A stretch of DNA of 64,000 bases from Amylolactobacillus amylophilus DSM 20533 = JCM 1125. Lineage in GTDB: Bacteria; Bacillota; Bacilli; Lactobacillales; Lactobacillaceae. Below the pieces are notes generated by a model. That model had not been told where the DNA came from. It did no database searches and saw only the letters and a list, made by a program, of their open reading frames with translations. Shown here piece after piece: positions 1 to 64,000 of the stretch (the first letter of the stretch is position 1; each line of letters begins with the position of its first letter). Location of the stretch: contig NZ_CP018888.1 in the NCBI RefSeq assembly GCF_001936335.1, forward strand, positions 62,001 to 126,000, written 5' to 3'. A program made the position numbers and the translations under genes.

Positions 1-496
1 GCTCTAGGTGCTTTGTGGCATTATTAGAGCGTACTGGTGCAGCCTGTTGGTTGTTGTTTCTCTGGTTCGTTTGGTTACCACGACCTTGGCCTTGACGATT
101 CTGATTATTTCGTCCCTGACCTTGGTTGTTGCCGCGATTTCGACCTTGGTTATTATTTGACCGGTTATGATTAGCACCACCTTGCGCAGGCTTATTATCG
201 CGGCGTCTCATTGAACTAACGCTGATCTTCACCTTGCCGTCGTCTGCTTTCTTAGGAGTTGAAGCAGGCTTTGCTGTTGATGCTGGCTTCGTTGCTGGCT
301 TTTCAACCGGCTTAGGTGCAGTCTTTTTAGCAGCTGGTTTCTTCCCCAACTTACTCATAATTGTCTTCTCTTGGTCTGTATCTAATGATGACATGTGGCT
401 CTTGACGTCAAATCCCAATGCCTTTGCCTGGTCGACCACGACTTTGTTCTCGACGCCCAATTCTTTAGCTAACTCATATATTCTTACTTTCGTCAT
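1..496 (-). CDS. infB: Translation initiation factor IF-2, N-terminal part (cut by window edge)
   Basis: Reading leftward from an ATG at 496, the frame is open to base 1, so only about the first 165 residues are present. The start reads MTKVRIYELAKELGVENK, the classic IF2N fold that contacts the 30S subunit. A lysine/alanine/proline linker and a segment rich in arginine, asparagine, glutamine and glycine (about residues 90-160) follow, the variable linker seen before the GTPase domain in Gram-positive IF-2. IF-2 is the GTPase that places fMet-tRNA in the ribosomal P site; its G domain lies outside the window. The ylxQ stop codon directly abuts this ATG, so the two are translationally coupled at the end of the rimP-nusA-ylxR-ylxQ-infB operon. 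Confidence 0.95.
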   Translation of the reverse strand, partial: MTKVRIYELAKELGVENKVVVDQAKALGFDVKSHMSSLDTDQEKTIMSKLGKKPAAKKTAPKPVEKPATKPASTAKPASTPKKADDGKVKISVSSMRRRDNKPAQGGANHNRSNNNQGRNRGNNQGQGRNNQNRQGQGRGNQTNQRNNNQQAAPVRSNNATKHLE

Positions 497-814
497 CTAA
501 TCACACTCCTTGTTTAATTTATCCAGCATTGCACGTGAAAAGCCACGGTCTTGTACAGCAACGACCTTTCGTTTCTTGCCCAGGGCATCGGAGATTTCCT
601 GACTACTGAACGTGCTTACTAGCTGAATTTGGAATTTATCGCTCAAAAACGCGAATTCCTTAATTGTGTTTTCACTTGAATCACTTGCGAGCAAAACGAG
701 GTTGACCGTTTTCCCCTGAATAGCATGCGCCACCATTTCCGTGCCGCTAATTACTTTGCCAGCCTTTTGGGCCAAGCCAAGCAAATTTAGTACCTTTTGT
801 TTGTTGTCTATCAA
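497..814 (-). CDS. ylxQ: YlxQ, L7Ae-family ribosomal/RNA-binding protein
   Basis: A 105-residue protein of the L7Ae/L30e/S12e/Gadd45 family. The core is recognisable from LGLAQKAGKVISGTEMV through the LVLLASDSS strand. Family members bind kink-turn RNA; YlxQ of Bacilli is reported to be an RNA-binding protein of unclear job. It sits in its usual place between ylxR and infB, its start adjoining the ylxR stop and its stop adjoining the infB ATG, so it is co-translated with them. Length is normal and nothing is unusual. Confidence 0.93.
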   Translation of the reverse strand: MIDNKQKVLNLLGLAQKAGKVISGTEMVAHAIQGKTVNLVLLASDSSENTIKEFAFLSDKFQIQLVSTFSSQEISDALGKKRKVVAVQDRGFSRAMLDKLNKECD

Positions 815-1111
815 TTAATTTTCACCGAATAATTCTAGTCGGGCCTTCTTGTGGTCGACGTAGTCGAAAAGCTCTTGGTAAAAGTCTGGACTAACTTTAG
901 TCTTCAAGGCCTTCTCAATAATCTGCTTCTTCTGTGCTTCTTGAATGACTTCCGGTTTGAGTGAGACATATGCACCACGGCCGGGTTTCTTTCCGGTCGG
1001 ATCAACGCTCAATTCCCCCTCCTTATTCAGGACAATGCGCACCATTTCCTTCTTTGGGAGCATTTCATCAGTCAACAAGTCTTTTCTTAAAGGAATCTTT
1101 CTTTGTTTCAT
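815..1111 (-). CDS. ylxR: YlxR family protein (DUF448)
   Basis: A 98-residue basic protein with the family signature: an RK-DLLTDEMLPKKEMVRIV core followed by DPTGKKPGRGAYV. YlxR is a small nucleic-acid-binding-like protein always found beside nusA; reports link it to RNase P and to transcription control. The open frame runs three codons further upstream (to 1120), but starting at the second Met (MKQRKIPLRKD) matches relatives and sits behind a purine-rich site, so 1111 is preferred. It is followed without a gap by ylxQ. Confidence 0.92.
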   Translation of the reverse strand: MKQRKIPLRKDLLTDEMLPKKEMVRIVLNKEGELSVDPTGKKPGRGAYVSLKPEVIQEAQKKQIIEKALKTKVSPDFYQELFDYVDHKKARLELFGEN

Positions 1112-1120
1112 TGAAATCAC

Positions 1121-2287
1121 CTACTCTTCCGTAGTTTCTTCCTCATCGGTGCTGGGCTCTTCTGTCAAATCATCTTCAATAACTTCTGAATCCTCAGTAA
1201 CTGTTGATTCAGGCTCAGCATCATCGTAATCAGCATCGACATCCTCATCAACGAATTCAACTTCTGATTCGGGCTTGATATCAATCTTATAACCAGTGAG
1301 GCGGGCGGCAAGTCGGACGTTCTGGCCCTTTTTACCAATAGCTAATGAAAGTTGATAGTCAGGGACAATCACCAGGCAACTCTTGTTCTCCTCATCGAAT
1401 TGGACGGCAATTACTTCAGCCGGATTCAACGCATTAGCAATGTAATCGGAGGCATCATCCTCGTACTTCACGATGTCAATATTCTCACCGTGTAGCTCTG
1501 TCACGATAGTCTGTACCCGTGCACCTTTTGGACCCACACAGGTGCCGACGGGATCGACATCTGGATTGTCAGACCGCACAGCAACCTTGGTCCGGTCTCC
1601 GGCTTCTCGCGCGATTGAAACAATCTCAACAGTACCATCATATATTTCGGGAACTTCTTGTTCAAATAAACGCTTTACAAGTTCTGGACTAGTACGTGAG
1701 ACAGAAATTTTCAAGCCGTGTGAATCACTACCAACTTGCGTGACCAACACCTTAATCCGACTCTGTGGGTTATAGACTTCATTAGGCATCTGATCGTTCT
1801 TTCCCATAACAGCTTCGACTTTACCGATATTTACATAAACATAACGGTTGTCCTTGCGGGCAATAGTACCAGACATTAACTCATCTTGATATTGAGCGTA
1901 TTCATCAAGAATATTTGCTCGTTCAGCTTCACGCATTCTCTGCATAATAACCTGTTTAGCAGTTTGGGCAGCTATCCGGCCGAAGTTAGTTGGTGTAACC
2001 TCGAAACGAATTTCATCCCCGACCTCATAGGCGCGGTTGATTGCTAGTGCATCTTTTAGGCTCACTTCTAGGCGGTCATCTTGGACCTCCTCGACAACGG
2101 TCTTAACAGCCAGCACCTTGATATTACCCTTTTGCTCGTCGAATTTCACCTCGACGTTTTGCGCCTGCCCGTAGTTCTTCTTGTAGGCGGAGATTAGCGC
2201 AGCTTCCAGCGCAGCGATGATAACTTCTTTCTTGATTCCTTTTTCGCGTTCTAGTGAGTCAAACGCCTCTAACATTTCCTTTGACAT
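1121..2287 (-). CDS. nusA: Transcription termination/antitermination factor NusA
   Basis: 388 residues. In order: the RNA-polymerase-binding N-terminal domain (about 1-125, starting MSKEMLEAFDSLEREKGI), an S1 domain (about 130-200, MSGTIARKDNRYVYVNIG), two KH domains (DPVGTCVGPKGARVQ and AIGKKGQNVRLAARLTG) and a very acidic tail (about 345-388). As in other Firmicutes it lacks the AR repeats of the E. coli protein. NusA binds the elongation complex, slows RNA polymerase and stabilises terminator hairpins. It follows rimP by 13 bp in the same operon. A terminator-like hairpin in the operon leader (2791-2822) could let NusA control its own level. Confidence 0.97.
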   Translation of the reverse strand: MSKEMLEAFDSLEREKGIKKEVIIAALEAALISAYKKNYGQAQNVEVKFDEQKGNIKVLAVKTVVEEVQDDRLEVSLKDALAINRAYEVGDEIRFEVTPTNFGRIAAQTAKQVIMQRMREAERANILDEYAQYQDELMSGTIARKDNRYVYVNIGKVEAVMGKNDQMPNEVYNPQSRIKVLVTQVGSDSHGLKISVSRTSPELVKRLFEQEVPEIYDGTVEIVSIAREAGDRTKVAVRSDNPDVDPVGTCVGPKGARVQTIVTELHGENIDIVKYEDDASDYIANALNPAEVIAVQFDEENKSCLVIVPDYQLSLAIGKKGQNVRLAARLTGYKIDIKPESEVEFVDEDVDADYDDAEPESTVTEDSEVIEDDLTEEPSTDEEETTEE

Positions 2288-2300
2288 GTCTTAATCCTTT

Positions 2301-2774
2301 CTAGAATTCAATCGCAAACCGAATCTTCGCAATATTTTTTCTAGGTATCTTAATTTCCTTAGTACGTGTTTTGATTTTAATTTGCAAAGATATTTCTTCG
2401 TCATCATAGGCCAAAAGAGTGCCCTCGAAGACTTTTTGTTGATCCATTTTTTGGTAAAGCCCGACGTGAATATACGAATTTAAGGCCTTTTGCCAGTCCT
2501 GCGCAGTCTTGATCGGCCGCTCAATACCAGGAGAAGATACCTCCAGTAAATATGGTACAGGGAACGGGTCGGGATCAAGCTCATCCAGCTTCTCACTGAT
2601 TAATTCGCTCGCGGCGGCAATTTCCTCAATGTCGATTCCGCCGACCGTATCGATGTAAATCCGTAAGTAAAAAGTAGCTTTCTCCTTCACGTATTCCATA
2701 TCGACCAGTTCAAGGCCTCTCTCATCAATAATTGGTTGAATAGCCTGTTTAACAACATCTACTACTTCAGTCAA
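2301..2774 (-). CDS. rimP: Ribosome maturation factor RimP (TTG start)
   Basis: About 157 residues, needed for 30S subunit maturation. The family core [21 protein letters not shown], the [15 protein letters not shown] stretch and a C-terminal SH3-like domain are present. The frame is open further upstream to an ATG at 2810, but that ATG lies inside a terminator hairpin and would add an odd [12 protein letters not shown] leader. A good site (AAAGGAG) lies 6 nt before the TTG at 2774, giving the standard N-terminus (L/M)[13 protein letters not shown]. First gene of the nusA-infB operon. Confidence 0.93.
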
Positions 2775-2790
2775 ACAATGCTCCTTTCTT

Positions 2791-2822
2791 GCAATAAAAA
2801 GAGTGAGCATTTCTGCTCACTC
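2791..2822 (-). terminator. Intrinsic terminator in the rimP-nusA leader (possible NusA attenuator)
   Basis: Read on the minus strand: a 9-bp perfect stem GAGTGAGCA / TGCTCACTC closed by a GAAA tetraloop, then TTTTTATT. It lies after the operon promoter and only about 15-25 nt before the rimP start, so it must be read through for any rimP, nusA or infB message. In B. subtilis the same operon leader is known to contain a NusA-stimulated terminator giving autoregulation. Seen: hairpin and U-tract. Inferred: the control. Confidence 0.8.
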
Positions 2823-2844
2823 GAACCTTTTTCACATCTGTTAT

Positions 2845-2873
2845 ATAGTAGCATATATCCGCCAGTTGTGCAA
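2845..2873 (-). promoter_or_regulatory. Promoter of the rimP-nusA-ylxR-ylxQ-infB operon
   Basis: On the minus strand TTGCAC (2868-2873), 17-bp spacer, TACTAT (2845-2850), a close fit to a sigma-A promoter. Transcription would begin near 2838 and enter the leader terminator directly. Confidence 0.6.
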
Positions 2874-2916
2874 GAACTAGGACTAAATCGGGTGTGTCAA
2901 TTTTTCCAGGGTAGCT

Positions 2917-3318
2917 CTATTTAGGCTTTTTGCCAGACGTCTTTCCTACAATAGCTATCGTACTGATCAACCAGACTACGATAGTTACAAGTAGAACAAA
3001 ACCTGCCACAACAGCACCAAAGAAAAGACTGATTAAGATTGCAATCCCGCCGCCAACAAAAATATAACCGGTCAGACGACTCATCACCATCTTTTCTGCA
3101 TAAACTCCGAAAAAATATGAAGTTGAGTCTGAGATAATTGCCACAAGAAACCACAACAAGTTGAGTTGGATAAACTTGGTGAAGCTATTTTGATTCAGGG
3201 AATTCACGGCACGAACCATAATCAAAGAACTTCCTGCAGCACTAGCCATGCCAATTACACTAAATAATACCGCTATAGTAAAAAATCCTTTATTTTTAAT
3301 CACAAAATCTCGCAGCAT
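2917..3318 (-). CDS. Small membrane protein, ABC-exporter-like N-terminus (possible remnant)
   Basis: 133 residues with four or so hydrophobic segments. Residues 1-80 (FFTIAVLFSVIGMASAAGSS ... FGVYAEKMVMSRL) look like the first two transmembrane helices of a bacteriocin- or multidrug-type ABC exporter. The rest (about 81-133) is a short hydrophobic tail ending GKTSGKKPK, not the continuation such exporters have, and there is no ATPase domain. It has its own site (AAAGGTGAC) and a plausible promoter (TTGAAA-17-AATAAT). It could be a deletion relic of an exporter or a genuine small membrane protein; no function is assigned. Confidence 0.55.
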   Translation of the reverse strand: MLRDFVIKNKGFFTIAVLFSVIGMASAAGSSLIMVRAVNSLNQNSFTKFIQLNLLWFLVAIISDSTSYFFGVYAEKMVMSRLTGYIFVGGGIAILISLFFGAVVAGFVLLVTIVVWLISTIAIVGKTSGKKPK

Positions 3319-3412
3319 AAAGTCACCTTTTTCATTTATTTTCGTATTATTTTAATGATATACTTTTTTTTCAATTGGCTATCATAATTTTGTGGTTTTT
3401 AGCCGAAAGCAG

Positions 3413-3455
3413 AAAAAAGCATAACCGCAGGACCTTTAATCACTGCAACTATGCT
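3413..3455 (-). terminator. Rho-independent terminator after polC
   Basis: Minus-strand reading: AGCATA..GCAG / CTGC..TATGCT stem with a loop of about 12 nt followed by a run of six T, about 20 bp after the polC stop. It closes the pyrH-to-polC gene run. Confidence 0.75.
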
Positions 3456-3474
3456 TGTTGATGATAAATTTTAG

Positions 3475-6400
3475 TTAGAATAACGATAATTGGTTCTCTT
3501 CAGGTAGGTCTCTGAGAGCCCCACTTTGACTGAGGTATTCGATGATTTTGCCTGAAACCTTCCCCCGCAAAGCTAAGTCCTCTTGTGAGAGGAACGGTTG
3601 CTCCTCGCGTGCAGCCACAATTTGTTTGGCTACGTTGTCACCTAACCCAGGTACTGCATTGAAAGGAGCCAGAATTGTGTGCTCATCAAGCATCCTGAAA
3701 TTCTTCGCGTCAGACTGTTCAATATCAACTGTCTTGATGTTAATTCCGCGCTCCAGACACTCATTAGCAAGCTCCAACACGGTCAGCAAATTTTTCTCTT
3801 TAGCACTGGCGTCGTTACCCTTCTCAGTAATCTCCTTGATCGCCGCCTTAACAGAATTCTTACCACGACTCATCGCTGTCAGGTCAAAGTCGTCAGCACG
3901 AACACTAAAATACGCCGTATAGTAGATGACTGGGTAGTATACCTTGAACCAAGCAATGCGCAATGCCATTAGAATATACGCTGTTGCGTGCGCCTTTGGG
4001 AACATGTACTTAATCTTCAGGCACGAATCAATATACCAGTCAGGAACATTCGGGTTCTCTTGCAGCAGCTCTTGCCACTCTTCCTTAATCCCTTTTCCCT
4101 TACGCACACTCTCCATAATTTGGAAAGAAATTTGAGGATCCATATCCCAGTGAATCAGGTCCATCATGATGTTATCACGACACCCAATCACTTCCTTCAG
4201 CGTTACCACACCTTTGTTAATCAGTTCCTCAGCGTTACCCAGCCAGACGTCTGTTCCGTGTGAAAGACCCGATATTTGTAACAACTCTGCAAAAGTAGAT
4301 GGGTGCGTCTCTTCAAGCATTCCACGTACAAATCTAGTACCAAACTCCGGTACTCCTAATGTTCCTGTTTTGGAATAAATCTGCTCCTCTGTCACACCTA
4401 GCGACTCCGTGCCGGAGAATAGTTGCATAACTTTTGGATCATCCGTCGGAATTGTCTTTGGATCAACGCCGCTCAAATCCTGCAGCATTCTGATCATCGT
4501 TGGGTCATCATGACCCAGAATATCCAGCTTCAAGATATTATCGTGGATGGAGTGGAAATCGAAGTGGGTCGTCTTCCAAGCGGCATTTTGATCATCAGCA
4601 GGATATTGAATCGGTGTAAAGTCATAAATATCCAAGTTTTCTGGTACGACGATAATGCCAGCTGGGTGTTGCCCGGTTGTCCGTTTAACCCCCGTCGCCC
4701 CCTGAGCCAAACGATCGAGCTCAGCATTTCTCAGTTGCAAGCCTTTTAGTTCCTCATAGTGCTTGACGTAACCAAACGCCGTTTTGTCAGCGACAGTCGC
4801 AATTGTGCCCGCCCGAAAGACATGGTCCTCACCGAAAAGTACCTTAGTGTAGCCATGAGCCACGGGTTGATAATCACCTGAGAAATTCAAATCGATATCT
4901 GGTACCTTATCACCTTTGAAACCCAGGAAGGTTGCAAATGGGATATCATGCCCATCCTTCACCAACTCGGTACCGCAGTTAGGGCATTTCTTATCCGGTA
5001 GGTCAAACCCAGATCCGTATTCACCCTTCTGGAAAAATTCGGAGTAGAAACAGTGTGGACACCGATAGTGTGGTGGCAACGGATTAACCTCCGTAATTCC
5101 CGTCATCGTGGCTACCAGACTAGAGCCGACAGACCCACGTGAGCCGACCAAATAGCCATCTTTATTTGATTTATATACGAGCTTTTGCGAAATTAGATAG
5201 ATTACACTGAAACCGTTCTTGATGATACTGTTCAGCTCGAGCTCTAGCCGGTCTGCAACAATCTTTGGTAGTTCCTCACCGTAAAGTTCGTGTGCCCGAT
5301 CATAGCTCAACTGTTTAATCTCATCATTAGCGCCCGGCATGTCCGGTGTGTAAAGTTTACTTTTCACGGGTGTAATCTCATCGAATTGCTCCGCCAACTG
5401 ATTAGGGGTAGTAATCACGACCTGCTTAGCCTTCTCGGCACCGAGGAAGGAGAAGGCAGCGAGCATCTCCTGCGTAGAGCGGAAATGTAAATCGGGTAAC
5501 TTCTGTCGCCGTAACGGACTGCTTTTGATTGATGCAATCAAAATTTCACGATAAATATGATCTTCCGGATTAAGATAGTGTGCGTCACCAGTCGCAATCA
5601 CCGGAATATTGAGCTCTTCACCAAGCTTGACAATATTGGCAATAATCTCCTGCAGCTTCTCCTCGTTTTCAATTAGCTGACTGTCGATCAGAGGTTGGTA
5701 ATTTGCAGGTGGTTGAATCTCGAGATAGTCATAGAATTGCGCCAATCGTTTGGCCTCTTCATAACCCTTTTGCATCATCGCCGTAAATACGGCACCATTT
5801 GAACAGGCACTACCAAAGATCAGTCCATCATGGAGTGCAGTTAATTGCGACTTGGTGATTCGTGGTACCCGGTAGAAGTACTCGGTATTGCCCTTCGACA
5901 CAATTTTGAAAAGATTTTTCAAGCCAGCCTGCGTTGTAGCCATGACAGAGATATGCGTTGGCCGAGCACGCTTATAAGCCTCACCATACTTTGCATAATC
6001 ATTGAAGTTTTGCAGATTGGTCTCGTTAAAACGCTCCTCAAACAGTTTGACCAGTTTATACATCAAATAACCTGTGGTTTCGGCATCACTATCAGCCCGG
6101 TGATGGTGCTCCAACACAATGTTATATTTCTTGGCCAGAGAATCCAGTTTATGATTGGTCTGCTCCGGATTGAGTAGCCGGGAAATCTCCAGCGTATCAA
6201 GGACCGGCACGGTAATTTCGGGTAAGTTGGCACGGGTTAGCGCAGCATTAATAAAGCCAATATCGAACTGAACATTATGACCAGCCAATACTGCACCACT
6301 CATGAATTCGTTAAACCGCTTGATGACATCTTGCTCATCGTCTGCATTCTGGACCATGTCATCAGTAATGCTCGTCAAATTAATCGTAACTTCACTTAAT

Positions 6401-7782
6401 GAGTGGTGCGGGTTAATGAACTCATCGAATCGCGCGATAACCGTTCCCTCCTTCATGCGCACGGCACCAATCTCGATGATTGTGTCGTAAACCGCAGAGA
6501 GCCCGGTTGTTTCCACGTCAAAAATCACGTATTCAGTCGTAGTGACTTCTTGATCAGCCGGATTAACGACCAACCGTGAGTGGTCGTCCACCATGTTGGC
6601 CTCTACCCCGTAAAGAATCTTAACACCGTACTTTTGCCCCGCGGCGTGGGCATCCGGAAAGGCCTGGGCACCACCGTGGTCGGTAATTGCCATTGCCTTC
6701 TGGCCGAATTTTGCCGCCATTTTGACGAAATCAGCCACGTTGTTCGTAGCATCTAATTGACTCATATTGGAATGGAGGTGAAATTCTACGCGCTTTTCAT
6801 CACCAGCATACTCTTCGGTCCGACCAACATGTTCGACCAGTTCAATCTGATTCACGTTAAAGACTAGGTCACGCATGTAGGTATCTTCTTGGACATTGCC
6901 CTTCAGCTTGGCCCAAGCACCTGATTTAATGCTCTTCAGCGTCTCCACCTCATCGTCGTCCTTTGCAAAGCGCTTGAATGAAAGCGAGTCGGTGTAGTCT
7001 GTAATCTCCCCCGTGACAATGTAGCGACCGCTGCGCAGCTGTCTCAGCTCAATCTTGAAGATATTACCCTCAACAACCAGGTTGGACATCTCCTCTTGTA
7101 TCTCATGCATCTGCGTTACTTTGGCATTCCCAATCTTATTACCAATGACACTGCTTTTTGTGGCCCGAACTTGTCTTTCCTTCTGACTTTCCTGCTCCAA
7201 CAAAACGCTGCTAATAGCTTGTTCATGTGCAGCGTGCGCCTCTTGTAAGCTCAGCAGGTTTGACTGAAAGGCCGCATCGTCGATGGCCGTCGTCAATTTT
7301 TGTTTACCAAAACCATACTGCGCAATTTCAGTGGCAAAATCACTCAGAATCTCCGCAGTAAATAAGCCCTCAACCACGCTGTTGTCTACCTTAATAGCTA
7401 ACTCATTATTCACATAGTCCGGACTATACTTCTTGATGATTTCCTTTTGCGCCATATTTAATACGGCACTTTGGCCAACAATATAATGCCAATAATTATT
7501 CAGCTCTGTGAGGTTGCTACCAACCTCGTTATTCTCCGTCTGAACCACGACACCAGTTTCAACAATGCCGCTGAAATGGTGCTCGATGTCTTTGATTAGC
7601 TCGACGAAGCTACTAAATTCTAGTACCTGGTTAAAAAAAAGATGGAAAATCCACTTTCGTTCTTGACTGTAGATGTCCACCTTCTGTATGGCGCCTGAAT
7701 TAAGTGTAGCTTGGTCGAACCCCTCAGTTGGAAACTTAATCTGTTCCAATAATTTTTGAAAAAGTTCTTGTTCTTTACTCAC
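3475..7782 (-). CDS. polC: DNA polymerase III alpha subunit, PolC type
   Basis: 1435 residues, the normal size for the Gram-positive replicative polymerase. Domains in order: N-terminal region and OB fold (1-330), PHP domain (about 330-415, EFHLHSNMSQLD and AITDHGG), an inserted DEDD 3'-5' proofreading exonuclease (about 415-580, VIFDVETTG, HNVQFDIGF, HHRADSDAE), then the polymerase domain with its zinc-binding CPHC/CPNC pair and the catalytic VPDIDLNFSGDYQ motif, and a helix-hairpin-helix region near the C-terminus. It replicates the chromosome with the beta clamp. It starts 4 bp after the proS stop and is the last gene before a terminator. Confidence 0.98.
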   Translation of the reverse strand: MSKEQELFQKLLEQIKFPTEGFDQATLNSGAIQKVDIYSQERKWIFHLFFNQVLEFSSFVELIKDIEHHFSGIVETGVVVQTENNEVGSNLTELNNYWHYIVGQSAVLNMAQKEIIKKYSPDYVNNELAIKVDNSVVEGLFTAEILSDFATEIAQYGFGKQKLTTAIDDAAFQSNLLSLQEAHAAHEQAISSVLLEQESQKERQVRATKSSVIGNKIGNAKVTQMHEIQEEMSNLVVEGNIFKIELRQLRSGRYIVTGEITDYTDSLSFKRFAKDDDEVETLKSIKSGAWAKLKGNVQEDTYMRDLVFNVNQIELVEHVGRTEEYAGDEKRVEFHLHSNMSQLDATNNVADFVKMAAKFGQKAMAITDHGGAQAFPDAHAAGQKYGVKILYGVEANMVDDHSRLVVNPADQEVTTTEYVIFDVETTGLSAVYDTIIEIGAVRMKEGTVIARFDEFINPHHSLSEVTINLTSITDDMVQNADDEQDVIKRFNEFMSGAVLAGHNVQFDIGFINAALTRANLPEITVPVLDTLEISRLLNPEQTNHKLDSLAKKYNIVLEHHHRADSDAETTGYLMYKLVKLFEERFNETNLQNFNDYAKYGEAYKRARPTHISVMATTQAGLKNLFKIVSKGNTEYFYRVPRITKSQLTALHDGLIFGSACSNGAVFTAMMQKGYEEAKRLAQFYDYLEIQPPANYQPLIDSQLIENEEKLQEIIANIVKLGEELNIPVIATGDAHYLNPEDHIYREILIASIKSSPLRRQKLPDLHFRSTQEMLAAFSFLGAEKAKQVVITTPNQLAEQFDEITPVKSKLYTPDMPGANDEIKQLSYDRAHELYGEELPKIVADRLELELNSIIKNGFSVIYLISQKLVYKSNKDGYLVGSRGSVGSSLVATMTGITEVNPLPPHYRCPHCFYSEFFQKGEYGSGFDLPDKKCPNCGTELVKDGHDIPFATFLGFKGDKVPDIDLNFSGDYQPVAHGYTKVLFGEDHVFRAGTIATVADKTAFGYVKHYEELKGLQLRNAELDRLAQGATGVKRTTGQHPAGIIVVPENLDIYDFTPIQYPADDQNAAWKTTHFDFHSIHDNILKLDILGHDDPTMIRMLQDLSGVDPKTIPTDDPKVMQLFSGTESLGVTEEQIYSKTGTLGVPEFGTRFVRGMLEETHPSTFAELLQISGLSHGTDVWLGNAEELINKGVVTLKEVIGCRDNIMMDLIHWDMDPQISFQIMESVRKGKGIKEEWQELLQENPNVPDWYIDSCLKIKYMFPKAHATAYILMALRIAWFKVYYPVIYYTAYFSVRADDFDLTAMSRGKNSVKAAIKEITEKGNDASAKEKNLLTVLELANECLERGINIKTVDIEQSDAKNFRMLDEHTILAPFNAVPGLGDNVAKQIVAAREEQPFLSQEDLALRGKVSGKIIEYLSQSGALRDLPEENQLSLF

Positions 7783-7786
7783 GAAA

Positions 7787-9481
7787 TTACCCTATTTCAC
7801 TATTAATATAATTTTCTAATTCCGTCAATTTGACCTCAGTCGAATCTTGCTCACCGGGATGCTTAACTTCGATAATTCCCTCAGAGGCTTTCTTCCCAAT
7901 GATCACCCGAACAGGTGCGCCGACTAAATCAGCATCGGCAAACTTCACCCCTGCTCGCTCATTTCGCTCATCATACAACACGTCGTACTTGTCTGATAAT
8001 GACTGATACAAGTCATTGGCGACCTTCGTCTGATCGGCATCATTCATCTTCATCTGGATTAAATGAACCTCAAACGGTGCCACGGTTTTTGGCCAAGCTA
8101 TACCACGCTCAGTGTAGTTCTGCTCAATAATGGCAGAGAGCAACCGGGAAATACCAATTCCGTACGAACCCATGATGACAGGCTGTTCCTTTCCGTTTTC
8201 GTCTAGGAAATTAGCATGAAAGTCTTTGGTATAACGAGTACCCAGTTTGAAAATATGACCAATTTCTATTCCTCGGGTAAACTTTAATGGCTCATGTCCA
8301 ATTGGATCCAGCTCGCCCTCCTCAGCCAATTTAACGTCATAAAACTGGTCGACGAAAAAGTCACGTCCCAAATTAACATTAGCCAACTGATAGTCGGTTT
8401 CATTCGCACCGACGACGAAATTAGTCAAATGTTCAATCGTCTCATCGGCGATTACCATATCAGCAAACGTGGCGTTTACTGGACCGATACCACCGGGCAT
8501 GATTCCCGTTAGTTCTACGACCTCAGCATCCGTCGCCACGTGTAACTCATTTGCGTCAATGATATTGGTTAATTTCACCTCATTAATTTGCTTATCACCA
8601 CGGATGAGGACCAGTACCAGCTTGTCGTCCGCACGATAAAGCACACTCTTAACAATTTTGGTATTTGGCACCGCCATAAACTCGGCTAAGGCGGTAATTG
8701 TCTTGATACCCGGTGTATGGACCTTCTCAATCTCCTTTGGTTCCTCTGTTGTCACCTCAAGTGAATCAATACTCTTCGCCATCTCGATGTTGGCTGCGTA
8801 ACCACCGGCGGTATAGGCAATCGTATCCTCACCAACAGCCGCAGGTGCTTGGTATTCGGTTGAATCGGAGCCACCCATGGCACCCGCATCGGCAATGATG
8901 GCCATCGTTTTTAGGCCCACTCGATCAAAGACATTTTGAAACGCCTGACCTACCTCTTGATACTGTACGTCCAATTGTTCTTCGTTGGCTGCAAAACTAT
9001 AGGCATCAAGCATGATGAACTCGCGCCCCCTTAGTAAACCAAAGCGTGGTCTGTTCTCATCCCGAAATTTGGTCTGTATTTGGTAGAGAGTCAGCGGCAT
9101 TTTCTTATAGCTACGTAGTTCCTCCGCCACAATCTCGGTAAAGGTCTCCTCATGAGTAGGTCCAAGAATTGATGGCCGTTCGTGTCGGTCCACTAACTTG
9201 AAAAGGTTAGGACCGTAACTCTCATACCGTCCAGATTCTTGCCAAAGTGATGCAGGTAGAAAAATCGGCATTAACATTTCTGGTGCATCAATCTTCGCCA
9301 TTTCTTCACGAACAATATTAGATATCTTAGTGAGAACCAGATTTGCTAATGGCAAATATGAATAGACTCCGGCTGTTACCTGGCGAACATATCCACCTCG
9401 GAGCATCAGCTGGTGGCTGACTGCCTCGGCATCTGCAGGCACCTCTTTTAATGTTGGCATGAAAAATTTCGATTGACGCAT
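7787..9481 (-). CDS. proS: Prolyl-tRNA synthetase (bacterial type with editing insertion)
   Basis: 564 residues. Class II aminoacyl-tRNA synthetase that charges tRNA-Pro. Motif 2 is at RDENRPRFGLLRGREFIMLD and motif 3 at MGSYGIGISRLLSAI. Between them lies the YbaK-like INS editing domain (about 225-390), which removes mischarged alanine and marks the long bacterial form, and the C-terminal anticodon-binding domain follows (about 465-564). It sits between rseP and polC, as usual in lactobacilli, with a 46-bp gap before it and a 4-bp gap after it. Confidence 0.97.
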   Translation of the reverse strand: MRQSKFFMPTLKEVPADAEAVSHQLMLRGGYVRQVTAGVYSYLPLANLVLTKISNIVREEMAKIDAPEMLMPIFLPASLWQESGRYESYGPNLFKLVDRHERPSILGPTHEETFTEIVAEELRSYKKMPLTLYQIQTKFRDENRPRFGLLRGREFIMLDAYSFAANEEQLDVQYQEVGQAFQNVFDRVGLKTMAIIADAGAMGGSDSTEYQAPAAVGEDTIAYTAGGYAANIEMAKSIDSLEVTTEEPKEIEKVHTPGIKTITALAEFMAVPNTKIVKSVLYRADDKLVLVLIRGDKQINEVKLTNIIDANELHVATDAEVVELTGIMPGGIGPVNATFADMVIADETIEHLTNFVVGANETDYQLANVNLGRDFFVDQFYDVKLAEEGELDPIGHEPLKFTRGIEIGHIFKLGTRYTKDFHANFLDENGKEQPVIMGSYGIGISRLLSAIIEQNYTERGIAWPKTVAPFEVHLIQMKMNDADQTKVANDLYQSLSDKYDVLYDERNERAGVKFADADLVGAPVRVIIGKKASEGIIEVKHPGEQDSTEVKLTELENYINSEIG

Positions 9482-9527
9482 AATAACCTCGTATTTTTAT
9501 ATTTATAATTTAGCTGGATTAAACGCA

Positions 9528-10790
9528 CTATTTGATAAAGTAGCGGTAGATATCATTACCAGTGACAGCAATGATCAAGAGCAGGAGTAGGCCAAAGCCA
9601 ATCAGGTTCACAATTCCCTCTTTTTCCACCGGAATCGGCTTACGCCGGAACAATTCAACGATGTTCAGCAGCAACTTACCACCGTCTAATCCGGGAATCG
9701 GTAATAAATTGACGATACCCAGGTTAATGGAAATTGAAGCTAGAAACGCCAATACATACGTAAATCCAAGCTTAGACATCTGTGCCGTCTGAGAGTAGAT
9801 ACCCACCGGTCCAGAGAGCTTATTCAGACTGAAGCTAGCGACCAGGTTGCCGAGTGCACGGAAAATCATCGTGGTCGTGTCCACGGCCATGCTAAATCCC
9901 CGGTTGACTTTGGCACCAATGGCGTTGTTGCTTGCTGGGTAAATGCCTACCTGTGCGACCTTTTGGCCGGCGGTCTCCACAATCTTTGGCTTCACCGCAA
10001 AACTCTTTGTTTCGGTTCCACGCTTGACTGTAATTCGAACGTCTTTCCTACCCGCTCGGTCGATTTCGGCGGGAATCTGATCCCAACTTGTAATTTTTGA
10101 ACCATTAATTGTTGTAATCTGGTCACCCGCCTTCATGCCTACCTGCGCGGCAGGTGAATTTGGGACCGTTGATTTAATACTTGTCGTTAGCGGCCCTGTC
10201 GTCGACAGAGACCAAATCATGAACACGACAAATCCCAATAAGATATTCATCAACGGACCGGCAATGTTCGTTGCTATTTTTTGCCAGATATTTGCTTCTT
10301 GAAACTGGGTATCACGTGGTGCAATGATTAGTTCCGAGCCAGTCTGGTCAATAATTGTGGCGTCATGATCCACGTTGTAGGTCTGGAGGTTGTCCTCTGC
10401 GCCATTCTCGTACCCCTCAATCGTGAGCGTATCAACCAAATCAGCATTCTTGACCTGGACCGGAATGCCCTCGATTGGTAAATCCGACTCTGAGGCGTCG
10501 ATTCGATTGACCAAATCGTGTTCATTTTTGGCAAGCACGACGGTTTTGCCGGGATCAATCTCTGCAGCATCGTCAGGACCCGCCAGCCGGACGTAACCAC
10601 CGAGAGGCAGCCAACGAATGGTGTAAGTCGTCTGATGATACATTTTCTGAAACAGCTTTGGCCCCATGCCAATCGAGAACTCGCGCACGAGTACCCCGGA
10701 TTTCTTGGACACGATAAAATGACCGAATTCGTGAACGAAGACGAGGATTCCAAAGACAACGATAAAAATGAGAATACCACTCATAGACAT
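9528..10790 (-). CDS. rseP: Site-2 membrane protease RseP/RasP (Eep-like)
   Basis: 420 residues. An intramembrane zinc protease: HEFGH zinc motif in the first helix (about residues 20-24), PDZ domain near the middle (PAAQVGMKAGDQITTINGS), and the second catalytic motif NLLPIPGLDGG in a late helix. Transmembrane segments lie at the N-terminus, around residue 180 and at the C-terminus. Such proteases release anti-sigma factors, trim signal-peptide remnants and, in enterococci, process peptide pheromones (Eep). It follows cdsA by 31 bp in the lipid/translation gene run; the exact start (MSMSG or MSG) is uncertain by two codons. Confidence 0.94.
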   Translation of the reverse strand: MSMSGILIFIVVFGILVFVHEFGHFIVSKKSGVLVREFSIGMGPKLFQKMYHQTTYTIRWLPLGGYVRLAGPDDAAEIDPGKTVVLAKNEHDLVNRIDASESDLPIEGIPVQVKNADLVDTLTIEGYENGAEDNLQTYNVDHDATIIDQTGSELIIAPRDTQFQEANIWQKIATNIAGPLMNILLGFVVFMIWSLSTTGPLTTSIKSTVPNSPAAQVGMKAGDQITTINGSKITSWDQIPAEIDRAGRKDVRITVKRGTETKSFAVKPKIVETAGQKVAQVGIYPASNNAIGAKVNRGFSMAVDTTTMIFRALGNLVASFSLNKLSGPVGIYSQTAQMSKLGFTYVLAFLASISINLGIVNLLPIPGLDGGKLLLNIVELFRRKPIPVEKEGIVNLIGFGLLLLLIIAVTGNDIYRYFIK

Positions 10791-10821
10791 ACCTACTTTT
10801 CTGGTTATTGTGTTCTACATT

Positions 10822-11613
10822 CTACAGCAACAGCAAAAATGCTGCTACTGGTAAAACGAACAAGAGACTGTCGAAACGGTCAAGAATCCCACCGTGACCT
10901 GGCAATATTTTACCAGAATCCTTCACGCCATAATGTCTCTTATACGCCGATTCCACCAAGTCACCAAGTTGACCAACAATAGAAAGAATCACGGCAAAAA
11001 TGATTAGCAAGAGCGAGTTGTAGCCCGTGTTGACAAATGAAACATAGATAGCCGCTAAAATCACGGCAGCAACAGAGCCGCCGAGGCTACCCTCCCAAGT
11101 CTTATTGGGACTAATTACAGGCCAAAGCTTGTGCTTGCCAAATTTTCGTCCAATCATATAAGCACCAATATCCGTTGTCCAGACGATTACTAGGAGGTAG
11201 CCGAGTAATGCCAGGCCGTTATCGGCGTTTCTGATTGCTGCCAAGAAGTGGAAACCAGTACCAATATACAAAGCAGACAACGTTAGAATACCAGCATCGT
11301 CATAGTTGAACTTATTCTTTGAGACAACAATGTGAACGAGCATCAACATCACGAAGATGAAGAAGACATCAGTTCGGCTCAATGCATCTGGTAAGAAGTT
11401 GAAGAACGCGTTTGGTACGGCAAGTGTCAGTGCAGCAAGTGTAGACAGGATAAATTCAAAGGAAACGATAATTCGTTTTCTCATGATGAAGATCTCTGAA
11501 ATACCAACCACAGCAAGTGCGGCCGCCACAATATCGATGGCAATTCCGCCGAACCAGAGTACTGGAATAAAGAATATCAAGGCCACTACAGCCGTAATTA
11601 CACGTTGTCTCAT
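10822..11613 (-). CDS. cdsA: Phosphatidate cytidylyltransferase (CDP-diglyceride synthase)
   Basis: 263 residues, about eight hydrophobic segments. It makes CDP-diacylglycerol from phosphatidic acid and CTP, the branch point to phosphatidylglycerol and cardiolipin. The C-terminal family signature is clear: SAYKRHYGVKDSGKILPGHG followed by GILDRFDS. It is preceded by uppS (53-bp gap) and followed by rseP, the standard Firmicute order. PlsC (31064-31678) supplies the same pathway's substrate. Confidence 0.95.
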   Translation of the reverse strand: MRQRVITAVVALIFFIPVLWFGGIAIDIVAAALAVVGISEIFIMRKRIIVSFEFILSTLAALTLAVPNAFFNFLPDALSRTDVFFIFVMLMLVHIVVSKNKFNYDDAGILTLSALYIGTGFHFLAAIRNADNGLALLGYLLVIVWTTDIGAYMIGRKFGKHKLWPVISPNKTWEGSLGGSVAAVILAAIYVSFVNTGYNSLLLIIFAVILSIVGQLGDLVESAYKRHYGVKDSGKILPGHGGILDRFDSLLFVLPVAAFLLLL

Positions 11614-11666
11614 CTATCTAACCCACTTTTAGTTATTTTGTTTGAATAATAATTAGTCGAATTGTA

Positions 11667-12398
11667 CTACTTATCTTTGACGCCACCAAAACGGCGATCG
11701 CGACCCATGAAGTCATCCACCATGTCATTCAGATCATCCGTGGTGAAGTCAGGCCAAAACTTGTCGGTAAAAATCATCTCAGTGTATGCAAGTTGCCAGA
11801 GCAGGAAATTCGAGATGCGCTGCTCACCACTGGTCCTAATTAGGAGGTCAGGATCGGCGAAGTCACCGAGATTTGCGGTCATCATCTGCTCTGCTACCTT
11901 CTGCTCGTCGATGTCGGTTGCTTTTAGAGTGCCGGCCTCAACCTGTTCAGCTAGTTGCTTCGTTGCAGCGACAATTTCACGCCGTGAACCGTAGTTGAGT
12001 GCGAAGTTCAGAATCAAACCCGTATTGTTCTTCGTGGTCTCCATGGCACGTTCAGTCACCTGGCGTGTCTTCTCAGGTAATTCACCCAAAAAGCCCATGA
12101 CATTCACACGGACGTTTTCGGCCATGAGATCAGGCATGAACTTATCGAAGAAATCTATTGGTAAACGCATCAAATAGTTGACCTCTTCGGTCGGACGCGA
12201 CCAATTCTCGGTCGAGAATGCGTATAGTGTCAGAACTTTGATGCCTAAGCGATTAGCAGCCTTTGTGATGGTTTTGACGTTCTCCATCCCCTGCTTATGG
12301 CCAGCAACACGTGGTAAGAAGCGTTTCTTCGCCCAACGTCCGTTGCCATCCATGATAATCGCTAAATGATTTAAATGCTTGTCATCCGAGTTTGTCAT
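11667..12398 (-). CDS. uppS: Isoprenyl (undecaprenyl) diphosphate synthase
   Basis: 243 residues. A cis-prenyltransferase making the C55 lipid carrier for peptidoglycan and wall polymers. The substrate-binding P-loop with the catalytic aspartate is seen as [13 protein letters not shown] (about residue 16), and the C-terminal signature as [20 protein letters not shown]. Length is normal. It starts 12 bp after the frr stop and is co-transcribed with frr and cdsA. Confidence 0.96.
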
Positions 12399-12410
12399 TA
12401 CGTACCTGGA

Positions 12411-12968
12411 TTATCCTTCTGTAATTTCCTTACTCTTCTCGGCAGCCAACTTGTCGATTTCCTTGGTTGCGTTGTTCGTAATGTTTTGTAGTTCGTTCTC
12501 TGAGTCATGCATTTCATCCTCAGAGATGTCACCGTTCTTTTGAGACTTCTTCAAGTCATCCATGAAGTCACGTCGCACGTTTCTGACAGCTACCTTAGCT
12601 TGTTCAGCCAATTTGCCAACTTCCTTTGCGATTTCTTGGCGACGTTCACTGGTCAATTGGGGAATAACAATTCGAATCACATCACCATCGTTTGCCGGTG
12701 TAATTCCTAGATCACTCGCAAGGATCCCTTTTTCAATGTCGCCTAAAGCGGTTTTGTCGTAGGGGTTCACTAACAGCACGCGAGGTTCTGGAATAGTGAT
12801 TGAAGCAATCTGATTTAATGGGGTTGGTGCGCCGTAATATTCTACGTTCACCCGATCAAGCAAACTTGCGTTAGCACGGCCGGCACGAATGCCGCCCAAA
12901 TCGCGTTCGAAGACAGCAATACTCTTCTTCATGTTGCTTCTTGCTGTGTCTAAACTGGTATTAGCCAT
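12411..12968 (-). CDS. frr: Ribosome recycling factor
   Basis: 185 residues, the standard size. It splits post-termination ribosomes with EF-G. Family hallmarks are the start [17 protein letters not shown], the [16 protein letters not shown] stretch and the C-terminal helix rich in Lys/Glu. It immediately follows pyrH (the ATG adjoins the pyrH stop), which implies translational coupling, and uppS follows. Confidence 0.97.
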
Positions 12969-13772
<804 letters not shown>

Positions 13773-13872
13773 TTATTAAAGAGTCTTAATATCTGGATAA
13801 TACATTGTAATTGTAGCACGACTTCACTTTACCACAGCCGACTGTATTATAGGAGAAAACGATATAATGAAA

Positions 13873-13962
13873 AGAGTTGACAGCGAGCTCTAGCATAGTG
13901 TTATACTTTGAGTACGAAAAAAGACAGAAGGAGGATGAGACCTTCTGCCTTAGGCAATTTCG
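13873..13962 (+). repeat. 90-bp repeat, copy 1 (promoter plus hairpin), cut by the insertion sequence
   Basis: Differs at only four positions from 18618-18707. Contains TTGACA (13877-13882), then TTATACT, then a 9-10 bp hairpin AGACAGAAGG/CCTTCTGCCT. Immediately upstream is AGGAG followed by a nine-codon open frame (MKRVDSEL, stop) that overlaps the -35 region. The copy is interrupted exactly at its TTTCG end by the ISL3 element, so the terminator that follows copy 2 is missing here. Confidence 0.85.
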
Positions 13963-15378
13963 GGCTCTATAATTTCTGTAGTGGGTAAATCCACCATGGA
14001 AATTATGGAGCCTTTTTGAGTATATACAAAAAGTCCCATATGACCTATAATGAAAAGTGCTCAAACTATCATTTTAGAAAGACTCATATGGAACAACTAA
14101 ATCTTATCACAAATTTTCTCAGAATTAAAGACAAAAATATCACTATCACTGATGAATATGATATGGGGACTCACTTAGAACTCCACGGTCACTTGGACTA
14201 CACAGCCCCTAAATGCCCAAAATGCAAGGGACAAATGGCTAAGTACGACTACCAGAAAACTTCTAAAATCCCCTACCTAGAAACTGCTGGCTACCCTTTA
14301 CTTATCCGTCTTCGAAAGCGTCGGTTCAAGTGTAAAGATTGCGGAAAAATGGCGGTCGCTGAAACTCCTCTTGTCAAGAAGAACCACCAAATCTCTGTCG
14401 CTGTTAACCAGAAAATCGCACAATTACTCATCGAAAATCAAGCAATGAAACATATTGCACACAGGCTATCAATTTCAACATCGTCAGTTATGAGAAAGCT
14501 CAATGAGTTCAAGTTTGAAACGGATTGGAATACCCTACCTGAGGTGATGAGTTGGGACGAGTATGCCTTCAAGAAGGGGAAAATGAGCTTCATCGCTCAA
14601 GATTTCGACTCCCTAAATGTCATCGCCATTCTCGACGGAAGAACTCAAGCAACCATCCGAAACCACTTTCTACGCTATCCTAGAAAGGTTAGAAATCGGG
14701 TCAAAGTGATTACCATGGATATGTTTAGTCCCTATTATCAACTTGCTAAACAGCTTTTTCCAAATGCAAAAATTGTACTCGATCGCTTTCATATCGTGCA
14801 ACACCTTAGTCGTGCTATGAACCGTGTCCGTATTCAAATTATGAATCAATTCGACAGAAAATCCCAGGAATACCGATCCTTGAAACGTTACTGGAAATTG
14901 ATACAACAAGATAGCCGTAAACTCAGCGATAAACGATTTTATCGACCTATGTTTCGAATGCATTTGACTAACAAGGAAATCCTAGAAAAACTCCTATCCT
15001 ACTCTGATGAACTCAGACAGCACTATGAACTCTATCAATTTCTCTTGTTCCATTTCCAAGAGAAAAACTCAGATCATTTCTTCAGTCTCATCGAACAGGA
15101 AATAGCCACTGTTAATCCTATTTTCCAGACGGTATTTAAGACATTTCTAAAGGATAAGGACAAGGTTTTAAACGCCATGGAATTGCCTTATTCAAACGCC
15201 AAACTGGAAGCTACCAATAATCTCATCAAAGTCATTAAGAGAAATGCCTTTGGTTTCAGGAACTTTGAAAACTTTAAAAAACGGATTTTGATTGCATTGA
15301 ACATAAAGAAAGAGAGGACGAAGTTCGTCCTCTCTAGATGTTAGCTTTTCATCTACCCACTACAGTTGACAAAGAGCC
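13963..15378 (+). mobile_element. ISL3-family insertion sequence (IS1167-like)
   Basis: About 1416 bp. The ends are imperfect inverted repeats of about 27 bp: both begin GGCTCT and share CTGTAGTGGGTA after a variable centre (left 13963-13990, right 15351-15378 inverted). It carries one transposase. The flanks (CAATTTCG on the left, AAAATAAG on the right) are not a target duplication, so the element probably took part in a deletion or recombination after insertion: the left flank is the broken 90-bp repeat and the right flank is the amylase terminator. Confidence 0.88.
14088..15344 (+). CDS. ISL3-family transposase
   Basis: 418 residues from the ATG at 14088 (MEQLNLITNFLRIKD), which matches relatives better than the longer frame from 14016. 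The N-terminal zinc finger is CPKC..CKDC (ISL3 type) with a helix-turn-helix after it. The DDE catalytic residues can be placed at SWDEYAFKKG, VITMDMFSPYY and the late NAKLEATNN. It appears intact, so the element may still be mobile. The closest remembered relatives are streptococcal IS1167/IS1193-type elements. Confidence 0.92.
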   Translation: MEQLNLITNFLRIKDKNITITDEYDMGTHLELHGHLDYTAPKCPKCKGQMAKYDYQKTSKIPYLETAGYPLLIRLRKRRFKCKDCGKMAVAETPLVKKNHQISVAVNQKIAQLLIENQAMKHIAHRLSISTSSVMRKLNEFKFETDWNTLPEVMSWDEYAFKKGKMSFIAQDFDSLNVIAILDGRTQATIRNHFLRYPRKVRNRVKVITMDMFSPYYQLAKQLFPNAKIVLDRFHIVQHLSRAMNRVRIQIMNQFDRKSQEYRSLKRYWKLIQQDSRKLSDKRFYRPMFRMHLTNKEILEKLLSYSDELRQHYELYQFLLFHFQEKNSDHFFSLIEQEIATVNPIFQTVFKTFLKDKDKVLNAMELPYSNAKLEATNNLIKVIKRNAFGFRNFENFKKRILIALNIKKERTKFVLSRC

Positions 15379-15416
15379 AAAATAAGATCCCCTATCGACA
15401 GGGGACCTTATTTTTT
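15379..15416 (-). terminator. Rho-independent terminator after the alpha-amylase gene
   Basis: A 12-bp near-perfect stem AATAAGRTCCCC/GGGGACCTTATT with an 8-nt loop; on the minus strand a T-rich tract follows. It begins directly at the right end of the ISL3 element. Confidence 0.8.
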
Positions 15417-15431
15417 AGGAAGGAAACACAC

Positions 15432-18275
<2,844 letters not shown>

Positions 18276-18405
18276 CTAAAAAATAATAAGAAAACGTTCG
18301 CATTTTCTTGAAAAAATATATCTACAGTTGATGACCTTGAACCTAGCAATCAACTGTAGAGGAATAAGTACTCTCCTTTCTTTCAAAATTAAATCATTCG
18401 CCAAA

Positions 18406-18419
18406 TGCAAACGGTTGCA
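18406..18419 (-). promoter_or_regulatory. LacI-family operator (MalR/CcpA-like) at the amylase promoter
   Basis: TGCAAACGGTTGCA fits GCAANCGNTTGC, the pattern of streptococcal MalR-type sites. It lies 2 bp downstream of a minus-strand TATAAT (18422-18427), i.e. over the transcription start, where a bound repressor would block initiation. Confidence 0.65.
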
Positions 18420-18525
18420 AAATTATAATATCATATTTGTTGGTTAATTTCAAACAGCTAAAAAATCATGAAAAACCGCTCTGTATCAGGTTTTACTGTC
18501 AATTTATGCTACTTTAGGGAAAATT

Positions 18526-18541
18526 TTGTTACCGTTAACAA
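18526..18541. promoter_or_regulatory. Palindrome of TTGTTACCGKTAACAA type upstream of the amylase gene
   Basis: TTGTTACCGTTAACAA, a one-mismatch palindrome about 260 bp upstream of the amylase start. The same core occurs as a perfect 22-bp palindrome upstream of the pilus operon (45637-45658). It looks like a second LacI/GalR-type operator; the regulator is unknown. Confidence 0.45.
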
Positions 18542-18562
18542 TTTCGTGAAAAGTTGTTTAAG

Positions 18563-18590
18563 TCTTAATCTTTTGGATTAAGGCTTTTTT
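18563..18590 (+). terminator. Terminator hairpin, first of two near-identical copies
   Basis: GTCTTAATC-TTTTG-GATTAAGGC then TTTTTT. The surrounding 60 bp (18541-18600) recur at 18702-18762, after the second 90-bp repeat. No gene is visible just before it; it probably ended another copy of the repeat cassette. Confidence 0.65.
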
Positions 18591-18617
18591 GATTTGGTAT
18601 TGGAGATAACGTAAAAC

Positions 18618-18707
18618 AGAGTTGACAGCGAGCTCTAGCATAGTGTTATACTTTGAGTACGAAAAAAGACAGAAGGTGGATTGGACCTTCTGCCTTAGGC
18701 GATTTCG
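18618..18707 (+). repeat. 90-bp repeat, copy 2
   Basis: About 96 % identical to 13873-13962. It includes TTGACA (18622-18627) and TTATAC/TATACT (18646-18652), then the AGAAGG/CCTTCT hairpin. Unlike copy 1 it continues into a terminator. The two copies bracket the ISL3-amylase segment in direct orientation and could recombine to delete it. Confidence 0.85.
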
Positions 18708-18752
18708 TGGAAAACTACTTAAGTCTTAATCTTTTGGATTAAGGCTTTTTTT
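18659..18752 (+). ncRNA. Candidate small RNA of about 95 nt (promoter-hairpin-terminator unit)
   Basis: Seen: a strong sigma-A promoter (TTGACA, 18-19 bp, TTATAC/TATACT), a first hairpin ACAGAAGG..CCTTCTG, a single-stranded purine/U stretch, and a rho-independent terminator (18722-18752) with seven T. No open frame worth translating lies between them. That layout is what a trans-acting small RNA gene looks like. I do not recognise a named family; the unit recurs in part at 13873 and at 18541. Expression is inference. Confidence 0.35.
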
Positions 18753-18789
18753 GATTTGGTTAATCAACCAATCAATTGATTTTAAGCCA

Positions 18790-18864
18790 TCAACTAGTAT
18801 CTTCACTAATTTCAAAAAGTTGAATAAATCCAACTAATCCGTTTACACTTTCCATTCTTCTCAT
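18790..18864 (-). CDS. Possible 24-residue peptide gene
   Basis: ATG at 18864 is preceded by AAAGGGGG with 7-nt spacing and encodes a 24-residue peptide, MRRMESVNGLV... ending EISEDTS. The ribosome site is good for such a short frame. It could be a small signalling or bacteriocin-like peptide or the truncated start of a lost gene. No homologue is recognised. Confidence 0.2.
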   Translation of the reverse strand: MRRMESVNGLVGFIQLFEISEDTS

Positions 18865-18962
18865 GGCAATACCCCCTTTAATTCTAGAAATCTTGTTGGA
18901 GGTGGCCACGAAACGCCATACAATAAACTACGCGAAATATAGGCGATTCTGTTTAAGAATTT

Positions 18963-18996
18963 AAAAAAGCTTCCAACTTTACATAAAGTTTGGAAG
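18963..18996 (-). terminator. Terminator after the GNAT gene
   Basis: Minus strand: CTTCCAAACTTT-ATGT-AAAGTTGGAAG (one bulge) followed by CTTTTTTAA, just past the stop of the acetyltransferase gene. It marks the right limit of the streptococcal-looking block. Confidence 0.8.
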
Positions 18997-19003
18997 TTTG
19001 TTT

Positions 19004-19882
19004 TTAAATCTTAGCATTCAAATACACAATCTCAGTCTCAATCGAAAAACCTGCTTTTTGATAAACGTGCAATGCGCGCGGATTATCGGCATCAACACCA
19101 AGTGTCAGAATGCGTGGTTCACGCTTAGTCAGCTCATTGACAGCCAGTTTCACGAGTTCGGTACCGTAACCATTATTCTGGTAGTCAGGATCAATCTCGA
19201 GCGAGAACAGGTAATAGCCATCCGACATGTCGACGCTTGTCGAACCCAGCAGCACGCCATTCTTCTTCAGCACATAAATCAGCATTTCAGGCTTGGCCAT
19301 CGTATTAATGTAATGCTGCGGACCAGGCTTCTCGGTCTCCTCTTCACCACCAAAAGCGCGGCGACTCAGCTTAACCATCGCAGGAATCAAATCTTTGGTC
19401 ATCACTGAAAGTTCGAGCTCATCGTCCGTCGGCAAAGGCGTTGTGGGTGGATTCATGCTAAGCTGAAATTCAGTAGCAGGATTAATCTCAAGGTTCGTAT
19501 TCTTTATGAATTCAGGATTTGCATCTAGAAAGCGACGTTCAGTGACAAACGAGTATTTGCTATAGCCAAACTGTTTCAGAGTAGCTTCAACTTGCTTACG
19601 TAGCTCAGTTGCTACTCCTTGTCGTCTATATTCTGGATGCACAATCAAGAACACTTCTGTCCCCGCATCATCTGGCCGAACATCAGCGTAGATTGCGGCA
19701 ACTCCAACCAGCGCATCCCCTTCATATGCTAAAATATCATTCTGCATCTCAGGGAAATAGTTGTACATATTGCTGACAAAAGGCAAGCGTTTGGTACCGT
19801 CGTGTTGTTGGGCAGCAGTGACAAGTTCATTGATTTGGATTTGTTGGGAATGGGTTAGGTTGTTGGTGGTTATGGTGTTCAT
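19004..19882 (-). CDS. Tandem GNAT-family acetyltransferase
   Basis: 292 residues with two GNAT folds. The first (about 20-140) has the acetyl-CoA loop HPEYRRQGVATELRKQ; the second (about 155-292) has EIDPDYQNNGYGTELVK, then NPRALHVYQKAGFS. The N-acetylation substrate is unknown; such proteins acetylate amines of small molecules or peptides. Codon use and GC look like the lactobacillus backbone rather than the neighbouring blocks. It stands alone between a terminator and the methyltransferase gene. Confidence 0.85.
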   Translation of the reverse strand: MNTITTNNLTHSQQIQINELVTAAQQHDGTKRLPFVSNMYNYFPEMQNDILAYEGDALVGVAAIYADVRPDDAGTEVFLIVHPEYRRQGVATELRKQVEATLKQFGYSKYSFVTERRFLDANPEFIKNTNLEINPATEFQLSMNPPTTPLPTDDELELSVMTKDLIPAMVKLSRRAFGGEEETEKPGPQHYINTMAKPEMLIYVLKKNGVLLGSTSVDMSDGYYLFSLEIDPDYQNNGYGTELVKLAVNELTKREPRILTLGVDADNPRALHVYQKAGFSIETEIVYLNAKI

Positions 19883-19960
19883 ACATTGACTCTACTTTTC
19901 TTATTGGTATGTTAAATTTGAAATGTTTTTAGCGGGTAAAAATCATGTGGTTAACTATTA

Positions 19961-21256
19961 TTAGTGATCGACTCTCTCAACTTTTCTTTTACTGTAGAAT
20001 GACTTATTAAAGTCTTCTAGATTAGCTAATTTTTCAATTTCTAACCCTATTTCTTTTACCAGATTTACAACAAGCGCATTGCCCATTGCGAAATATCGAT
20101 TAGGTGTTGTAACACCTTCAAGTTTGGTCCAGTTTTTTGGAAATGTATTTATCTTTTCAGCTTCTACAGGTGAAATCAAACGTAGTTTACCATTTCCTGG
20201 ATCCATTATAACATGACTCATTCTCGATACAGTATGCTCAGATGTGACCATAGTTCTAGCTGGCTTATCAAGTGAATCAGGATATGGGATAGCCCCCATT
20301 CCGTATCTATATTCAAATCCAGTTTTTGAAATCTTGGTTGTTCTAAATCCAGCTTTTAGTTCTGTAAATTTAGCCTTTTTTTCAGGAGTTAGATATAGAC
20401 TAATATCTTCATTGTTCGGCTCGATTATTTTTTTAAGAGGCAATGCCTTCTTCAATTTCGGCTCGTAATCAGCCATTACAACCTCACCATCAGTCATAAA
20501 GCCTGTTTTTTTGAAACCCCTTTTGACCAGAAACTTCTGAGAAAATTCAGGTAAAGACTTGTACTGATTCAAATCAACGAATTCGATATTCTGAACACTT
20601 TTATTCCTTAATGTACTCGTTAATGGTGCCATCGTCATTAAGAATTCCTCGACTTCAAGAATACTATCTTTGTTTACCCTATGAACAGTCTTCATAAATT
20701 CTGTATCTTCTCTAAATGCAAATATGAAGGTTCTTCTTCTTCTCTGGGGATGACCATAATCTGCAGCGTTAATCATTTTCCAAGTTGCCCCATAACCCAA
20801 TCCGGCAAGTGTTTTTAGAATCATGCCGAAATCTCGACCAGGTTGAGAGCTTTTTACACCTGGAGAAGCTAATAATCTATCAACATTCTCCAAAAAAATA
20901 AATTGAGGCCATTTTTCTTCTATTACTTCTTTTATATCCCACCAAAGCACACCTTTTTTTCCATAAAGGCCTTCGGCTTTTGTGGATGCAACCGAATAGT
21001 CCTGGCAAGGAAAACCTCCGACAAGTAAATTCATGTCTGGAATTTTAGCTTTCTCAACCTCGGAAATATTTTCGTTTGTCACAAATGTTTTTGGAAATTT
21101 GTGTTTATAAATTTCATATGCAAATTGATTTAATCGCCCAGGTTCATATTGATCAGCCCAAACAACTTCAAACGCATCGCTTGCCCTGCGAAGTCCCAAA
21201 TGAAAGCCACCAACACCAGCGAACATTTCTGCGACTTTTATTTTGGTTTCAGACAT
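19961..21256 (-). CDS. DNA (cytosine-5-)-methyltransferase
   Basis: 431 residues. All core m5C motifs are visible: motif I AEMFAGVGGFHLGL (about 9-22), motif IV GGFPCQDYSVA with catalytic Cys84, motif VI ENVDRLL (123-129), motif VIII QRRRRTF (171-177), the target-recognition region (about 190-345) and motif X RYFAMGNALVV near the C-terminus. It would methylate host DNA at an unknown sequence. It follows the PLD-SNF2 gene by 2 bp, so it is the protective half of a restriction-modification-like system. AT-rich codon use differs from the backbone. Confidence 0.93.
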   Translation of the reverse strand: MSETKIKVAEMFAGVGGFHLGLRRASDAFEVVWADQYEPGRLNQFAYEIYKHKFPKTFVTNENISEVEKAKIPDMNLLVGGFPCQDYSVASTKAEGLYGKKGVLWWDIKEVIEEKWPQFIFLENVDRLLASPGVKSSQPGRDFGMILKTLAGLGYGATWKMINAADYGHPQRRRRTFIFAFREDTEFMKTVHRVNKDSILEVEEFLMTMAPLTSTLRNKSVQNIEFVDLNQYKSLPEFSQKFLVKRGFKKTGFMTDGEVVMADYEPKLKKALPLKKIIEPNNEDISLYLTPEKKAKFTELKAGFRTTKISKTGFEYRYGMGAIPYPDSLDKPARTMVTSEHTVSRMSHVIMDPGNGKLRLISPVEAEKINTFPKNWTKLEGVTTPNRYFAMGNALVVNLVKEIGLEIEKLANLEDFNKSFYSKRKVERVDH

Positions 21257-21258
21257 AT

Positions 21259-23913
21259 CTATTTACTTATTCTCTTTCTCTCTTCGTCAATAATTTTAAT
21301 AGCTTCGTCTATTTCATTATCAGGATATTCTTTAGATAAAGTATTATCATCAATTGCCGAATACATTATATTTTCTTTTTCTTTCAATCTTGCATAAATT
21401 TTCTCGTCGATATAGCCCGGACGGTCGCTAAAAGCATCTTCACCGGCGGTTTGTAAGTAGTAATATCGTGTATATTGATTATCTTTTAAGCCTAATCTGT
21501 GAATACGATCTCTAGACTGGAGCATAAAAGTAAGATTGAAATCATATTCGAAATATACAGCATCGTGAACAGACTGATGTAGCGAAATTGATTCGGCCAA
21601 GGTTTGTGGATTTGATACCAGAACCTGAATATTACCATCACGAAACTCATTTATCAATTCAACTCTTTGGTTTTTATCCGTTTCACCGTGAACAAGGTTC
21701 ACACTAATTCCTTTATCTCTGAGTGAACTGGCAATTTTTTTAATGGTATCAACAAAAATTCCCCAAACCAAAACTTTTTTTCCTTCAGAAACAAGTTTAA
21801 CAACTAAATCAATACCAGCAGCAAATTTAGGTGACATCATGCTAGCTAAATCAAATTTACTATAAGCATTGACAGTATTGTCTCCCAAAAGCTTTGAAAA
21901 TTCTTTCTCAGATACACTACTCATCTGATCCATATCATTAGCATCATCACCGTTATCATATTTCATGAATTCACCATAATTAATCTTCTGAGTGACCAAT
22001 GATGGATTGGTTGAAGCTTGAATTAAGCGAATCAAGATTGCCAGACTGGATTTCTCAGTCTGAAAAATAGATTCAGCGAGATCTCTCTGGCTTTCAGATG
22101 GTTTCACAATTTCAGTGATATCGGGGTCTGCTTCAGGAACCATCAAATCCTTTTTGTTAGTTCTCCAGAAAAATGGATGCAGCGATTCGTTTATCTCTTC
22201 AATCTTTCTTACATTTGGGTTGATTAGCTCATCTGTATCCCACCCAAAAAAAGATTTATATTCATTCGCATAAAGTATGTGTAGAAAGTTATAAATATCT
22301 TTATACGTGTTTGGAATAGGTGTTCCTGTTAATACGTATCTAAATTTTGGTAAATTAGCAATTTCAAGCGCCTTTTCTGCACGTACTCCTGTGGGATTTT
22401 TAATTCTGTGAACTTCGTCAAATACCAACATTGTTTTATCATTAATTAATTTTTTCAGCAAATCAGCGTAACGTGGTAATGATTCATAATTCAACAAAAT
22501 CAAATTGCTGATTCCCCATCTGGTTTTTAGTTGATATTTAAAATCTGGGCTATTCTGAGAATCAATCTCTCTTAGCTCTTTCTTATTCCCAAATACTTCA
22601 TGAAACTCATGTTTCCAACTTTCAAAGGCATTAATTGGCGATACAACTAAAATTCTTTCTAATTTTTCACTTTCAGGTGCACCTATTCTATTGAGGTACG
22701 CAAAAACTCCAAGTACCATTGCAGTTTTCCCTGAACCAGGAACGGAAAAATTTGCTGCTCTAGCCATCTCATACTCATAGTACGCAGCACGTAAATGTAG
22801 TGGGTTTAATGGCCTAGTAACTTCTGACTGAACTACTCGTTTGAATTGCTCAAAAGTACTCTGTTTAGTTTGCGGAAATTTTTCGAATTTGCCTTTATAT
22901 ACTTCGCCAAGTATCTTATATTGCTCAATTGAATATTTATTTCTGGATATAAACTGTTCGACAGCAGAAGATACAATTACGTTTATATCAAGTCTCTGCG
23001 CTCTCTGTTGTGTCACTCGAATAATACGTTCGATATCTTTATAGGTCGTGTTACTTTTAATGGTTTTGTTGTCATCAGCAAAAAAGGGAGTTAAATCACT
23101 TCCCTTTCTCAGTTTTCTATCTGTACTTGTTATCTGGTTCACTGTATTGTCAATACGTACAATTGTATTACCATACAATTGAAACGAAATTGTATTTTCA
23201 GGTATTTCTATCTTTCTGGTGTCCGAAGTAATTTCAAATTCTGGAATCGTTGCTTGGTCCTTATACTTTGCAATCTGTTCGTAGGTCAAATCAGATGCTT
23301 CAAGAACTTCAACTCTATCTTCTGTATTATTCCACAATCGTTCAAATCTCTCAGAAGTCTCTTGATTTCTAGACTGAATGTTTGAGGAACTATCCCAAGA
23401 AAAGTCTACATTGATACTTTCATAGTTACGACTAATACCACTCACGGTTTCGTTCATTGAGCCATTAAAATAGACACTTTCGGTACCAGAAGAAATGATA
23501 CCAAATTTATCATGGAATATACCCTCAGTAGTAAGAGCCACTTTAACCTTAGCCAACCCCACAGCAATCATAAAAGCTAAGTTACCTAATTGTTTTTGTG
23601 TTTCTGGATTAAGTATCTCATTCTGTTCAGATATCTTTAAAGGCTCTAACTCAGTCAATAATGAGTAACCTTTTTTTATTTTTTCAAAATCTTCTTCTGT
23701 TATGTCCTTAGAGATAATAAATTGTGCTTGCCCATGGTTCTTTGCAAGTTGTTCCAGACCATCAATATATAAATCCATACCAGCACTCGTGAAGTATCCA
23801 GAAACACGTCGATAAAGTGTGGCTTCACTCAAAACTGGCTTATAAAAATCCTCTACTATATTTTCAGTGTATTGAGATTTTAGATTGCTTTTTAGTTTAG
23901 CGGAGAAAGTCAT
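21259..23913 (-). CDS. Fused PLD-nuclease-like and SNF2-family helicase (putative ATP-dependent restriction enzyme)
   Basis: 884 residues. Residues 1-170 form a phospholipase-D-like nuclease domain: H134-x-K136 and G151-S-x-N154 are present, but the motif aspartate position holds Ser, so activity is uncertain. From about 365 there is a SWI2/SNF2 helicase: Walker A PGSGKT (392-397), DEVH (499-502), TGTP (529-532), and a helicase C domain with VSNPQTLAESISLHQ and the arginine motif QSRDRIHRLG. PLD plus SF2 ATPase plus m5C methyltransferase recalls the NgoAVII and CglI restriction systems, where the two activities are separate proteins; here they are fused. It overlaps the ParB-like gene by 4 bp (ATGA). 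Confidence 0.88.
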   Translation of the reverse strand: MTFSAKLKSNLKSQYTENIVEDFYKPVLSEATLYRRVSGYFTSAGMDLYIDGLEQLAKNHGQAQFIISKDITEEDFEKIKKGYSLLTELEPLKISEQNEILNPETQKQLGNLAFMIAVGLAKVKVALTTEGIFHDKFGIISSGTESVYFNGSMNETVSGISRNYESINVDFSWDSSSNIQSRNQETSERFERLWNNTEDRVEVLEASDLTYEQIAKYKDQATIPEFEITSDTRKIEIPENTISFQLYGNTIVRIDNTVNQITSTDRKLRKGSDLTPFFADDNKTIKSNTTYKDIERIIRVTQQRAQRLDINVIVSSAVEQFISRNKYSIEQYKILGEVYKGKFEKFPQTKQSTFEQFKRVVQSEVTRPLNPLHLRAAYYEYEMARAANFSVPGSGKTAMVLGVFAYLNRIGAPESEKLERILVVSPINAFESWKHEFHEVFGNKKELREIDSQNSPDFKYQLKTRWGISNLILLNYESLPRYADLLKKLINDKTMLVFDEVHRIKNPTGVRAEKALEIANLPKFRYVLTGTPIPNTYKDIYNFLHILYANEYKSFFGWDTDELINPNVRKIEEINESLHPFFWRTNKKDLMVPEADPDITEIVKPSESQRDLAESIFQTEKSSLAILIRLIQASTNPSLVTQKINYGEFMKYDNGDDANDMDQMSSVSEKEFSKLLGDNTVNAYSKFDLASMMSPKFAAGIDLVVKLVSEGKKVLVWGIFVDTIKKIASSLRDKGISVNLVHGETDKNQRVELINEFRDGNIQVLVSNPQTLAESISLHQSVHDAVYFEYDFNLTFMLQSRDRIHRLGLKDNQYTRYYYLQTAGEDAFSDRPGYIDEKIYARLKEKENIMYSAIDDNTLSKEYPDNEIDEAIKIIDEERKRISK

Positions 23914-25169
23914 TTCATATTCAACTCTTTCTTTAACTTAAATAAAATATCTGTAATATCAGACATAACCTCCTTGGAATCCAGGTTCTCGTCGATGGTC
24001 ATTTCTTTAAAATCATCAACAGAGATATCTTCTAAATTATCTCGAATATCCTCTAATTTAGTTAATGCTTTCTTTCTTTCCGAATCATTTTTGCCTTTAT
24101 ATATTAGCCTATTTGTAGATTGTTTTAGTTTCTCAACCTCCTCATGAATTTCATCGTCTTTATGTAGCACTGTTTGTAAGTCATTAGCCGTAGTAACTGG
24201 ATGTTCTTCAAATTTATCGATAATTGAATCCATCTTATCATCAACAGCTTGAACATAGTGATCTAGCGATTCAGGATTTTTTAGGATATATTTCTTCAGA
24301 TCACGCATATCCCTTGTTGCATCTTTACTATCTTGTTTAGTCTTTAAAACAGCTAAGTGTACCAATACAGCGTCGGTGATTGCTTCCTTTTCATCACTCT
24401 TTAGATTATTAATTGTACTCTCTATTTCTTCCAAAGGACCATCAAGTTTCAAATCTCTGGCCAAGTAAAATTTATCGATTGGATTACCACCTGGAGATAT
24501 TAATCTTATAAACCTGATAACAAGGTTTGCAAGCCTTATGTCTCGATTTATTCCCTTTGTGTTACCAGCACCAGATGCCTTTCTATATTCTTCAACAGTC
24601 ATCAGTTTTTCAACTTCAATAGTATTATATACATCGAAAATTCGATCGATTGGATCATAATTAACCCGTTCTTCTCTACCTAATTGAAGATCCAATTCTA
24701 ATTCTTTGATTTTCTTTTCGTCAGTTTTAGTACTCAAATCTAGAGGCAGTATTATCGCATCAAATTCTTGTGGAAGATTTGTCTCCGTTTGATACATTCT
24801 AAGAGCTGTAAATCTTCTATTTCCATCAATAACTCTTCCATCTGGTAAGACAACTCCAGGCTCTTGCTGCCCTTTTTCTTTTATGGATTGTAATGTATCC
24901 TTTAATGCTTGAATGTTAGATTGATAAATAAATTTCTCAAATATTTTATTATACTGAGAATCTCCAGGTTCAGGAATCAATAATCCATTTTCTGCCTGAA
25001 ATTGTTTGTATGTAGTATTAATACGTCCATTTTGATCATTATAATATAAATATTTTAGCGGTATCGAACACACTTCAAAATTATGATTGACAATTCCAGG
25101 TACTGATAGTTTTTTTATAACACCCGTCTTTTCGAGTTGATTTGCAGCTTTCATTTCCAATAAATCCAT
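23910..25169 (-). CDS. ParB/Srx-fold protein of the restriction-like operon
   Basis: 419 residues. The N-terminal part (about 30-135) resembles the ParB N-terminal/sulfiredoxin fold: IPLKYLYYNDQNGR, then VVLPDGRVIDGNRRFTALR with the DGNRR motif (115-119). The middle is helical; the C-terminal third (about 290-419) is charged and coiled-coil-like. Not a chromosome-partition ParB: there is no ParA partner or parS, and it is the first gene of an operon with a nuclease-helicase and a methyltransferase. It may be a specificity or DNA-loading factor or a nuclease. ATG at 25169, with AAGGGGGA 7-8 nt before it. Confidence 0.78.
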   Translation of the reverse strand: MDLLEMKAANQLEKTGVIKKLSVPGIVNHNFEVCSIPLKYLYYNDQNGRINTTYKQFQAENGLLIPEPGDSQYNKIFEKFIYQSNIQALKDTLQSIKEKGQQEPGVVLPDGRVIDGNRRFTALRMYQTETNLPQEFDAIILPLDLSTKTDEKKIKELELDLQLGREERVNYDPIDRIFDVYNTIEVEKLMTVEEYRKASGAGNTKGINRDIRLANLVIRFIRLISPGGNPIDKFYLARDLKLDGPLEEIESTINNLKSDEKEAITDAVLVHLAVLKTKQDSKDATRDMRDLKKYILKNPESLDHYVQAVDDKMDSIIDKFEEHPVTTANDLQTVLHKDDEIHEEVEKLKQSTNRLIYKGKNDSERKKALTKLEDIRDNLEDISVDDFKEMTIDENLDSKEVMSDITDILFKLKKELNMK

Positions 25170-25209
25170 AGGTAAATCCCCCTTAGCATAATATTACCAT
25201 AATTAAAAT

Positions 25210-25224
25210 AACGTTAAACAGTTT
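25210..25224 (-). promoter_or_regulatory. Possible operator upstream of the ParB-like operon
   Basis: The overlapping palindromes TAAACtGTTTA and TAACGTTA lie about 40-55 bp before the operon start, next to a TAATAT -10-like hexamer. Restriction operons often have such control sites, but no controller gene is seen nearby. Confidence 0.25.
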
Positions 25225-25366
25225 AAAAAAATATATTCTCACTTCGGATTCAGCAGCTTAAATAAAGAAAACTAACCAAAGAACGAATTATTCAAAAAAT
25301 AGACAAATTAATCTGCTCTTTCAAAGTCTGACTTTTGAGGATGACAGCGTCTGCCTATCAATTATT

Positions 25367-27139
25367 TTATTTTTTTGATTCAACATTCTTTTTCAGAGCC
25401 GCTCGCAGCTCATCGTCCACTGCATAGATGTACATGCCATTTACACCGCGCGTCAGAAGAACATTCAACTCGTTGTTTAAGAATTTTTCGGCAAAATCTT
25501 TCTTTTCACCGTTTTTCAATGTTCTTCTATTTGTTGCTTTCTTGCTCTTACTTGCTGTCTTATCAGTTATGATTCTGCCATTTCTGTACTTAACTGACGG
25601 ACCAATAATAACCCCCGCATAATTCAGATCTGCACCTTGAATTGTAAAGGTTGACCCAACTTCATTAATTGATTCTGGTATTTCAGCCCAAGCGTACTTC
25701 TTATTTTTCTTAACAGCAGGTAATTGCAGATTCCACGGCATTTTCCAATCACCAATTTCCACATACCAATATGGTTTGGTCTTGTCTTCAGGAGCTTTTG
25801 CATTTTTGTACTCCCAATCAAATGTAGCAATAATCCGTGACAATCCTTTTTTCTCATCACTTGCTTTCTTGCGTATAAGTCTTTCTAACTCTTCAGGCGT
25901 ATCCATAATCTGTAAATCATACTCTTCGTCATACATGAGTTTTCCAATCTCATGATTATCAATAAGATTTCTGATCCAAGCTACAGTAGTTTTATTGGCA
26001 TGGATTCTCTTCTGATTAAGTAGGTGGAACATGTTATTACCTGCATCTTGAATAATGTTATGTACCTCTTCAACTGAACGATATTGTTCTGCAGTAAGTA
26101 CTTGACTTGGGTCATAAACCATAATTACTACTCTGGCTTTTTTTCGAATATCTGCCAGTTGATCCTTACCTTGATAACTCTGTTTACCTTGTGTCCATAA
26201 TAGGTGTGCCTCATCAATTAAAACAACATCTGCTTTTTCAATATCTTTATTGTTGATGAAGCTTGTTGGCTTCATTACAACAGGATGGTTCTTACTATGC
26301 AAACCGAGCTTCGTCATTATTTCGTCATAAACTTTAACCTGTTCATCGTGATTAACAAGTAAGTAGTTGTTCTTATTACCAAATATGACAGATTCTGGGT
26401 CCTTGGCATCCATAGATAAATCATAAAACAGACTGCTCAATAGAACTGTCTTTCCAGTGCCTGCATCCCCACTAATAACAATAAGCTGATTATCTTCATC
26501 CCTTGAGAATATTTCAATTAACTTGAGATAAACTGAATTTTTTAAGTTTGTCTGGTCTTTATCCAGTTTATGGAAAGGTGATGCCTTGAACATCGCTGAA
26601 TCTCGCACAACCTGTTCAATTGGAAATAGAGTTTTATTGATTTCATTTAACTTTAGCCAGATTTCGGAAAATACATTATCTAAAAACTCAGAGGTGTAGT
26701 ATGCTGACTGTTCATTTGTTCGTCTGTTGAATACTTGATTTACATGTTCAATCGCAGACATATATAACATAAGCTTATTTTCTATATCGAGTGTTAGTGA
26801 TTTATTGAAAATCGGATCTCCAATAACAAGCATTTTTGAACTATTTGATTTGGACAATCTATTCCAACGTTGATCTGTTTCGTCTCTAGTATCATTGGTT
26901 AAATGCTCAACTGTTCTTCGTTCAATATTATTGGTTTCACCGATATATACATCATAATTTTTTGATTTTTTATCAGTTGAATTAATGATGTAAACAGTTG
27001 GATACTCAAATAGATACTTATGATTCTTATCCTTAGACTTATGCAAACTTTGTTTTAAAACAGTCAATTTTCTACTATCGTATTCAACTTCCTTTATAAC
27101 TGGTTCGAAATTTAATTTACTCTTGTTTTCTTTATTCAT
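25367..27139 (-). CDS. GIY-YIG nuclease fused to a Schlafen-type helicase (DUF2075)
   Basis: 590 residues. An N-terminal GIY-YIG domain (about 45-150: TVYIIN..DVYIGETNNIERR) is followed by a P-loop helicase of PF09848 type (DUF2075, now called the Schlafen group 3 helicase domain): Walker A GDAGTGKT (224-231), DEAH (309-312) and a late LLTRGVNGMYIYAVDDE motif. It probably cuts and unwinds nucleic acid. Its ATG lies inside the end of the MazG-like gene (8-bp overlap), so the two act together. I recall this pair recurring in bacterial genomes and suspected of antiviral defence. AT-rich relative to the backbone. Confidence 0.87.
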   Translation of the reverse strand: MNKENKSKLNFEPVIKEVEYDSRKLTVLKQSLHKSKDKNHKYLFEYPTVYIINSTDKKSKNYDVYIGETNNIERRTVEHLTNDTRDETDQRWNRLSKSNSSKMLVIGDPIFNKSLTLDIENKLMLYMSAIEHVNQVFNRRTNEQSAYYTSEFLDNVFSEIWLKLNEINKTLFPIEQVVRDSAMFKASPFHKLDKDQTNLKNSVYLKLIEIFSRDEDNQLIVISGDAGTGKTVLLSSLFYDLSMDAKDPESVIFGNKNNYLLVNHDEQVKVYDEIMTKLGLHSKNHPVVMKPTSFINNKDIEKADVVLIDEAHLLWTQGKQSYQGKDQLADIRKKARVVIMVYDPSQVLTAEQYRSVEEVHNIIQDAGNNMFHLLNQKRIHANKTTVAWIRNLIDNHEIGKLMYDEEYDLQIMDTPEELERLIRKKASDEKKGLSRIIATFDWEYKNAKAPEDKTKPYWYVEIGDWKMPWNLQLPAVKKNKKYAWAEIPESINEVGSTFTIQGADLNYAGVIIGPSVKYRNGRIITDKTASKSKKATNRRTLKNGEKKDFAEKFLNNELNVLLTRGVNGMYIYAVDDELRAALKKNVESKK

Positions 27140-27455
27140 CTTGTTTTTCCGGCTCAGAAAATTTCCATTTGCGATTCTTATTCATATTTAGTTTCTTCTC
27201 AACTAAATCCATTGGATTAACGCCAAGCTTCTCACACATATAGAATGTGTAAGTTAAAACGTCAGCGAGCTCCATCTCAAGGCTATCTTTCTTATTGTCA
27301 GATTCAGTTGGATCTTCACTCCATTGAAAATGTTCTAACACTTCACTAGCTTCAATGTTCAATGAGATAGCAAGACTCTTTAAATTATGATATTTTTGCC
27401 AGTTTCGACTATTTCTAAATTCAATTAAATCCAAAATCACCTTTTCATAATCCAT
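27132..27455 (-). CDS. MazG-like nucleotide pyrophosphohydrolase
   Basis: 107 residues of the all-alpha NTP pyrophosphatase fold. Metal-binding acidic residues are visible in SLNIEASEVLEHFQW and in MELADVLTYTFYM (E-x-x-E / E-x-x-D pattern). It would hydrolyse (d)NTPs or modified nucleotides to monophosphates. It is first of a two-gene operon with the GIY-YIG/Schlafen helicase and overlaps it by 8 bp; nucleotide-depleting enzymes beside nucleases suggest phage defence. Confidence 0.85.
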   Translation of the reverse strand: MDYEKVILDLIEFRNSRNWQKYHNLKSLAISLNIEASEVLEHFQWSEDPTESDNKKDSLEMELADVLTYTFYMCEKLGVNPMDLVEKKLNMNKNRKWKFSEPEKQDE

Positions 27456-27557
27456 TTAAACTCTCCGATTCTTTGCTGAAGTTGTTGAATTAATTTGTAA
27501 TTACTCAAAATTACCTTAATGCAATTTTACCATTAGATGTGATTGTAACAAGGACAA

Positions 27558-27587
27558 AATAAAAAGACTTCAGGTTGCATGAAGTCT
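27558..27587 (-). terminator. Terminator downstream of the frameshifted gene
   Basis: An 8-bp stem AGACTTCA/TGAAGTCT with a 7-nt loop and TTTTTAT on the minus strand, 16 bp past the restored stop at 27603. It separates this gene from the MazG operon. Confidence 0.8.
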
Positions 27588-27602
27588 AGAATTCAGATTT
27601 TG

Positions 27603-27901
27603 CTAACTAGAGCGCTTTAGTGAATGAATCATCTGTTGGTTTTTATTAAGTTGGTGCATTATCTGGCTTCTGATTTCAACTTCGTAATCTGGATTACCAC
27701 TTTCAAATATATTTTGTGCACGCTTTGCGTATCCAACCATTGAATATTTTTCACCATACCTTGAGCCAACTTGTACATTGCGGAACTTGTAAAATCGAGA
27801 ATGATTTCACTATTACTTACATACTCTTTGTTTTCAGATAAGTAAAACTCTTTTATTAGTGGATTAATATATTTTGTTAACTCCACGAACTTTTTAGACA
27901 C
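27603..27901 (-). pseudogene. Frameshifted small gene of unknown function
   Basis: The frame from the ATG at 27901 (MSKKFVELTKYINPL) runs 80 codons to 27659, but after about residue 46 (MYKLAQ) it becomes unprotein-like. In the next frame the sequence continues sensibly as YGEKYSMVGYAKRAQNIFES and ends SLKRSS at 27603. A one-base loss near 27765-27775 therefore seems to have split a gene of about 99 codons. No slippery heptamer is present. No domain is recognised; the position at the edge of the defence island suggests an accessory gene. A sequencing error would look the same. Confidence 0.6.
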
Positions 27902-28004
27902 AATAATATCCCCTATTAGTTTTCCGAAATAAAATTTTTAAACATATATTAATTATAAAGTATGGCATTCTATCCCAAATAATCAAGTTAATTCAAATTT
28001 AGAC

Positions 28005-28039
28005 AAAAAAATACTCCGCAGCATTCCGCTACGGAGCAT
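28005..28039 (-). terminator. Terminator after tsf
   Basis: Minus strand ATGCTCCG..CGGAGTAT stem with an imperfect loop region, then TTTTTTT. It ends the rpsB-tsf transcript, so pyrH and its followers are now a separate unit. Confidence 0.8.
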
Positions 28040-28058
28040 CTTTGAATTCAATGTTTAA

Positions 28059-28934
28059 TTAGTTCTTGATTTGGCTCATAACTTCTTCAGCAAAGTTATC
28101 TTCTTTTTTCTCGATACCTTCACCAACTTCGAAACGTACGAAGCTAGCAACTGAACCATTCTTTTGCTCGACGAACTTACCAACAGTCAAATCTGGATCC
28201 TTAACAAATTCTTGGTCAACTAAACTAATTTCTGACAAGAACTTGTTAATCCGACCTTCAACGATTCTAGGAATGATGTTTTCAGGCTTGCCTTCGTTCT
28301 TAGTCTCCTCAGTAACTACTTCAGTTTCGTGTGCCAATACATCAGCAGGAACGTCTTCTCTTGTAGTGTACTTAGGATTAATTGCAGCAACGTGCATAGC
28401 AACGTCACGTGCAGTCTCATCGTCTGCACCATGGAGAGTTACGAGAGAAACAATGGCACCACCATTGTGCTTGTAACTACCAAAGTGGTCATCGTCACCC
28501 TTCTTCACGATTTCGAACCGGCGCAAGGTAATCTTCTCACCGATTACGGCTGTAAGGTTAGTGATTTCGTCAGCAACAGTGCTGTCACCTAATGGTAAAG
28601 CAAGTGCGGCTTCAAGGTCAGCTGGTTCGTTGGCCAAAATTGCAGTAGCAACTTGGTCCATCAAAGTAGTGAACTTGTCGTTAGTTGCAACGAAGTCAGT
28701 TTCTGAGTTCATTTCAACTAAGATAGCTTTGTTACCATCAACAAGCACTTCAGCTAAACCTTCAGCAGCGATACGATCGCTCTTCTTAGCAGCCTTAGCT
28801 ACACCTTTTTCACGTAAAACGTCAACGGCCTTTTCCATGTCACCGTCAGTTTCAACTAGTGCCTTCTTAGCATCCATCATGCCAGCACCTGTTTTTTCAC
28901 GCAATTCTTTAACTTGAGCGGCTGTAATTGCCAT
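28059..28934 (-). CDS. tsf: Elongation factor Ts
   Basis: 291 residues. The EF-Tu nucleotide exchange factor. The start [26 protein letters not shown] is the diagnostic N-terminal domain, and the [12 protein letters not shown] motif contacts EF-Tu. The frame begins two codons earlier (MT-MAIT, 28940); the inner Met agrees with relatives and lies 10 nt from GGAGG, the outer only 4 nt. It follows rpsB by 55 bp. pyrH, usually next, is displaced by about 14 kb. Confidence 0.97.
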
Positions 28935-28995
28935 AGTCATTGTACCTCCATCGTTAAATTATTTTAGGAAATAGTTCGCTTATAAAAGCGTCTAA

Positions 28996-29772
28996 TTATT
29001 TGTCTTCTGATTCAGCAACAACGTCTTCAATTGACTTTTCGTCAGTTGATTCTGCAGCTTCTTGTTGAACAGGGGCATCAGCTTGGCTTTCACCTTGCTT
29101 ACCTTCAATAACAGCGTCTGCCATTGCAGCAGTGATCAAACGTACGGCACGGATAGCGTCATCGTTTGATGGGATAATAACGTCGATTTCATCTGGATCG
29201 CTGTTAGTATCCACCATGGCAACAATCGGAATATTCAACTTACGTGCTTCTTGAACAGCGATTCTTTCCTTCTTAGGATCAACGATGAAGATTACATCTG
29301 GAATTCTTGGCATATCAGCGATACCACCAAGGAATCTTTCAAGCTTCTCTTGTTGCTTAGTAAGAAGTGCAACTTCCTTCTTTGGTAATACGTCGAAAGT
29401 ACCATCTTCAGCCATCGTCTTCAATTCCTTCAAACGCTTGATCCGACTTTGGATAGTATTCCAGTTAGTCAAAGTACCACCCAACCAGCGTTGGTTGATG
29501 TAGTATTGACCAGCACGTGTTGCTTCTTCAGCGATAGCTTCTTGAGCTTGTTTCTTAGTACCAACAAAAAGGAATACGCCACCGTCTTCAGAAACGGCCT
29601 TGACATAGTTGTAGGCATCTTCAGCCATCCGTACTGTCTTTTGTAAGTCGATGATGTAAATGCCATTTCTTTCAGTGAAGATGTATGGCTTCATCTTAGG
29701 GTTCCAACGACGAGTTTGGTGACCGAAGTGGACACCAGCCTCTAATAATTGTTTCATGCTAATAACTGACAT
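28996..29772 (-). CDS. rpsB: 30S ribosomal protein S2
   Basis: 258 residues. Recognised by [22 protein letters not shown] and [16 protein letters not shown], with the central coiled-coil region and [19 protein letters not shown]. An acidic/glutamine-rich C-terminal tail (about 228-258) is typical of lactobacilli. First gene of the rpsB-tsf operon, with a strong promoter and a structured leader that may bind S2 for feedback control. Confidence 0.97.
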
Positions 29773-29816
29773 ATTGTATGTCCTCCTATAGTTTTGTTCC
29801 TCTTAGATGGTCGACA

Positions 29817-29850
29817 TAGAGCCGCACTCCAGTGGAGCACCACGCCTCTA
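29817..29850 (-). promoter_or_regulatory. Structured 5' leader hairpin of rpsB
   Basis: A long interrupted stem: outer TAGAG/CTCTA, inner GTGCTCC/GGAGTGC closed by ACT, about 45-80 nt before the rpsB ATG. The layout fits ribosomal-protein autoregulation by S2, a known principle in other bacteria; no Rfam family is claimed. Confidence 0.45.
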
Positions 29851-29891
29851 ATCACACCTAATGTGGATTTGTGCCTAAAGCGCACTGTTAC

Positions 29892-29920
29892 ATGATAATG
29901 AATTCTGCGACCAAAAGCAA
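29892..29920 (-). promoter_or_regulatory. Promoter of rpsB-tsf
   Basis: Minus strand TTGCTT (29915-29920), 17-bp spacer, TATCAT (29892-29897). The leader from here to rpsB is about 110 nt. Confidence 0.55.
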
Positions 29921-29929
29921 GCAATTTAG

Positions 29930-30235
29930 TCATCTTTTCGGATATTTTTGAGTTGGATTGAACTGGCGAAATTTAACACCCTGTTCGGTCAAAAATTGTT
30001 CTTTGAACGCCCTTGAATGATGCTTAAACCAGTACTCTCTTTTTAGTGCTGTTGACTTATCGGCGAACTCCTCAGAGTAGAGTAATTTGACGGGCCGACG
30101 TGTCTTAGTGTACTTTGCACCCTTACCGGCATTGTGGGTGACGACACGTGCAGCCACATCGTTTGTAAAACCACCATAAAATGTCAGATCAGCACATTGA
30201 AGTACATAGAAATAATATTTCTCACTCGCCATCAA
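29930..30235 (-). CDS. GIY-YIG domain protein, UPF0213/YhbQ type
   Basis: 101 residues, a single compact GIY-YIG domain: [20 protein letters not shown] with the second motif's Tyr-Gly-Gly (YGG), Arg in [12 protein letters not shown], and the catalytic-type glutamate in [12 protein letters not shown]. Relatives have reported nuclease or DNA-damage-response roles, but in Firmicutes the function is not settled. It overlaps the methyltransferase gene by 14 bp and ends just before the rpsB promoter region. Confidence 0.88.
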
Positions 30236-30971
30236 TCATGTCCCAGATTTCTTTTGTATATTCATCATTCTCATTGTGCACGATGATATCGTTCTTCAGG
30301 ATTAGGCCCTCAGGATTTGAGTTCTTAGTGGCCTGGAGTACGATCAGGTTAGTGTCCTTACCGGTCTTTGGGATAAACGGCTGAATATACTTGATTGTGA
30401 GATTGTATTTCTGCATTCCAAGGATAATCTCGTTTAGTCGTTCTGGGCGGTGGACCATAAAGAACTTGCCGCGTGTCTTCAGTAAGCCACTTGCCGTTTG
30501 AATCACCTGCTCCAGATTGATTTTGATTTCATGCCGGGCAATCGCTTTTGCCTCATCTGGGTTCACGGTGTGGCCAGCTGGCACTTTGAAATACGGCGGA
30601 TTACAGACTACGACGTCGTATGTATCCTTTGCCAGGAAGCTGAATGCATCGTTCACATCAGCCTCGTGCACCAGCAAATGGTCCTCCAAGTCATTCAACA
30701 GAATGGAACGTCGAGCAATATCGGCCATCTTCGGCTGGATTTCAACGAGATCGTACTTGGCCTTATTTTGTGCAGCCAAGAAGAGGCTCGCGGCTCCGTT
30801 GCCCGCACAGAGATCCGCTACTTTGTGGTTATCATGAATGAATTCGGCAGCAAAATGGCCGAGCAGCAATGTATCAAGCGAGAAAGCAAAGCTGTCATTT
30901 GTCTGAATAATTTGAATTCTGTCCTTCAGAATGTAGTCGACTCGTTCGTCTGAGTTGAGTTTAACCTGCAT
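30222..30971 (-). CDS. trmN6: tRNA1(Val) (adenine-N6) methyltransferase-like protein
   Basis: 249 residues. A Rossmann methyltransferase with the SAM loop [15 protein letters not shown] (about 50-64) and the adenine-N6 signature [10 protein letters not shown] (about 122-131). The N-terminus [21 protein letters not shown]...SLDTLLL is characteristic of the YfiC/TrmN6 group, which methylates A37 of tRNA-Val in E. coli. It is followed by, and overlaps, the GIY-YIG gene, a conserved pair. Divergent from plsC. Confidence 0.87.
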
Positions 30972-31031
30972 GAATTTTCCTGTTTCTAGTCAGATTGGCA
31001 CTTAAAGATTTTGCTATCTTTTTATCTCTGC

Positions 31032-31037
31032 TATAAT
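31032..31037 (+). promoter_or_regulatory. Extended -10 promoter of plsC
   Basis: TGcTATAAT (hexamer at 31032-31037) lies 27 bp before the plsC ATG; a TTGCTA at 31011 gives only 15-bp spacing, so the extended -10 probably dominates. Confidence 0.5.
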
Positions 31038-31063
31038 AACATAGTTAGAAATTAGGTGAAAAA

Positions 31064-31678
31064 ATGTTCTATAAATTTATCCGTCCCGTTGCCCGCTTCG
31101 TTGTCTGGGCTCTAAACGGGCACTTGCACGTCTACAATAAGGAGCGCATTCCGAACGGAAACTACATCCTGGTTGCGCCGCACCGAACATGGTGGGAGCC
31201 CATTCTGTTCGCCCTAGCAGCAAGTCCAGACGAATTCATGTTCATGGCTAAAAAAGAATTGTTTAAAAACCCCATTCTGCGTTTCATTCTGTTGCACGCA
31301 CATGCATTTGAAGTTGACCGCGATAATCCTGGTCCTTCGGCCATCAAGATTCCGGTTCGCGGTCTAAAAGACGATCAACTGAGCTTAATCATCTTTCCTT
31401 CAGGCACCCGACATTCCAGCGAGTTAAAGTCAGGCGCCTTTGTGATCGCAAAGTTAGCAAAGGTACCACTGTTGCCGGCAGTCTACCAAGGTCCGCTCAG
31501 TTTCAAGGGTCTGCTTAGGCGCCAGCCACTCAAAATCACTTTTGGTGAACCAATTGAGATTGACCGGAAGACGAAGGTCAACGATGAGACAGCCCCCGCT
31601 CTCTTCACCGAACTTGAGCAGGCTTGGGCCAAAATAGACCAGGAACTAGATCCCTCATTCAAATACATCTCTAAATAG
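31064..31678 (+). CDS. plsC: 1-acyl-sn-glycerol-3-phosphate acyltransferase
   Basis: 204 residues. Transfers an acyl chain to lysophosphatidic acid, giving phosphatidic acid, the substrate of CdsA. Visible are APHRTWWEPILF in the position of the HX4D motif (here HX4E, a conservative change), the glycerol-phosphate-binding region IIFPSGTRHSSEL, and ITFGEPIEI near the end. An N-terminal amphipathic or membrane helix is likely. Alone in its direction, between its own promoter and a strong terminator. Confidence 0.92.
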   Translation: MFYKFIRPVARFVVWALNGHLHVYNKERIPNGNYILVAPHRTWWEPILFALAASPDEFMFMAKKELFKNPILRFILLHAHAFEVDRDNPGPSAIKIPVRGLKDDQLSLIIFPSGTRHSSELKSGAFVIAKLAKVPLLPAVYQGPLSFKGLLRRQPLKITFGEPIEIDRKTKVNDETAPALFTELEQAWAKIDQELDPSFKYISK

Positions 31679-31680
31679 TA

Positions 31681-31712
31681 AAATCGCCCAGAAATTAATC
31701 TGGGCGATTTTT
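31681..31712 (+). terminator. Terminator after plsC
   Basis: A perfect 10-bp stem AAATCGCCCA/TGGGCGATTT with a 10-nt loop, then TTTTC. The A-rich left arm could also serve the leftward ABC exporter genes only weakly, since they end 65 bp later. Confidence 0.88.
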
Positions 31713-31776
31713 CATGTGGTCATCATGCCTCATTTCAAAATTCGGGTTGACCACTTATCTTTTGTCAAAATATTCA

Positions 31777-33576
31777 TTAGACTTGCGTCTGTTGGAGCGT
31801 GTAGAGATCATAATAATAGCCCTTCTGCGCCAGTAATTCATCATGTGTGCCAGACTCGACGATTCGACCCTGATCTAACACGATAATCTGATTTGCATCA
31901 GCAATGGTCGATAATCTATGAGCAATCGCCAATGTCGTTCGGCCATTTCTGATTTTCTTCAAGCCATCTTGTATCAAACTCTCAGTTTCTGTGTCGATAT
32001 TCGCCGTTGCCTCATCGAGCACCAGGATCTTCGGATTAGTGACTACTGTTCTCGCAAAAGAAAGTAGTTGTCGCTGACCACCGGAGAACTGTGCTCCACC
32101 CTCAATAACCCGTGCGTGGTACTTCTTTGGCAGCTTATCGATGAAGCGGTCTGCCTGCACGAATTCCGCGGCCGCTCGCACCTGCTCATCAGTTATCTTG
32201 TCGTTGAACAAGCGAATGTTCGAGCTAACATCACCGTAGAACATAAATGGGTCCTGTAGTACAAGGCCAAGTTTCGCACGTAACTCGTCTTTTGTGAATT
32301 CCTTGATATTGTACCCATCAATTAGAATTTCACCCTCATAGTATTCGTAGAACCGCATCATCACGTTAATAATTGAACTTTTACCACTACCGGTATGGCC
32401 GACGATACCAAGCGTCTGCCCAGGTTCAACAGTGAAACTCACATCATTCAAAATTGGGTTTTTACCGTCATATGAAAAGTTGACATGTTTAAATTCAATT
32501 CTGCCCTCAGTAATTTTAGCGACTGGGTTGTTCTCCTGGGCAGGGGCCAACTCGTCGTTATCGAGAATTCTAAAGATACGACTACCAGCGACGACACCAT
32601 CCTGAAAGAACGTCAACGAATCCATTAAATCAGCCATTGGGTTGAAGAAGTTCGAGGTGTAGTTAGCGAATGCGTAGACAACACCGGCTGGCACGAATGT
32701 CTCGTGCAGCGGGAAGCCGAAGTATAACAAAACAAAGGTTAAGGCAACAGAATAGAGCAAAGATGTGATCGGTGATAGCAGGAATGAGTTCATCCTAATC
32801 ATCGCATTTCTTGTATCCAACTGTTCCTTATTGGTCTGTTCAAATTCGCCGTCAATCCGTTTCTCCTGGCGGAATTGCTGGATGACCGTGATACCTTCGA
32901 TTGATTCGTTTAACTTAACGTTAATCTGACTCAACTTCTCACGAAATCTCCGGTAGAGCTTTGAACTAAAGTGTGTGTAAAGCCAGACAAAGAATAGTAG
33001 TATCGGAATAAAGGCCATAACGATGAAGGTGGCCGTATGATTCGTGGTCCACATGGCCACTAGTGCAGTAATCATCGAGAATAGCGCGATAATCAACGTT
33101 GCAAACACGTTCCAAAAGTCCGCCAACGTACTCGTATCGTTCGTCACACGAGAAACAATCGAGCCGGCAGGTGTCTGATCAAAGTAACGCATCCCGAGGT
33201 TGTGCAGCTTCCGAAAGATGGTCCGTCTCACATCCTCTAAGGCACGTTCGCTGCCCATCGAATACATAAAGTAATAGATATATTGCAAAATGGCCTTCAG
33301 GATACTTCCAATAGCATAAATGGCCGCAAAGCCCAGGATAATCTGCACTGTCGCGGTCTGTTTAGTGAGGAAATTATCCATGAAGTATTGGAGTAACCGT
33401 GGTAATAACATGTTGATGACACTCACCAAGAATGCCCCCACAACCGCAATAATAAATGTCCACTTGAACGGTTTAACGAAAGTGAACAAGCGCTTCATGA
33501 TCTTGAATTGTTCTTTTGCCGGAATATTCTTCGACCAGATTGACCGGTATTGTTCTTCATCATCCATCAATCTCAC
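31777..33576 (-). CDS. ABC exporter half-transporter with consensus ATPase site (LmrD/BmrD-like)
   Basis: 599 residues: six transmembrane helices (about 35-325), then the ATPase with Walker A GHTGSGKSS, Q-loop VLQDPFMFYG, signature FSGGQRQLL and Walker B ILVLDEATANID with the catalytic Glu present. With the upstream gene it forms a heterodimeric multidrug-type exporter of the LmrCD/BmrCD class, one half carrying the competent site. Its start lies 17 bp inside the end of the partner gene, so translation is coupled. Substrate unknown; in lactic bacteria such pumps export drugs and bile acids. Confidence 0.92.
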   Translation of the reverse strand: MRLMDDEEQYRSIWSKNIPAKEQFKIMKRLFTFVKPFKWTFIIAVVGAFLVSVINMLLPRLLQYFMDNFLTKQTATVQIILGFAAIYAIGSILKAILQYIYYFMYSMGSERALEDVRRTIFRKLHNLGMRYFDQTPAGSIVSRVTNDTSTLADFWNVFATLIIALFSMITALVAMWTTNHTATFIVMAFIPILLFFVWLYTHFSSKLYRRFREKLSQINVKLNESIEGITVIQQFRQEKRIDGEFEQTNKEQLDTRNAMIRMNSFLLSPITSLLYSVALTFVLLYFGFPLHETFVPAGVVYAFANYTSNFFNPMADLMDSLTFFQDGVVAGSRIFRILDNDELAPAQENNPVAKITEGRIEFKHVNFSYDGKNPILNDVSFTVEPGQTLGIVGHTGSGKSSIINVMMRFYEYYEGEILIDGYNIKEFTKDELRAKLGLVLQDPFMFYGDVSSNIRLFNDKITDEQVRAAAEFVQADRFIDKLPKKYHARVIEGGAQFSGGQRQLLSFARTVVTNPKILVLDEATANIDTETESLIQDGLKKIRNGRTTLAIAHRLSTIADANQIIVLDQGRIVESGTHDELLAQKGYYYDLYTLQQTQV

Positions 33577-35317
33577 CTCCTACCTTGACTTCTAATTGTT
33601 GTTTCTCCCACATCTCATAGTACCAACCACGTGAAGCTAACAGTGATTCATGCGTGCCTTGCTCAACTATCCGGCCATCGTTGATTACCAGTATTTCGTC
33701 AGCATGCATCACAGAAGTGAGCCTGTGGGCAGAGATAATCGTGGTAGCATCTTTTCTATCTTCCTTCAGGTGGCCCAGAATGGTCTCTTCTGTTTTGGCA
33801 TCGACCGCGCTCAGCGCATCATCCAAAATGAGGATCTCCGGGTCTTTCAAAAGTGCACGAGCAATTGCTAGACGCTGCTTTTGACCACCAGATAACGACA
33901 CCCCGTTCTCCCCAACCAAGGTATTGTAGTTTCTCGGGAACTGCAAGATATCATCATGGAGCGCGCTTTTCTTGGCTGCGGCCTCCACTTGCGACTGCTC
34001 GGCATCGATATTTGCAAACCGAATATTATCACGAATGCTAGTTGAGAACAAAAAGTTGTTCTGTGGCACATAGCCAATCGCATGTAACAAGTCATCCAGT
34101 GGGATATCCTTGATGTTCTTCTCGCCGATTTTGATTGAACCAGTGTAGTTATCAAACTCCCGCATCAGCAGCTTGATAATCGTCGACTTACCTGCACCAA
34201 CACGACCTACCAACCCAAGCGTCTTACCCATCGGCAACGTAAAGTTGATGTTTGAAAGTGTCGTGTGTTCTGGCTCGTCTGGATAAGCAAAACGTTCAAC
34301 CTCATAGGTCAAATCACCAGTGGCCAGCTTACTTGGCTGCTCGTTGACCTCCTTAATCAGTGATTGCTCGTTCATGAGTTCCATCACCCGATCATAGCTC
34401 GCACTACCACGCTCCAAGACATTGAACAAGCGCCCGATTGCAAACATCGGCCAAACCATGGCTGAGATATATGAGATAAACGAAATCAACTGACCAATTG
34501 TAATTGTCTTGTTTGCAACCAGCATCCCGCCATAAATAATGGTAATCACGTAAGTTGCACCAATGATCAGTGTCGTTAAAGGGTCGAACATAGAATCGAG
34601 CTTGAAGACCCGCTTGTTGATTTGGATGGTCTTGTCAACCATCTGGTCAAATTCCGCAGTGTCTTCCTTCTCTTGGCCGAAAGTCTTGATGACCTTCACA
34701 CCAGAGATACTCTCCTGTGTCTTATTATTCAGCTTAGAGAACGCCGCCTGTGAGTGGCCGAATGCATCGTGCAGTTTCGTACCTAACACACGAGCCATTA
34801 CGGCTAAGAACGGCATCGGAATCATGGCAACCAGGGTCAAACGCCAGTCTACAAAAATCATCATAGCGATAATGGTCGAGCCACCAGTAACAATTGAGTC
34901 AACCAGTGTCAAAACCCCAGCCCCTGCGACTTGCTGAATCGCACTCAGGTCGTTTGTGGCGTGTGCCATTAAATCACCAGTACGATGCTTCTGATAGAAC
35001 GTCTCATCCATCTGCATGAAATGCCAGAATAACTTCGAACGCATTGTCCATTCAAGCTTGGCCGCGCCACCCCAAATTTGGGTGCGCCACAAATAGCGAA
35101 ATAGGTACAGCAGAATTGCTGCACTTAAAATCGCGCCGATTAACGTGAAAAATCTCTCCCAAGTAATTGAGCCCGTATCAATTTGGTCAGCCATCATACC
35201 TAAGATTCTAGGTGGGATCAAATTGATAATTGCTGTCAGAATCAAAAAACCGATTCCCAATGTATAACGTTTTCTTTCGGCTTTGAAGTACCAGCCGAGT
35301 TTCTTAAATATTCCCAT
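33560..35317 (-). CDS. ABC exporter half-transporter with degenerate catalytic site (LmrC/BmrC-like)
   Basis: 585 residues: transmembrane domain (about 15-320), Walker A GRVGAGKST, signature LSGGQKQRLAIARAL, Walker B ILILDDALSAVD. The catalytic Glu after Walker B is Asp, the known asymmetry of heterodimeric exporters such as LmrC/BmrC, in which only one composite site hydrolyses ATP well. It is followed directly by its partner. Start MGIFKKLGWYFKAER is standard. Confidence 0.92.
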   Translation of the reverse strand: MGIFKKLGWYFKAERKRYTLGIGFLILTAIINLIPPRILGMMADQIDTGSITWERFFTLIGAILSAAILLYLFRYLWRTQIWGGAAKLEWTMRSKLFWHFMQMDETFYQKHRTGDLMAHATNDLSAIQQVAGAGVLTLVDSIVTGGSTIIAMMIFVDWRLTLVAMIPMPFLAVMARVLGTKLHDAFGHSQAAFSKLNNKTQESISGVKVIKTFGQEKEDTAEFDQMVDKTIQINKRVFKLDSMFDPLTTLIIGATYVITIIYGGMLVANKTITIGQLISFISYISAMVWPMFAIGRLFNVLERGSASYDRVMELMNEQSLIKEVNEQPSKLATGDLTYEVERFAYPDEPEHTTLSNINFTLPMGKTLGLVGRVGAGKSTIIKLLMREFDNYTGSIKIGEKNIKDIPLDDLLHAIGYVPQNNFLFSTSIRDNIRFANIDAEQSQVEAAAKKSALHDDILQFPRNYNTLVGENGVSLSGGQKQRLAIARALLKDPEILILDDALSAVDAKTEETILGHLKEDRKDATTIISAHRLTSVMHADEILVINDGRIVEQGTHESLLASRGWYYEMWEKQQLEVKVGGEIDG

Positions 35318-35343
35318 CTTAAACCTCGAATGAATATGAAAAA

Positions 35344-35369
35344 GGCAGGTAAATACCCGCCTCAGTCAA
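35344..35369 (-). terminator. Terminator after yneF
   Basis: Minus strand AGGCGGGTATTTACCTGCCT (one mismatch in the stem) followed by TTTTTC, between the yneF stop and the exporter genes. Exporter expression may rely on readthrough. Confidence 0.65.
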
Positions 35370-35600
35370 CTATTTCTTAGAAGATTTGCTTTGTGCCTTC
35401 ATGCTGGCCATCATTTGGTTAAGCTTCTTTGCAGAAGGCTTCTGACCCATTTGACTCATCATTGCACTAATCATTTCCTCATTGATTGGTGGATTCTTTT
35501 CAAAATACTTCTTCATATAGTTTCTCGCTAGGAAGAAGCCACCAGTGGCGCCACCTAGTATTCCAATTACTACGATTAATATCCAGATACCTGTGTTCAT
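35370..35600 (-). CDS. yneF: UPF0154 membrane protein YneF
   Basis: 76 residues. One N-terminal transmembrane helix with the GGATGGFFLARNYMKKY junction, then the conserved NPPINEEMISAMMSQMGQKPSAKKLNQMM. The family is conserved across Firmicutes and its function is unknown. It stands in its normal place near ynzC and lexA, and is followed by a terminator. Confidence 0.93.
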   Translation of the reverse strand: MNTGIWILIVVIGILGGATGGFFLARNYMKKYFEKNPPINEEMISAMMSQMGQKPSAKKLNQMMASMKAQSKSSKK

Positions 35601-35666
35601 ATACTTATTTATCCTCCCAAAATTTCAACATTATTAGTTTACACAATATTAGCTCTCATTGAAAGT

Positions 35667-35915
35667 CTAATCTTGTCTTAATCCTTTTTCTCTTTGTGCG
35701 GCCTTTGCTTTTTCGGATGTAACATCGTTACCGTGCTCATCGACCAGTTTGATGTTTTCAACTGTTTGCCTGAATCCGGCGCGGAAATCCTTCAGGAAAA
35801 TCTGGTGTAATTCCTTTCTTTCCTCGACCTCTGCAGCGGTTAATTCGCCAGCCTTTTTCTTCGCCGCTAGCTCATTAATTCTCTGCACTAACTTGGCTTT
35901 TTCTTCCTTATTCAT
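35667..35915 (-). CDS. ynzC: DUF896 protein YnzC
   Basis: 82 residues, a helical hairpin protein with INELAAKKKAGELTAAEVEERKELH and the middle IFLKDFRAGFRQ. Neighbour and opposite strand to lexA, as in B. subtilis where ynzC/yneA region genes belong to the SOS response. The LexA box at 35932 lies 17 bp upstream of its start, so it may itself be damage-inducible. Confidence 0.93.
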   Translation of the reverse strand: MNKEEKAKLVQRINELAAKKKAGELTAAEVEERKELHQIFLKDFRAGFRQTVENIKLVDEHGNDVTSEKAKAAQREKGLRQD

Positions 35916-35931
35916 TGTAAAACCCCAATCT

Positions 35932-35945
35932 AGAACATTTGTTTG
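35932..35945. promoter_or_regulatory. LexA (SOS/DinR) box in the ynzC-lexA intergenic region
   Basis: AGAACATTTGTTTG matches the Gram-positive SOS box CGAACN4GTTYG except for the first base. Placed between the divergent genes it can control both lexA (56 bp downstream) and ynzC. Confidence 0.8.
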
Positions 35946-36000
35946 CCTATGACAAAAATTTGTGATACCCTTATCTTAACGAAAAATACGGAGTTTAGCC

Positions 36001-36624
36001 ATGACAAAAGTCCACGAGAACAAACAAATTGAAATATTAAGATTCATCTACGAGGCAGTTGAGGATCGCGGGTTTCCACCAACCGTCCGAGAAATCGGTC
36101 AATCAGTTGGACTTTCTTCTACTTCGACCGTCCATGGTCACCTTGAACGACTAGAGCGCAAGGGCTATCTAGTCAAGGATGCCACAAAGCCACGGGCAAT
36201 TGAGGTCACTGATTTAGGACGTGAATTAATTGGTGCGAAGCAGAAATCGATTCCGATGATCGGTGTCGTAACTGCGGGCCAGCCAATTCTAGCCGTTGAA
36301 GATATTACAGACTACTTCCCTGTACCACCTGAACTTGAAAATTCGGATGACGAGTACTTCATGCTTACTGTGCACGGTGAAAGTATGATTAACATGGGTA
36401 TTCTTGATGGTGACAACGTAATTGTAAAGAAACAATCTAGCGCAAATAACGGTGATGTAGTTGTCGCAATGACCGACGAGGACGAAGCTACCATCAAACG
36501 CTTCTACAAGGAGAACGGTCATTATAGACTACAACCAGAGAATGATTATATGGACCCTATCATCTTGGATTCCGTTCAGATACTGGGGAAACTTGTCTCC
36601 CTCTACAGACAATCGATTATCTAA
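36001..36624 (+). CDS. lexA: SOS repressor LexA
   Basis: 207 residues. Winged-helix DNA-binding domain (about 1-70: [25 protein letters not shown]), the self-cleavage site VTAGQPI (Ala-Gly), catalytic Ser in [15 protein letters not shown] and Lys in DEATIKRFY. RecA filaments trigger its autoproteolysis and open the SOS regulon. The SOS box upstream implies autoregulation. Followed by a clear terminator. Confidence 0.97.
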
Positions 36625-36654
36625 TATAGAGTATTACATGATTAATGTAAAGTA

Positions 36655-36681
36655 AAAGACAGCCGGTTGGCTGTCTTTTTT
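36655..36681 (+). terminator. Terminator between lexA and dps (bidirectional)
   Basis: AAAAGACAGCC-GGTT-GGCTGTCTTTTTT: a 10-bp stem with A-run and T-run on either side, suited to ending both convergent genes. Confidence 0.88.
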
Positions 36682-36695
36682 GTTTTGCACGATCT

Positions 36696-37169
36696 TTAAT
36701 CAAGCGGAGCTTGACCCAAGTATGCATTAATCATCCAGATGATCTTATCGGTCTCACTCTTGAATCCATTTAGCATGTCCTGAGTCGGAAAATCCTTTTC
36801 CTCGTCGGTGATCTCAATCCCCTTCTGAAATTGGTCACGCAGATATTTGAATTGATCAACGAGGCGTTGCATCAGCTCCTGCATACTTAATTCATCGAAC
36901 TGGAGCTCCTCATCTGGAATACCAGTATTCTCAATGAACTCGTGAGTCGTCGCAAAAGGACTACCGTTCAATGCAATTAACCGTTCTGCAATCTCGTCTT
37001 TTTGTTGATCAAGTTGCGCACCATATTCATCCATGAGCGGATGTAATCTGAAGAAGTTCTCACCGCGCATATACCAGTGAGTCTGTTGAACCACCACACC
37101 CAACTGACTGATATCCGCAATCAATTGATTCAGTTGCTCTTTGGTGTTCGGGAAATCATAGTTTGCCAT
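36696..37169 (-). CDS. dps: Dps/ferritin-like DNA-protecting protein
   Basis: 157 residues. A four-helix ferritin fold with the Dps ferroxidase residues in QQTHWYMRGENFFRLHPLMD and DEYGAQLDQQKDEIAERLIALNG. It forms 12-mers that oxidise and store iron with peroxide, shielding DNA. Convergent with lexA, sharing the terminator. It is the last backbone gene before the second foreign block. Confidence 0.94.
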   Translation of the reverse strand: MANYDFPNTKEQLNQLIADISQLGVVVQQTHWYMRGENFFRLHPLMDEYGAQLDQQKDEIAERLIALNGSPFATTHEFIENTGIPDEELQFDELSMQELMQRLVDQFKYLRDQFQKGIEITDEEKDFPTQDMLNGFKSETDKIIWMINAYLGQAPLD

Positions 37170-37480
37170 ATTGTTCCTCTTTTCCAGAAAATAATGTATT
37201 CGGTTACACTACTACTGTAACATGGAACTGATTCATTCTAAAATTTCCTGTTTAGAAATTATCCTTAGCTGGAACTGACTGTATAACCTATTGATTTGCT
37301 AAGTTTTAATAATTTACAGAGTGCACCAGCAAATTACTAATCTGGCCATAAAATTTTCACTCTTTCACTACTCTTCCTCACTATTCCCCAAACCCTTATA
37401 AATATTGGCTTTAGACTGATAATAAGAATATATAACTTCCTCATACTTCCCCGTATTTCCCTCGTTTTGTATACTTTTTT

Positions 37481-37522
37481 GGTGCTAATTTTTACGTTCT
37501 ATGGTGCTAATTTGGTGCTAAA
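37481..37522. repeat. Three short direct repeats GGTGCTAA(T) next to an integrase remnant
   Basis: GGTGCTAAT at 37481-37489 and 37503-37511, and GGTGCTAAA from 37514. They lie in the 350-bp gene-free stretch 37170-37522 right behind the integrase end, where integrase arm-binding or attachment sites sit in lactic phages and integrative elements. The rest of that stretch is AT-rich with no gene. Confidence 0.4.
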
Positions 37523-37785
37523 TTAAATAACAATATTATTCAGTTTTAGATTCATTTCTTGGCGTGATTCCGGTAATACGTGCGTGTAAATATTATTCGT
37601 AATACGTGAATCACTATGTCCGACTCTCTCCATCAATGCTTTTTGTGGCACACCTAGTGCTGCCATCTGAGTGATGTGACTATGACGAAGCATATGCGCT
37701 GAAAATATAGATGAATCTTTTCCAAATAAGTTAGCTCTAGCCCCTTCCATTTTCATGTAAAGATTAATTGCTTGAGTCGTAAGTT
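37523..37785 (-). pseudogene. Tyrosine integrase, C-terminal fragment
   Basis: About 87 codons, ending at 37523. It keeps the last part of the catalytic domain: Arg in HMLRHSHIT, His in MERVGHSDS and the nucleophile Tyr in NNIYTHVLPE. The N-terminal DNA-binding part and the first catalytic Arg are absent; upstream the frame runs only to about 37785, where it meets the end of the amylase-polymerase remnant. Relic of a prophage or integrative element. Confidence 0.85.
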
Positions 37786-38775
37786 ACTCATCGAAAAGCA
37801 AAGGATGTCACGTGCCACTGCTTGGACGATATTCTCAACAAATTTCGGACCAGAGCTCTCAAGCCGTTCCCACTTCTTGGTAGCTCCTACACCTTCATAG
37901 GTAACTGACTCCCCTCCGAAGCGATTCTCACCAATCGCAGGTTTGACATAGGCAAGCTTTCTTCCCGACAGTAAGTGGATGAATAAAAATCCCGATTTGT
38001 ATTCAAATTTGATGTCATGAGTTGCGGTTTTACTTCGTTGTTTGATGCAATCCTTCACTGCTTTATCAACGTCCCACCAAAGGTTGATGATTGCGGGATT
38101 CGATTCACGCCACGAGGAAACAAGTGGTTGAAGTTCATCTTCTGTTAGACCAATATTAAGTGCTCCCATTGCCTTGAGCGCACCAACTGATCCACCCAGT
38201 TCGTTCAGGCCTTCTTCACCAAAATTGGAAGTGTGGTTGAAAACTACGTCCTGTATAATTTTCATCCCCTTGGCATGCACGGCATCAATCAGAGTTTGAT
38301 AATCAACCCCATTTCATTCGTACCGATAGTCCACTGCATTAAAATTAGAAGCATGGTAACCATGATAGTCATAGCCAGAATTGTTTTGGACAACAGGAGT
38401 AATCCAAATAGCCGTGAATCCCAATGCTTTAATGTAGACTAACTGTTCAATTAAGCCGGCAAAGTCACCACGCCAGGATGGATCACTTTCAGGATTATTG
38501 GCCTTCTTGTCTTCAGACGTGCGGGCATTATTGCTTGAGTCACCATCATAAAAACGAGTTGTAATCAAAAAATAGATGGTTTCATCTCGAAAATCCGTCC
38601 GTGAATTGGCATAGAGAATCCCCCGATCTTTCGCTGACAAAATACCTGTATTTTGAGTATTTGCAAAGACGGTCTGTGAAAACAAGGGAAGCATGTTTGG
38701 AACGATAGTACTCGCCCCAAGCACCATTGACATGGTTAGCCTTGTTACTTTACTTGCAAACTGTTTCTTTTTCAT
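37753..38775 (-). pseudogene. Chimeric remnant: alpha-amylase N-terminus joined in frame to phage DNA polymerase A C-terminus
   Basis: From the ATG at 38775: signal peptide (1-38), then a GH13 start (FRDETIYFLITTRFYDGDSS, GFTAIWITPV). An in-frame TGA at about 38306-38308 interrupts it (RYE-stop-NGVDYQTLIDA); the same frame continues through DVVFNHTSNFGEEGL. At about 38190-38215 the sequence changes to the C-terminal part of a phage family-A DNA polymerase (LGGSVGALKAMGAL, RKLAYVKPAIGENRFGGES, GPKFVENIVQAVARDIL). It ends at 37753, overlapping the integrase fragment. Neither enzyme can work. Confidence 0.85.
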
Positions 38776-38853
38776 TCATCACCTTTTTAAACATTCTTTT
38801 ATCTCCAACAATTAGGAAGCACTTTACAGTCTTCCTAAAACCAAATGAAATTG

Positions 38854-38867
38854 TGCAACCGTTTTCA
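38854..38867 (-). promoter_or_regulatory. LacI-type operator upstream of the amylase remnant
   Basis: TGCAACCGTTTTCA, one arm mismatch from GCAANCGNTTGC, 79 bp before the start codon. It fits MalR/CcpA-like control as at 18406. Confidence 0.5.
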
Positions 38868-38876
38868 TTTTAACTC

Positions 38877-38926
38877 AAAAAAATAAAGTGGACCGATTTA
38901 TCATTATCGGAACAGCCACTTTATTT
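38877..38926 (-). terminator. Terminator of the pilus operon
   Basis: AAATAAAGTGG/CCACTTTATTT stem with an inner CCGAT..ATCGG stem, then T-rich on the minus strand, about 120 bp after the sortase stop. Confidence 0.75.
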
Positions 38927-39047
38927 TATGGGATTTTCTTAGAATAAATTAAGTATACCGAGACAAGCAATCGAAATGAATTCCTATCTCAAAGCGAAGT
39001 CATCATCCATTCTCGTCATTAAAAAAATTTGAGTCCGCCGTCTTGGA

Positions 39048-39914
39048 CTATGAACGTGTAGGAGAAGATTTACCGCTTCTTCTAAATTTTCTAAATATGA
39101 CTATGAGGATAAGGAACAATACCAATCCTAGTATCACTATCGGCATAAAGGTGTAGTAGTCAACTTTTGCTTCCTTCACTTCACTTTCCATTAATTTTGG
39201 AACATAAGGAACCCGGTGACCACGAACGAGCAGGCGATGACTGTTAATCATATAAGGTGTACAGGTGATAAGGGTAATGTAATCCTTCCCTTTCTCAATC
39301 TGCAAACTACTAACATCTGTCGGTTCTACCACTTTGATATCATCCACTTGGTATGCATGTATCTTAGCTTCCCCAAGCTCAATATAAAAGTGATCCCCCT
39401 TTACCAATTCTGGTAAATCTGTAAAGAGTTTTGCCTCCGTCAGACCACGGTGACCAGAAATCACAGAGTGAGTAGACTCCCCTCCAATCGGAAATGATGT
39501 CCCCTCTAGATAAGCAGCTCCCTTTGCAAGGAAAGCTTCTGTCGTCTGGTCAAAAATAGGCAAGCGCACCGCTATCTTAGGAATAGAAATTACTCCGATG
39601 ATATGATCTTCATAGATAACCTTTGTCTGCTCAATTTTCTTGGCTTCTTCCGAAAATGGATCAAAGCCTGGAGAAATATTTTGATAGGCAAACTGCCTAT
39701 TCATCTCCTTCATTTTTTCAAGTTGTTGTTGGTACTCTTCTTTACTTTTTTGATTAGATTCTGCCTGATAATGACTAATCAACTGTTGATTGATCAGGTC
39801 ATTTAAAGAGTTCCGAACAAATGGGTAGGAGAGAACGCCTAGACCAGCAACCAAAATCAATACCATAATTGTATCAATTATTTTTCGCTTGCCGTTTTGT
39901 CTGGTGCGAGCCAT
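39048..39914 (-). CDS. srtC: Class C (pilus-assembling) sortase
   Basis: 288 residues. N-terminal transmembrane helix (about 12-34), a lid with DPF (85-87), catalytic His155 (SGHRGLTEAKLF), Cys218 in TLITCTPY and Arg227, and a C-terminal hydrophobic anchor (about 255-275). It links pilin subunits through the YPK lysine and the LPXTG threonine. Last gene of the pilus operon, 30 bp after the major pilin. The sequence type and AT content resemble oral streptococci. Confidence 0.94.
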   Translation of the reverse strand: MARTRQNGKRKIIDTIMVLILVAGLGVLSYPFVRNSLNDLINQQLISHYQAESNQKSKEEYQQQLEKMKEMNRQFAYQNISPGFDPFSEEAKKIEQTKVIYEDHIIGVISIPKIAVRLPIFDQTTEAFLAKGAAYLEGTSFPIGGESTHSVISGHRGLTEAKLFTDLPELVKGDHFYIELGEAKIHAYQVDDIKVVEPTDVSSLQIEKGKDYITLITCTPYMINSHRLLVRGHRVPYVPKLMESEVKEAKVDYYTFMPIVILGLVLFLILIVIFRKFRRSGKSSPTRS

Positions 39915-39944
39915 GTTCTCACCTTCCTATTCATTTAATTATTA

Positions 39945-41501
39945 TTAGTCATTTTTACGACGAGATGTAAAGTAAACACCTGCAAGACCAACCATGGCAA
40001 CACCAAGAGCTACAAAGAGGATGATACCTTTACCACCAGTTGAAGGAAGGAAACCTTTAGGTGTGTTGAAGATATTGACAGGTTTAGTAGAAGTTGTTGT
40101 ATAAGAATTTTCTTCTACAACAAATTCAGTGTAAGCCGCTTCACCAGTTGGTAATGCATAGCCTTTTGGAGCGTTTGTTTCTTGAAGTTGGTAGGTACCA
40201 TATTCAAGACCTTTTACATCTACAATACCATCTTTAGTAGTACTATAAACAGTTGCTTTAGATTTATCAGTTGTCCAAACACCATCGTCTGCTGTTGCAA
40301 CGAAGTATTCTGCATCTGCTGCTTTAGATTTACGAACAACGAACTCTGCACCATCAAGTTTTTTGTTATTATTATTCACATCAACTTTGACAAATTTGTA
40401 ACCACCAGTTTTTACAGTTTCGAAATCTGTTGGAGTGTCTGTATTCCATTTGCCCACACCTGTTGTACCGTCGTTACCAAAGATAGCTTGGGCTGTATTG
40501 ACAATATCAGTGTCAACATATTGAAGAGAGTTGATCTTCATTTGGTAGTTAAATGAAATTTCTTTATTAGCAAGAGTTGCTAATTTTTCAATACCCGCTG
40601 CTGTCAAAGCTGTTGTTACAGTTGTTGTGCCTGCAACTGCATCTCTTGCTACTGTTACTTTGTAATCATCAGATGTCAATGTTGTACCATCTGAAACTTT
40701 TACTGAGTATGAATTTGTATTTTCAATAAAGGTTAGTTGATTAGTCTTGAAAGTATCTACAAATTGGAAAACATTATATAATTTTTTTGCTTCACCATCT
40801 TTATTCAATTTTGTTGCTGCAATATCAGCAGGAATGGTTGTTTTCAATTGATAGTTGATAGTTTGACCAATTGAGAAATCAGTTTGTTTCTTACCATTCT
40901 TTTGACTTGTAATTTCTTTGTCAAACGGAATATCTTTAGTAGTATTTTTTGGATAAAGGTGGATATCTGTAAGAACAGTATCATTTGTCCCTTGTTTGTA
41001 GATTGGAAGGCTTACAACCAAGTTTTCTGCGATAGTGTCAACACCATCACTTGCTTGTTCTACAAAAAGGTATACTGCATCGCGCCTATCAGTCGTCGGA
41101 CCAGATTTAGCACTTAAGCTAAAGGCTGCACTACCATCAGCGGCGGTAGTCTGAGTATCTACCGCAGTCTTACCTGATGGAGCATCACCTGCTTTACCTT
41201 GAACTGCAGTAACCGCATCTTTGATAGCTTCTGAAGCAGATTTCGTTTCGACAGATGCATCATAAGCAGCATAATATTTTTCTGTGACATCATAAGCATC
41301 AAATGTGATGCCTGGTAGGAAGTTATATTCACCATCTAAAATATCACCTGTATTAGTGATCTTATCTGTATGGTCTTTTACTTTATGTAAAGTAATTGAT
41401 ACTTTCTCATCATCCGCAGCCGATACGACTGTGGTAAACAAATTGCTAAAGATACCGACAAAAAGTGTCGCTAGTAAAGCCAAAACTTTAATCTTCTTCA
41501 T
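39945..41501 (-). CDS. Major pilin (backbone fimbrial subunit), LPXTG-anchored
   Basis: 518 residues. Signal peptide 1-29; SpaA/FimA-like domains; pilin motif HLYPKN with linking K185; E-box YQLQETNAPKGYALP; sorting signal LPSTGG (about 485), hydrophobic span and SRRKND tail. Intramolecular isopeptide bonds are expected in the CnaB-like domains (ITLHKV, FVKVDVNNNNKKL). It is polymerised by the adjacent class C sortase into a surface pilus. Preceded by the tip/base fusion gene (16-bp gap). Confidence 0.93.
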   Translation of the reverse strand: MKKIKVLALLATLFVGIFSNLFTTVVSAADDEKVSITLHKVKDHTDKITNTGDILDGEYNFLPGITFDAYDVTEKYYAAYDASVETKSASEAIKDAVTAVQGKAGDAPSGKTAVDTQTTAADGSAAFSLSAKSGPTTDRRDAVYLFVEQASDGVDTIAENLVVSLPIYKQGTNDTVLTDIHLYPKNTTKDIPFDKEITSQKNGKKQTDFSIGQTINYQLKTTIPADIAATKLNKDGEAKKLYNVFQFVDTFKTNQLTFIENTNSYSVKVSDGTTLTSDDYKVTVARDAVAGTTTVTTALTAAGIEKLATLANKEISFNYQMKINSLQYVDTDIVNTAQAIFGNDGTTGVGKWNTDTPTDFETVKTGGYKFVKVDVNNNNKKLDGAEFVVRKSKAADAEYFVATADDGVWTTDKSKATVYSTTKDGIVDVKGLEYGTYQLQETNAPKGYALPTGEAAYTEFVVEENSYTTTSTKPVNIFNTPKGFLPSTGGKGIILFVALGVAMVGLAGVYFTSRRKND

Positions 41502-41517
41502 TTTTATTCTCCTCGAA

Positions 41518-44500
41518 TTAGTTATCTTTTCTTTTCCTAATCATCACAAGTGATGAAGCCATTATCAACAATCCCACAAATGCGGTTGATGTTACAACGG
41601 TACCCGTTTCTGGCAATCGAATTTTCGGTTTTTTGACGTTAAATATCGATAAGACCGGACCTTGGGAATAAGTTGAAACCCCAACAGTAAATGCAGTTGG
41701 TTTGTCTTGTAAGACATAACCAGAAGGTGCTCGTATCTCACAGGCAAGATACTCGCCATATCTCAATCCTCTTATCTCAAAATAGCCATCATCATCCGAA
41801 GTTAAACGAACAACCCCAGATGCATTTGTAGCTACCTTTTCGAATTGATACTTTCCTTCCTTGTAGGTGAGGACCGTATCGTCAGTAGGATTTTTGATAA
41901 CAAAAGTTGCCTTGGCTAAGGGATTTTGTTTCCCCTCAGCTGCACGTTTGATGAATCGAAAACCTCCTGTTTGGACATTTTCTCTATCGACCAACGGGGT
42001 CAAATCTCCTGGATAAAGGGTTGCCGTATTGACCAAATCTTGGTCAATAGCCGCAGTATCCTTAATAACCATTTGATAGGTTACTTCAAGTTTTTTCCCA
42101 CCAAAGTCTGCCAATTTGGCTACATCAAACACTACTCTAAATTTATTTTCTGACAGACTTACAGCTTTGATACTATCTGACTGTTTTTCTCCGTCAATAA
42201 AAATCTCCAAACTTTCAGAAATAAATCGCAAGCCCTGATCGTAGACATCTTCTATCTCATAGGACGATAAATTCGTCATGTCTTGCGGAATGATTGTTGA
42301 TAAGCGATAGGGTATCGGCTTACCAAAGCTATAACTAGACTGTTTCTCGTCAATTGTTTTATCAAAAGTAAATATTCCATGTGACTTTGGAAACAAAGAT
42401 ATGAGTGACTTTTCATTACCACTTTCATCCAATATAGGTAGAACAACCACCATATTTTCCATCTTCGTCACTGCTACAGGTGTAACCAATTCCCGTATGA
42501 GATAAACCGCGGGGCGCTGTTGACTGGTTTTCGGAACCGTGAAGCGAACTAAACCAGATTGATCCGTAGTTGCTACAGCAAGCGATTGTCCATCAATCTT
42601 GTTGCTTTTACTCACTGCTTCCTGCGCCTCTTTCAGACTTAATTTCTGACGATTGACGAGTTCATAGAAGCTCTTGGTCACATCCACAACCTCAAGTTTA
42701 GCACCAGCAACTGGTACTCCAGACTTATACTGCGTATCACTCGGCTGATAAACCAGACGATTTACTTCAAGTTGTACCTGCTCCTGTTCCTGTTCCTGAG
42801 CAGACACTACTTGCGTGTCCCCTGCAAAACCAGCTAGACCAGATGTCGCTACTATAAGGATGATCAAACATTTGAAGATACGTTTTCTCGCTATGAAAAA
42901 TAGAAGAGCTACGATGGCCATCGTCAAGCCAATACCAACATAGCCTAAAATGCCATTTCCACCGGTTGTTGGTAGGGTTGATTTCCTCTTATTGTAGATT
43001 TCCAAGGTACCAGCATAGGATGTGTCAGTAGATGTGCTTGTAAACTTAAATGGAGGACTTTCATCAGTTTCAGCCTTCCTCGTATAGGTGACTGTTGTGA
43101 AACCTTTCAATTTATCGGTTGTGATGGTAAAGTAACCTTTTAATTGAATGAAACCCTCTACTGTCTGACTTTCAACTAGATAATAAGTATTATCTGCTTT
43201 AATCTGTCCGTTATTCAAAACAATTTTTCCGTCATCACCTGTTGTTACGGTATCTATCAGGGGCAGAGTTGAAAAGTCAGGCTCACCTGCACTATCATCA
43301 CTATCATATAGTTTAAATTCCACACCTTGTAGCGTTTTTTGGAAGGTAGACGATAACTTTTCAAGCGTTAATACAAAATCTTTAGGTTTGTTGGTTTGAG
43401 TTGCCGAGTAAACATATCCATTTGTGCTTGGTGTGAAATCTCCTGTCAGCGGACCAGAAGAATCATATCCCGCAGGTACTGAAACCTCTTTCCATGAAAG
43501 ATTTGGTGCATCAGGGAAATATTTGACAATAATTTTACCTGCCTCTCCAATTTGCTCAGTAACAGTTCCATCTTGTCCCAACAAATAAGACTTTCCAGTC
43601 AAGAACTGCTTTGCAACTGTTTTATCTTCTGTCCACTCAAAACCCGTAGTGTCAGCATTTAATTTCAAATAATACTGCTTATCATTTTCATTTTCTGTTT
43701 TTACTGTTTTTGATATAATAAAAGGCACATCATTCAAAGGCTGCTTCGTATCACTATCTGTTTTGGTCAGTTCCAGTTGATACAACTTTTTGTTTTCGGC
43801 TTCTGTTGTGACTGTATGATTCTCATAATTAACAACAAACCCTTTTTCATCCGGAAAATATGTCTGTTTCATCTCGTAGCCATCAGGCGCTGAGGTTTCC
43901 TTCCAGCGATACGTTCCATAGGTCAATTGAGTCAACTTAATCTTTCCAAGACTTTGGAATACCCCATCATATATTTCCATATCTTTTGAACCGGTCTCCA
44001 GGGTATCCACGTAACCAGAAGTTTTAGGATTGTAAAATTTTTGTACTATCCAGTTACCGTTCTCATCCTTTTTTTCGATTTGGAAACGTGCACCAGAAAC
44101 CGGATTTCCATCTTGATCAACTTTACTCATTTCTGCAGTATAATAGTTCACAGGTAGTTGCAACATCTGAATAGCTTGGTTGTTCTGATAATAACCAGTT
44201 GAACCTGAGAATCCCCAATACACTGTATTATATATATCATCAACATGAAATACAGTTCCAACATCAACTGTCACTGTCTTTTCAAGGACATCTGTCCCAT
44301 CTTTAGAGGTATCATATATCTTGGATATATTTCGCTTCCCTGTGTGACCTTGTCGGTAAATTTTGTAGGTCAATTTCCCTTCCGTCTTAGTGGTAGTGTT
44401 CGGCTCCCACTCCACTTCTAAACGGTGCCACTTGTCATCCGCTAATTTTTGTTCTGCGCCCTCAACCTGCCAACCATAAGTCGGATCCAAATTCTTAACG

Positions 44501-45447
44501 TTACTATTCCAACCAACAGATAGCATGTCACTATGCTTAATCATCGTATTATCATTATAAGTATCCGTACTGAATTGTTTAGACTTATTTATCGTAAGAG
44601 TATCTTCGTTCGCCTTATTATCTTGAAGATTATTCAGATAGTTGATACCTATATGCCCCAAGTTAGGGTTCGAACGTTCCTTGTCTCTAACAAACTGCCA
44701 TAAGTCGTTGTCAGAATGCTGGGTTGTATTATTATGGTTATAGAAAGTATCAAATTCTAATGCGATACCATTGGTAACACCTTGCCTCATATCAGCCGTG
44801 TTATTTGAAGTTGATGCTGTATTGGCACTAAAGTTGGAACCATATACCCCTAGACCATTCCCAAGAGCTCCGTATGCATTAACTCCTGTATTATGATCGC
44901 TACCAGAGGTAGAAGCTACTGGAGTTTTATTATCATTGTGAATGGTAAAGGTGATCCCGTCAGCACCGGCTCTCCTATTTCCATCAACATTTTTTTCCGC
45001 TTGCCCCCTAGACCCTAAATAGACATAGGATATCATATGAAATGGCTCAGCGAGATTAATCTTATTGGACTCTTGGCTCCACATTACCCCAGCTTGCCAC
45101 GGTGCATCACGAGTGATGACCGCAACCGAGCTATCATCATCGGGCACATATCCTTTAAGACTTTTAATTACTTTTAATTCATCAGGCCTCCAAGTTTCTT
45201 TCCACCTATAATCCGGGTTACCAGGCAGACCAGTATAATCCAGTATAGGGTAATTGAACATTTGTTTTAAGTTAACAGTATCTATTGGTGCTGGAGGTTC
45301 TGGCAAGTTCCTTGCAACATCGTTAGTAGCTTCCCTTGGCCACTCAGTAAGCTCATTATTCGGTAGTGCAAACACCTCCAACGGACTACTCCCAAGAGCT
45401 ACAAGAAGAATCATCAGCCCCGTCACTAATTTCTTTATTAATTTCAA
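41518..45447 (-). CDS. Fused pilus tip adhesin (L-type lectin) and minor/base pilin
   Basis: About 1309 residues from a TTG at 45447 that sits 10 nt after AAAGGAG and begins a proper signal peptide (KLIKKLVTGLMILLVALGSS). The longer frame from 45528 starts inside an operator and is less likely. The first half has an L-type lectin domain (about 60-320: ADGITFTIHND, LEFDTFYNHN), SpaA/CnaB repeats and its own sorting signal LPTTGG (about 42960). Then, with no stop, a second signal-peptide-like stretch (KCLIILIVATSGLAGFAGDT) opens a pilin-like half with FPKS, FDKTI, an E-box (YGEYLACEIRAPSGY) and LPETG. Two genes appear to have fused. Confidence 0.85.
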   Translation of the reverse strand: MKLIKKLVTGLMILLVALGSSPLEVFALPNNELTEWPREATNDVARNLPEPPAPIDTVNLKQMFNYPILDYTGLPGNPDYRWKETWRPDELKVIKSLKGYVPDDDSSVAVITRDAPWQAGVMWSQESNKINLAEPFHMISYVYLGSRGQAEKNVDGNRRAGADGITFTIHNDNKTPVASTSGSDHNTGVNAYGALGNGLGVYGSNFSANTASTSNNTADMRQGVTNGIALEFDTFYNHNNTTQHSDNDLWQFVRDKERSNPNLGHIGINYLNNLQDNKANEDTLTINKSKQFSTDTYNDNTMIKHSDMLSVGWNSNVKNLDPTYGWQVEGAEQKLADDKWHRLEVEWEPNTTTKTEGKLTYKIYRQGHTGKRNISKIYDTSKDGTDVLEKTVTVDVGTVFHVDDIYNTVYWGFSGSTGYYQNNQAIQMLQLPVNYYTAEMSKVDQDGNPVSGARFQIEKKDENGNWIVQKFYNPKTSGYVDTLETGSKDMEIYDGVFQSLGKIKLTQLTYGTYRWKETSAPDGYEMKQTYFPDEKGFVVNYENHTVTTEAENKKLYQLELTKTDSDTKQPLNDVPFIISKTVKTENENDKQYYLKLNADTTGFEWTEDKTVAKQFLTGKSYLLGQDGTVTEQIGEAGKIIVKYFPDAPNLSWKEVSVPAGYDSSGPLTGDFTPSTNGYVYSATQTNKPKDFVLTLEKLSSTFQKTLQGVEFKLYDSDDSAGEPDFSTLPLIDTVTTGDDGKIVLNNGQIKADNTYYLVESQTVEGFIQLKGYFTITTDKLKGFTTVTYTRKAETDESPPFKFTSTSTDTSYAGTLEIYNKRKSTLPTTGGNGILGYVGIGLTMAIVALLFFIARKRIFKCLIILIVATSGLAGFAGDTQVVSAQEQEQEQVQLEVNRLVYQPSDTQYKSGVPVAGAKLEVVDVTKSFYELVNRQKLSLKEAQEAVSKSNKIDGQSLAVATTDQSGLVRFTVPKTSQQRPAVYLIRELVTPVAVTKMENMVVVLPILDESGNEKSLISLFPKSHGIFTFDKTIDEKQSSYSFGKPIPYRLSTIIPQDMTNLSSYEIEDVYDQGLRFISESLEIFIDGEKQSDSIKAVSLSENKFRVVFDVAKLADFGGKKLEVTYQMVIKDTAAIDQDLVNTATLYPGDLTPLVDRENVQTGGFRFIKRAAEGKQNPLAKATFVIKNPTDDTVLTYKEGKYQFEKVATNASGVVRLTSDDDGYFEIRGLRYGEYLACEIRAPSGYVLQDKPTAFTVGVSTYSQGPVLSIFNVKKPKIRLPETGTVVTSTAFVGLLIMASSLVMIRKRKDN

Positions 45448-45513
45448 AAGCCCATTTCTCCTTTCATGAATAAAGCCAGTTAGCATCCAATTGAAATCAT
45501 TCTGCACACAATG

Positions 45514-45527
45514 TGCAATCGTTTGCA
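45514..45527 (-). promoter_or_regulatory. LacI-type operator at the pilus operon
   Basis: TGCAATCGTTTGCA, an exact fit to GCAANCGNTTGC, 67 bp before the TTG start of the first pilus gene. Same class as the sites at the two amylase loci. Confidence 0.6.
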
Positions 45528-45636
45528 TTATATCATATAAAAATAAAAAAGCAAGCTCCTAAAATATTATATTTTTTTCATAAATACGGTTTTTATCTAC
45601 ATGTTTTCTTGGTATTTTTTCATTTATTTTCAAAAT

Positions 45637-45658
45637 AAATTGTTACCGGTAACAATTT
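45637..45658. promoter_or_regulatory. Perfect 22-bp palindrome upstream of the pilus operon
   Basis: AAATTGTTACCGG and its exact complement, centred on CCGG at 45647/45648. The core TTGTTACCGGTAACAA is shared with 18526-18541. Very likely a dimeric repressor site. Confidence 0.6.
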
Positions 45659-45701
45659 GCAAATTACCCATTTTTCGTGTCATTATTGACAAATAATATT
45701 A

Positions 45702-45715
45702 TGCATACGTTTGCA
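45702..45715. promoter_or_regulatory. Second LacI-type operator between the pilus operon and the DUF3165 gene
   Basis: TGCATACGTTTGCA, one change from the consensus arms. With 45514-45527 it could allow looping repression across the pilus promoter region. This roughly 370-bp gene-free stretch (45448-45816) otherwise holds only the terminator at 45757. Confidence 0.5.
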
Positions 45716-45756
45716 TAAATTTGTAATAAATAGTCTTGTTAGCTTTTTAAATATGC

Positions 45757-45785
45757 AAAAAACCACCAGCAAGTTAAGCTGGTGG
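45757..45785 (-). terminator. Terminator after the typA-DUF3165 unit
   Basis: An 8-bp perfect stem CCACCAGC/GCTGGTGG with a 7-nt loop followed by TTTTTT on the minus strand, 32 bp past the DUF3165 stop. Confidence 0.88.
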
Positions 45786-45816
45786 CCTAAAGGAGGCATT
45801 CACGTTTTCACAAATT

Positions 45817-46095
45817 TTAGTAGGTATCTCTCTTCGTTCTTGATGAACGTTTGGTATTTGGTTTATCTAAATGATGAATATCCCACATAGCCCAGAATGC
45901 AATCATGAACATGATAATGGCAACCCAGACATGAGAAGAGAATTCTAAAACCTTTAAAAAAACTAATAAGAGGGCTATAAAAAGTGCTACCAAAACAAAT
46001 ACTGCAACCATGAGATTAATGGTTCCTCGAATATTGTTTGGTGCTGCAAAGATATAAAATAGCACCAGCAACATGGCTAAGATTAGATAAAACAT
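45817..46095 (-). CDS. DUF3165 small membrane protein
   Basis: 92 residues with three hydrophobic helices and a basic tail (KPNTKRSSRTKRDTY). In streptococci a protein of this kind sits right after typA, as here. Function unknown. It is intact although typA is ruined, and its companionship supports a streptococcal source for the whole block. Confidence 0.75.
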   Translation of the reverse strand: MFYLILAMLLVLFYIFAAPNNIRGTINLMVAVFVLVALFIALLLVFLKVLEFSSHVWVAIIMFMIAFWAMWDIHHLDKPNTKRSSRTKRDTY

Positions 46096-46109
46096 GCCTC
46101 TCCTTTTTC

Positions 46110-47475
46110 TTATCCTTCTTCAGTCGCTAATTTTTTCTTTTTAGCAGTCTTATCACGCTCTGCCTTGTTCAAGACTTGCTTAGGAAGACGAATGGATTCT
46201 GGTGTGACTTCCATGTACTCGTCATCATTCAAGAATTCAAGTGATTCTTCAAGAGTCAAGATACGTGGTGTCTTAATAACCGCTGTTTGGTCTTTCGTCG
46301 CTGAACGAACGTTGGTCATTTGTTTAGCAGTTGTGATATTAACAGTCAAATCATTTTCACGAGAGTTTTCACCGATAATCATTCCCTCGTATACTTCAGT
46401 ACCTGGATTGATAAAGATTGTACCACGTTCTTCGATACGCATGATAGAGTAAGTCGTTGCCTTACCTTGGTCGATAGAGACAAGGGCGCCACGGTGACGA
46501 CCACCAATTTCACCAGGAACAACTGGTAGATACTGATCGAAAGTATGGTTCATGATACCATAACCACGAGTCATTGAAAGGAATTCTGTAGAATAACCAA
46601 TCAAACCACGCGCAGGTACGAGGAAGACAAGTCGTGTTTGGCCATTACCTGTTGAAACCATATGCAACATATCACCCTTACGCTCAGAAAGGGATTGGAT
46701 AACAGAACCTTGGTATTCTTCAGGAGTATCGATTTGCACGCGCTCAAATGGTTCCATCTTCACGCCGTCGATCTCCTTGATGATAACTTCTGGACGTGAT
46801 ACTTGAAGCTCATAGCCTTCACGACGCATGGTTTCAATCAAGATAGGCAAGTTCAATTAATTCACCACGACCTGAAACAGTCCATTTATCTGGTGAATTT
46901 GTTGGGTCAACACGAAGAGATACGTCTGTTTGCAATTCATCCAAGAGACGCCCTTCAATCTTACGTGAAGTTACCCATTTCCCTTCACGACCGGCAAATG
47001 GTGAGTTGTTCACCAAGTTTCTTCTTGGTCATCTGGATTGTCAGACAAAGAAGAAGTACCATTAATCGCTGACGCATAGACAACTGGGAATTCCAATTGA
47101 TCGTCGTCAGCCCCAAGTTCGATGAAGAGTTCAAGCACTTCATCCACTACTTCTTCAGGACGAGTAGATGGTTTGTCAATCTTATTCACAACCACGATAG
47201 GTGTCAAGTTTTGTTCAAGCGCTTTTTTCAACACGAAACGAGTCTGTGGCATGGTTCCTTCATAAGCATCCACGACAAGGACTACACCATCAACCATTTT
47301 CATGATCCGCTCAACCTCACCACCAAAGTCCGCGTGTCCTGGTGTATCCATAATGTTGATACGAGTACCGTTATAAGCTACGGCAGTATTTTTTGCAAGG
47401 ATGGTGATACCACGCTCTTTCTCAATATCATTTGAGTCCATTGCACGCTCATCCAATTGCGTTCTCTATGAATAA
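46110..47475 (-). pseudogene. typA: Decayed GTPase TypA/BipA gene
   Basis: Three damages are visible. (1) The 5' end is missing: recognisable sequence begins at [18 protein letters not shown] near 47456, so the P-loop is lost. (2) Around 47010-47030 the sequence jumps from [11 protein letters not shown] to [13 protein letters not shown] with a frame change, deleting roughly 150-170 codons. (3) Near 46855 a 4-bp duplication (ATTAATTG) after SGRGEL shifts the frame; the final part resumes as LIETMRREGYELQVS and runs to 46110. Domain V and the C-terminal domain are otherwise well preserved, so decay is recent. Very like the Streptococcus gene. Confidence 0.93.
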
Positions 47476-47557
47476 ATAATAATAGGTACCTCTTTAATTC
47501 ACACCATATAATATTTATAAATAAATTACAATAATCAACTGAAAGCGCTAGCCGAGA

Positions 47558-47977
47558 TTAATTATTCTCTAGAAATCGCTCCTCGCCCCACCAGGCGGGT
47601 ACAATTTCGCCTAAAGTGGTCGTCGTCATGGTCTCAATATCCAAAAGTATTTCGATCTCACTACTATGTTCGTCCAACTGCATCAAATATTCACGACAAG
47701 CTCCGCAGGGCGAACCGGGCTTTCCGTTTGGCATCACTGCGACAACTCGCGCAATTTTACTCTCGCCGTGGGTCAGCATGTTAGCAATCGCATTTCGCTC
47801 AGCACACATTCCTAGGCTACAGGCAGTGTCAATACTCACCCCCGTGTAGACATGCACATCAACCGTCATAATGGCAGCGCCGACTCCACCTGCGTAGATG
47901 AATGGTGAAACATCACGGCCATTTTGAACACCTCTAGCCTGATCATAGAGCTCTTGCCAAACATTATTTGTTTTCAT
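47558..47977 (-). CDS. cdd: Cytidine deaminase family protein
   Basis: 139 residues. Zinc-dependent deaminase motifs CAERNAI (zinc Cys and catalytic Glu) and PCGACREYL are intact. It converts cytidine/deoxycytidine to uridine forms in pyrimidine salvage; a blasticidin-S-deaminase-like role cannot be excluded. First backbone gene to the right of the second foreign block; codon use matches the backbone. Monocistronic by spacing. Confidence 0.87.
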   Translation of the reverse strand: MKTNNVWQELYDQARGVQNGRDVSPFIYAGGVGAAIMTVDVHVYTGVSIDTACSLGMCAERNAIANMLTHGESKIARVVAVMPNGKPGSPCGACREYLMQLDEHSSEIEILLDIETMTTTTLGEIVPAWWGEERFLENN

Positions 47978-48013
47978 CGTATCTCCCCGATATCATTCTT
48001 TTGTTCCTACAAA

Positions 48014-48037
48014 AAAATCCCCGAAACCGGGGATTTT
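48014..48037 (-). terminator. Terminator after rplS
   Basis: AAAATCCCCG/CGGGGATTTT stem with a 4-nt loop (AAAC), then T-rich on the minus strand, 10 bp past the stop. Confidence 0.88.
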
Positions 48038-48046
48038 ACAAAGCTA

Positions 48047-48397
48047 CTATTTTCTACGAGCTTCTTTAATACGAGCAGCCTTACCATGAAGGTTACGTAA
48101 GTAGTAAAGTTTAGCACGACGTACAGCACCACGACGAACGACTTCAATCTCAGCTACACGAGGTGTGTGAACTGGGAAAGTACGTTCAACACCAACACCA
48201 CTACTAATCTTGCGAACAGTGTATGTTGCGCTGATTCCAGTACCTTTTCTCTTGATCACAACGCCTTCAAACATTTGGATCCGTTCACGTGTACCTTCGA
48301 CAACACGTACGTGTACTCGAACAGTATCACCAGGACGAAAGTCTGGGACGTCGGTCTTTAATTGACTTTTAGTCAATTCATTAATCAATAGGTTCAT
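48047..48397 (-). CDS. rplS: 50S ribosomal protein L19
   Basis: 116 residues from the ATG at 48397 ([20 protein letters not shown]), which has AGGAG 6-7 nt before it; the frame extends ten codons upstream to 48427 but those residues ([10 protein letters not shown]) do not belong to the family. Core features are [42 protein letters not shown] and the C-terminal [17 protein letters not shown]. It sits at the 30S-50S interface. Own promoter and terminator. Confidence 0.97.
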
Positions 48398-48478
48398 TGC
48401 AATTCTCCTTCTACAACATTCATTCACAACTCGTTGTCAGCGGAATATTGATAATCAGTGACCAAGTCACATCTAAGT

Positions 48479-48507
48479 ATTATACAATCATGTGTTGTCG
48501 TTGTAAA
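48479..48507 (-). promoter_or_regulatory. Promoter and leader of rplS
   Basis: Minus strand TTTACA (48502-48507), 17 bp, TATAAT (48479-48484): a strong sigma-A promoter. The leader of about 75 nt has a small hairpin (GTGACTTGGTCAC); a Firmicute L19 leader element is known, but I cannot confirm a match. Confidence 0.7.
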
Positions 48508-48546
48508 TAAGAAAAATTCCAATCGACCAAATATCGCACAATTACA

Positions 48547-49002
48547 CTATCTTTTATCTGATTCGAGCTCTTCAATTAGTTCCTTCATTTGAGAAATTTC
48601 TGCCTGTTGGGCGGAAATGATTTTCTCGGCCAAAGCCTTTACTTCGGGATTAGACAATTGCGCATTCTCACTTGTTAATACAGCAATCGAGTGATGAGGA
48701 ATCATCGCCTTCATCCACCGCACATCGTCGACCGCTGTCTGACTTCTGACCATAAAGAGTGACAAACAAAAGATCGCCACGCTAGTCAAAAAGATCATGC
48801 CATTGACCTTCTTGTTGTGGTACATCTTACGCATGAAGAGCAACATAATAATGGCCATAACGGCACCCATCATGAGTGCCATGAACAATCGGGTTTGGCT
48901 GAAGAATACATGATCGACTGACGCGACATTCAAATACATCATGCCAAACATTACTACCGTTGAGAAGACAATCATGAGGACAAATTTCGCGTATTTATTC
49001 AT
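48547..49002 (-). CDS. DUF305 membrane protein
   Basis: 151 residues. Three transmembrane helices (about 7-27, 37-55, 65-85) followed by a DUF305 domain with MKAMIPHHSIAVLTSENA and AEKIISAQQAEISQMKE. DUF305 is a ferritin-like helical fold often linked to copper or stress; the histidines in MIPHH may bind metal. Function in lactobacilli is unknown. Preceded by its own site; monocistronic. Confidence 0.85.
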   Translation of the reverse strand: MNKYAKFVLMIVFSTVVMFGMMYLNVASVDHVFFSQTRLFMALMMGAVMAIIMLLFMRKMYHNKKVNGMIFLTSVAIFCLSLFMVRSQTAVDDVRWMKAMIPHHSIAVLTSENAQLSNPEVKALAEKIISAQQAEISQMKELIEELESDKR

Positions 49003-49079
49003 CTACTATACCTCCTAAACTCAGTATAACTGATGGAATAAACGTGACTCAATCATAACGGTTATATAAAATTAAGCCA

Positions 49080-49535
49080 CTAGATTTCATCGTCTGTCAC
49101 GAACGATTTAATGACCGTGCTATTTACCCTAATTTCCGGATTAGGTTGCTTTGTGGTGGGTGATTTCAGCTGCTTAATCGGTTTCTTGTTTAAATAAATG
49201 CTTAGGCCAATCACCAAGCTAACGTAGGTCACAACCAAAATTATTTTGATCCACCAGTAGGGAACAAAGATGACCGAAATTAAGAAGACAATTCCCATCA
49301 TGATAAACATGTGTCGTCGTTCTTTTTGCGTCATCTTCTTCTGGAGGAAAGGTGTGACATACTTTTGATAGCCCTTGAAACTCGTTAGTTTCTTGTACAT
49401 CTTGTCAGAACTGCGCATCCAGAAGAAACCTGTCAACAAATAGAAACCGGTGGTTGGGAGTACAGGGAGGAAAATCCCCAGGGTACCGATAACAAACGTA
49501 ATTGCCCCTAACGTCAGAAAAATATATTTCTTCAT
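49080..49535 (-). CDS. DUF454 (YbaN) membrane protein
   Basis: 151 residues. The start has LGAITFVIGTLGIFLPVLPTTGFYLLTGFFWMRSS, the hallmark of the YbaN family, with three to four transmembrane helices and a basic cytoplasmic loop (QKKMTQKERRHM). Conserved inner-membrane protein of unknown function. Alone between trmD and the DUF305 gene. Confidence 0.88.
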   Translation of the reverse strand: MKKYIFLTLGAITFVIGTLGIFLPVLPTTGFYLLTGFFWMRSSDKMYKKLTSFKGYQKYVTPFLQKKMTQKERRHMFIMMGIVFLISVIFVPYWWIKIILVVTYVSLVIGLSIYLNKKPIKQLKSPTTKQPNPEIRVNSTVIKSFVTDDEI

Positions 49536-49658
49536 GTAGACTCATCCAATCATTTTATATAGTTATTTACATAGCCGGATTATAGCATACACGACCTGCC
49601 CACGATACAAATATATCTAGTAAGTTCACAGCGGGCAATTAGCTCCCACTTGACGAAC

Positions 49659-50399
49659 TCAGTCCGTCGAGGCTAGCTCGTCTGCGAGCTCGATCTTAAT
49701 GTCACTCAAGATAATTTCTTGTGCACGTGTAAGTTGCTTTTGTGCGAGCAGATCTGGACGATGAAGTAACGTCTGCTTCAAGGATTCGCGTTCGCGCCAC
49801 GCAGCAATCTTCGCGTGATCCCCACTGATGAGGACCGGTGGCACCTCTTGCCCATGATAGTTAGCAGGCCGGGAATACTGCGGATACTCTAACAAACCAT
49901 CGCTAAATGATTCATCGTCAGCAGAGGTTTCATTGCCCAATACGCCTGGTAAAAGTCTGGTAGTGGCGTCAATCATCGCCATGGTAGGTAGTTCTCCACC
50001 CGTTAACACAAAGTCCCCAATAGATACCACGTCGGTTGCCATGTCGTAGATCCGTTGGTCGAATCCTTCGTAATGACCACATAAAAATGTGAGATTGTCC
50101 TCTTTTGACCACTCACGAGCGACTGCTTGCTTGAATGGTTTACCTTGTGGGGCAGTGATAACTACCCGCCCGGGCTGCTTAATTGATGCAAGGGCATCAG
50201 CTATTGGTTGCACCTGCAGTACCATGCCAGGTCCGCCACCATAAGGAGCATCATCTACACTGTGATGGATGTTCTTCGCAAAATCACGAAAGTTAATCAA
50301 ATTTAAGTTAACGATTTCGTTCTCCCGAGACTTACCAACAACGGAGTAGTCAAGGGCCGTAAACATCTCTGGAAAAAGGGTTAGAACATTAATCTTCAT
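49659..50399 (-). CDS. trmD: tRNA (guanine37-N1) methyltransferase
   Basis: 246 residues. A SPOUT trefoil-knot methyltransferase making m1G37, which prevents frameshifts. Motifs: [52 protein letters not shown] and the C-terminal [16 protein letters not shown]. It overlaps rimM by 11 bp, so translation is coupled. Confidence 0.97.
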
Positions 50400-50910
50400 C
50401 GCGTAATCCTTCCATTAGCTCGACCTCAACTACTTGCTGCTCGAGATCGACCCGCTTCACGACATCTTTGATGAAAGGAAGCATAAACGACTTGCCATTA
50501 CCCTCGTCGACGACCCAAACGTCGTTTGCTCCAGGTGCAAGAATCTCACTGACGGTACCATAAACCTGCTTAGTTATCTCATCAATCACCTTGAGTCCGA
50601 TAATTTCATGGTAATAGTAGCTATTTTCGGTTAAATCATGCAGTTGCGCATCGGAAACATATAGGTTAGAACCCTTATACTGCTCAACCTGATTGATATC
50701 ATCAAATTCGGAAAATGTCACCAGCAAGAAATTTTTAACTGACTTGACGGTTTTGACCGTGGCCGGAATCATGTTGTTCTGAAACTTGATGAACACCTTA
50801 GCCTTCTGGGCAAAACGCTCCTCAATGAAGTCGGTATTCGGAATCACTTTGACATCGCCGCGTAATCCGTGCGTATTGACAATTTTTCCTATCTCGTAAA
50901 ATTCGCTCAT
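50389..50910 (-). CDS. rimM: 16S rRNA processing protein RimM
   Basis: 173 residues: N-terminal RimM domain ([17 protein letters not shown]) and C-terminal PRC-barrel ([20 protein letters not shown]). It binds S19 and helps 30S head assembly. Downstream of ddl (11-bp gap) and overlapping trmD. In many Firmicutes it follows rpsP; here ddl intervenes. Confidence 0.96.
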
Positions 50911-50921
50911 TTTGTCCTCTT

Positions 50922-51953
50922 TTAGCGTTCTAGTGCAAGTGTGATTAACTTATCAAGCAACTCAGTCATTTCCATCCCCGCAGCAGCCATCATTGCGGGA
51001 TAACGACTGTACGAGGTGAAACCAGGCATCGTGTTGATTTCATTCATCACTAAGCTGCCATCTTCTTGTAAGTACATGTCAATCCGGGCTAATCCCGCAC
51101 AGCCGAAACTCCGATAAATCTTCTTTGCTGTCTCCTTGATAGAGTCACTCAATTCCCGTGAAATTGGTGCAGGCACGACAATCGTAGCATCATTTGAATT
51201 ACGATTTGGATTCTTCTCTTGGTGAATTTTGAAGAAACCGTGGGTTAGGTTAATCTGGTCAATCTCGCCAGTTGTGAGTTCCGCCCCATTACCAAGAACT
51301 GAAACACCGATCTCAACCCCAGGAACAGCCTCCTCGATTAACACCTTATTGTCATAGATTCTCGCATCATCAATTGCAGCTTGCAGCTCAGATTCGTTAT
51401 GGACTTTGTTCACACCAAAGGACGATCCAGAACGAGCAGGCTTAACAAACACCGGATAAGTAAATTTGCTTGAATCAACTTGTTCGCCTTCTTCTAAAGC
51501 CCAATGAGTTGGTGTTTTAAGTCCAGCGCGATTTGACATCATGTAGGTCAGAGTCTTGTCCCGGCAGAGGACGGAGCTCTCGATGTCACAGCCAACGTAC
51601 GGAATCCGTGCTAATTCGAATAGTCCTTGAATAGAGCCATCCTCACCGGTCTTACCGTGGAGCATCGCAAACACAGCATCAATTCTGATTATCTGATGTT
51701 GCTCCTTGTGTAATGCGATTAGCCCGTGAATACTTTCATCAGGTGCGAGAATAACTGGTACAGCATTCTCATGGTCAAACTCATTATTTGGTTTGTCTGC
51801 TAGCAGCCACCTGCCATCTCTTGTGATACCAATGTAGATCGGTTCGTACTTGTTGGTATCAATGTTCTCCGCTACTGTTCTAGCTGATTTAATTGAAACA
51901 TCGTGTTCCTCAGATGCACCACCAAATAGAATTGCCACAGTTAATTTACTCAT
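50922..51953 (-). CDS. ddl: D-alanine ligase of the VanA/VanB type (probable D-Ala-D-Lac ligase)
   Basis: About 343 residues from MSKLTVAILFGGASEEHDVS (the frame opens six codons earlier, 51971, without a better ribosome site). ATP-grasp ligase making the peptide terminus of peptidoglycan precursors. The omega-loop region reads EIDQINL..GFFKIHQEKNP, like VanA (IHQE, with the His that replaces the Tyr of D-Ala-D-Ala ligases), and LARIDMYLQEDG...NEINTMPGFTSYSRYP also follows VanA. Intrinsically vancomycin-resistant lactic bacteria use D-Lac ligases, but those I recall carry Phe at this spot. No vanH or vanX is near. Located between rpsP and rimM. Confidence 0.88.
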   Translation of the reverse strand: MSKLTVAILFGGASEEHDVSIKSARTVAENIDTNKYEPIYIGITRDGRWLLADKPNNEFDHENAVPVILAPDESIHGLIALHKEQHQIIRIDAVFAMLHGKTGEDGSIQGLFELARIPYVGCDIESSVLCRDKTLTYMMSNRAGLKTPTHWALEEGEQVDSSKFTYPVFVKPARSGSSFGVNKVHNESELQAAIDDARIYDNKVLIEEAVPGVEIGVSVLGNGAELTTGEIDQINLTHGFFKIHQEKNPNRNSNDATIVVPAPISRELSDSIKETAKKIYRSFGCAGLARIDMYLQEDGSLVMNEINTMPGFTSYSRYPAMMAAAGMEMTELLDKLITLALER

Positions 51954-52130
51954 CTTTTTATTTACTCTCATTCATTAAGTTATTTATTCACACTATCTAT
52001 AGAAATAGTTTTTGACACAAATCGTGCTGTTAATATGATATCAGATATCAACCGAGATGCCACGTTTTAGCGAAAAATTATCAGGGACTTAAACAATCGA
52101 GCGTGACCGCTCACCTCAATAATTCAAAAC

Positions 52131-52178
52131 AAAAAAATCCCAATCAGCCTCGCTGCTGCGAAGTAAATTGGGATTTTT
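52131..52178 (-). terminator. Terminator after rpsP
   Basis: An 11-bp stem AAAATCCCAAT/ATTGGGATTTT around a GC-rich inner region, with T-run on the minus strand, 14 bp past the stop. Confidence 0.85.
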
Positions 52179-52191
52179 ATTTTTATCTAGC

Positions 52192-52473
52192 TTACTTGTT
52201 CCGTGCTGCTAACTTTGCTTCATGGAATTTCTTCATGATACCAGCATTTGAAAGTAAACTTCTCACAGTATCTGAAGGTTGTGCACCTTTATTCAACCAA
52301 TCCAATACACGCTCTTCTTCAATCTTAATCTGTTTAGGATTTGATAATGGGTTGTAGTAGCCAACTTCCTCAATGAAACGGCCATCACGCGGTGTACGTG
52401 AATCTGCAACAACTAAACGGTAGAAAGGCTTACGCTTTGAACCCATACGACGCATCCGAATTTTAACTGCCAT
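52192..52473 (-). CDS. rpsP: 30S ribosomal protein S16
   Basis: 93 residues from the ATG at 52473 ([26 protein letters not shown]), behind AGGAGGATC; sixteen extra upstream codons in the open frame are not family-like. Contains [18 protein letters not shown] and [12 protein letters not shown]. Assembly protein of the 30S body. Followed by a strong terminator, so ddl is a separate unit. Confidence 0.97.
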
Positions 52474-52573
52474 AATTAATAGATCCTCCTGAAATTTTTC
52501 AACTTTTACAGGATAACACATCTAGGATATCCTGTAAAGGTTTTTTACTTAACAGCGATTAATATTACTAAGT

Positions 52574-54010
52574 TTATGACTTGAAACGTTTAACATTCTT
52601 CAGGCGCTTCTTCTTGTTCTTCTTGACTTTCTTGGCCATACGATTCATTGCCATCTTGGAAATTTTACCGCCAAGACCACCGCCCATCAGCTGATTCATG
52701 TCGCCGAAATTACCCTTACTCATCTTCTGCATCATTTCCTTCGACTGTTTGAATTGCTTAATCATGCGGTTGACTTCCTGCACATTTCGGCCTGATCCGG
52801 CAGCAATTCTCCTTCTTCTAGATGGATTCAGTAAATCTGGATCTTCCCGTTCGGCTGGTGTCATCGAATAGACAATTGCCTTCAAATGAGCAATATCTTT
52901 TTCCCCGATAGACACGTTAGCAAGCGCTGGATTGTTCGCCATACCCGGGATCATCTTCATAATCTCGTCCATCGGGCCCATCTTCTCAACTTGCTCCATT
53001 TGATCAATAAAATCGTTGAAATCAAAGGTGTTTTCACGCATCTTCATGGCAACTTTTTCTGCTTGCTCTTGATCATAGTCCGATTGAGCCTTCTCGATCA
53101 AGCTGAGCATGTCACCCATACCCAAGATTCGGTTAGCCATTCTGTCAGGATAGAAGTTGTCTAAGTCCGTGAGTTTCTCGCCCTTACCCGTGAAGATAAT
53201 TGGTTTGCCAGTAACGGCTCTAATCGAAAGCGCAGCACCACCACGTGTATCACCATCAAGCTTGGTTAAAACAACACCGGTCACATCTAATGACTGGTCG
53301 AAGCCTTCTGCAACTTGTGTTGCTACCTGACCAGTCATCGCATCAATCACAAGCAGAATGTTGTCGGGATGTGCAATCTGCTTCACGTTTTTGAGCTCCG
53401 TCATCAACTGCTCGTCAATTTCCAAGCGTCCGGCTGTATCAATGATCACGTAGTCATTCTTATTCTGTTCCGCCACCTGCAGACCATTCGTAACGATTGT
53501 TTCGGCTGTGGCACTAGTACCTTCATCATAAACCGGAACGCTTAGCTGCTCACCAATTACTTTCAATTGATCGACGGCAGCTGGACGATAAATATCCGCA
53601 GCAATCAAAAGTGGCCGCGCATGTTCGGTCTTCATTAGGTGATTTGCCAGTTTACCAGCTGTGGTAGTTTTACCAGTACCCTGTAGCCCAACCATCATAA
53701 TAATCGTCGGAATATGTGGCGACTTGTTCAAACCAACCGCCGTCTCGCCCATCATCTTCGTTAACTCTTCGTCAACAATCTTGATGATTTGCTGACCAGG
53801 CGTCAAACTGCCCATGACCTCTTGTCCTAGGGCGCGCGTCTTAACGGCACTGACGAAATCTTTGACCACTTTAAAGTTAACGTCAGCTTCAAGCAGTGCA
53901 AGTCTGATCTCACGCGTTGCCTCGTTGACGTCATCTTGGGTAATCTTTCCTTTTCTTCTTAAGCCAGACAGCGCAGTTTGAATTCTCGTACTTAAATTTT
54001 CAAATGCCAT
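52574..54010 (-). CDS. ffh: Signal recognition particle protein Ffh
   Basis: 478 residues. N domain (1-90), GTPase G domain with MVGLQGTGKTTTAGKLA, DTAGRLEIDEQL, TKLDGDTRGGAAL, and the methionine-rich M domain (about 300-478: MKMIPGMANN, SKGNFGDMNQLMGGG) that binds signal peptides and SRP RNA. It works with FtsY (54894-56093) in co-translational membrane targeting. It starts 8 bp after ylxM, the conserved pair. Confidence 0.97.
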   Translation of the reverse strand: MAFENLSTRIQTALSGLRRKGKITQDDVNEATREIRLALLEADVNFKVVKDFVSAVKTRALGQEVMGSLTPGQQIIKIVDEELTKMMGETAVGLNKSPHIPTIIMMVGLQGTGKTTTAGKLANHLMKTEHARPLLIAADIYRPAAVDQLKVIGEQLSVPVYDEGTSATAETIVTNGLQVAEQNKNDYVIIDTAGRLEIDEQLMTELKNVKQIAHPDNILLVIDAMTGQVATQVAEGFDQSLDVTGVVLTKLDGDTRGGAALSIRAVTGKPIIFTGKGEKLTDLDNFYPDRMANRILGMGDMLSLIEKAQSDYDQEQAEKVAMKMRENTFDFNDFIDQMEQVEKMGPMDEIMKMIPGMANNPALANVSIGEKDIAHLKAIVYSMTPAEREDPDLLNPSRRRRIAAGSGRNVQEVNRMIKQFKQSKEMMQKMSKGNFGDMNQLMGGGLGGKISKMAMNRMAKKVKKNKKKRLKNVKRFKS

Positions 54011-54018
54011 AATTTAAG

Positions 54019-54357
54019 TTAATTCTCCTCAATTATTTTTTTTATTTTTCTTACTTCCGTCGTTGCAGATTCTAGCTCGTGCTGTTCTAGTTTGGCTAGC
54101 ACCACATCCAAGCCCTCATCGATTTGTGTAAAATGGGCGGCCAACTTGAGTTTCGCCTCGTAATCTTCAAGTAGCTTAACGGTTCGCTTCAAGTTGTCAA
54201 AGATTGCCTGACGTGAAACCGAACTGTTCTCCGCAATCTCGGCAAGTGATAAATCTGCAAAGTAATAGTCGCTAAAATATTGCTGTTGAATATCAGTTAA
54301 TAGTATACCGTAAAACCCAAACAATTGGGTTAGTCTTTCATTCTTTTCGATTTTCAT
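54019..54357 (-). CDS. ylxM: YlxM, SRP-associated helix-turn-helix protein
   Basis: 112 residues from the ATG at 54357 (MKIEKNERLTQLFGFYG), with GAGG six nt before it; a TTG start six codons earlier is possible. A winged-helix/sigma-70-region-4-like domain LAEIAENSSVSRQAIFDNLKRT is clear. In streptococci YlxM modulates SRP and FtsY GTPase cycling. Always upstream of ffh. Confidence 0.93.
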   Translation of the reverse strand: MKIEKNERLTQLFGFYGILLTDIQQQYFSDYYFADLSLAEIAENSSVSRQAIFDNLKRTVKLLEDYEAKLKLAAHFTQIDEGLDVVLAKLEQHELESATTEVRKIKKIIEEN

Positions 54358-54475
54358 AGTTTTCCTCACCACCAACAGAATACGAAATACATGTCAATTC
54401 GTCAAATTAATAAAAAATACTGTAAAACCGCTAACATTGTGATAAAATTTACTTAACAAGTTAGGAGGGTTAACT

Positions 54476-54790
54476 ATGTTTGCAACAGTTCTATATTGGA
54501 TTGCTGTCGTAGTCCTTGCTTTATGGGGTCTTTGGTCAGCTGTCTGGTCAGTTATTTATCTCAAGAATGGCGAGAATGGTAATTTGTGGTACTTCGCAAT
54601 TATCAACGCCATTGTCTTAATTCTCGCGGGTCTAGTCTTCTTGATTTACACACATGCAGATTGGCAATGGTACTGGTTCGTAAGCAAGCAACTGGACATC
54701 TCAGCTTATGCAGCAATTCTCGGTGTCTACGTTGTGCTGGTTATCTTACAATTTGCCTTAGGCTTTCAGAAGACAGCCAAGAAGGCTTAA
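54476..54790 (+). CDS. Small four-helix membrane protein of unknown function
   Basis: 104 residues: helices about 5-27, 38-60, 65-75/80-97, rich in Trp, ending QKTAKKA. Good site GGAGG 8 nt before the ATG and a GATAAAAT -10-like box upstream. Alone on the plus strand, divergent from ylxM and convergent with ftsY across a shared terminator. No family recognised. Confidence 0.7.
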   Translation: MFATVLYWIAVVVLALWGLWSAVWSVIYLKNGENGNLWYFAIINAIVLILAGLVFLIYTHADWQWYWFVSKQLDISAYAAILGVYVVLVILQFALGFQKTAKKA

Positions 54791-54820
54791 CCAGTATTAG
54801 TACAGCAACAACAGTACACA

Positions 54821-54852
54821 AAAAGCGTTGAATTAATTTCAACGCTTTTTTA
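54821..54852. terminator. Bidirectional terminator between the small membrane protein gene and ftsY
   Basis: A 12-bp stem AAAGCGTTGAA/TTCAACGCTTT with flanking A-run and T-run, placed between convergent genes. Confidence 0.9.
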
Positions 54853-54893
54853 TTTTGGTTCTTATGGTATTTCTTAATTTTTTTAGTAAGTCG

Positions 54894-56093
54894 TCACATT
54901 AATCCACGGAATAAGCCAATTGCGAATTTTTCAGCGTCAAACTCAGCTAAATCAGTCACCTTTTCGCCTAATCCAACTAGTTTAACTGGAAGCTGCATCT
55001 CATTTCTAATGGCCAGAACCACGCCACCCTTCGACGAGCCATCAATCTTGGTCAGGACCAAACCAGTTAACTTAGTCGTCTCATTGAATTCTTTCGCCTG
55101 AATCAACGCATTCTGGCCGGTTGAGCCATCGACGACTAGCAATACCTCGGTTGGTTGATCTGGTAAGACCTTCTTGATAGTCCGTTCAATCTTCTCGAGC
55201 TCGTTCATCAAGTTAACCTTGTTCTGTAGTCTACCAGCGGTATCAATCAACACATAGTCAAAGTTTTCATCCTTTGCGCGCTGTACACCATCAAAGACTA
55301 CGGCTGCAGGATCCGCTTGCTCTTTTCCACGCACAACTGGTACGTCAACACGTTTACCCCATTCAACTAGCTGAGCAACTGCGCCCGCCCGGAATGTGTC
55401 TGCTGCGACTAAAAGCACGGATTTACCGGCACCGTGGAGCTTAGCGGCCAGTTTACCAACAGTTGTGGTTTTACCAGCGCCATTCACCCCAACAAATAGA
55501 TAGACTGTCGTTGAACCGGTTTCTGTAACCTGTAACTCTTCATTCTTGCCGGCACCACCAGCTTCATATAACTCAACCATCTTCTGAACAATCGCCGTCT
55601 GTAATTCATTCTTCGACTTGGCATTTCGTAACTTGACCTCAGTGCGTAGCGAATCGCTAAGCTGCATTGCCGTTTCGTAACCTACATCTGATTCAATCAA
55701 GACCTCTTCTAGCTCTTCAAAGAAATTCTCATCGACAGATCTAAACTTAGCAAAGAACGCGTTTAATCTTGCCCCAAAAGATTGGCTGGTCTTCTGTAGG
55801 CCCTGCTCATAAAGTTGTTCCGTGTCCTCTTCCTTTAGCTCAGCGGACTCTTTGGTTGCAGTATCCACCGTAGCTTCCTGCTGTTCAACAGGTTCCTTGT
55901 CCACCGGAACAACCGTTTCATGGCTCACCGCCGTTTTATCACTATCGACTTCAGCTTCACCTGCTGGCTCTACTGTCGCATTGGAATCCGTAGATTCCAC
56001 CTCCGTTTGGGCCGGATTTACTGTCTCTTGTTCTTCTTTTGTACTGGTATCTTCCCCAGTTAAAGCCTTCTTAATGCGATCAAAAAGTCCCAT
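54894..56093 (-). CDS. ftsY: Signal recognition particle receptor FtsY
   Basis: 399 residues. A long acidic N-terminal A domain (about 1-100, Glu/Thr/Val-rich), then the NG domain: FVGVNGAGKTTTVGKLA, ADTFRAGAVAQL, DTAGRLQNKVNL, TKIDGSSKGGVVL. GTPase docking the SRP-ribosome complex to the membrane with Ffh. Its ATG overlaps the smc stop codon (TAATG). Confidence 0.97.
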   Translation of the reverse strand: MGLFDRIKKALTGEDTSTKEEQETVNPAQTEVESTDSNATVEPAGEAEVDSDKTAVSHETVVPVDKEPVEQQEATVDTATKESAELKEEDTEQLYEQGLQKTSQSFGARLNAFFAKFRSVDENFFEELEEVLIESDVGYETAMQLSDSLRTEVKLRNAKSKNELQTAIVQKMVELYEAGGAGKNEELQVTETGSTTVYLFVGVNGAGKTTTVGKLAAKLHGAGKSVLLVAADTFRAGAVAQLVEWGKRVDVPVVRGKEQADPAAVVFDGVQRAKDENFDYVLIDTAGRLQNKVNLMNELEKIERTIKKVLPDQPTEVLLVVDGSTGQNALIQAKEFNETTKLTGLVLTKIDGSSKGGVVLAIRNEMQLPVKLVGLGEKVTDLAEFDAEKFAIGLFRGLM

Positions 56094-59000
56094 TAGCTAA
56101 CTTCCTCCTCTCTTAGTTCATCAAGTGATACGGAAATAACTTTCGATACGCCCGATTCCTGCATTACGACACCGTATAGTTGATTGGCCTGCTCCATCGT
56201 ACCCTGCCTATGCGTAATCACAATAAATTGGGTGGTTAAATCATAATTCTGGAGAAACTTGGCAAACCGAATAACGTTTGCCTCATCTAATGAAGCCTCG
56301 ACCTCGTCTAAAATACAGAAAGGCACGGGATTAACCTTCAGAATCGCAAATAATAAAGTAATCGCGGTTAATGCCCGTTCACCACCAGAGAGCAAACTAA
56401 GTTGCTGCAGTTTCTTCCCGGGCGGCTGCGCCACAATCTCTAGACCAGTAGTTAGCAAGTCATCTGGGTCCGTTAAGACAAGTTTAGCATGGCCGCCACC
56501 AAACATCTTAGGGAAAATGGCGCTAAATGCAGAATTTATCTGCTCGAATGTCCGCTTAAATCTAGTTTTAACCTCATCATCGAGCTCCGACATCGATTCT
56601 TCTAGATCATGCTTAGCATCAAGTAAGTCGTCTTGCTGTGAACTCAGGAAATCGAACCTACTCTTCACGGTCTCGTATTCCTCAATGGAGTCCAGGTTAA
56701 CATTGCCAATGTCCGCCAGAGACATCTTATGCAACTTGACGTCTTTCTCCAGCTTGGCACGAGCGTTATCGTCCTTCATTTCAGGAGTGACCAATTGACT
56801 AGCGGCTTCATAACTGATCGAGTATTCCTCGCGCAAAAGCGTTAATTTCTGGTCCAGTTGACTATCAAGCTTCGTTAGCTTAACAGAATTTTGCTCTTGT
56901 TCGTTTGCCGCATTCTTGCGTAAATCATAATTTCTACTTGCAGATTCTTCGAGCAATGCAATCTGCTCCGCCAACTTACCACTTTCCGCGCTCAAGTTAG
57001 TGAGTTCCTCATGAATTGCAGCCTGTGTCTTCTGCTCTTTTTCATAATCGGCTTGATAGTTAATATGTTGATTTTGTTTGAGCTCTTTACTCCGAATTAC
57101 TTCGTCAAGACGGTAGTTTGTATGATACAACTGTTCCTGAGATTTTTTAGTTTGTGCTGTTGTATCATGAATTTGGCTCTGTAAATTCTCTGCTTTGGTC
57201 TGATAAATTGCGATTTCAGGCGTAATCTTATTCAACTGTGTCTGAATCTGCGCATACTGCGCATCATAATTCTTAATCTTATCTTGAAGAACAGCAATTT
57301 TATCCTTTAGTTTTGCTACAACCTCATTTGCCTCATGCTCTGCCGCCACAGTCTCTTTGATTTTACTCTGTTGCTCGGCGAGTGCCTGTGCAAAGTTCTC
57401 TGCCTGTTTTTGGGCCAGGGATAGCATCTTATTGGAGCGCTCAGCATCATTATTTAGTTGCTCCAGCTTGAATTGTTCTTCCTTCTGCTGGTCACGCAGA
57501 ACTTCCATATTCTGTTTCTGTTCTTCAATTAGCGTACTCGTCCGCGCTATTTTGGTATTTGTGCCCGTAATCAGAGCGCTAACTCGCGTCAACTTAGCCT
57601 GAATCTCAGCCAATTGTTGCTCAAGTTTCTGTCCGCGAGCCTTATTCTCCAACAGGGGATTGTTGGCCTTCGCTTTGGTTCCACCAGTCATGGATCCACC
57701 TGGACTTAAGATATCACCATCCAATGTCACAATCCGGTATCGTTGATGCATCGTTTGACTAACCCGCGTGGCTGTATCAATATTGTCCACTACGAGGATA
57801 TTCCCCAACAAGTAGTCAACTGCATTTTTAATTTCAATTGGTGCCTCAACCAGATCGGAACCAACACCAATGAAGCCTGCAATCTGGGCCAAGGTCTTCT
57901 TAGTCGTATCTGCCAGTAAACGGAACCTCAGGACATCCAGTGGCAAAAACGTTGCACGACCAAAGTTTCTGGTTTTTAATTCCTTAATTGCGTTCTTCGC
58001 AGCTCGCTGATCCTTTGCAACCAAGTGTTGCACACTCCCGCCGAGAGCGGCCGTTAAGGCATCTTGGTACTGATAGTCAAAACTGATTAAATCACCAAAG
58101 CTACCAATAATTCCGGGAAACCACTCGAGGTGATTTAAGATATTTTTGACGCCGAAATAGTATCCGTCGTGGCGTTCCTGCATTCGCTGCAACGAATCAC
58201 GCTCTGCCAAATACTTTTGCTTTAGTTGGCTATATTTTGTCTGCTCACCGTTCAGTTGCAACAGGCTAGTTTGTAGCTGCTCACTCTGCTCGGTCTGCTC
58301 CGCCAGTGCTTGTTCAAGGTCATCTTTTTGTTTGGCAAGTGTGCTTAATCTGTCCTGTACAGCCGTAATCTCTGACTTAAGACGCGTACTCTCACCCTGG
58401 AGTTCAGTCACATTGTCCTTCTCAGGTACCTGCATCTTCTCTAATTCTGCTTGTTCATAGACTAGTCGATTACGAACAGAGGTTTGCTGCTGCAGGCCAT
58501 CAATATATTCAGAGCGAAGATTCTCAAGTTGATCTTGCAGCATCGCCGGATTATCGTCGATTGAATTATGCAATTCCGAAGCCTTTTGTTCGAGGTCACT
58601 CTTCTTAGCCGCAATTTCCGCATACTCCTGTTTTAGTCGCGCCATGGTCTCGTCATATCTGGTAATTAAATTCGTAGTCTCTGTAATCTGTGACCGCAAT
58701 TCGATTTCAGCGGAAGAATCATAAGCATTCGATTGTTGTGCAACTTGGAGCTTGGTATTCAAATCAGCAAGCTTCGCCTCAACTTGACGCAGTTCTTCCT
58801 GCTTCGCTTCCTTAACCTGATTTTTTTGCTGCAACTCCGCTCGTAAACGGTTGAGTTGCGCCTGATCGGCATTTACCGTTTCATCGAGCGTATTAACCAT
58901 CTCATTGACTTTTGTGGCCTGCGTTGCAACCTGGTTCTTCTCTACCAATAGATCCCCAATTTCTAGGGCAGTCAAAACTTGGAGTTTGCTGTCTAGTTGA

Positions 59001-59659
59001 TCCTTTTGTTGTTGGTATTCCCGTGCCAAACTACTTTGTTCGTGGAGCGGTTCAATCCGGCCCTTTAGTTCATTGACTAAATCATTTATTCGAATCAAAT
59101 TGTCGGTCGTCTGCGCCAATTGAGTCTGAGCAGACTGCTTCTGCTGTTTAAAGTGCAGCACGCCCGCCGCCTCTTCGATGATTGAGCGGCGATTCTCCGG
59201 CCGGGAATTGAAAATCTGCTCTACACGTCCTTGGGAGATGATCGAGAACGAGTCGCGTGATAAGCCAGAATCCATAAACAACTGGTGAATATCCTTTAAG
59301 CGAACATCTTTCTTATTAATTTGAAAGTCAGAATCACCATTGCGAAAAACACGACGAGTGACCTCAACACTTGTCGCGTCTGTTTTCAACTGTTTACTTT
59401 GGTTATCGAACAGAAGCGTGACCTCTGCCCGATTCAATGGCGCACGAAGTTCGCTTCCACCAAAGATTACATCCTGCATGGAGTCACCACGGAGACTTCT
59501 GGCACTAGACTCGCCCATCACCCAGCGTATTGCCTCGGTAACGTTACTCTTACCGCTGCCGTTTGGACCCACTATCCCCGTCATACCAGGATTAAAGTTA
59601 ATTTTAATTTTATCCGGAAACGACTTAAAGCCGTTGATTGTTAGGGAGACTAATGGCAC
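56093..59659 (-). CDS. smc: Chromosome condensation ATPase SMC
   Basis: 1188 residues, the normal length. N-terminal ATPase half with Walker A GPNGSGKSNVTEAIRWV; two long coiled coils (about 170-500 and 680-1010); hinge in between (GFIGVGSDLVEAP, GDILSPGGSMTGG); C-terminal half with the signature LLSGGERALTAITLLFAIL and Walker B PFCILDEVEASLDEAN. Acts with ScpAB to organise and segregate the chromosome. Directly follows rnc. Confidence 0.98.
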   Translation of the reverse strand: MPLVSLTINGFKSFPDKIKINFNPGMTGIVGPNGSGKSNVTEAIRWVMGESSARSLRGDSMQDVIFGGSELRAPLNRAEVTLLFDNQSKQLKTDATSVEVTRRVFRNGDSDFQINKKDVRLKDIHQLFMDSGLSRDSFSIISQGRVEQIFNSRPENRRSIIEEAAGVLHFKQQKQSAQTQLAQTTDNLIRINDLVNELKGRIEPLHEQSSLAREYQQQKDQLDSKLQVLTALEIGDLLVEKNQVATQATKVNEMVNTLDETVNADQAQLNRLRAELQQKNQVKEAKQEELRQVEAKLADLNTKLQVAQQSNAYDSSAEIELRSQITETTNLITRYDETMARLKQEYAEIAAKKSDLEQKASELHNSIDDNPAMLQDQLENLRSEYIDGLQQQTSVRNRLVYEQAELEKMQVPEKDNVTELQGESTRLKSEITAVQDRLSTLAKQKDDLEQALAEQTEQSEQLQTSLLQLNGEQTKYSQLKQKYLAERDSLQRMQERHDGYYFGVKNILNHLEWFPGIIGSFGDLISFDYQYQDALTAALGGSVQHLVAKDQRAAKNAIKELKTRNFGRATFLPLDVLRFRLLADTTKKTLAQIAGFIGVGSDLVEAPIEIKNAVDYLLGNILVVDNIDTATRVSQTMHQRYRIVTLDGDILSPGGSMTGGTKAKANNPLLENKARGQKLEQQLAEIQAKLTRVSALITGTNTKIARTSTLIEEQKQNMEVLRDQQKEEQFKLEQLNNDAERSNKMLSLAQKQAENFAQALAEQQSKIKETVAAEHEANEVVAKLKDKIAVLQDKIKNYDAQYAQIQTQLNKITPEIAIYQTKAENLQSQIHDTTAQTKKSQEQLYHTNYRLDEVIRSKELKQNQHINYQADYEKEQKTQAAIHEELTNLSAESGKLAEQIALLEESASRNYDLRKNAANEQEQNSVKLTKLDSQLDQKLTLLREEYSISYEAASQLVTPEMKDDNARAKLEKDVKLHKMSLADIGNVNLDSIEEYETVKSRFDFLSSQQDDLLDAKHDLEESMSELDDEVKTRFKRTFEQINSAFSAIFPKMFGGGHAKLVLTDPDDLLTTGLEIVAQPPGKKLQQLSLLSGGERALTAITLLFAILKVNPVPFCILDEVEASLDEANVIRFAKFLQNYDLTTQFIVITHRQGTMEQANQLYGVVMQESGVSKVISVSLDELREEEVS

Positions 59660-60370
59660 CTATGCTTCAACTCCATCTTCATTTATTTCCTTCAGCGCGA
59701 CCTGGGCAACATTTTGCTCAGCCTGTTTTTTGTTGCGCCCCTTGGCCGTAGCAACTTTCTTCCCCTCAACATAAAGATCGATGGTGAAAGTCGTATCGCT
59801 AACTACCTCCTCTTCGCGCACAACCCGATACTCAATTTCAACCGGGCCGTTTTGCTGGAGAAGTTCCTGTAATTTAGTTTTATAATCTGGTGCAGCGTTA
59901 AACTTACCAGAATCAATGATGGGAAATACAGTCTGGTTCAAGAAAAGCTTTACTTGCTCAATACCGCCGTCCAAGAAAAGAGCGCCGTTAAACGCTTCAA
60001 ATACATCCTCAAGTAGGGTCTTACGCTCGCGCGCACCACTCTTCTCCTCCCCCTTGCCGAGCAGGATGGCATCCTTAAAGCCTGCCTCAATGGCAAAACT
60101 GGAGAAGCCATCAGTCCGCACGATATTTGAGCGTAGCCGCGTCAATTCACCCTCGTCTAGTTCTGGATACTTGTGATAGACATACTCAGAGATGGTTAAT
60201 TCAAGCACGGCATCACCAAGAAACTCGAGTTTCTCGTAGTTATGAAGGTGCATTTCTTGGTGCTCGTTAGCATAGGATGAGTGCGTAAATGCCTCGTCCA
60301 GTAACGCCAGATTCTTGAATTCAATCTTGTAGTCTTGTCTTAATTTACTAACAAATTGTGCGCTAACCAT
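59660..60370 (-). CDS. rnc: Ribonuclease III
   Basis: 236 residues. Endonuclease domain with the signature EKLEFLGDAVLELTISEYVY and catalytic Glu/Asp near LLEDVFEAFNGALFLDGG; C-terminal double-stranded-RNA-binding domain (about 160-230: DYKTKLQELLQQNGP...KGRNKKQAEQNVAQVAL). Processes rRNA precursors and antisense duplexes. First gene of rnc-smc-ftsY. Confidence 0.97.
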   Translation of the reverse strand: MVSAQFVSKLRQDYKIEFKNLALLDEAFTHSSYANEHQEMHLHNYEKLEFLGDAVLELTISEYVYHKYPELDEGELTRLRSNIVRTDGFSSFAIEAGFKDAILLGKGEEKSGARERKTLLEDVFEAFNGALFLDGGIEQVKLFLNQTVFPIIDSGKFNAAPDYKTKLQELLQQNGPVEIEYRVVREEEVVSDTTFTIDLYVEGKKVATAKGRNKKQAEQNVAQVALKEINEDGVEA

Positions 60371-60396
60371 AGATAATAATTCCTTTCAATGCACCT

Positions 60397-60405
60397 ATTA
60401 TAACA
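60397..60405 (-). promoter_or_regulatory. Promoter of rnc-smc-ftsY (extended -10)
   Basis: Minus strand TGTTATAAT; the TATAAT hexamer is at 60397-60402 and ends 26 bp before the rnc ATG. The -35 is weak (TTCCAA at 18 bp). Confidence 0.6.
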
Positions 60406-60436
60406 GTAAAATCAGTGCGGTTGGAAATAATCTCCA

Positions 60437-60460
60437 TAAAAAAGCTGCCCAAACGAGCAG
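60437..60460 (-). terminator. Terminator of the oppDFA-like operon
   Basis: CTGCTC-GTTT-GGGCAG stem (one G-T pair) then CTTTTTTAT on the minus strand, 11 bp after the oppA stop. Confidence 0.75.
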
Positions 60461-60470
60461 TCAAATTTTT

Positions 60471-62222
60471 TTAATTTGAGAAACCAACATCAAAGAAATC
60501 AGATGAAGGCGTGGTACTTAAGCCGACAACCCGGTCGTTAACTGCGGTAATCTCATAACTACTTGAGATTGGCACGACATAGGCTTCCTTATTCATGTAA
60601 GTCTGCCACTTGTCGAATTGCTCCTTACGGTAGTTAGTATTGAATGATTTGTCGGAGTCAATCGCCTCTAGTAGCTGGTCATTTGTCTGGCCCACGAAAC
60701 GAGAAAAGTTAAATGGTGCCTTCCTATTGTAGAGGTCGTTAGGCGATGGTTCACCCGTGAGTGACCAGGCAGCGATAAACATGTCAATTGATGCATCATC
60801 ATTTTGAATTCGGTCGTAGAAACTATTAAATTCAATCAACTTATCTGAGACCAGATGCACGTTCAAACCAATCTTAGCCCACTGCTTAATGTAGTTTCTA
60901 ATGATTGCTTCCTGGTGTTTCTCACCAGACATCGCAGCGAAATTAATGACTAAATCTTTACCATCTGGAGTTTGACGAAACTTGCCTTTCTTTTTATAAC
61001 CGGCTTGATCGAGAATCTGGTTAGCCTTCTTCAGATTATATGGAAATCCCTGCTCATCTTTATTGAAGAACTTACCATATTTCTGCAATATTAGCGTCGG
61101 AATCCGAAAGGACAAGCCGTTACTAAACTTTTGATAGACTTCGTCAATGTTCATCGCGTATGCCATCGCACGGCGGAGACTTCTGTTCGCCATCTTGGCT
61201 TTCTTGTTCATCACGTTTTCACCCTTGACGGCGTCCCACTTACCAACCTTAAACTCCATGTAGGAATAACTCAAGCCTGTGTCAGCGATAAACTCTGTAT
61301 TTTTAGCATTTTTAACATTCTTATATTCCGCGTTTGGTACGCTGATTTGATCAAACCGGTTACTCTTAATTGCCGTTGCCACGTTGCCCGGATTAATAAT
61401 CGAAATAATTACCTTATTAAAATTTGGCGTACCTTGATAATAATACTTATTAGGCGCCCACTCAGTCACCTCACCCGGGGTAATCTTAGTTAACTTATAC
61501 GGGCCAAAGAATAACGGCTTCTTGCGCACCTGATCACTAGTGGCCAGCTTAGCCAGTGGAATGTCCTTCAGATAATGGTATGGCGCAGCGTTGCTGAGGA
61601 TGTAGCCACTTCCCTGTTGCTTCATCGCCGGTGTCATCTTGGTAAACTGGATGACTAGCTTACGACCATTGCCGCCATCCGGTGTCTTTAGGCCGGTTAC
61701 CGTATTCGTCTTGCCTGCGTGATAATCCTCTAAGCCCACAATATTCTGTAAGCTGTCCGTGTAACGAGCCGAACCGGAATCCTTATTCGCAATGATTTTA
61801 TATGAATAAACCAGGTCGTTTGCAACCAGTGGTGAGCCGTCTGACCACTTAACTTTGGGATTAATCGTGATCGTCGCGGTGTTTTGCTTATAATCGAGTG
61901 CTAAATTAGCAGCACCACCATCGACGATTGTGTAGGAATCATCACATTTAAACAATTCCTCATTTCCGGGGTAGGAGACCTCTGTGTCAATCGAATCATT
62001 TGAGAGCTCACTTAGGAAGACGCCGGCAAATGGGGTATTAGATGAAATACCAATCTTATATGTTCCACCCTTTTTGATGTCCCGCTTGTTCGTGACAACC
62101 TTTGGTAAAGCTGCTGTATTCACCGTTTTTTCATTCGTATTCTTGTTATTGTTACAAGCTGTTAACACGAAGGCTGCACCAGTAACAAAAGTCAGTAGTC
62201 CGACAACTTTTGTTATTTTCAT
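60471..62222 (-). CDS. oppA: Peptide-binding lipoprotein, OppA family
   Basis: 583 residues from the ATG at 62222 (MKITKVVGLLTFVTG), 7 nt after AGGGGGA; eight upstream codons are discarded. Lipobox LTAC with Cys about residue 24, so it is a membrane-anchored extracellular protein. SBP_bac_5 features: VKWSDGSPLVANDLVYSYK, RRAMAYAMNIDEVYQ, PYNLKKANQILDQAGYKKKG. Captures oligopeptides for an ABC importer. It follows two degenerate ATPase genes but no permease is visible here; its partners could lie outside the window. Confidence 0.92.
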   Translation of the reverse strand: MKITKVVGLLTFVTGAAFVLTACNNNKNTNEKTVNTAALPKVVTNKRDIKKGGTYKIGISSNTPFAGVFLSELSNDSIDTEVSYPGNEELFKCDDSYTIVDGGAANLALDYKQNTATITINPKVKWSDGSPLVANDLVYSYKIIANKDSGSARYTDSLQNIVGLEDYHAGKTNTVTGLKTPDGGNGRKLVIQFTKMTPAMKQQGSGYILSNAAPYHYLKDIPLAKLATSDQVRKKPLFFGPYKLTKITPGEVTEWAPNKYYYQGTPNFNKVIISIINPGNVATAIKSNRFDQISVPNAEYKNVKNAKNTEFIADTGLSYSYMEFKVGKWDAVKGENVMNKKAKMANRSLRRAMAYAMNIDEVYQKFSNGLSFRIPTLILQKYGKFFNKDEQGFPYNLKKANQILDQAGYKKKGKFRQTPDGKDLVINFAAMSGEKHQEAIIRNYIKQWAKIGLNVHLVSDKLIEFNSFYDRIQNDDASIDMFIAAWSLTGEPSPNDLYNRKAPFNFSRFVGQTNDQLLEAIDSDKSFNTNYRKEQFDKWQTYMNKEAYVVPISSSYEITAVNDRVVGLSTTPSSDFFDVGFSN

Positions 62223-62368
62223 AAAAAATCCCCCTAAAATTTGCAATCTACTCCAATTAGAATTGTGCTCTTTTTACAAGATAACATAAACATGACAAAA
62301 TTTATATAATTTCTCATAATTTTTATATTTAATCTCTTTTTATCAAGCTTTTTTTGATAAATAACCAA

Positions 62369-63301
62369 TTATTTATCTGGGATAGCGACAAAATGGGTGG
62401 ATGATAATTGTTGCAGCGGCAGGTTGGCAGCTGAAAGATGTGCCCGCGTTACCTGAGTAGCGGTAAACTCACGTTCAAGCGCACAACGGTATTTTTTAAG
62501 CTGCTCCCTTTGCGTCGGATCTGCCGGTGGATTAGCCGCTAACATCCGCCTCGTATAGATGTGGCTGGCGTGATTACGGATATCACCACTGGTACCCAGC
62601 TCGACGAAACGCCCAGCATCTAGCATGGCAATCTGGCCACACATCAAAATGGCGAGGCTCAAATCATTAGTCAACATAAGCCAGCTCAACTGAGTCTCTC
62701 GCTGCATCCCCTGCAAAATCCGCAATATCTGTCTCTGGGCAAAAGCGTCTAGTGACGTAATCAACCCGTCGATAATCAACAACTTAGGCGCCCTGGTTAA
62801 AGCGCGCGCAATTAAAACCCGGCACAGTTCACTCTCGTTTAATTGCGCCAATGATTTGGCTGCGGTGTCACTAGACAGCTCAACCACAGACAGTAGTTCC
62901 ATCACCCTTGCTTTTTCTGCTGTAACTGATAAATTGCAGAAATTGCGCAGCGGGGATGCAATATAATCTAACACTAACATGTGGCGCCCGACGAAATTAA
63001 ATTCGTCCTTTGAAATTAGCTGGATCGCTTTCTCATAGTCAGTCAGCCGCCGATTCGTCGCCTGGATCATATTTCTGCCTGCGTAGATAATTTGGCCAGA
63101 TGTGACCTGCTCTAATCCAACCAGTGCGCGCCCAATTGTCGACTTACCTGCACCACTCTTACCCACAATGGCGAGGGAACCCCTGGCGCAAATGGTAAAG
63201 TTAATACCATCAATCGCGCGTATCCGGCCGGTCTGTCGGCTAAAGATGCCAGATTTAATCGGATAATGAATCTTTAAATCTTCTACTCTTAATAGTGGCA
63301 A
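62369..63301 (-). CDS. oppF: OppF-like ATPase with degenerate catalytic motifs
   Basis: 310 residues with OppF order and length. Walker A GKSGAGKST is intact, but the Q-loop Gln is Lys (QLISKDEF), the signature LSGGQ is replaced by LAQLNESELCR, the Walker B Glu is Gly (LLIIDGLITSLD) and the H-loop His is Asn (LMLTNDLSL). It should bind nucleotide but hydrolyse ATP poorly or not at all. The frame is intact, so the protein is probably kept for some job. Overlaps the OppD-like gene by 13 bp. Confidence 0.85.
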   Translation of the reverse strand: MPLLRVEDLKIHYPIKSGIFSRQTGRIRAIDGINFTICARGSLAIVGKSGAGKSTIGRALVGLEQVTSGQIIYAGRNMIQATNRRLTDYEKAIQLISKDEFNFVGRHMLVLDYIASPLRNFCNLSVTAEKARVMELLSVVELSSDTAAKSLAQLNESELCRVLIARALTRAPKLLIIDGLITSLDAFAQRQILRILQGMQRETQLSWLMLTNDLSLAILMCGQIAMLDAGRFVELGTSGDIRNHASHIYTRRMLAANPPADPTQREQLKKYRCALEREFTATQVTRAHLSAANLPLQQLSSTHFVAIPDK

Positions 63302-64000
63302 CAGCTTTCTCTCCCAACATTTAATAGTCTTCTGGTGTATGGATGAAGTGGATTGTGGAAAATCGTGGCAGCACTACCGTACTCAACAATCTGCCCCTCA
63401 TACATGATTGCCAATTGATCAGCGACTTCTGCAGCTACACCCATATCCTGGCTCAAAATAATCATCCCTGCGTGTTTCTCTGTACAATATTCCACTAAAA
63501 GATTGAGAATCTGTGCCTGGACGATTTTATCGAAACCGCGCGTTGGGTCGTCAGCAACAATCATTGTCGGATTACCCATCAGGGCCAGGGCCACCGCCAC
63601 ACGCTGTTGCAATTCTGCGCTCAGCTCAGCGGGGAAAAGTTTGAGCAATGAACGAGCTTCCGGCATGCCCACATACTTGAGAAACTGCGCGCTAAATTTA
63701 GCTAAACTTGCTTTATTAATACCGTTGTGTTGCAGCACCATGTTCAGTTCTGCGCCAATTCTCCTGAACGGGTTCAAGATTGTCAGTGGATTGTTCACAA
63801 TCACGCCCAGCTGATCCTGCAACCCATTATTCAAAGAGTCATGCCTGAACCTAAGGCGGTCACGACCATCTAATTTGATCTGTCCGGAGATAGCCGTGTT
63901 ATCCTTGTCATAAAGCCCCAGAATACTGCTGGCCAGCGTGCTTTTGCCGGTACCAGATTCACCGACAACCGCCAGAATTTCACCCCTGGCGAGTGAAAAA
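63289..64000 (-). CDS. oppD: OppD-like ATPase, degenerate motifs, 5' end beyond the window
   Basis: 237 codons are visible; the frame stays open past 64000, so the start is outside. The TTG at 63834 is only internal. Walker A GESGTGKST is present, but the Q-loop reads VIVNNPLTILNP (Gln to Asn), the signature LSAELQQRV, Walker B MIVADDPTRGFD (Glu to Asp) and H-loop LSQDMGVA (His to Gln). C-terminal YTRRLLNV is OppD-like but ends abruptly in RESCCHY. Overlaps oppF, so the two form a pair with matching losses. Confidence 0.87.
   Translation of the reverse strand, partial: FSLARGEILAVVGESGTGKSTLASSILGLYDKDNTAISGQIKLDGRDRLRFRHDSLNNGLQDQLGVIVNNPLTILNPFRRIGAELNMVLQHNGINKASLAKFSAQFLKYVGMPEARSLLKLFPAELSAELQQRVAVALALMGNPTMIVADDPTRGFDKIVQAQILNLLVEYCTEKHAGMIILSQDMGVAAEVADQLAIMYEGQIVEYGSAATIFHNPLHPYTRRLLNVGRESCCHY

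Follow-up and report, generated by a model that had tools for sequence, protein, structure and literature searches.

A ParB-like gene and an SNF2 helicase gene appear to form a portable core for which we found no name in the open-access literature, and the locus described here appears to be a variant of ATP-dependent restriction-modification built around this combination. The natural unit is the ParB-like gene together with SNF2 rather than a set of three genes; PLD nuclease and methyltransferase can each be exchanged for others. Relatives were collected by a genome scan with an alignment of the helicase, which gave 79 loci, and more were taken from plasmids and sampled genomes; the scan loci span the Bacillota, Actinomycetota, Spirochaetota, Mycoplasmatota and Melainabacteria, with one contig labelled archaeal. 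A ParB-like gene lies immediately upstream of SNF2 in 97 of the 98 loci whose upstream sequence is available. Gene calling showed this arrangement in 94 of them and tblastn in L095 and L096, while in L059, the remaining one, SNF2 is split by a frame break; the sole exception is an SNF2 fragment of 230 aa. Distances between SNF2 proteins correlate with those between their ParB partners at rho 0.62 (n=78), where none of 500 permutations exceeded 0.10; with the methyltransferases the correlation is weak, at rho 0.18 (n=27), a value within the reach of permutations (up to 0.26); where SNF2 and a type III Res are both present rho is 0.94 (n=16). A search of the open-access literature turned up no description of restriction loci in which a ParB-like gene and SNF2 are locked together.

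Within the window (the whole stretch of 64,000 nucleotides analysed), the initial annotation had described a compact three-gene operon whose members overlap by 4 bp at one junction and stand 2 bp apart at the other, and both the coordinates and the open reading frames bear this out. All three are intact and on the minus strand, transcribed in the order ParB-like, PLD-SNF2, m5C methyltransferase, with the overlap at 23910-23913 and the gap at 21257-21258. The features referred to below are as follows.

25178..25184, minus strand: ribosome-binding-like site AAGGGGG, 8 bases before the ParB-like ATG, read from the sequence
23910..25169, minus strand: ParB-like gene, 419 aa, intact ORF
24675..25082, minus strand: ParB N-domain with nucleotide-pocket-like motifs, from invariant columns in the homologue alignment
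21259..23913, minus strand: PLD-SNF2 gene, 884 aa, intact ORF, putative translocating restriction subunit
23296..23913, minus strand: N-terminal PLD nuclease-like domain, aa 1-206, with a single HKD-type motif (PF13091, E=4e-8)
23446..23514, minus strand: PLD active-site motif, aa 134-156, H134-D-K136-F-G-I-I-S141-S142 ... G151-S152-M-N154-E155-T156
21334..22854, minus strand: SNF2 ATPase core, aa 354-860, with motifs I PGSGKT (392-397), II DEVH (499-502), III LTGTP and VI QSRDRIHRLG
19961..21256, minus strand: C5-cytosine DNA methyltransferase gene, 431 aa, intact ORF
20264..20704, minus strand: aa 185-331 of the methyltransferase, putative target-recognition region, hypervariable among systems that otherwise resemble one another

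Promoter and terminator scans of the locus did no better than shuffled sequences. The GC content is 0.32-0.37 in the three genes and in two further genes upstream of them, compared with 0.43-0.46 in tsf, rpsB and a GNAT gene, and since it falls below that of the neighbouring genes it points to a horizontally acquired island in this host, whose genome is a single contig of 1.61 Mb and whose nearest named relatives are lactobacilli. The two upstream genes, encoding a GIY-YIG/SLFN-g3 helicase and a MazG-like protein, lie 197 bp from the three genes and were considered as members of the system, but such neighbours are not kept beside the pair, the exception being one SLFN homologue at L056. The two recur as a couple elsewhere and look like a separate cassette.

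ParB clamps are familiar from chromosome and plasmid segregation. The 419-aa protein has an Srx/ParB-fold N-domain (aa ~30-165), a ParB-type middle helical domain reaching to about aa 300 and a long helical C-terminus. Its homology to ParB is weak at the sequence level, with TIGR00180 matching at E=0.003 and ddrB-ParB (PF18763) weakly in 30 of 60 relatives, and a search of PDB sequences with its profile returned coiled-coil matches only, the fold being identified from structure. An AlphaFold2 model built on a 60-sequence alignment (pLDDT 91.7) matches KorB (Z 10.5, rmsd 4.1, 199 residues aligned, aa 27-304), Myxococcus xanthus ParB-CDP (Z 10.3), Bacillus subtilis ParB-CDP (Z 10.2, rmsd 1.7, 93 residues) and Noc (Z 10.1), and the match to KorB and Noc extends through the middle DNA-binding domain. 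Because the predicted structure matches these proteins at Z ~10, the ParB label given at the outset is right, and the model places the protein in the ParB superfamily by both its Srx/ParB fold and its middle helical domain. Residues N44, N47, R49, G116-N-R-R119, E158 and Q162 are invariant in 60 homologues and coincide with the nucleotide motifs of ParB, which are altered here, reading NxxNxR (NxxQxR in ParB), DGNRR (GERR in ParB) and E-x-x-x-Q followed by YDPID (ENxQRxDLxPxE in ParB). An hhalign comparison with a lactobacillal ParB, at a low probability of 12%, places GNRR on GERR and ELDLQ on ENLQ. CTP binding is thus possible, judging from these motifs. At L106 a ParB relative outside the pair is fused to a HEPN domain, and two m5C methyltransferases lie nearby.

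In the 884-aa protein, Pfam identifies PLDc_2 (PF13091) at aa 50-194 (E=4e-8), SNF2 at 392-610 (E=2e-21) and Helicase_C at 703-808, and the SNF2 ATPase motifs are intact. The structure prediction proposed for this protein yielded an AlphaFold2 model of pLDDT 85, in which the SNF2 half matches INO80/ISWI (Z 28, all matches falling on the SNF2 part). In PADLOC the protein matches PbeA (E=3e-65), the best stretch covering only aa 6-225, and the helicase part matches several other families; the PLD profile weakly matches the solved PLD nucleases MitoPLD and NucT (E 0.01). H134, K136, G151, S152, N154 and T156 are invariant across 33 PLD relatives, and E155 nearly so, giving the HxK ... GSxN catalytic residues of an HKD/PLD enzyme and hence a putative nuclease. 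The initial annotation observed a Ser in place of the HKD Asp, and this is real (aa 141-142), but its suggestion that the substitution needs explaining does not hold: the classical Asp position (H+7) varies among relatives, being E, S, C, T or another residue, and SauUSI, an active PLD-SF2 nuclease, has HxKx4E, with Glu at that position (PMC7913695). The notion that a missing Asp signifies a dead nuclease was rejected on the same grounds. The following position (H+8) is usually D in relatives and mostly S in the clade of the window.

The partners of the pair fall into several forms. The arrangement in the window, ParB / PLD-SNF2 / m5C methyltransferase, recurs at L002 (= L020), L003, L019, L027 and L029, so that it is not a product of chance, and spans the Lactobacillaceae, Filifactoraceae and Veillonellaceae. 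The search for the same three-gene order in other genomes that the initial annotation proposed thus found it in three families, although the conserved unit, ParB with SNF2, had been missed. L010 has this form with a truncated methyltransferase, and the streptococcal loci L022 and L023 have a different m5C methyltransferase, located upstream. In a second form PLD-SNF2 is accompanied by Sau3AI/MutH-type enzymes and an m5C methyltransferase (L018, L037, L079 and L107), with a variant in which a stand-alone protein matches only the C-terminal half of Sau3AI (L013, L025, L062 and L065). A third, with or without PLD and found at about 44 loci, has a protein of 640-1230 aa upstream of ParB that contains RNA-polymerase-alpha-CTD repeats and a sigma-r4-like HTH. 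A fourth consists of type III Mod-Res / ParB / SNF2 without PLD (L014, L039-L058, L075, L111 and L134) in lactobacilli, enterococci, lactococci and Mammaliicoccus. More distant loci combine an m5C methyltransferase, ParB, SNF2 and a NOV_C protein (L108 and L109, one of them also with a DpnII-like gene), and actinobacterial ones have a GIY/ResIII protein (L091-L095).

A type III Res lies within 9 kb in 18 of 43 PLD-less loci but in only one of 56 PLD loci, and an m5C methyltransferase is nearby in 34 of the 56 PLD loci and none of the 43 others, some of the loci in both comparisons being short. The single PLD locus with a type III Res is L078, where Res is three genes away, and all SNF2s that are clearly linked to type III Mod-Res are without PLD. 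Among the type III loci, L014, L040, L045 and L134, from lactobacilli and enterococci, belong to the closest sister clade of the SNF2 core and have a ParB-SNF2 overlap laid out identically to that of the window, but their SNF2 is without PLD and the nuclease and methyltransferase come from the type III system. In the SNF2 tree a clade of 14 rows that holds the window (99%) and another of 23 rows made up of the PLD-less type III forms (99%) lie inside one clade of 39 rows (100%), and the presence of PLD changes at least seven times over the whole tree; since the loci are related, the association between PLD and partner rests on few independent events. This pattern suggests an exchange of nuclease between PLD and a type III partner, and the simplest reading is that PLD is the putative nuclease of the system and is dispensable where a type III Res cuts.

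Type III plasmid systems without ParB-SNF2 are present in Salmonella (Res 56% identical to the Enterococcus Res) and in Leuconostoc and L. cremoris (42-43%), while lactobacillal systems whose Res is 51% identical to the Enterococcus Res do carry the pair. Type III enzymes can therefore do without the pair, an observation that speaks for a portable module. We tentatively propose, giving it somewhat less than even weight, that a ParB clamp and an SNF2 motor constitute such a module, plugged into type II-like m5C, Sau3AI-type, type III and NOV_C/DpnII-like restriction, contributing a shared clamp-loading and translocation step and bringing its own PLD mainly where the partner is without an ATP-dependent nuclease. 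A less likely interpretation is that the pair is not itself the restriction enzyme but an accessory that remodels incoming DNA, stripping or moving proteins (for example anti-restriction proteins) on behalf of the partner restriction-modification system, with the PLD of the window adding a nuclease. Its attachment to a complete, self-sufficient type III Mod-Res, the existence of those related plasmid systems that manage without it and the role of eukaryotic SNF2 proteins as nucleosome remodellers would all fit such a function, but the operon in the window has no other nuclease and its genome has no Sau3AI or MutH, so that in this locus any cutting has to be done by the pair.

The 431-aa methyltransferase matches PF00145 (E=2.5e-58) and PADLOC MTase_II (E=3e-130); its catalytic motifs PCQ, ENV, QRRRR and GNA are intact. 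The methyltransferases directly downstream of SNF2, that of the window and six others, form one clade (100/97) nested among methyltransferases that lie beside Sau3AI-type enzymes. The tree suggests a Sau3AI-like GATC specificity for the window methyltransferase, but this is doubtful, as its recognition region shares no more than 22-30% identity with those of the methyltransferases that accompany Sau3AI-type enzymes; a search of the genome found no MutH or Sau3AI, and there is one other m5C methyltransferase. When six three-gene systems are compared, identity in the recognition region (aa 181-300) is 21-47%, against 74-82% in its flanks, and a search of the ParB-like and PLD-SNF2 proteins of the same six systems for a comparable hypervariable block found none: the lowest blocks in PLD-SNF2 are linker or insert segments (211-270 and 661-690), and the lowest in the ParB-like protein is aa 331-390, at 34-41%. 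Target variation thus probably resides in the methyltransferase, which alone has a hypervariable recognition region.

It is through the middle domain that ParB proteins bind their specific sites (parS, operators), and as this domain is present in our model, the ParB-like protein could in principle be a sequence-specific reader that directs the PLD-SNF2 enzyme; the initial annotation had named specificity among the roles it might have, beside loading or CTP-dependent control. We regard this as quite unlikely, because aa 181-240, the putative DNA-binding domain, remain 59-65% conserved between systems that have diverged to 21-47% in the methyltransferase recognition region, and because members of one ParB family accompany a variety of methyltransferases as well as type III enzymes and Sau3AI domains.

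Taken together, the three genes probably encode a DNA-cutting defence against foreign DNA, and we think it fairly probable that the locus is one variant of an ATP-dependent defence family of the restriction-modification type, based on an inseparable ParB-like/SNF2 pair. The m5C methyltransferase would mark host DNA; the ParB-like protein would probably serve as a nucleotide-dependent DNA clamp or as a loader for the SNF2 motor; and the SNF2 ATPase would translocate on unmodified DNA, with the N-terminal PLD domains, paired in a dimer, cutting once translocation comes to a halt or one complex runs into another, on the model of SauUSI or CglI. The target would most likely be chosen through the methyltransferase recognition region or by sensing of the mark it leaves, and not by ParB. 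In sister systems without PLD, ParB-SNF2 is joined to another nuclease, either a type III Res or a separate protein of the NOV_C type; Sau3AI-type enzymes occur beside PLD-bearing forms.

The initial annotation also proposed a new restriction type on the grounds that translocation and cleavage are on one chain. This claim falls, since an HKD/PLD domain is already joined to an SF2/SNF2 motor in SauUSI (PMC7913695), PbeA (PMC6459918, PMC10853773), the type-2 BREX-related helicases (PMC12839542) and Lactococcus lactis pLd8 orf33 (PMC6098607). Its further contention, that the arrangement is ATP-dependent, resembles restriction-modification and is distinct from DISARM and CglI/NgoAVII, survives: DrmA and DrmB have no match among the five island proteins (similarity to the DrmD-type helicase is weak), nor was a B3 domain matched, and PLD and SNF2 share one chain of 884 aa. 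CglI and NgoAVII also combine a methyltransferase, a PLD nuclease and an SF2 ATPase and use NTP-driven translocation, but in these systems PLD shares its chain with a B3 recognition domain, apart from the ATPase, and there is no ParB (PMC4267653, PMC5737866); the window shares with them the m5C methyltransferase encoded with PLD and an SF2 ATPase, and not the PLD-B3 protein with its separate ATPase chain. The type-2 BREX-related systems likewise have a Swi2/Snf2 helicase with an N-terminal HKD nuclease, an adjoining methyltransferase and exchange of nuclease between subtypes, but are composed of a DUF499 ATPase, an N6-adenine methyltransferase and DUF3780, without ParB (PMC12839542); none of these three is matched among the five island proteins, and the methyltransferase here is a C5-cytosine enzyme. 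The defining partners of DISARM, PbeABCD, the type-2 BREX-related systems and CglI being absent from the island proteins, membership of each was rejected.

The PbeABCD (CxC-ABC) systems are another close comparison: PbeA is an HKD endoDNase-SF2 helicase fusion linked to modification, and solitary forms pair with methyltransferases; they need the CxC ABC ATPase PbeC, the DndE-like PbeD and PbeB, and no ParB-like gene is reported paired with PbeA (PMC6459918, PMC10853773). No match to PbeB, PbeC or PbeD was found among the five island proteins. A relative of the pair, L105, has an SMC-like ABC protein downstream. PbeABCD blocked virus without detectable DNA cleavage, leaving viral DNA intact (PMC6459918), and the PLD part finds its best PADLOC match in PbeA, so that a non-cleaving or abortive defence in the manner of DndCDEA-PbeABCD, in which missing modification is sensed and replication of the invader is blocked without cutting, might be envisaged. 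The chance of this seems small, given that the PLD catalytic residues are invariant, that it is precisely alongside a type III nuclease that PLD is missing, and that PbeA itself has been argued to cleave (PMC10853773). Most improbable of all is type IV-like, modification-dependent cleavage with the methyltransferase as an unrelated neighbour: SauUSI joins a PLD nuclease to an SF2 ATPase in a single chain and in the same order, dimerizes through its PLD domains and likewise lacks a conserved HKD Asp, but it has its own SRA recognition domain, cuts methylated DNA and is without a ParB partner or cognate methyltransferase (PMC7913695), whereas the 884-aa protein has no SRA or target-recognition domain, the methyltransferase is conserved in the operon and host DNA would come under attack if an m5C-dependent nuclease were encoded next to an active m5C methyltransferase.

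A restriction-modification variant built on the ParB-SNF2 pair thus remains the preferred reading. The genetic locking of a ParB clamp to an SNF2 motor in several kinds of restriction system suggests a clamp and motor part that is separable and shareable, as chromatin remodellers share motors. If this is correct, the portable module would represent a new class of restriction module, and to our knowledge no earlier use of a ParB clamp in DNA restriction is known. It raises the question of whether gain or loss of ParB-SNF2 changes restriction by an otherwise complete type III system, and it would account for many genes on lactobacillal and enterococcal plasmids that are annotated as 'partition protein', 'DEAD/DEAH helicase' or 'hypothetical'.

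The large uncharacterised protein encoded immediately 5' of ParB-SNF2 at the following loci, and at approximately 40 further ones, is possibly the recognition subunit of those variants that carry it:

L031, 6341-8743, large upstream protein
L081, 5914-8643, large upstream protein
L016, 2106-4688, large upstream protein

These proteins range from 640 to 1230 aa and have a sigma-region-4-like HTH, accompanied in some members by RNA polymerase alpha-CTD repeats; they contain no known domain besides these two. Perhaps a detached recognition domain is represented by the stand-alone Sau3AI C-terminal-domain family proteins (about 240 aa), which adjoin ParB-PLD-SNF2 and, in most cases, also an m5C methyltransferase:

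L013, 8104-8847, stand-alone protein, whose match to the Sau3AI model is confined to the model's C-terminal half
L025, 2264-2974, stand-alone protein
L062, 1726-2388, stand-alone protein
L065, 1691-2386, stand-alone protein

Two distant members, L108 and L109, combine an m5C methyltransferase, ParB, an SNF2 that lacks the PLD domain and a NOV_C (PF13020) protein, with an additional DpnII-like gene in L108 and Vsr in L109. The linear Salmonella plasmid record CP082688.1 (L135) has type III Mod-Res genes and lacks ParB-SNF2; its Res shares 56% identity with that of Enterococcus.

Other arrangements were also observed. In L106 (7346-9463) a 705-aa fusion joins a Swt1-type HEPN domain to a ParB-like domain of the same family; its neighbourhood includes two m5C methyltransferases and lacks SNF2. 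At four Exiguobacterium loci (L012, L034, L050 and L074) the ParB-PLD-SNF2 operon directly follows a pair of ParA-type genes and two small proteins. ParB-PLD-SNF2 is also present, with 55% identity to the window protein, on a contig of an archaeal (Methanofastidiosia) metagenome-assembled genome (L021), which may reflect recent transfer or mis-binning.

In the window, an ISL3-family transposase gene lies at the edge of the low-GC island region, adjoining a low-GC alpha-amylase-like gene, and two overlapping genes lie elsewhere:

14016-15344 (+), ISL3-family transposase
25367-27455 (-), GIY-YIG and Schlafen-group-3 (DUF2075) helicase, 590 aa, and MazG-like pyrophosphohydrolase, 107 aa

The helicase/MazG-like gene order recurs on a Lactiplantibacillus plantarum plasmid (L139) alongside other defence-like genes, and in the window these two genes probably constitute a separate defence cassette.
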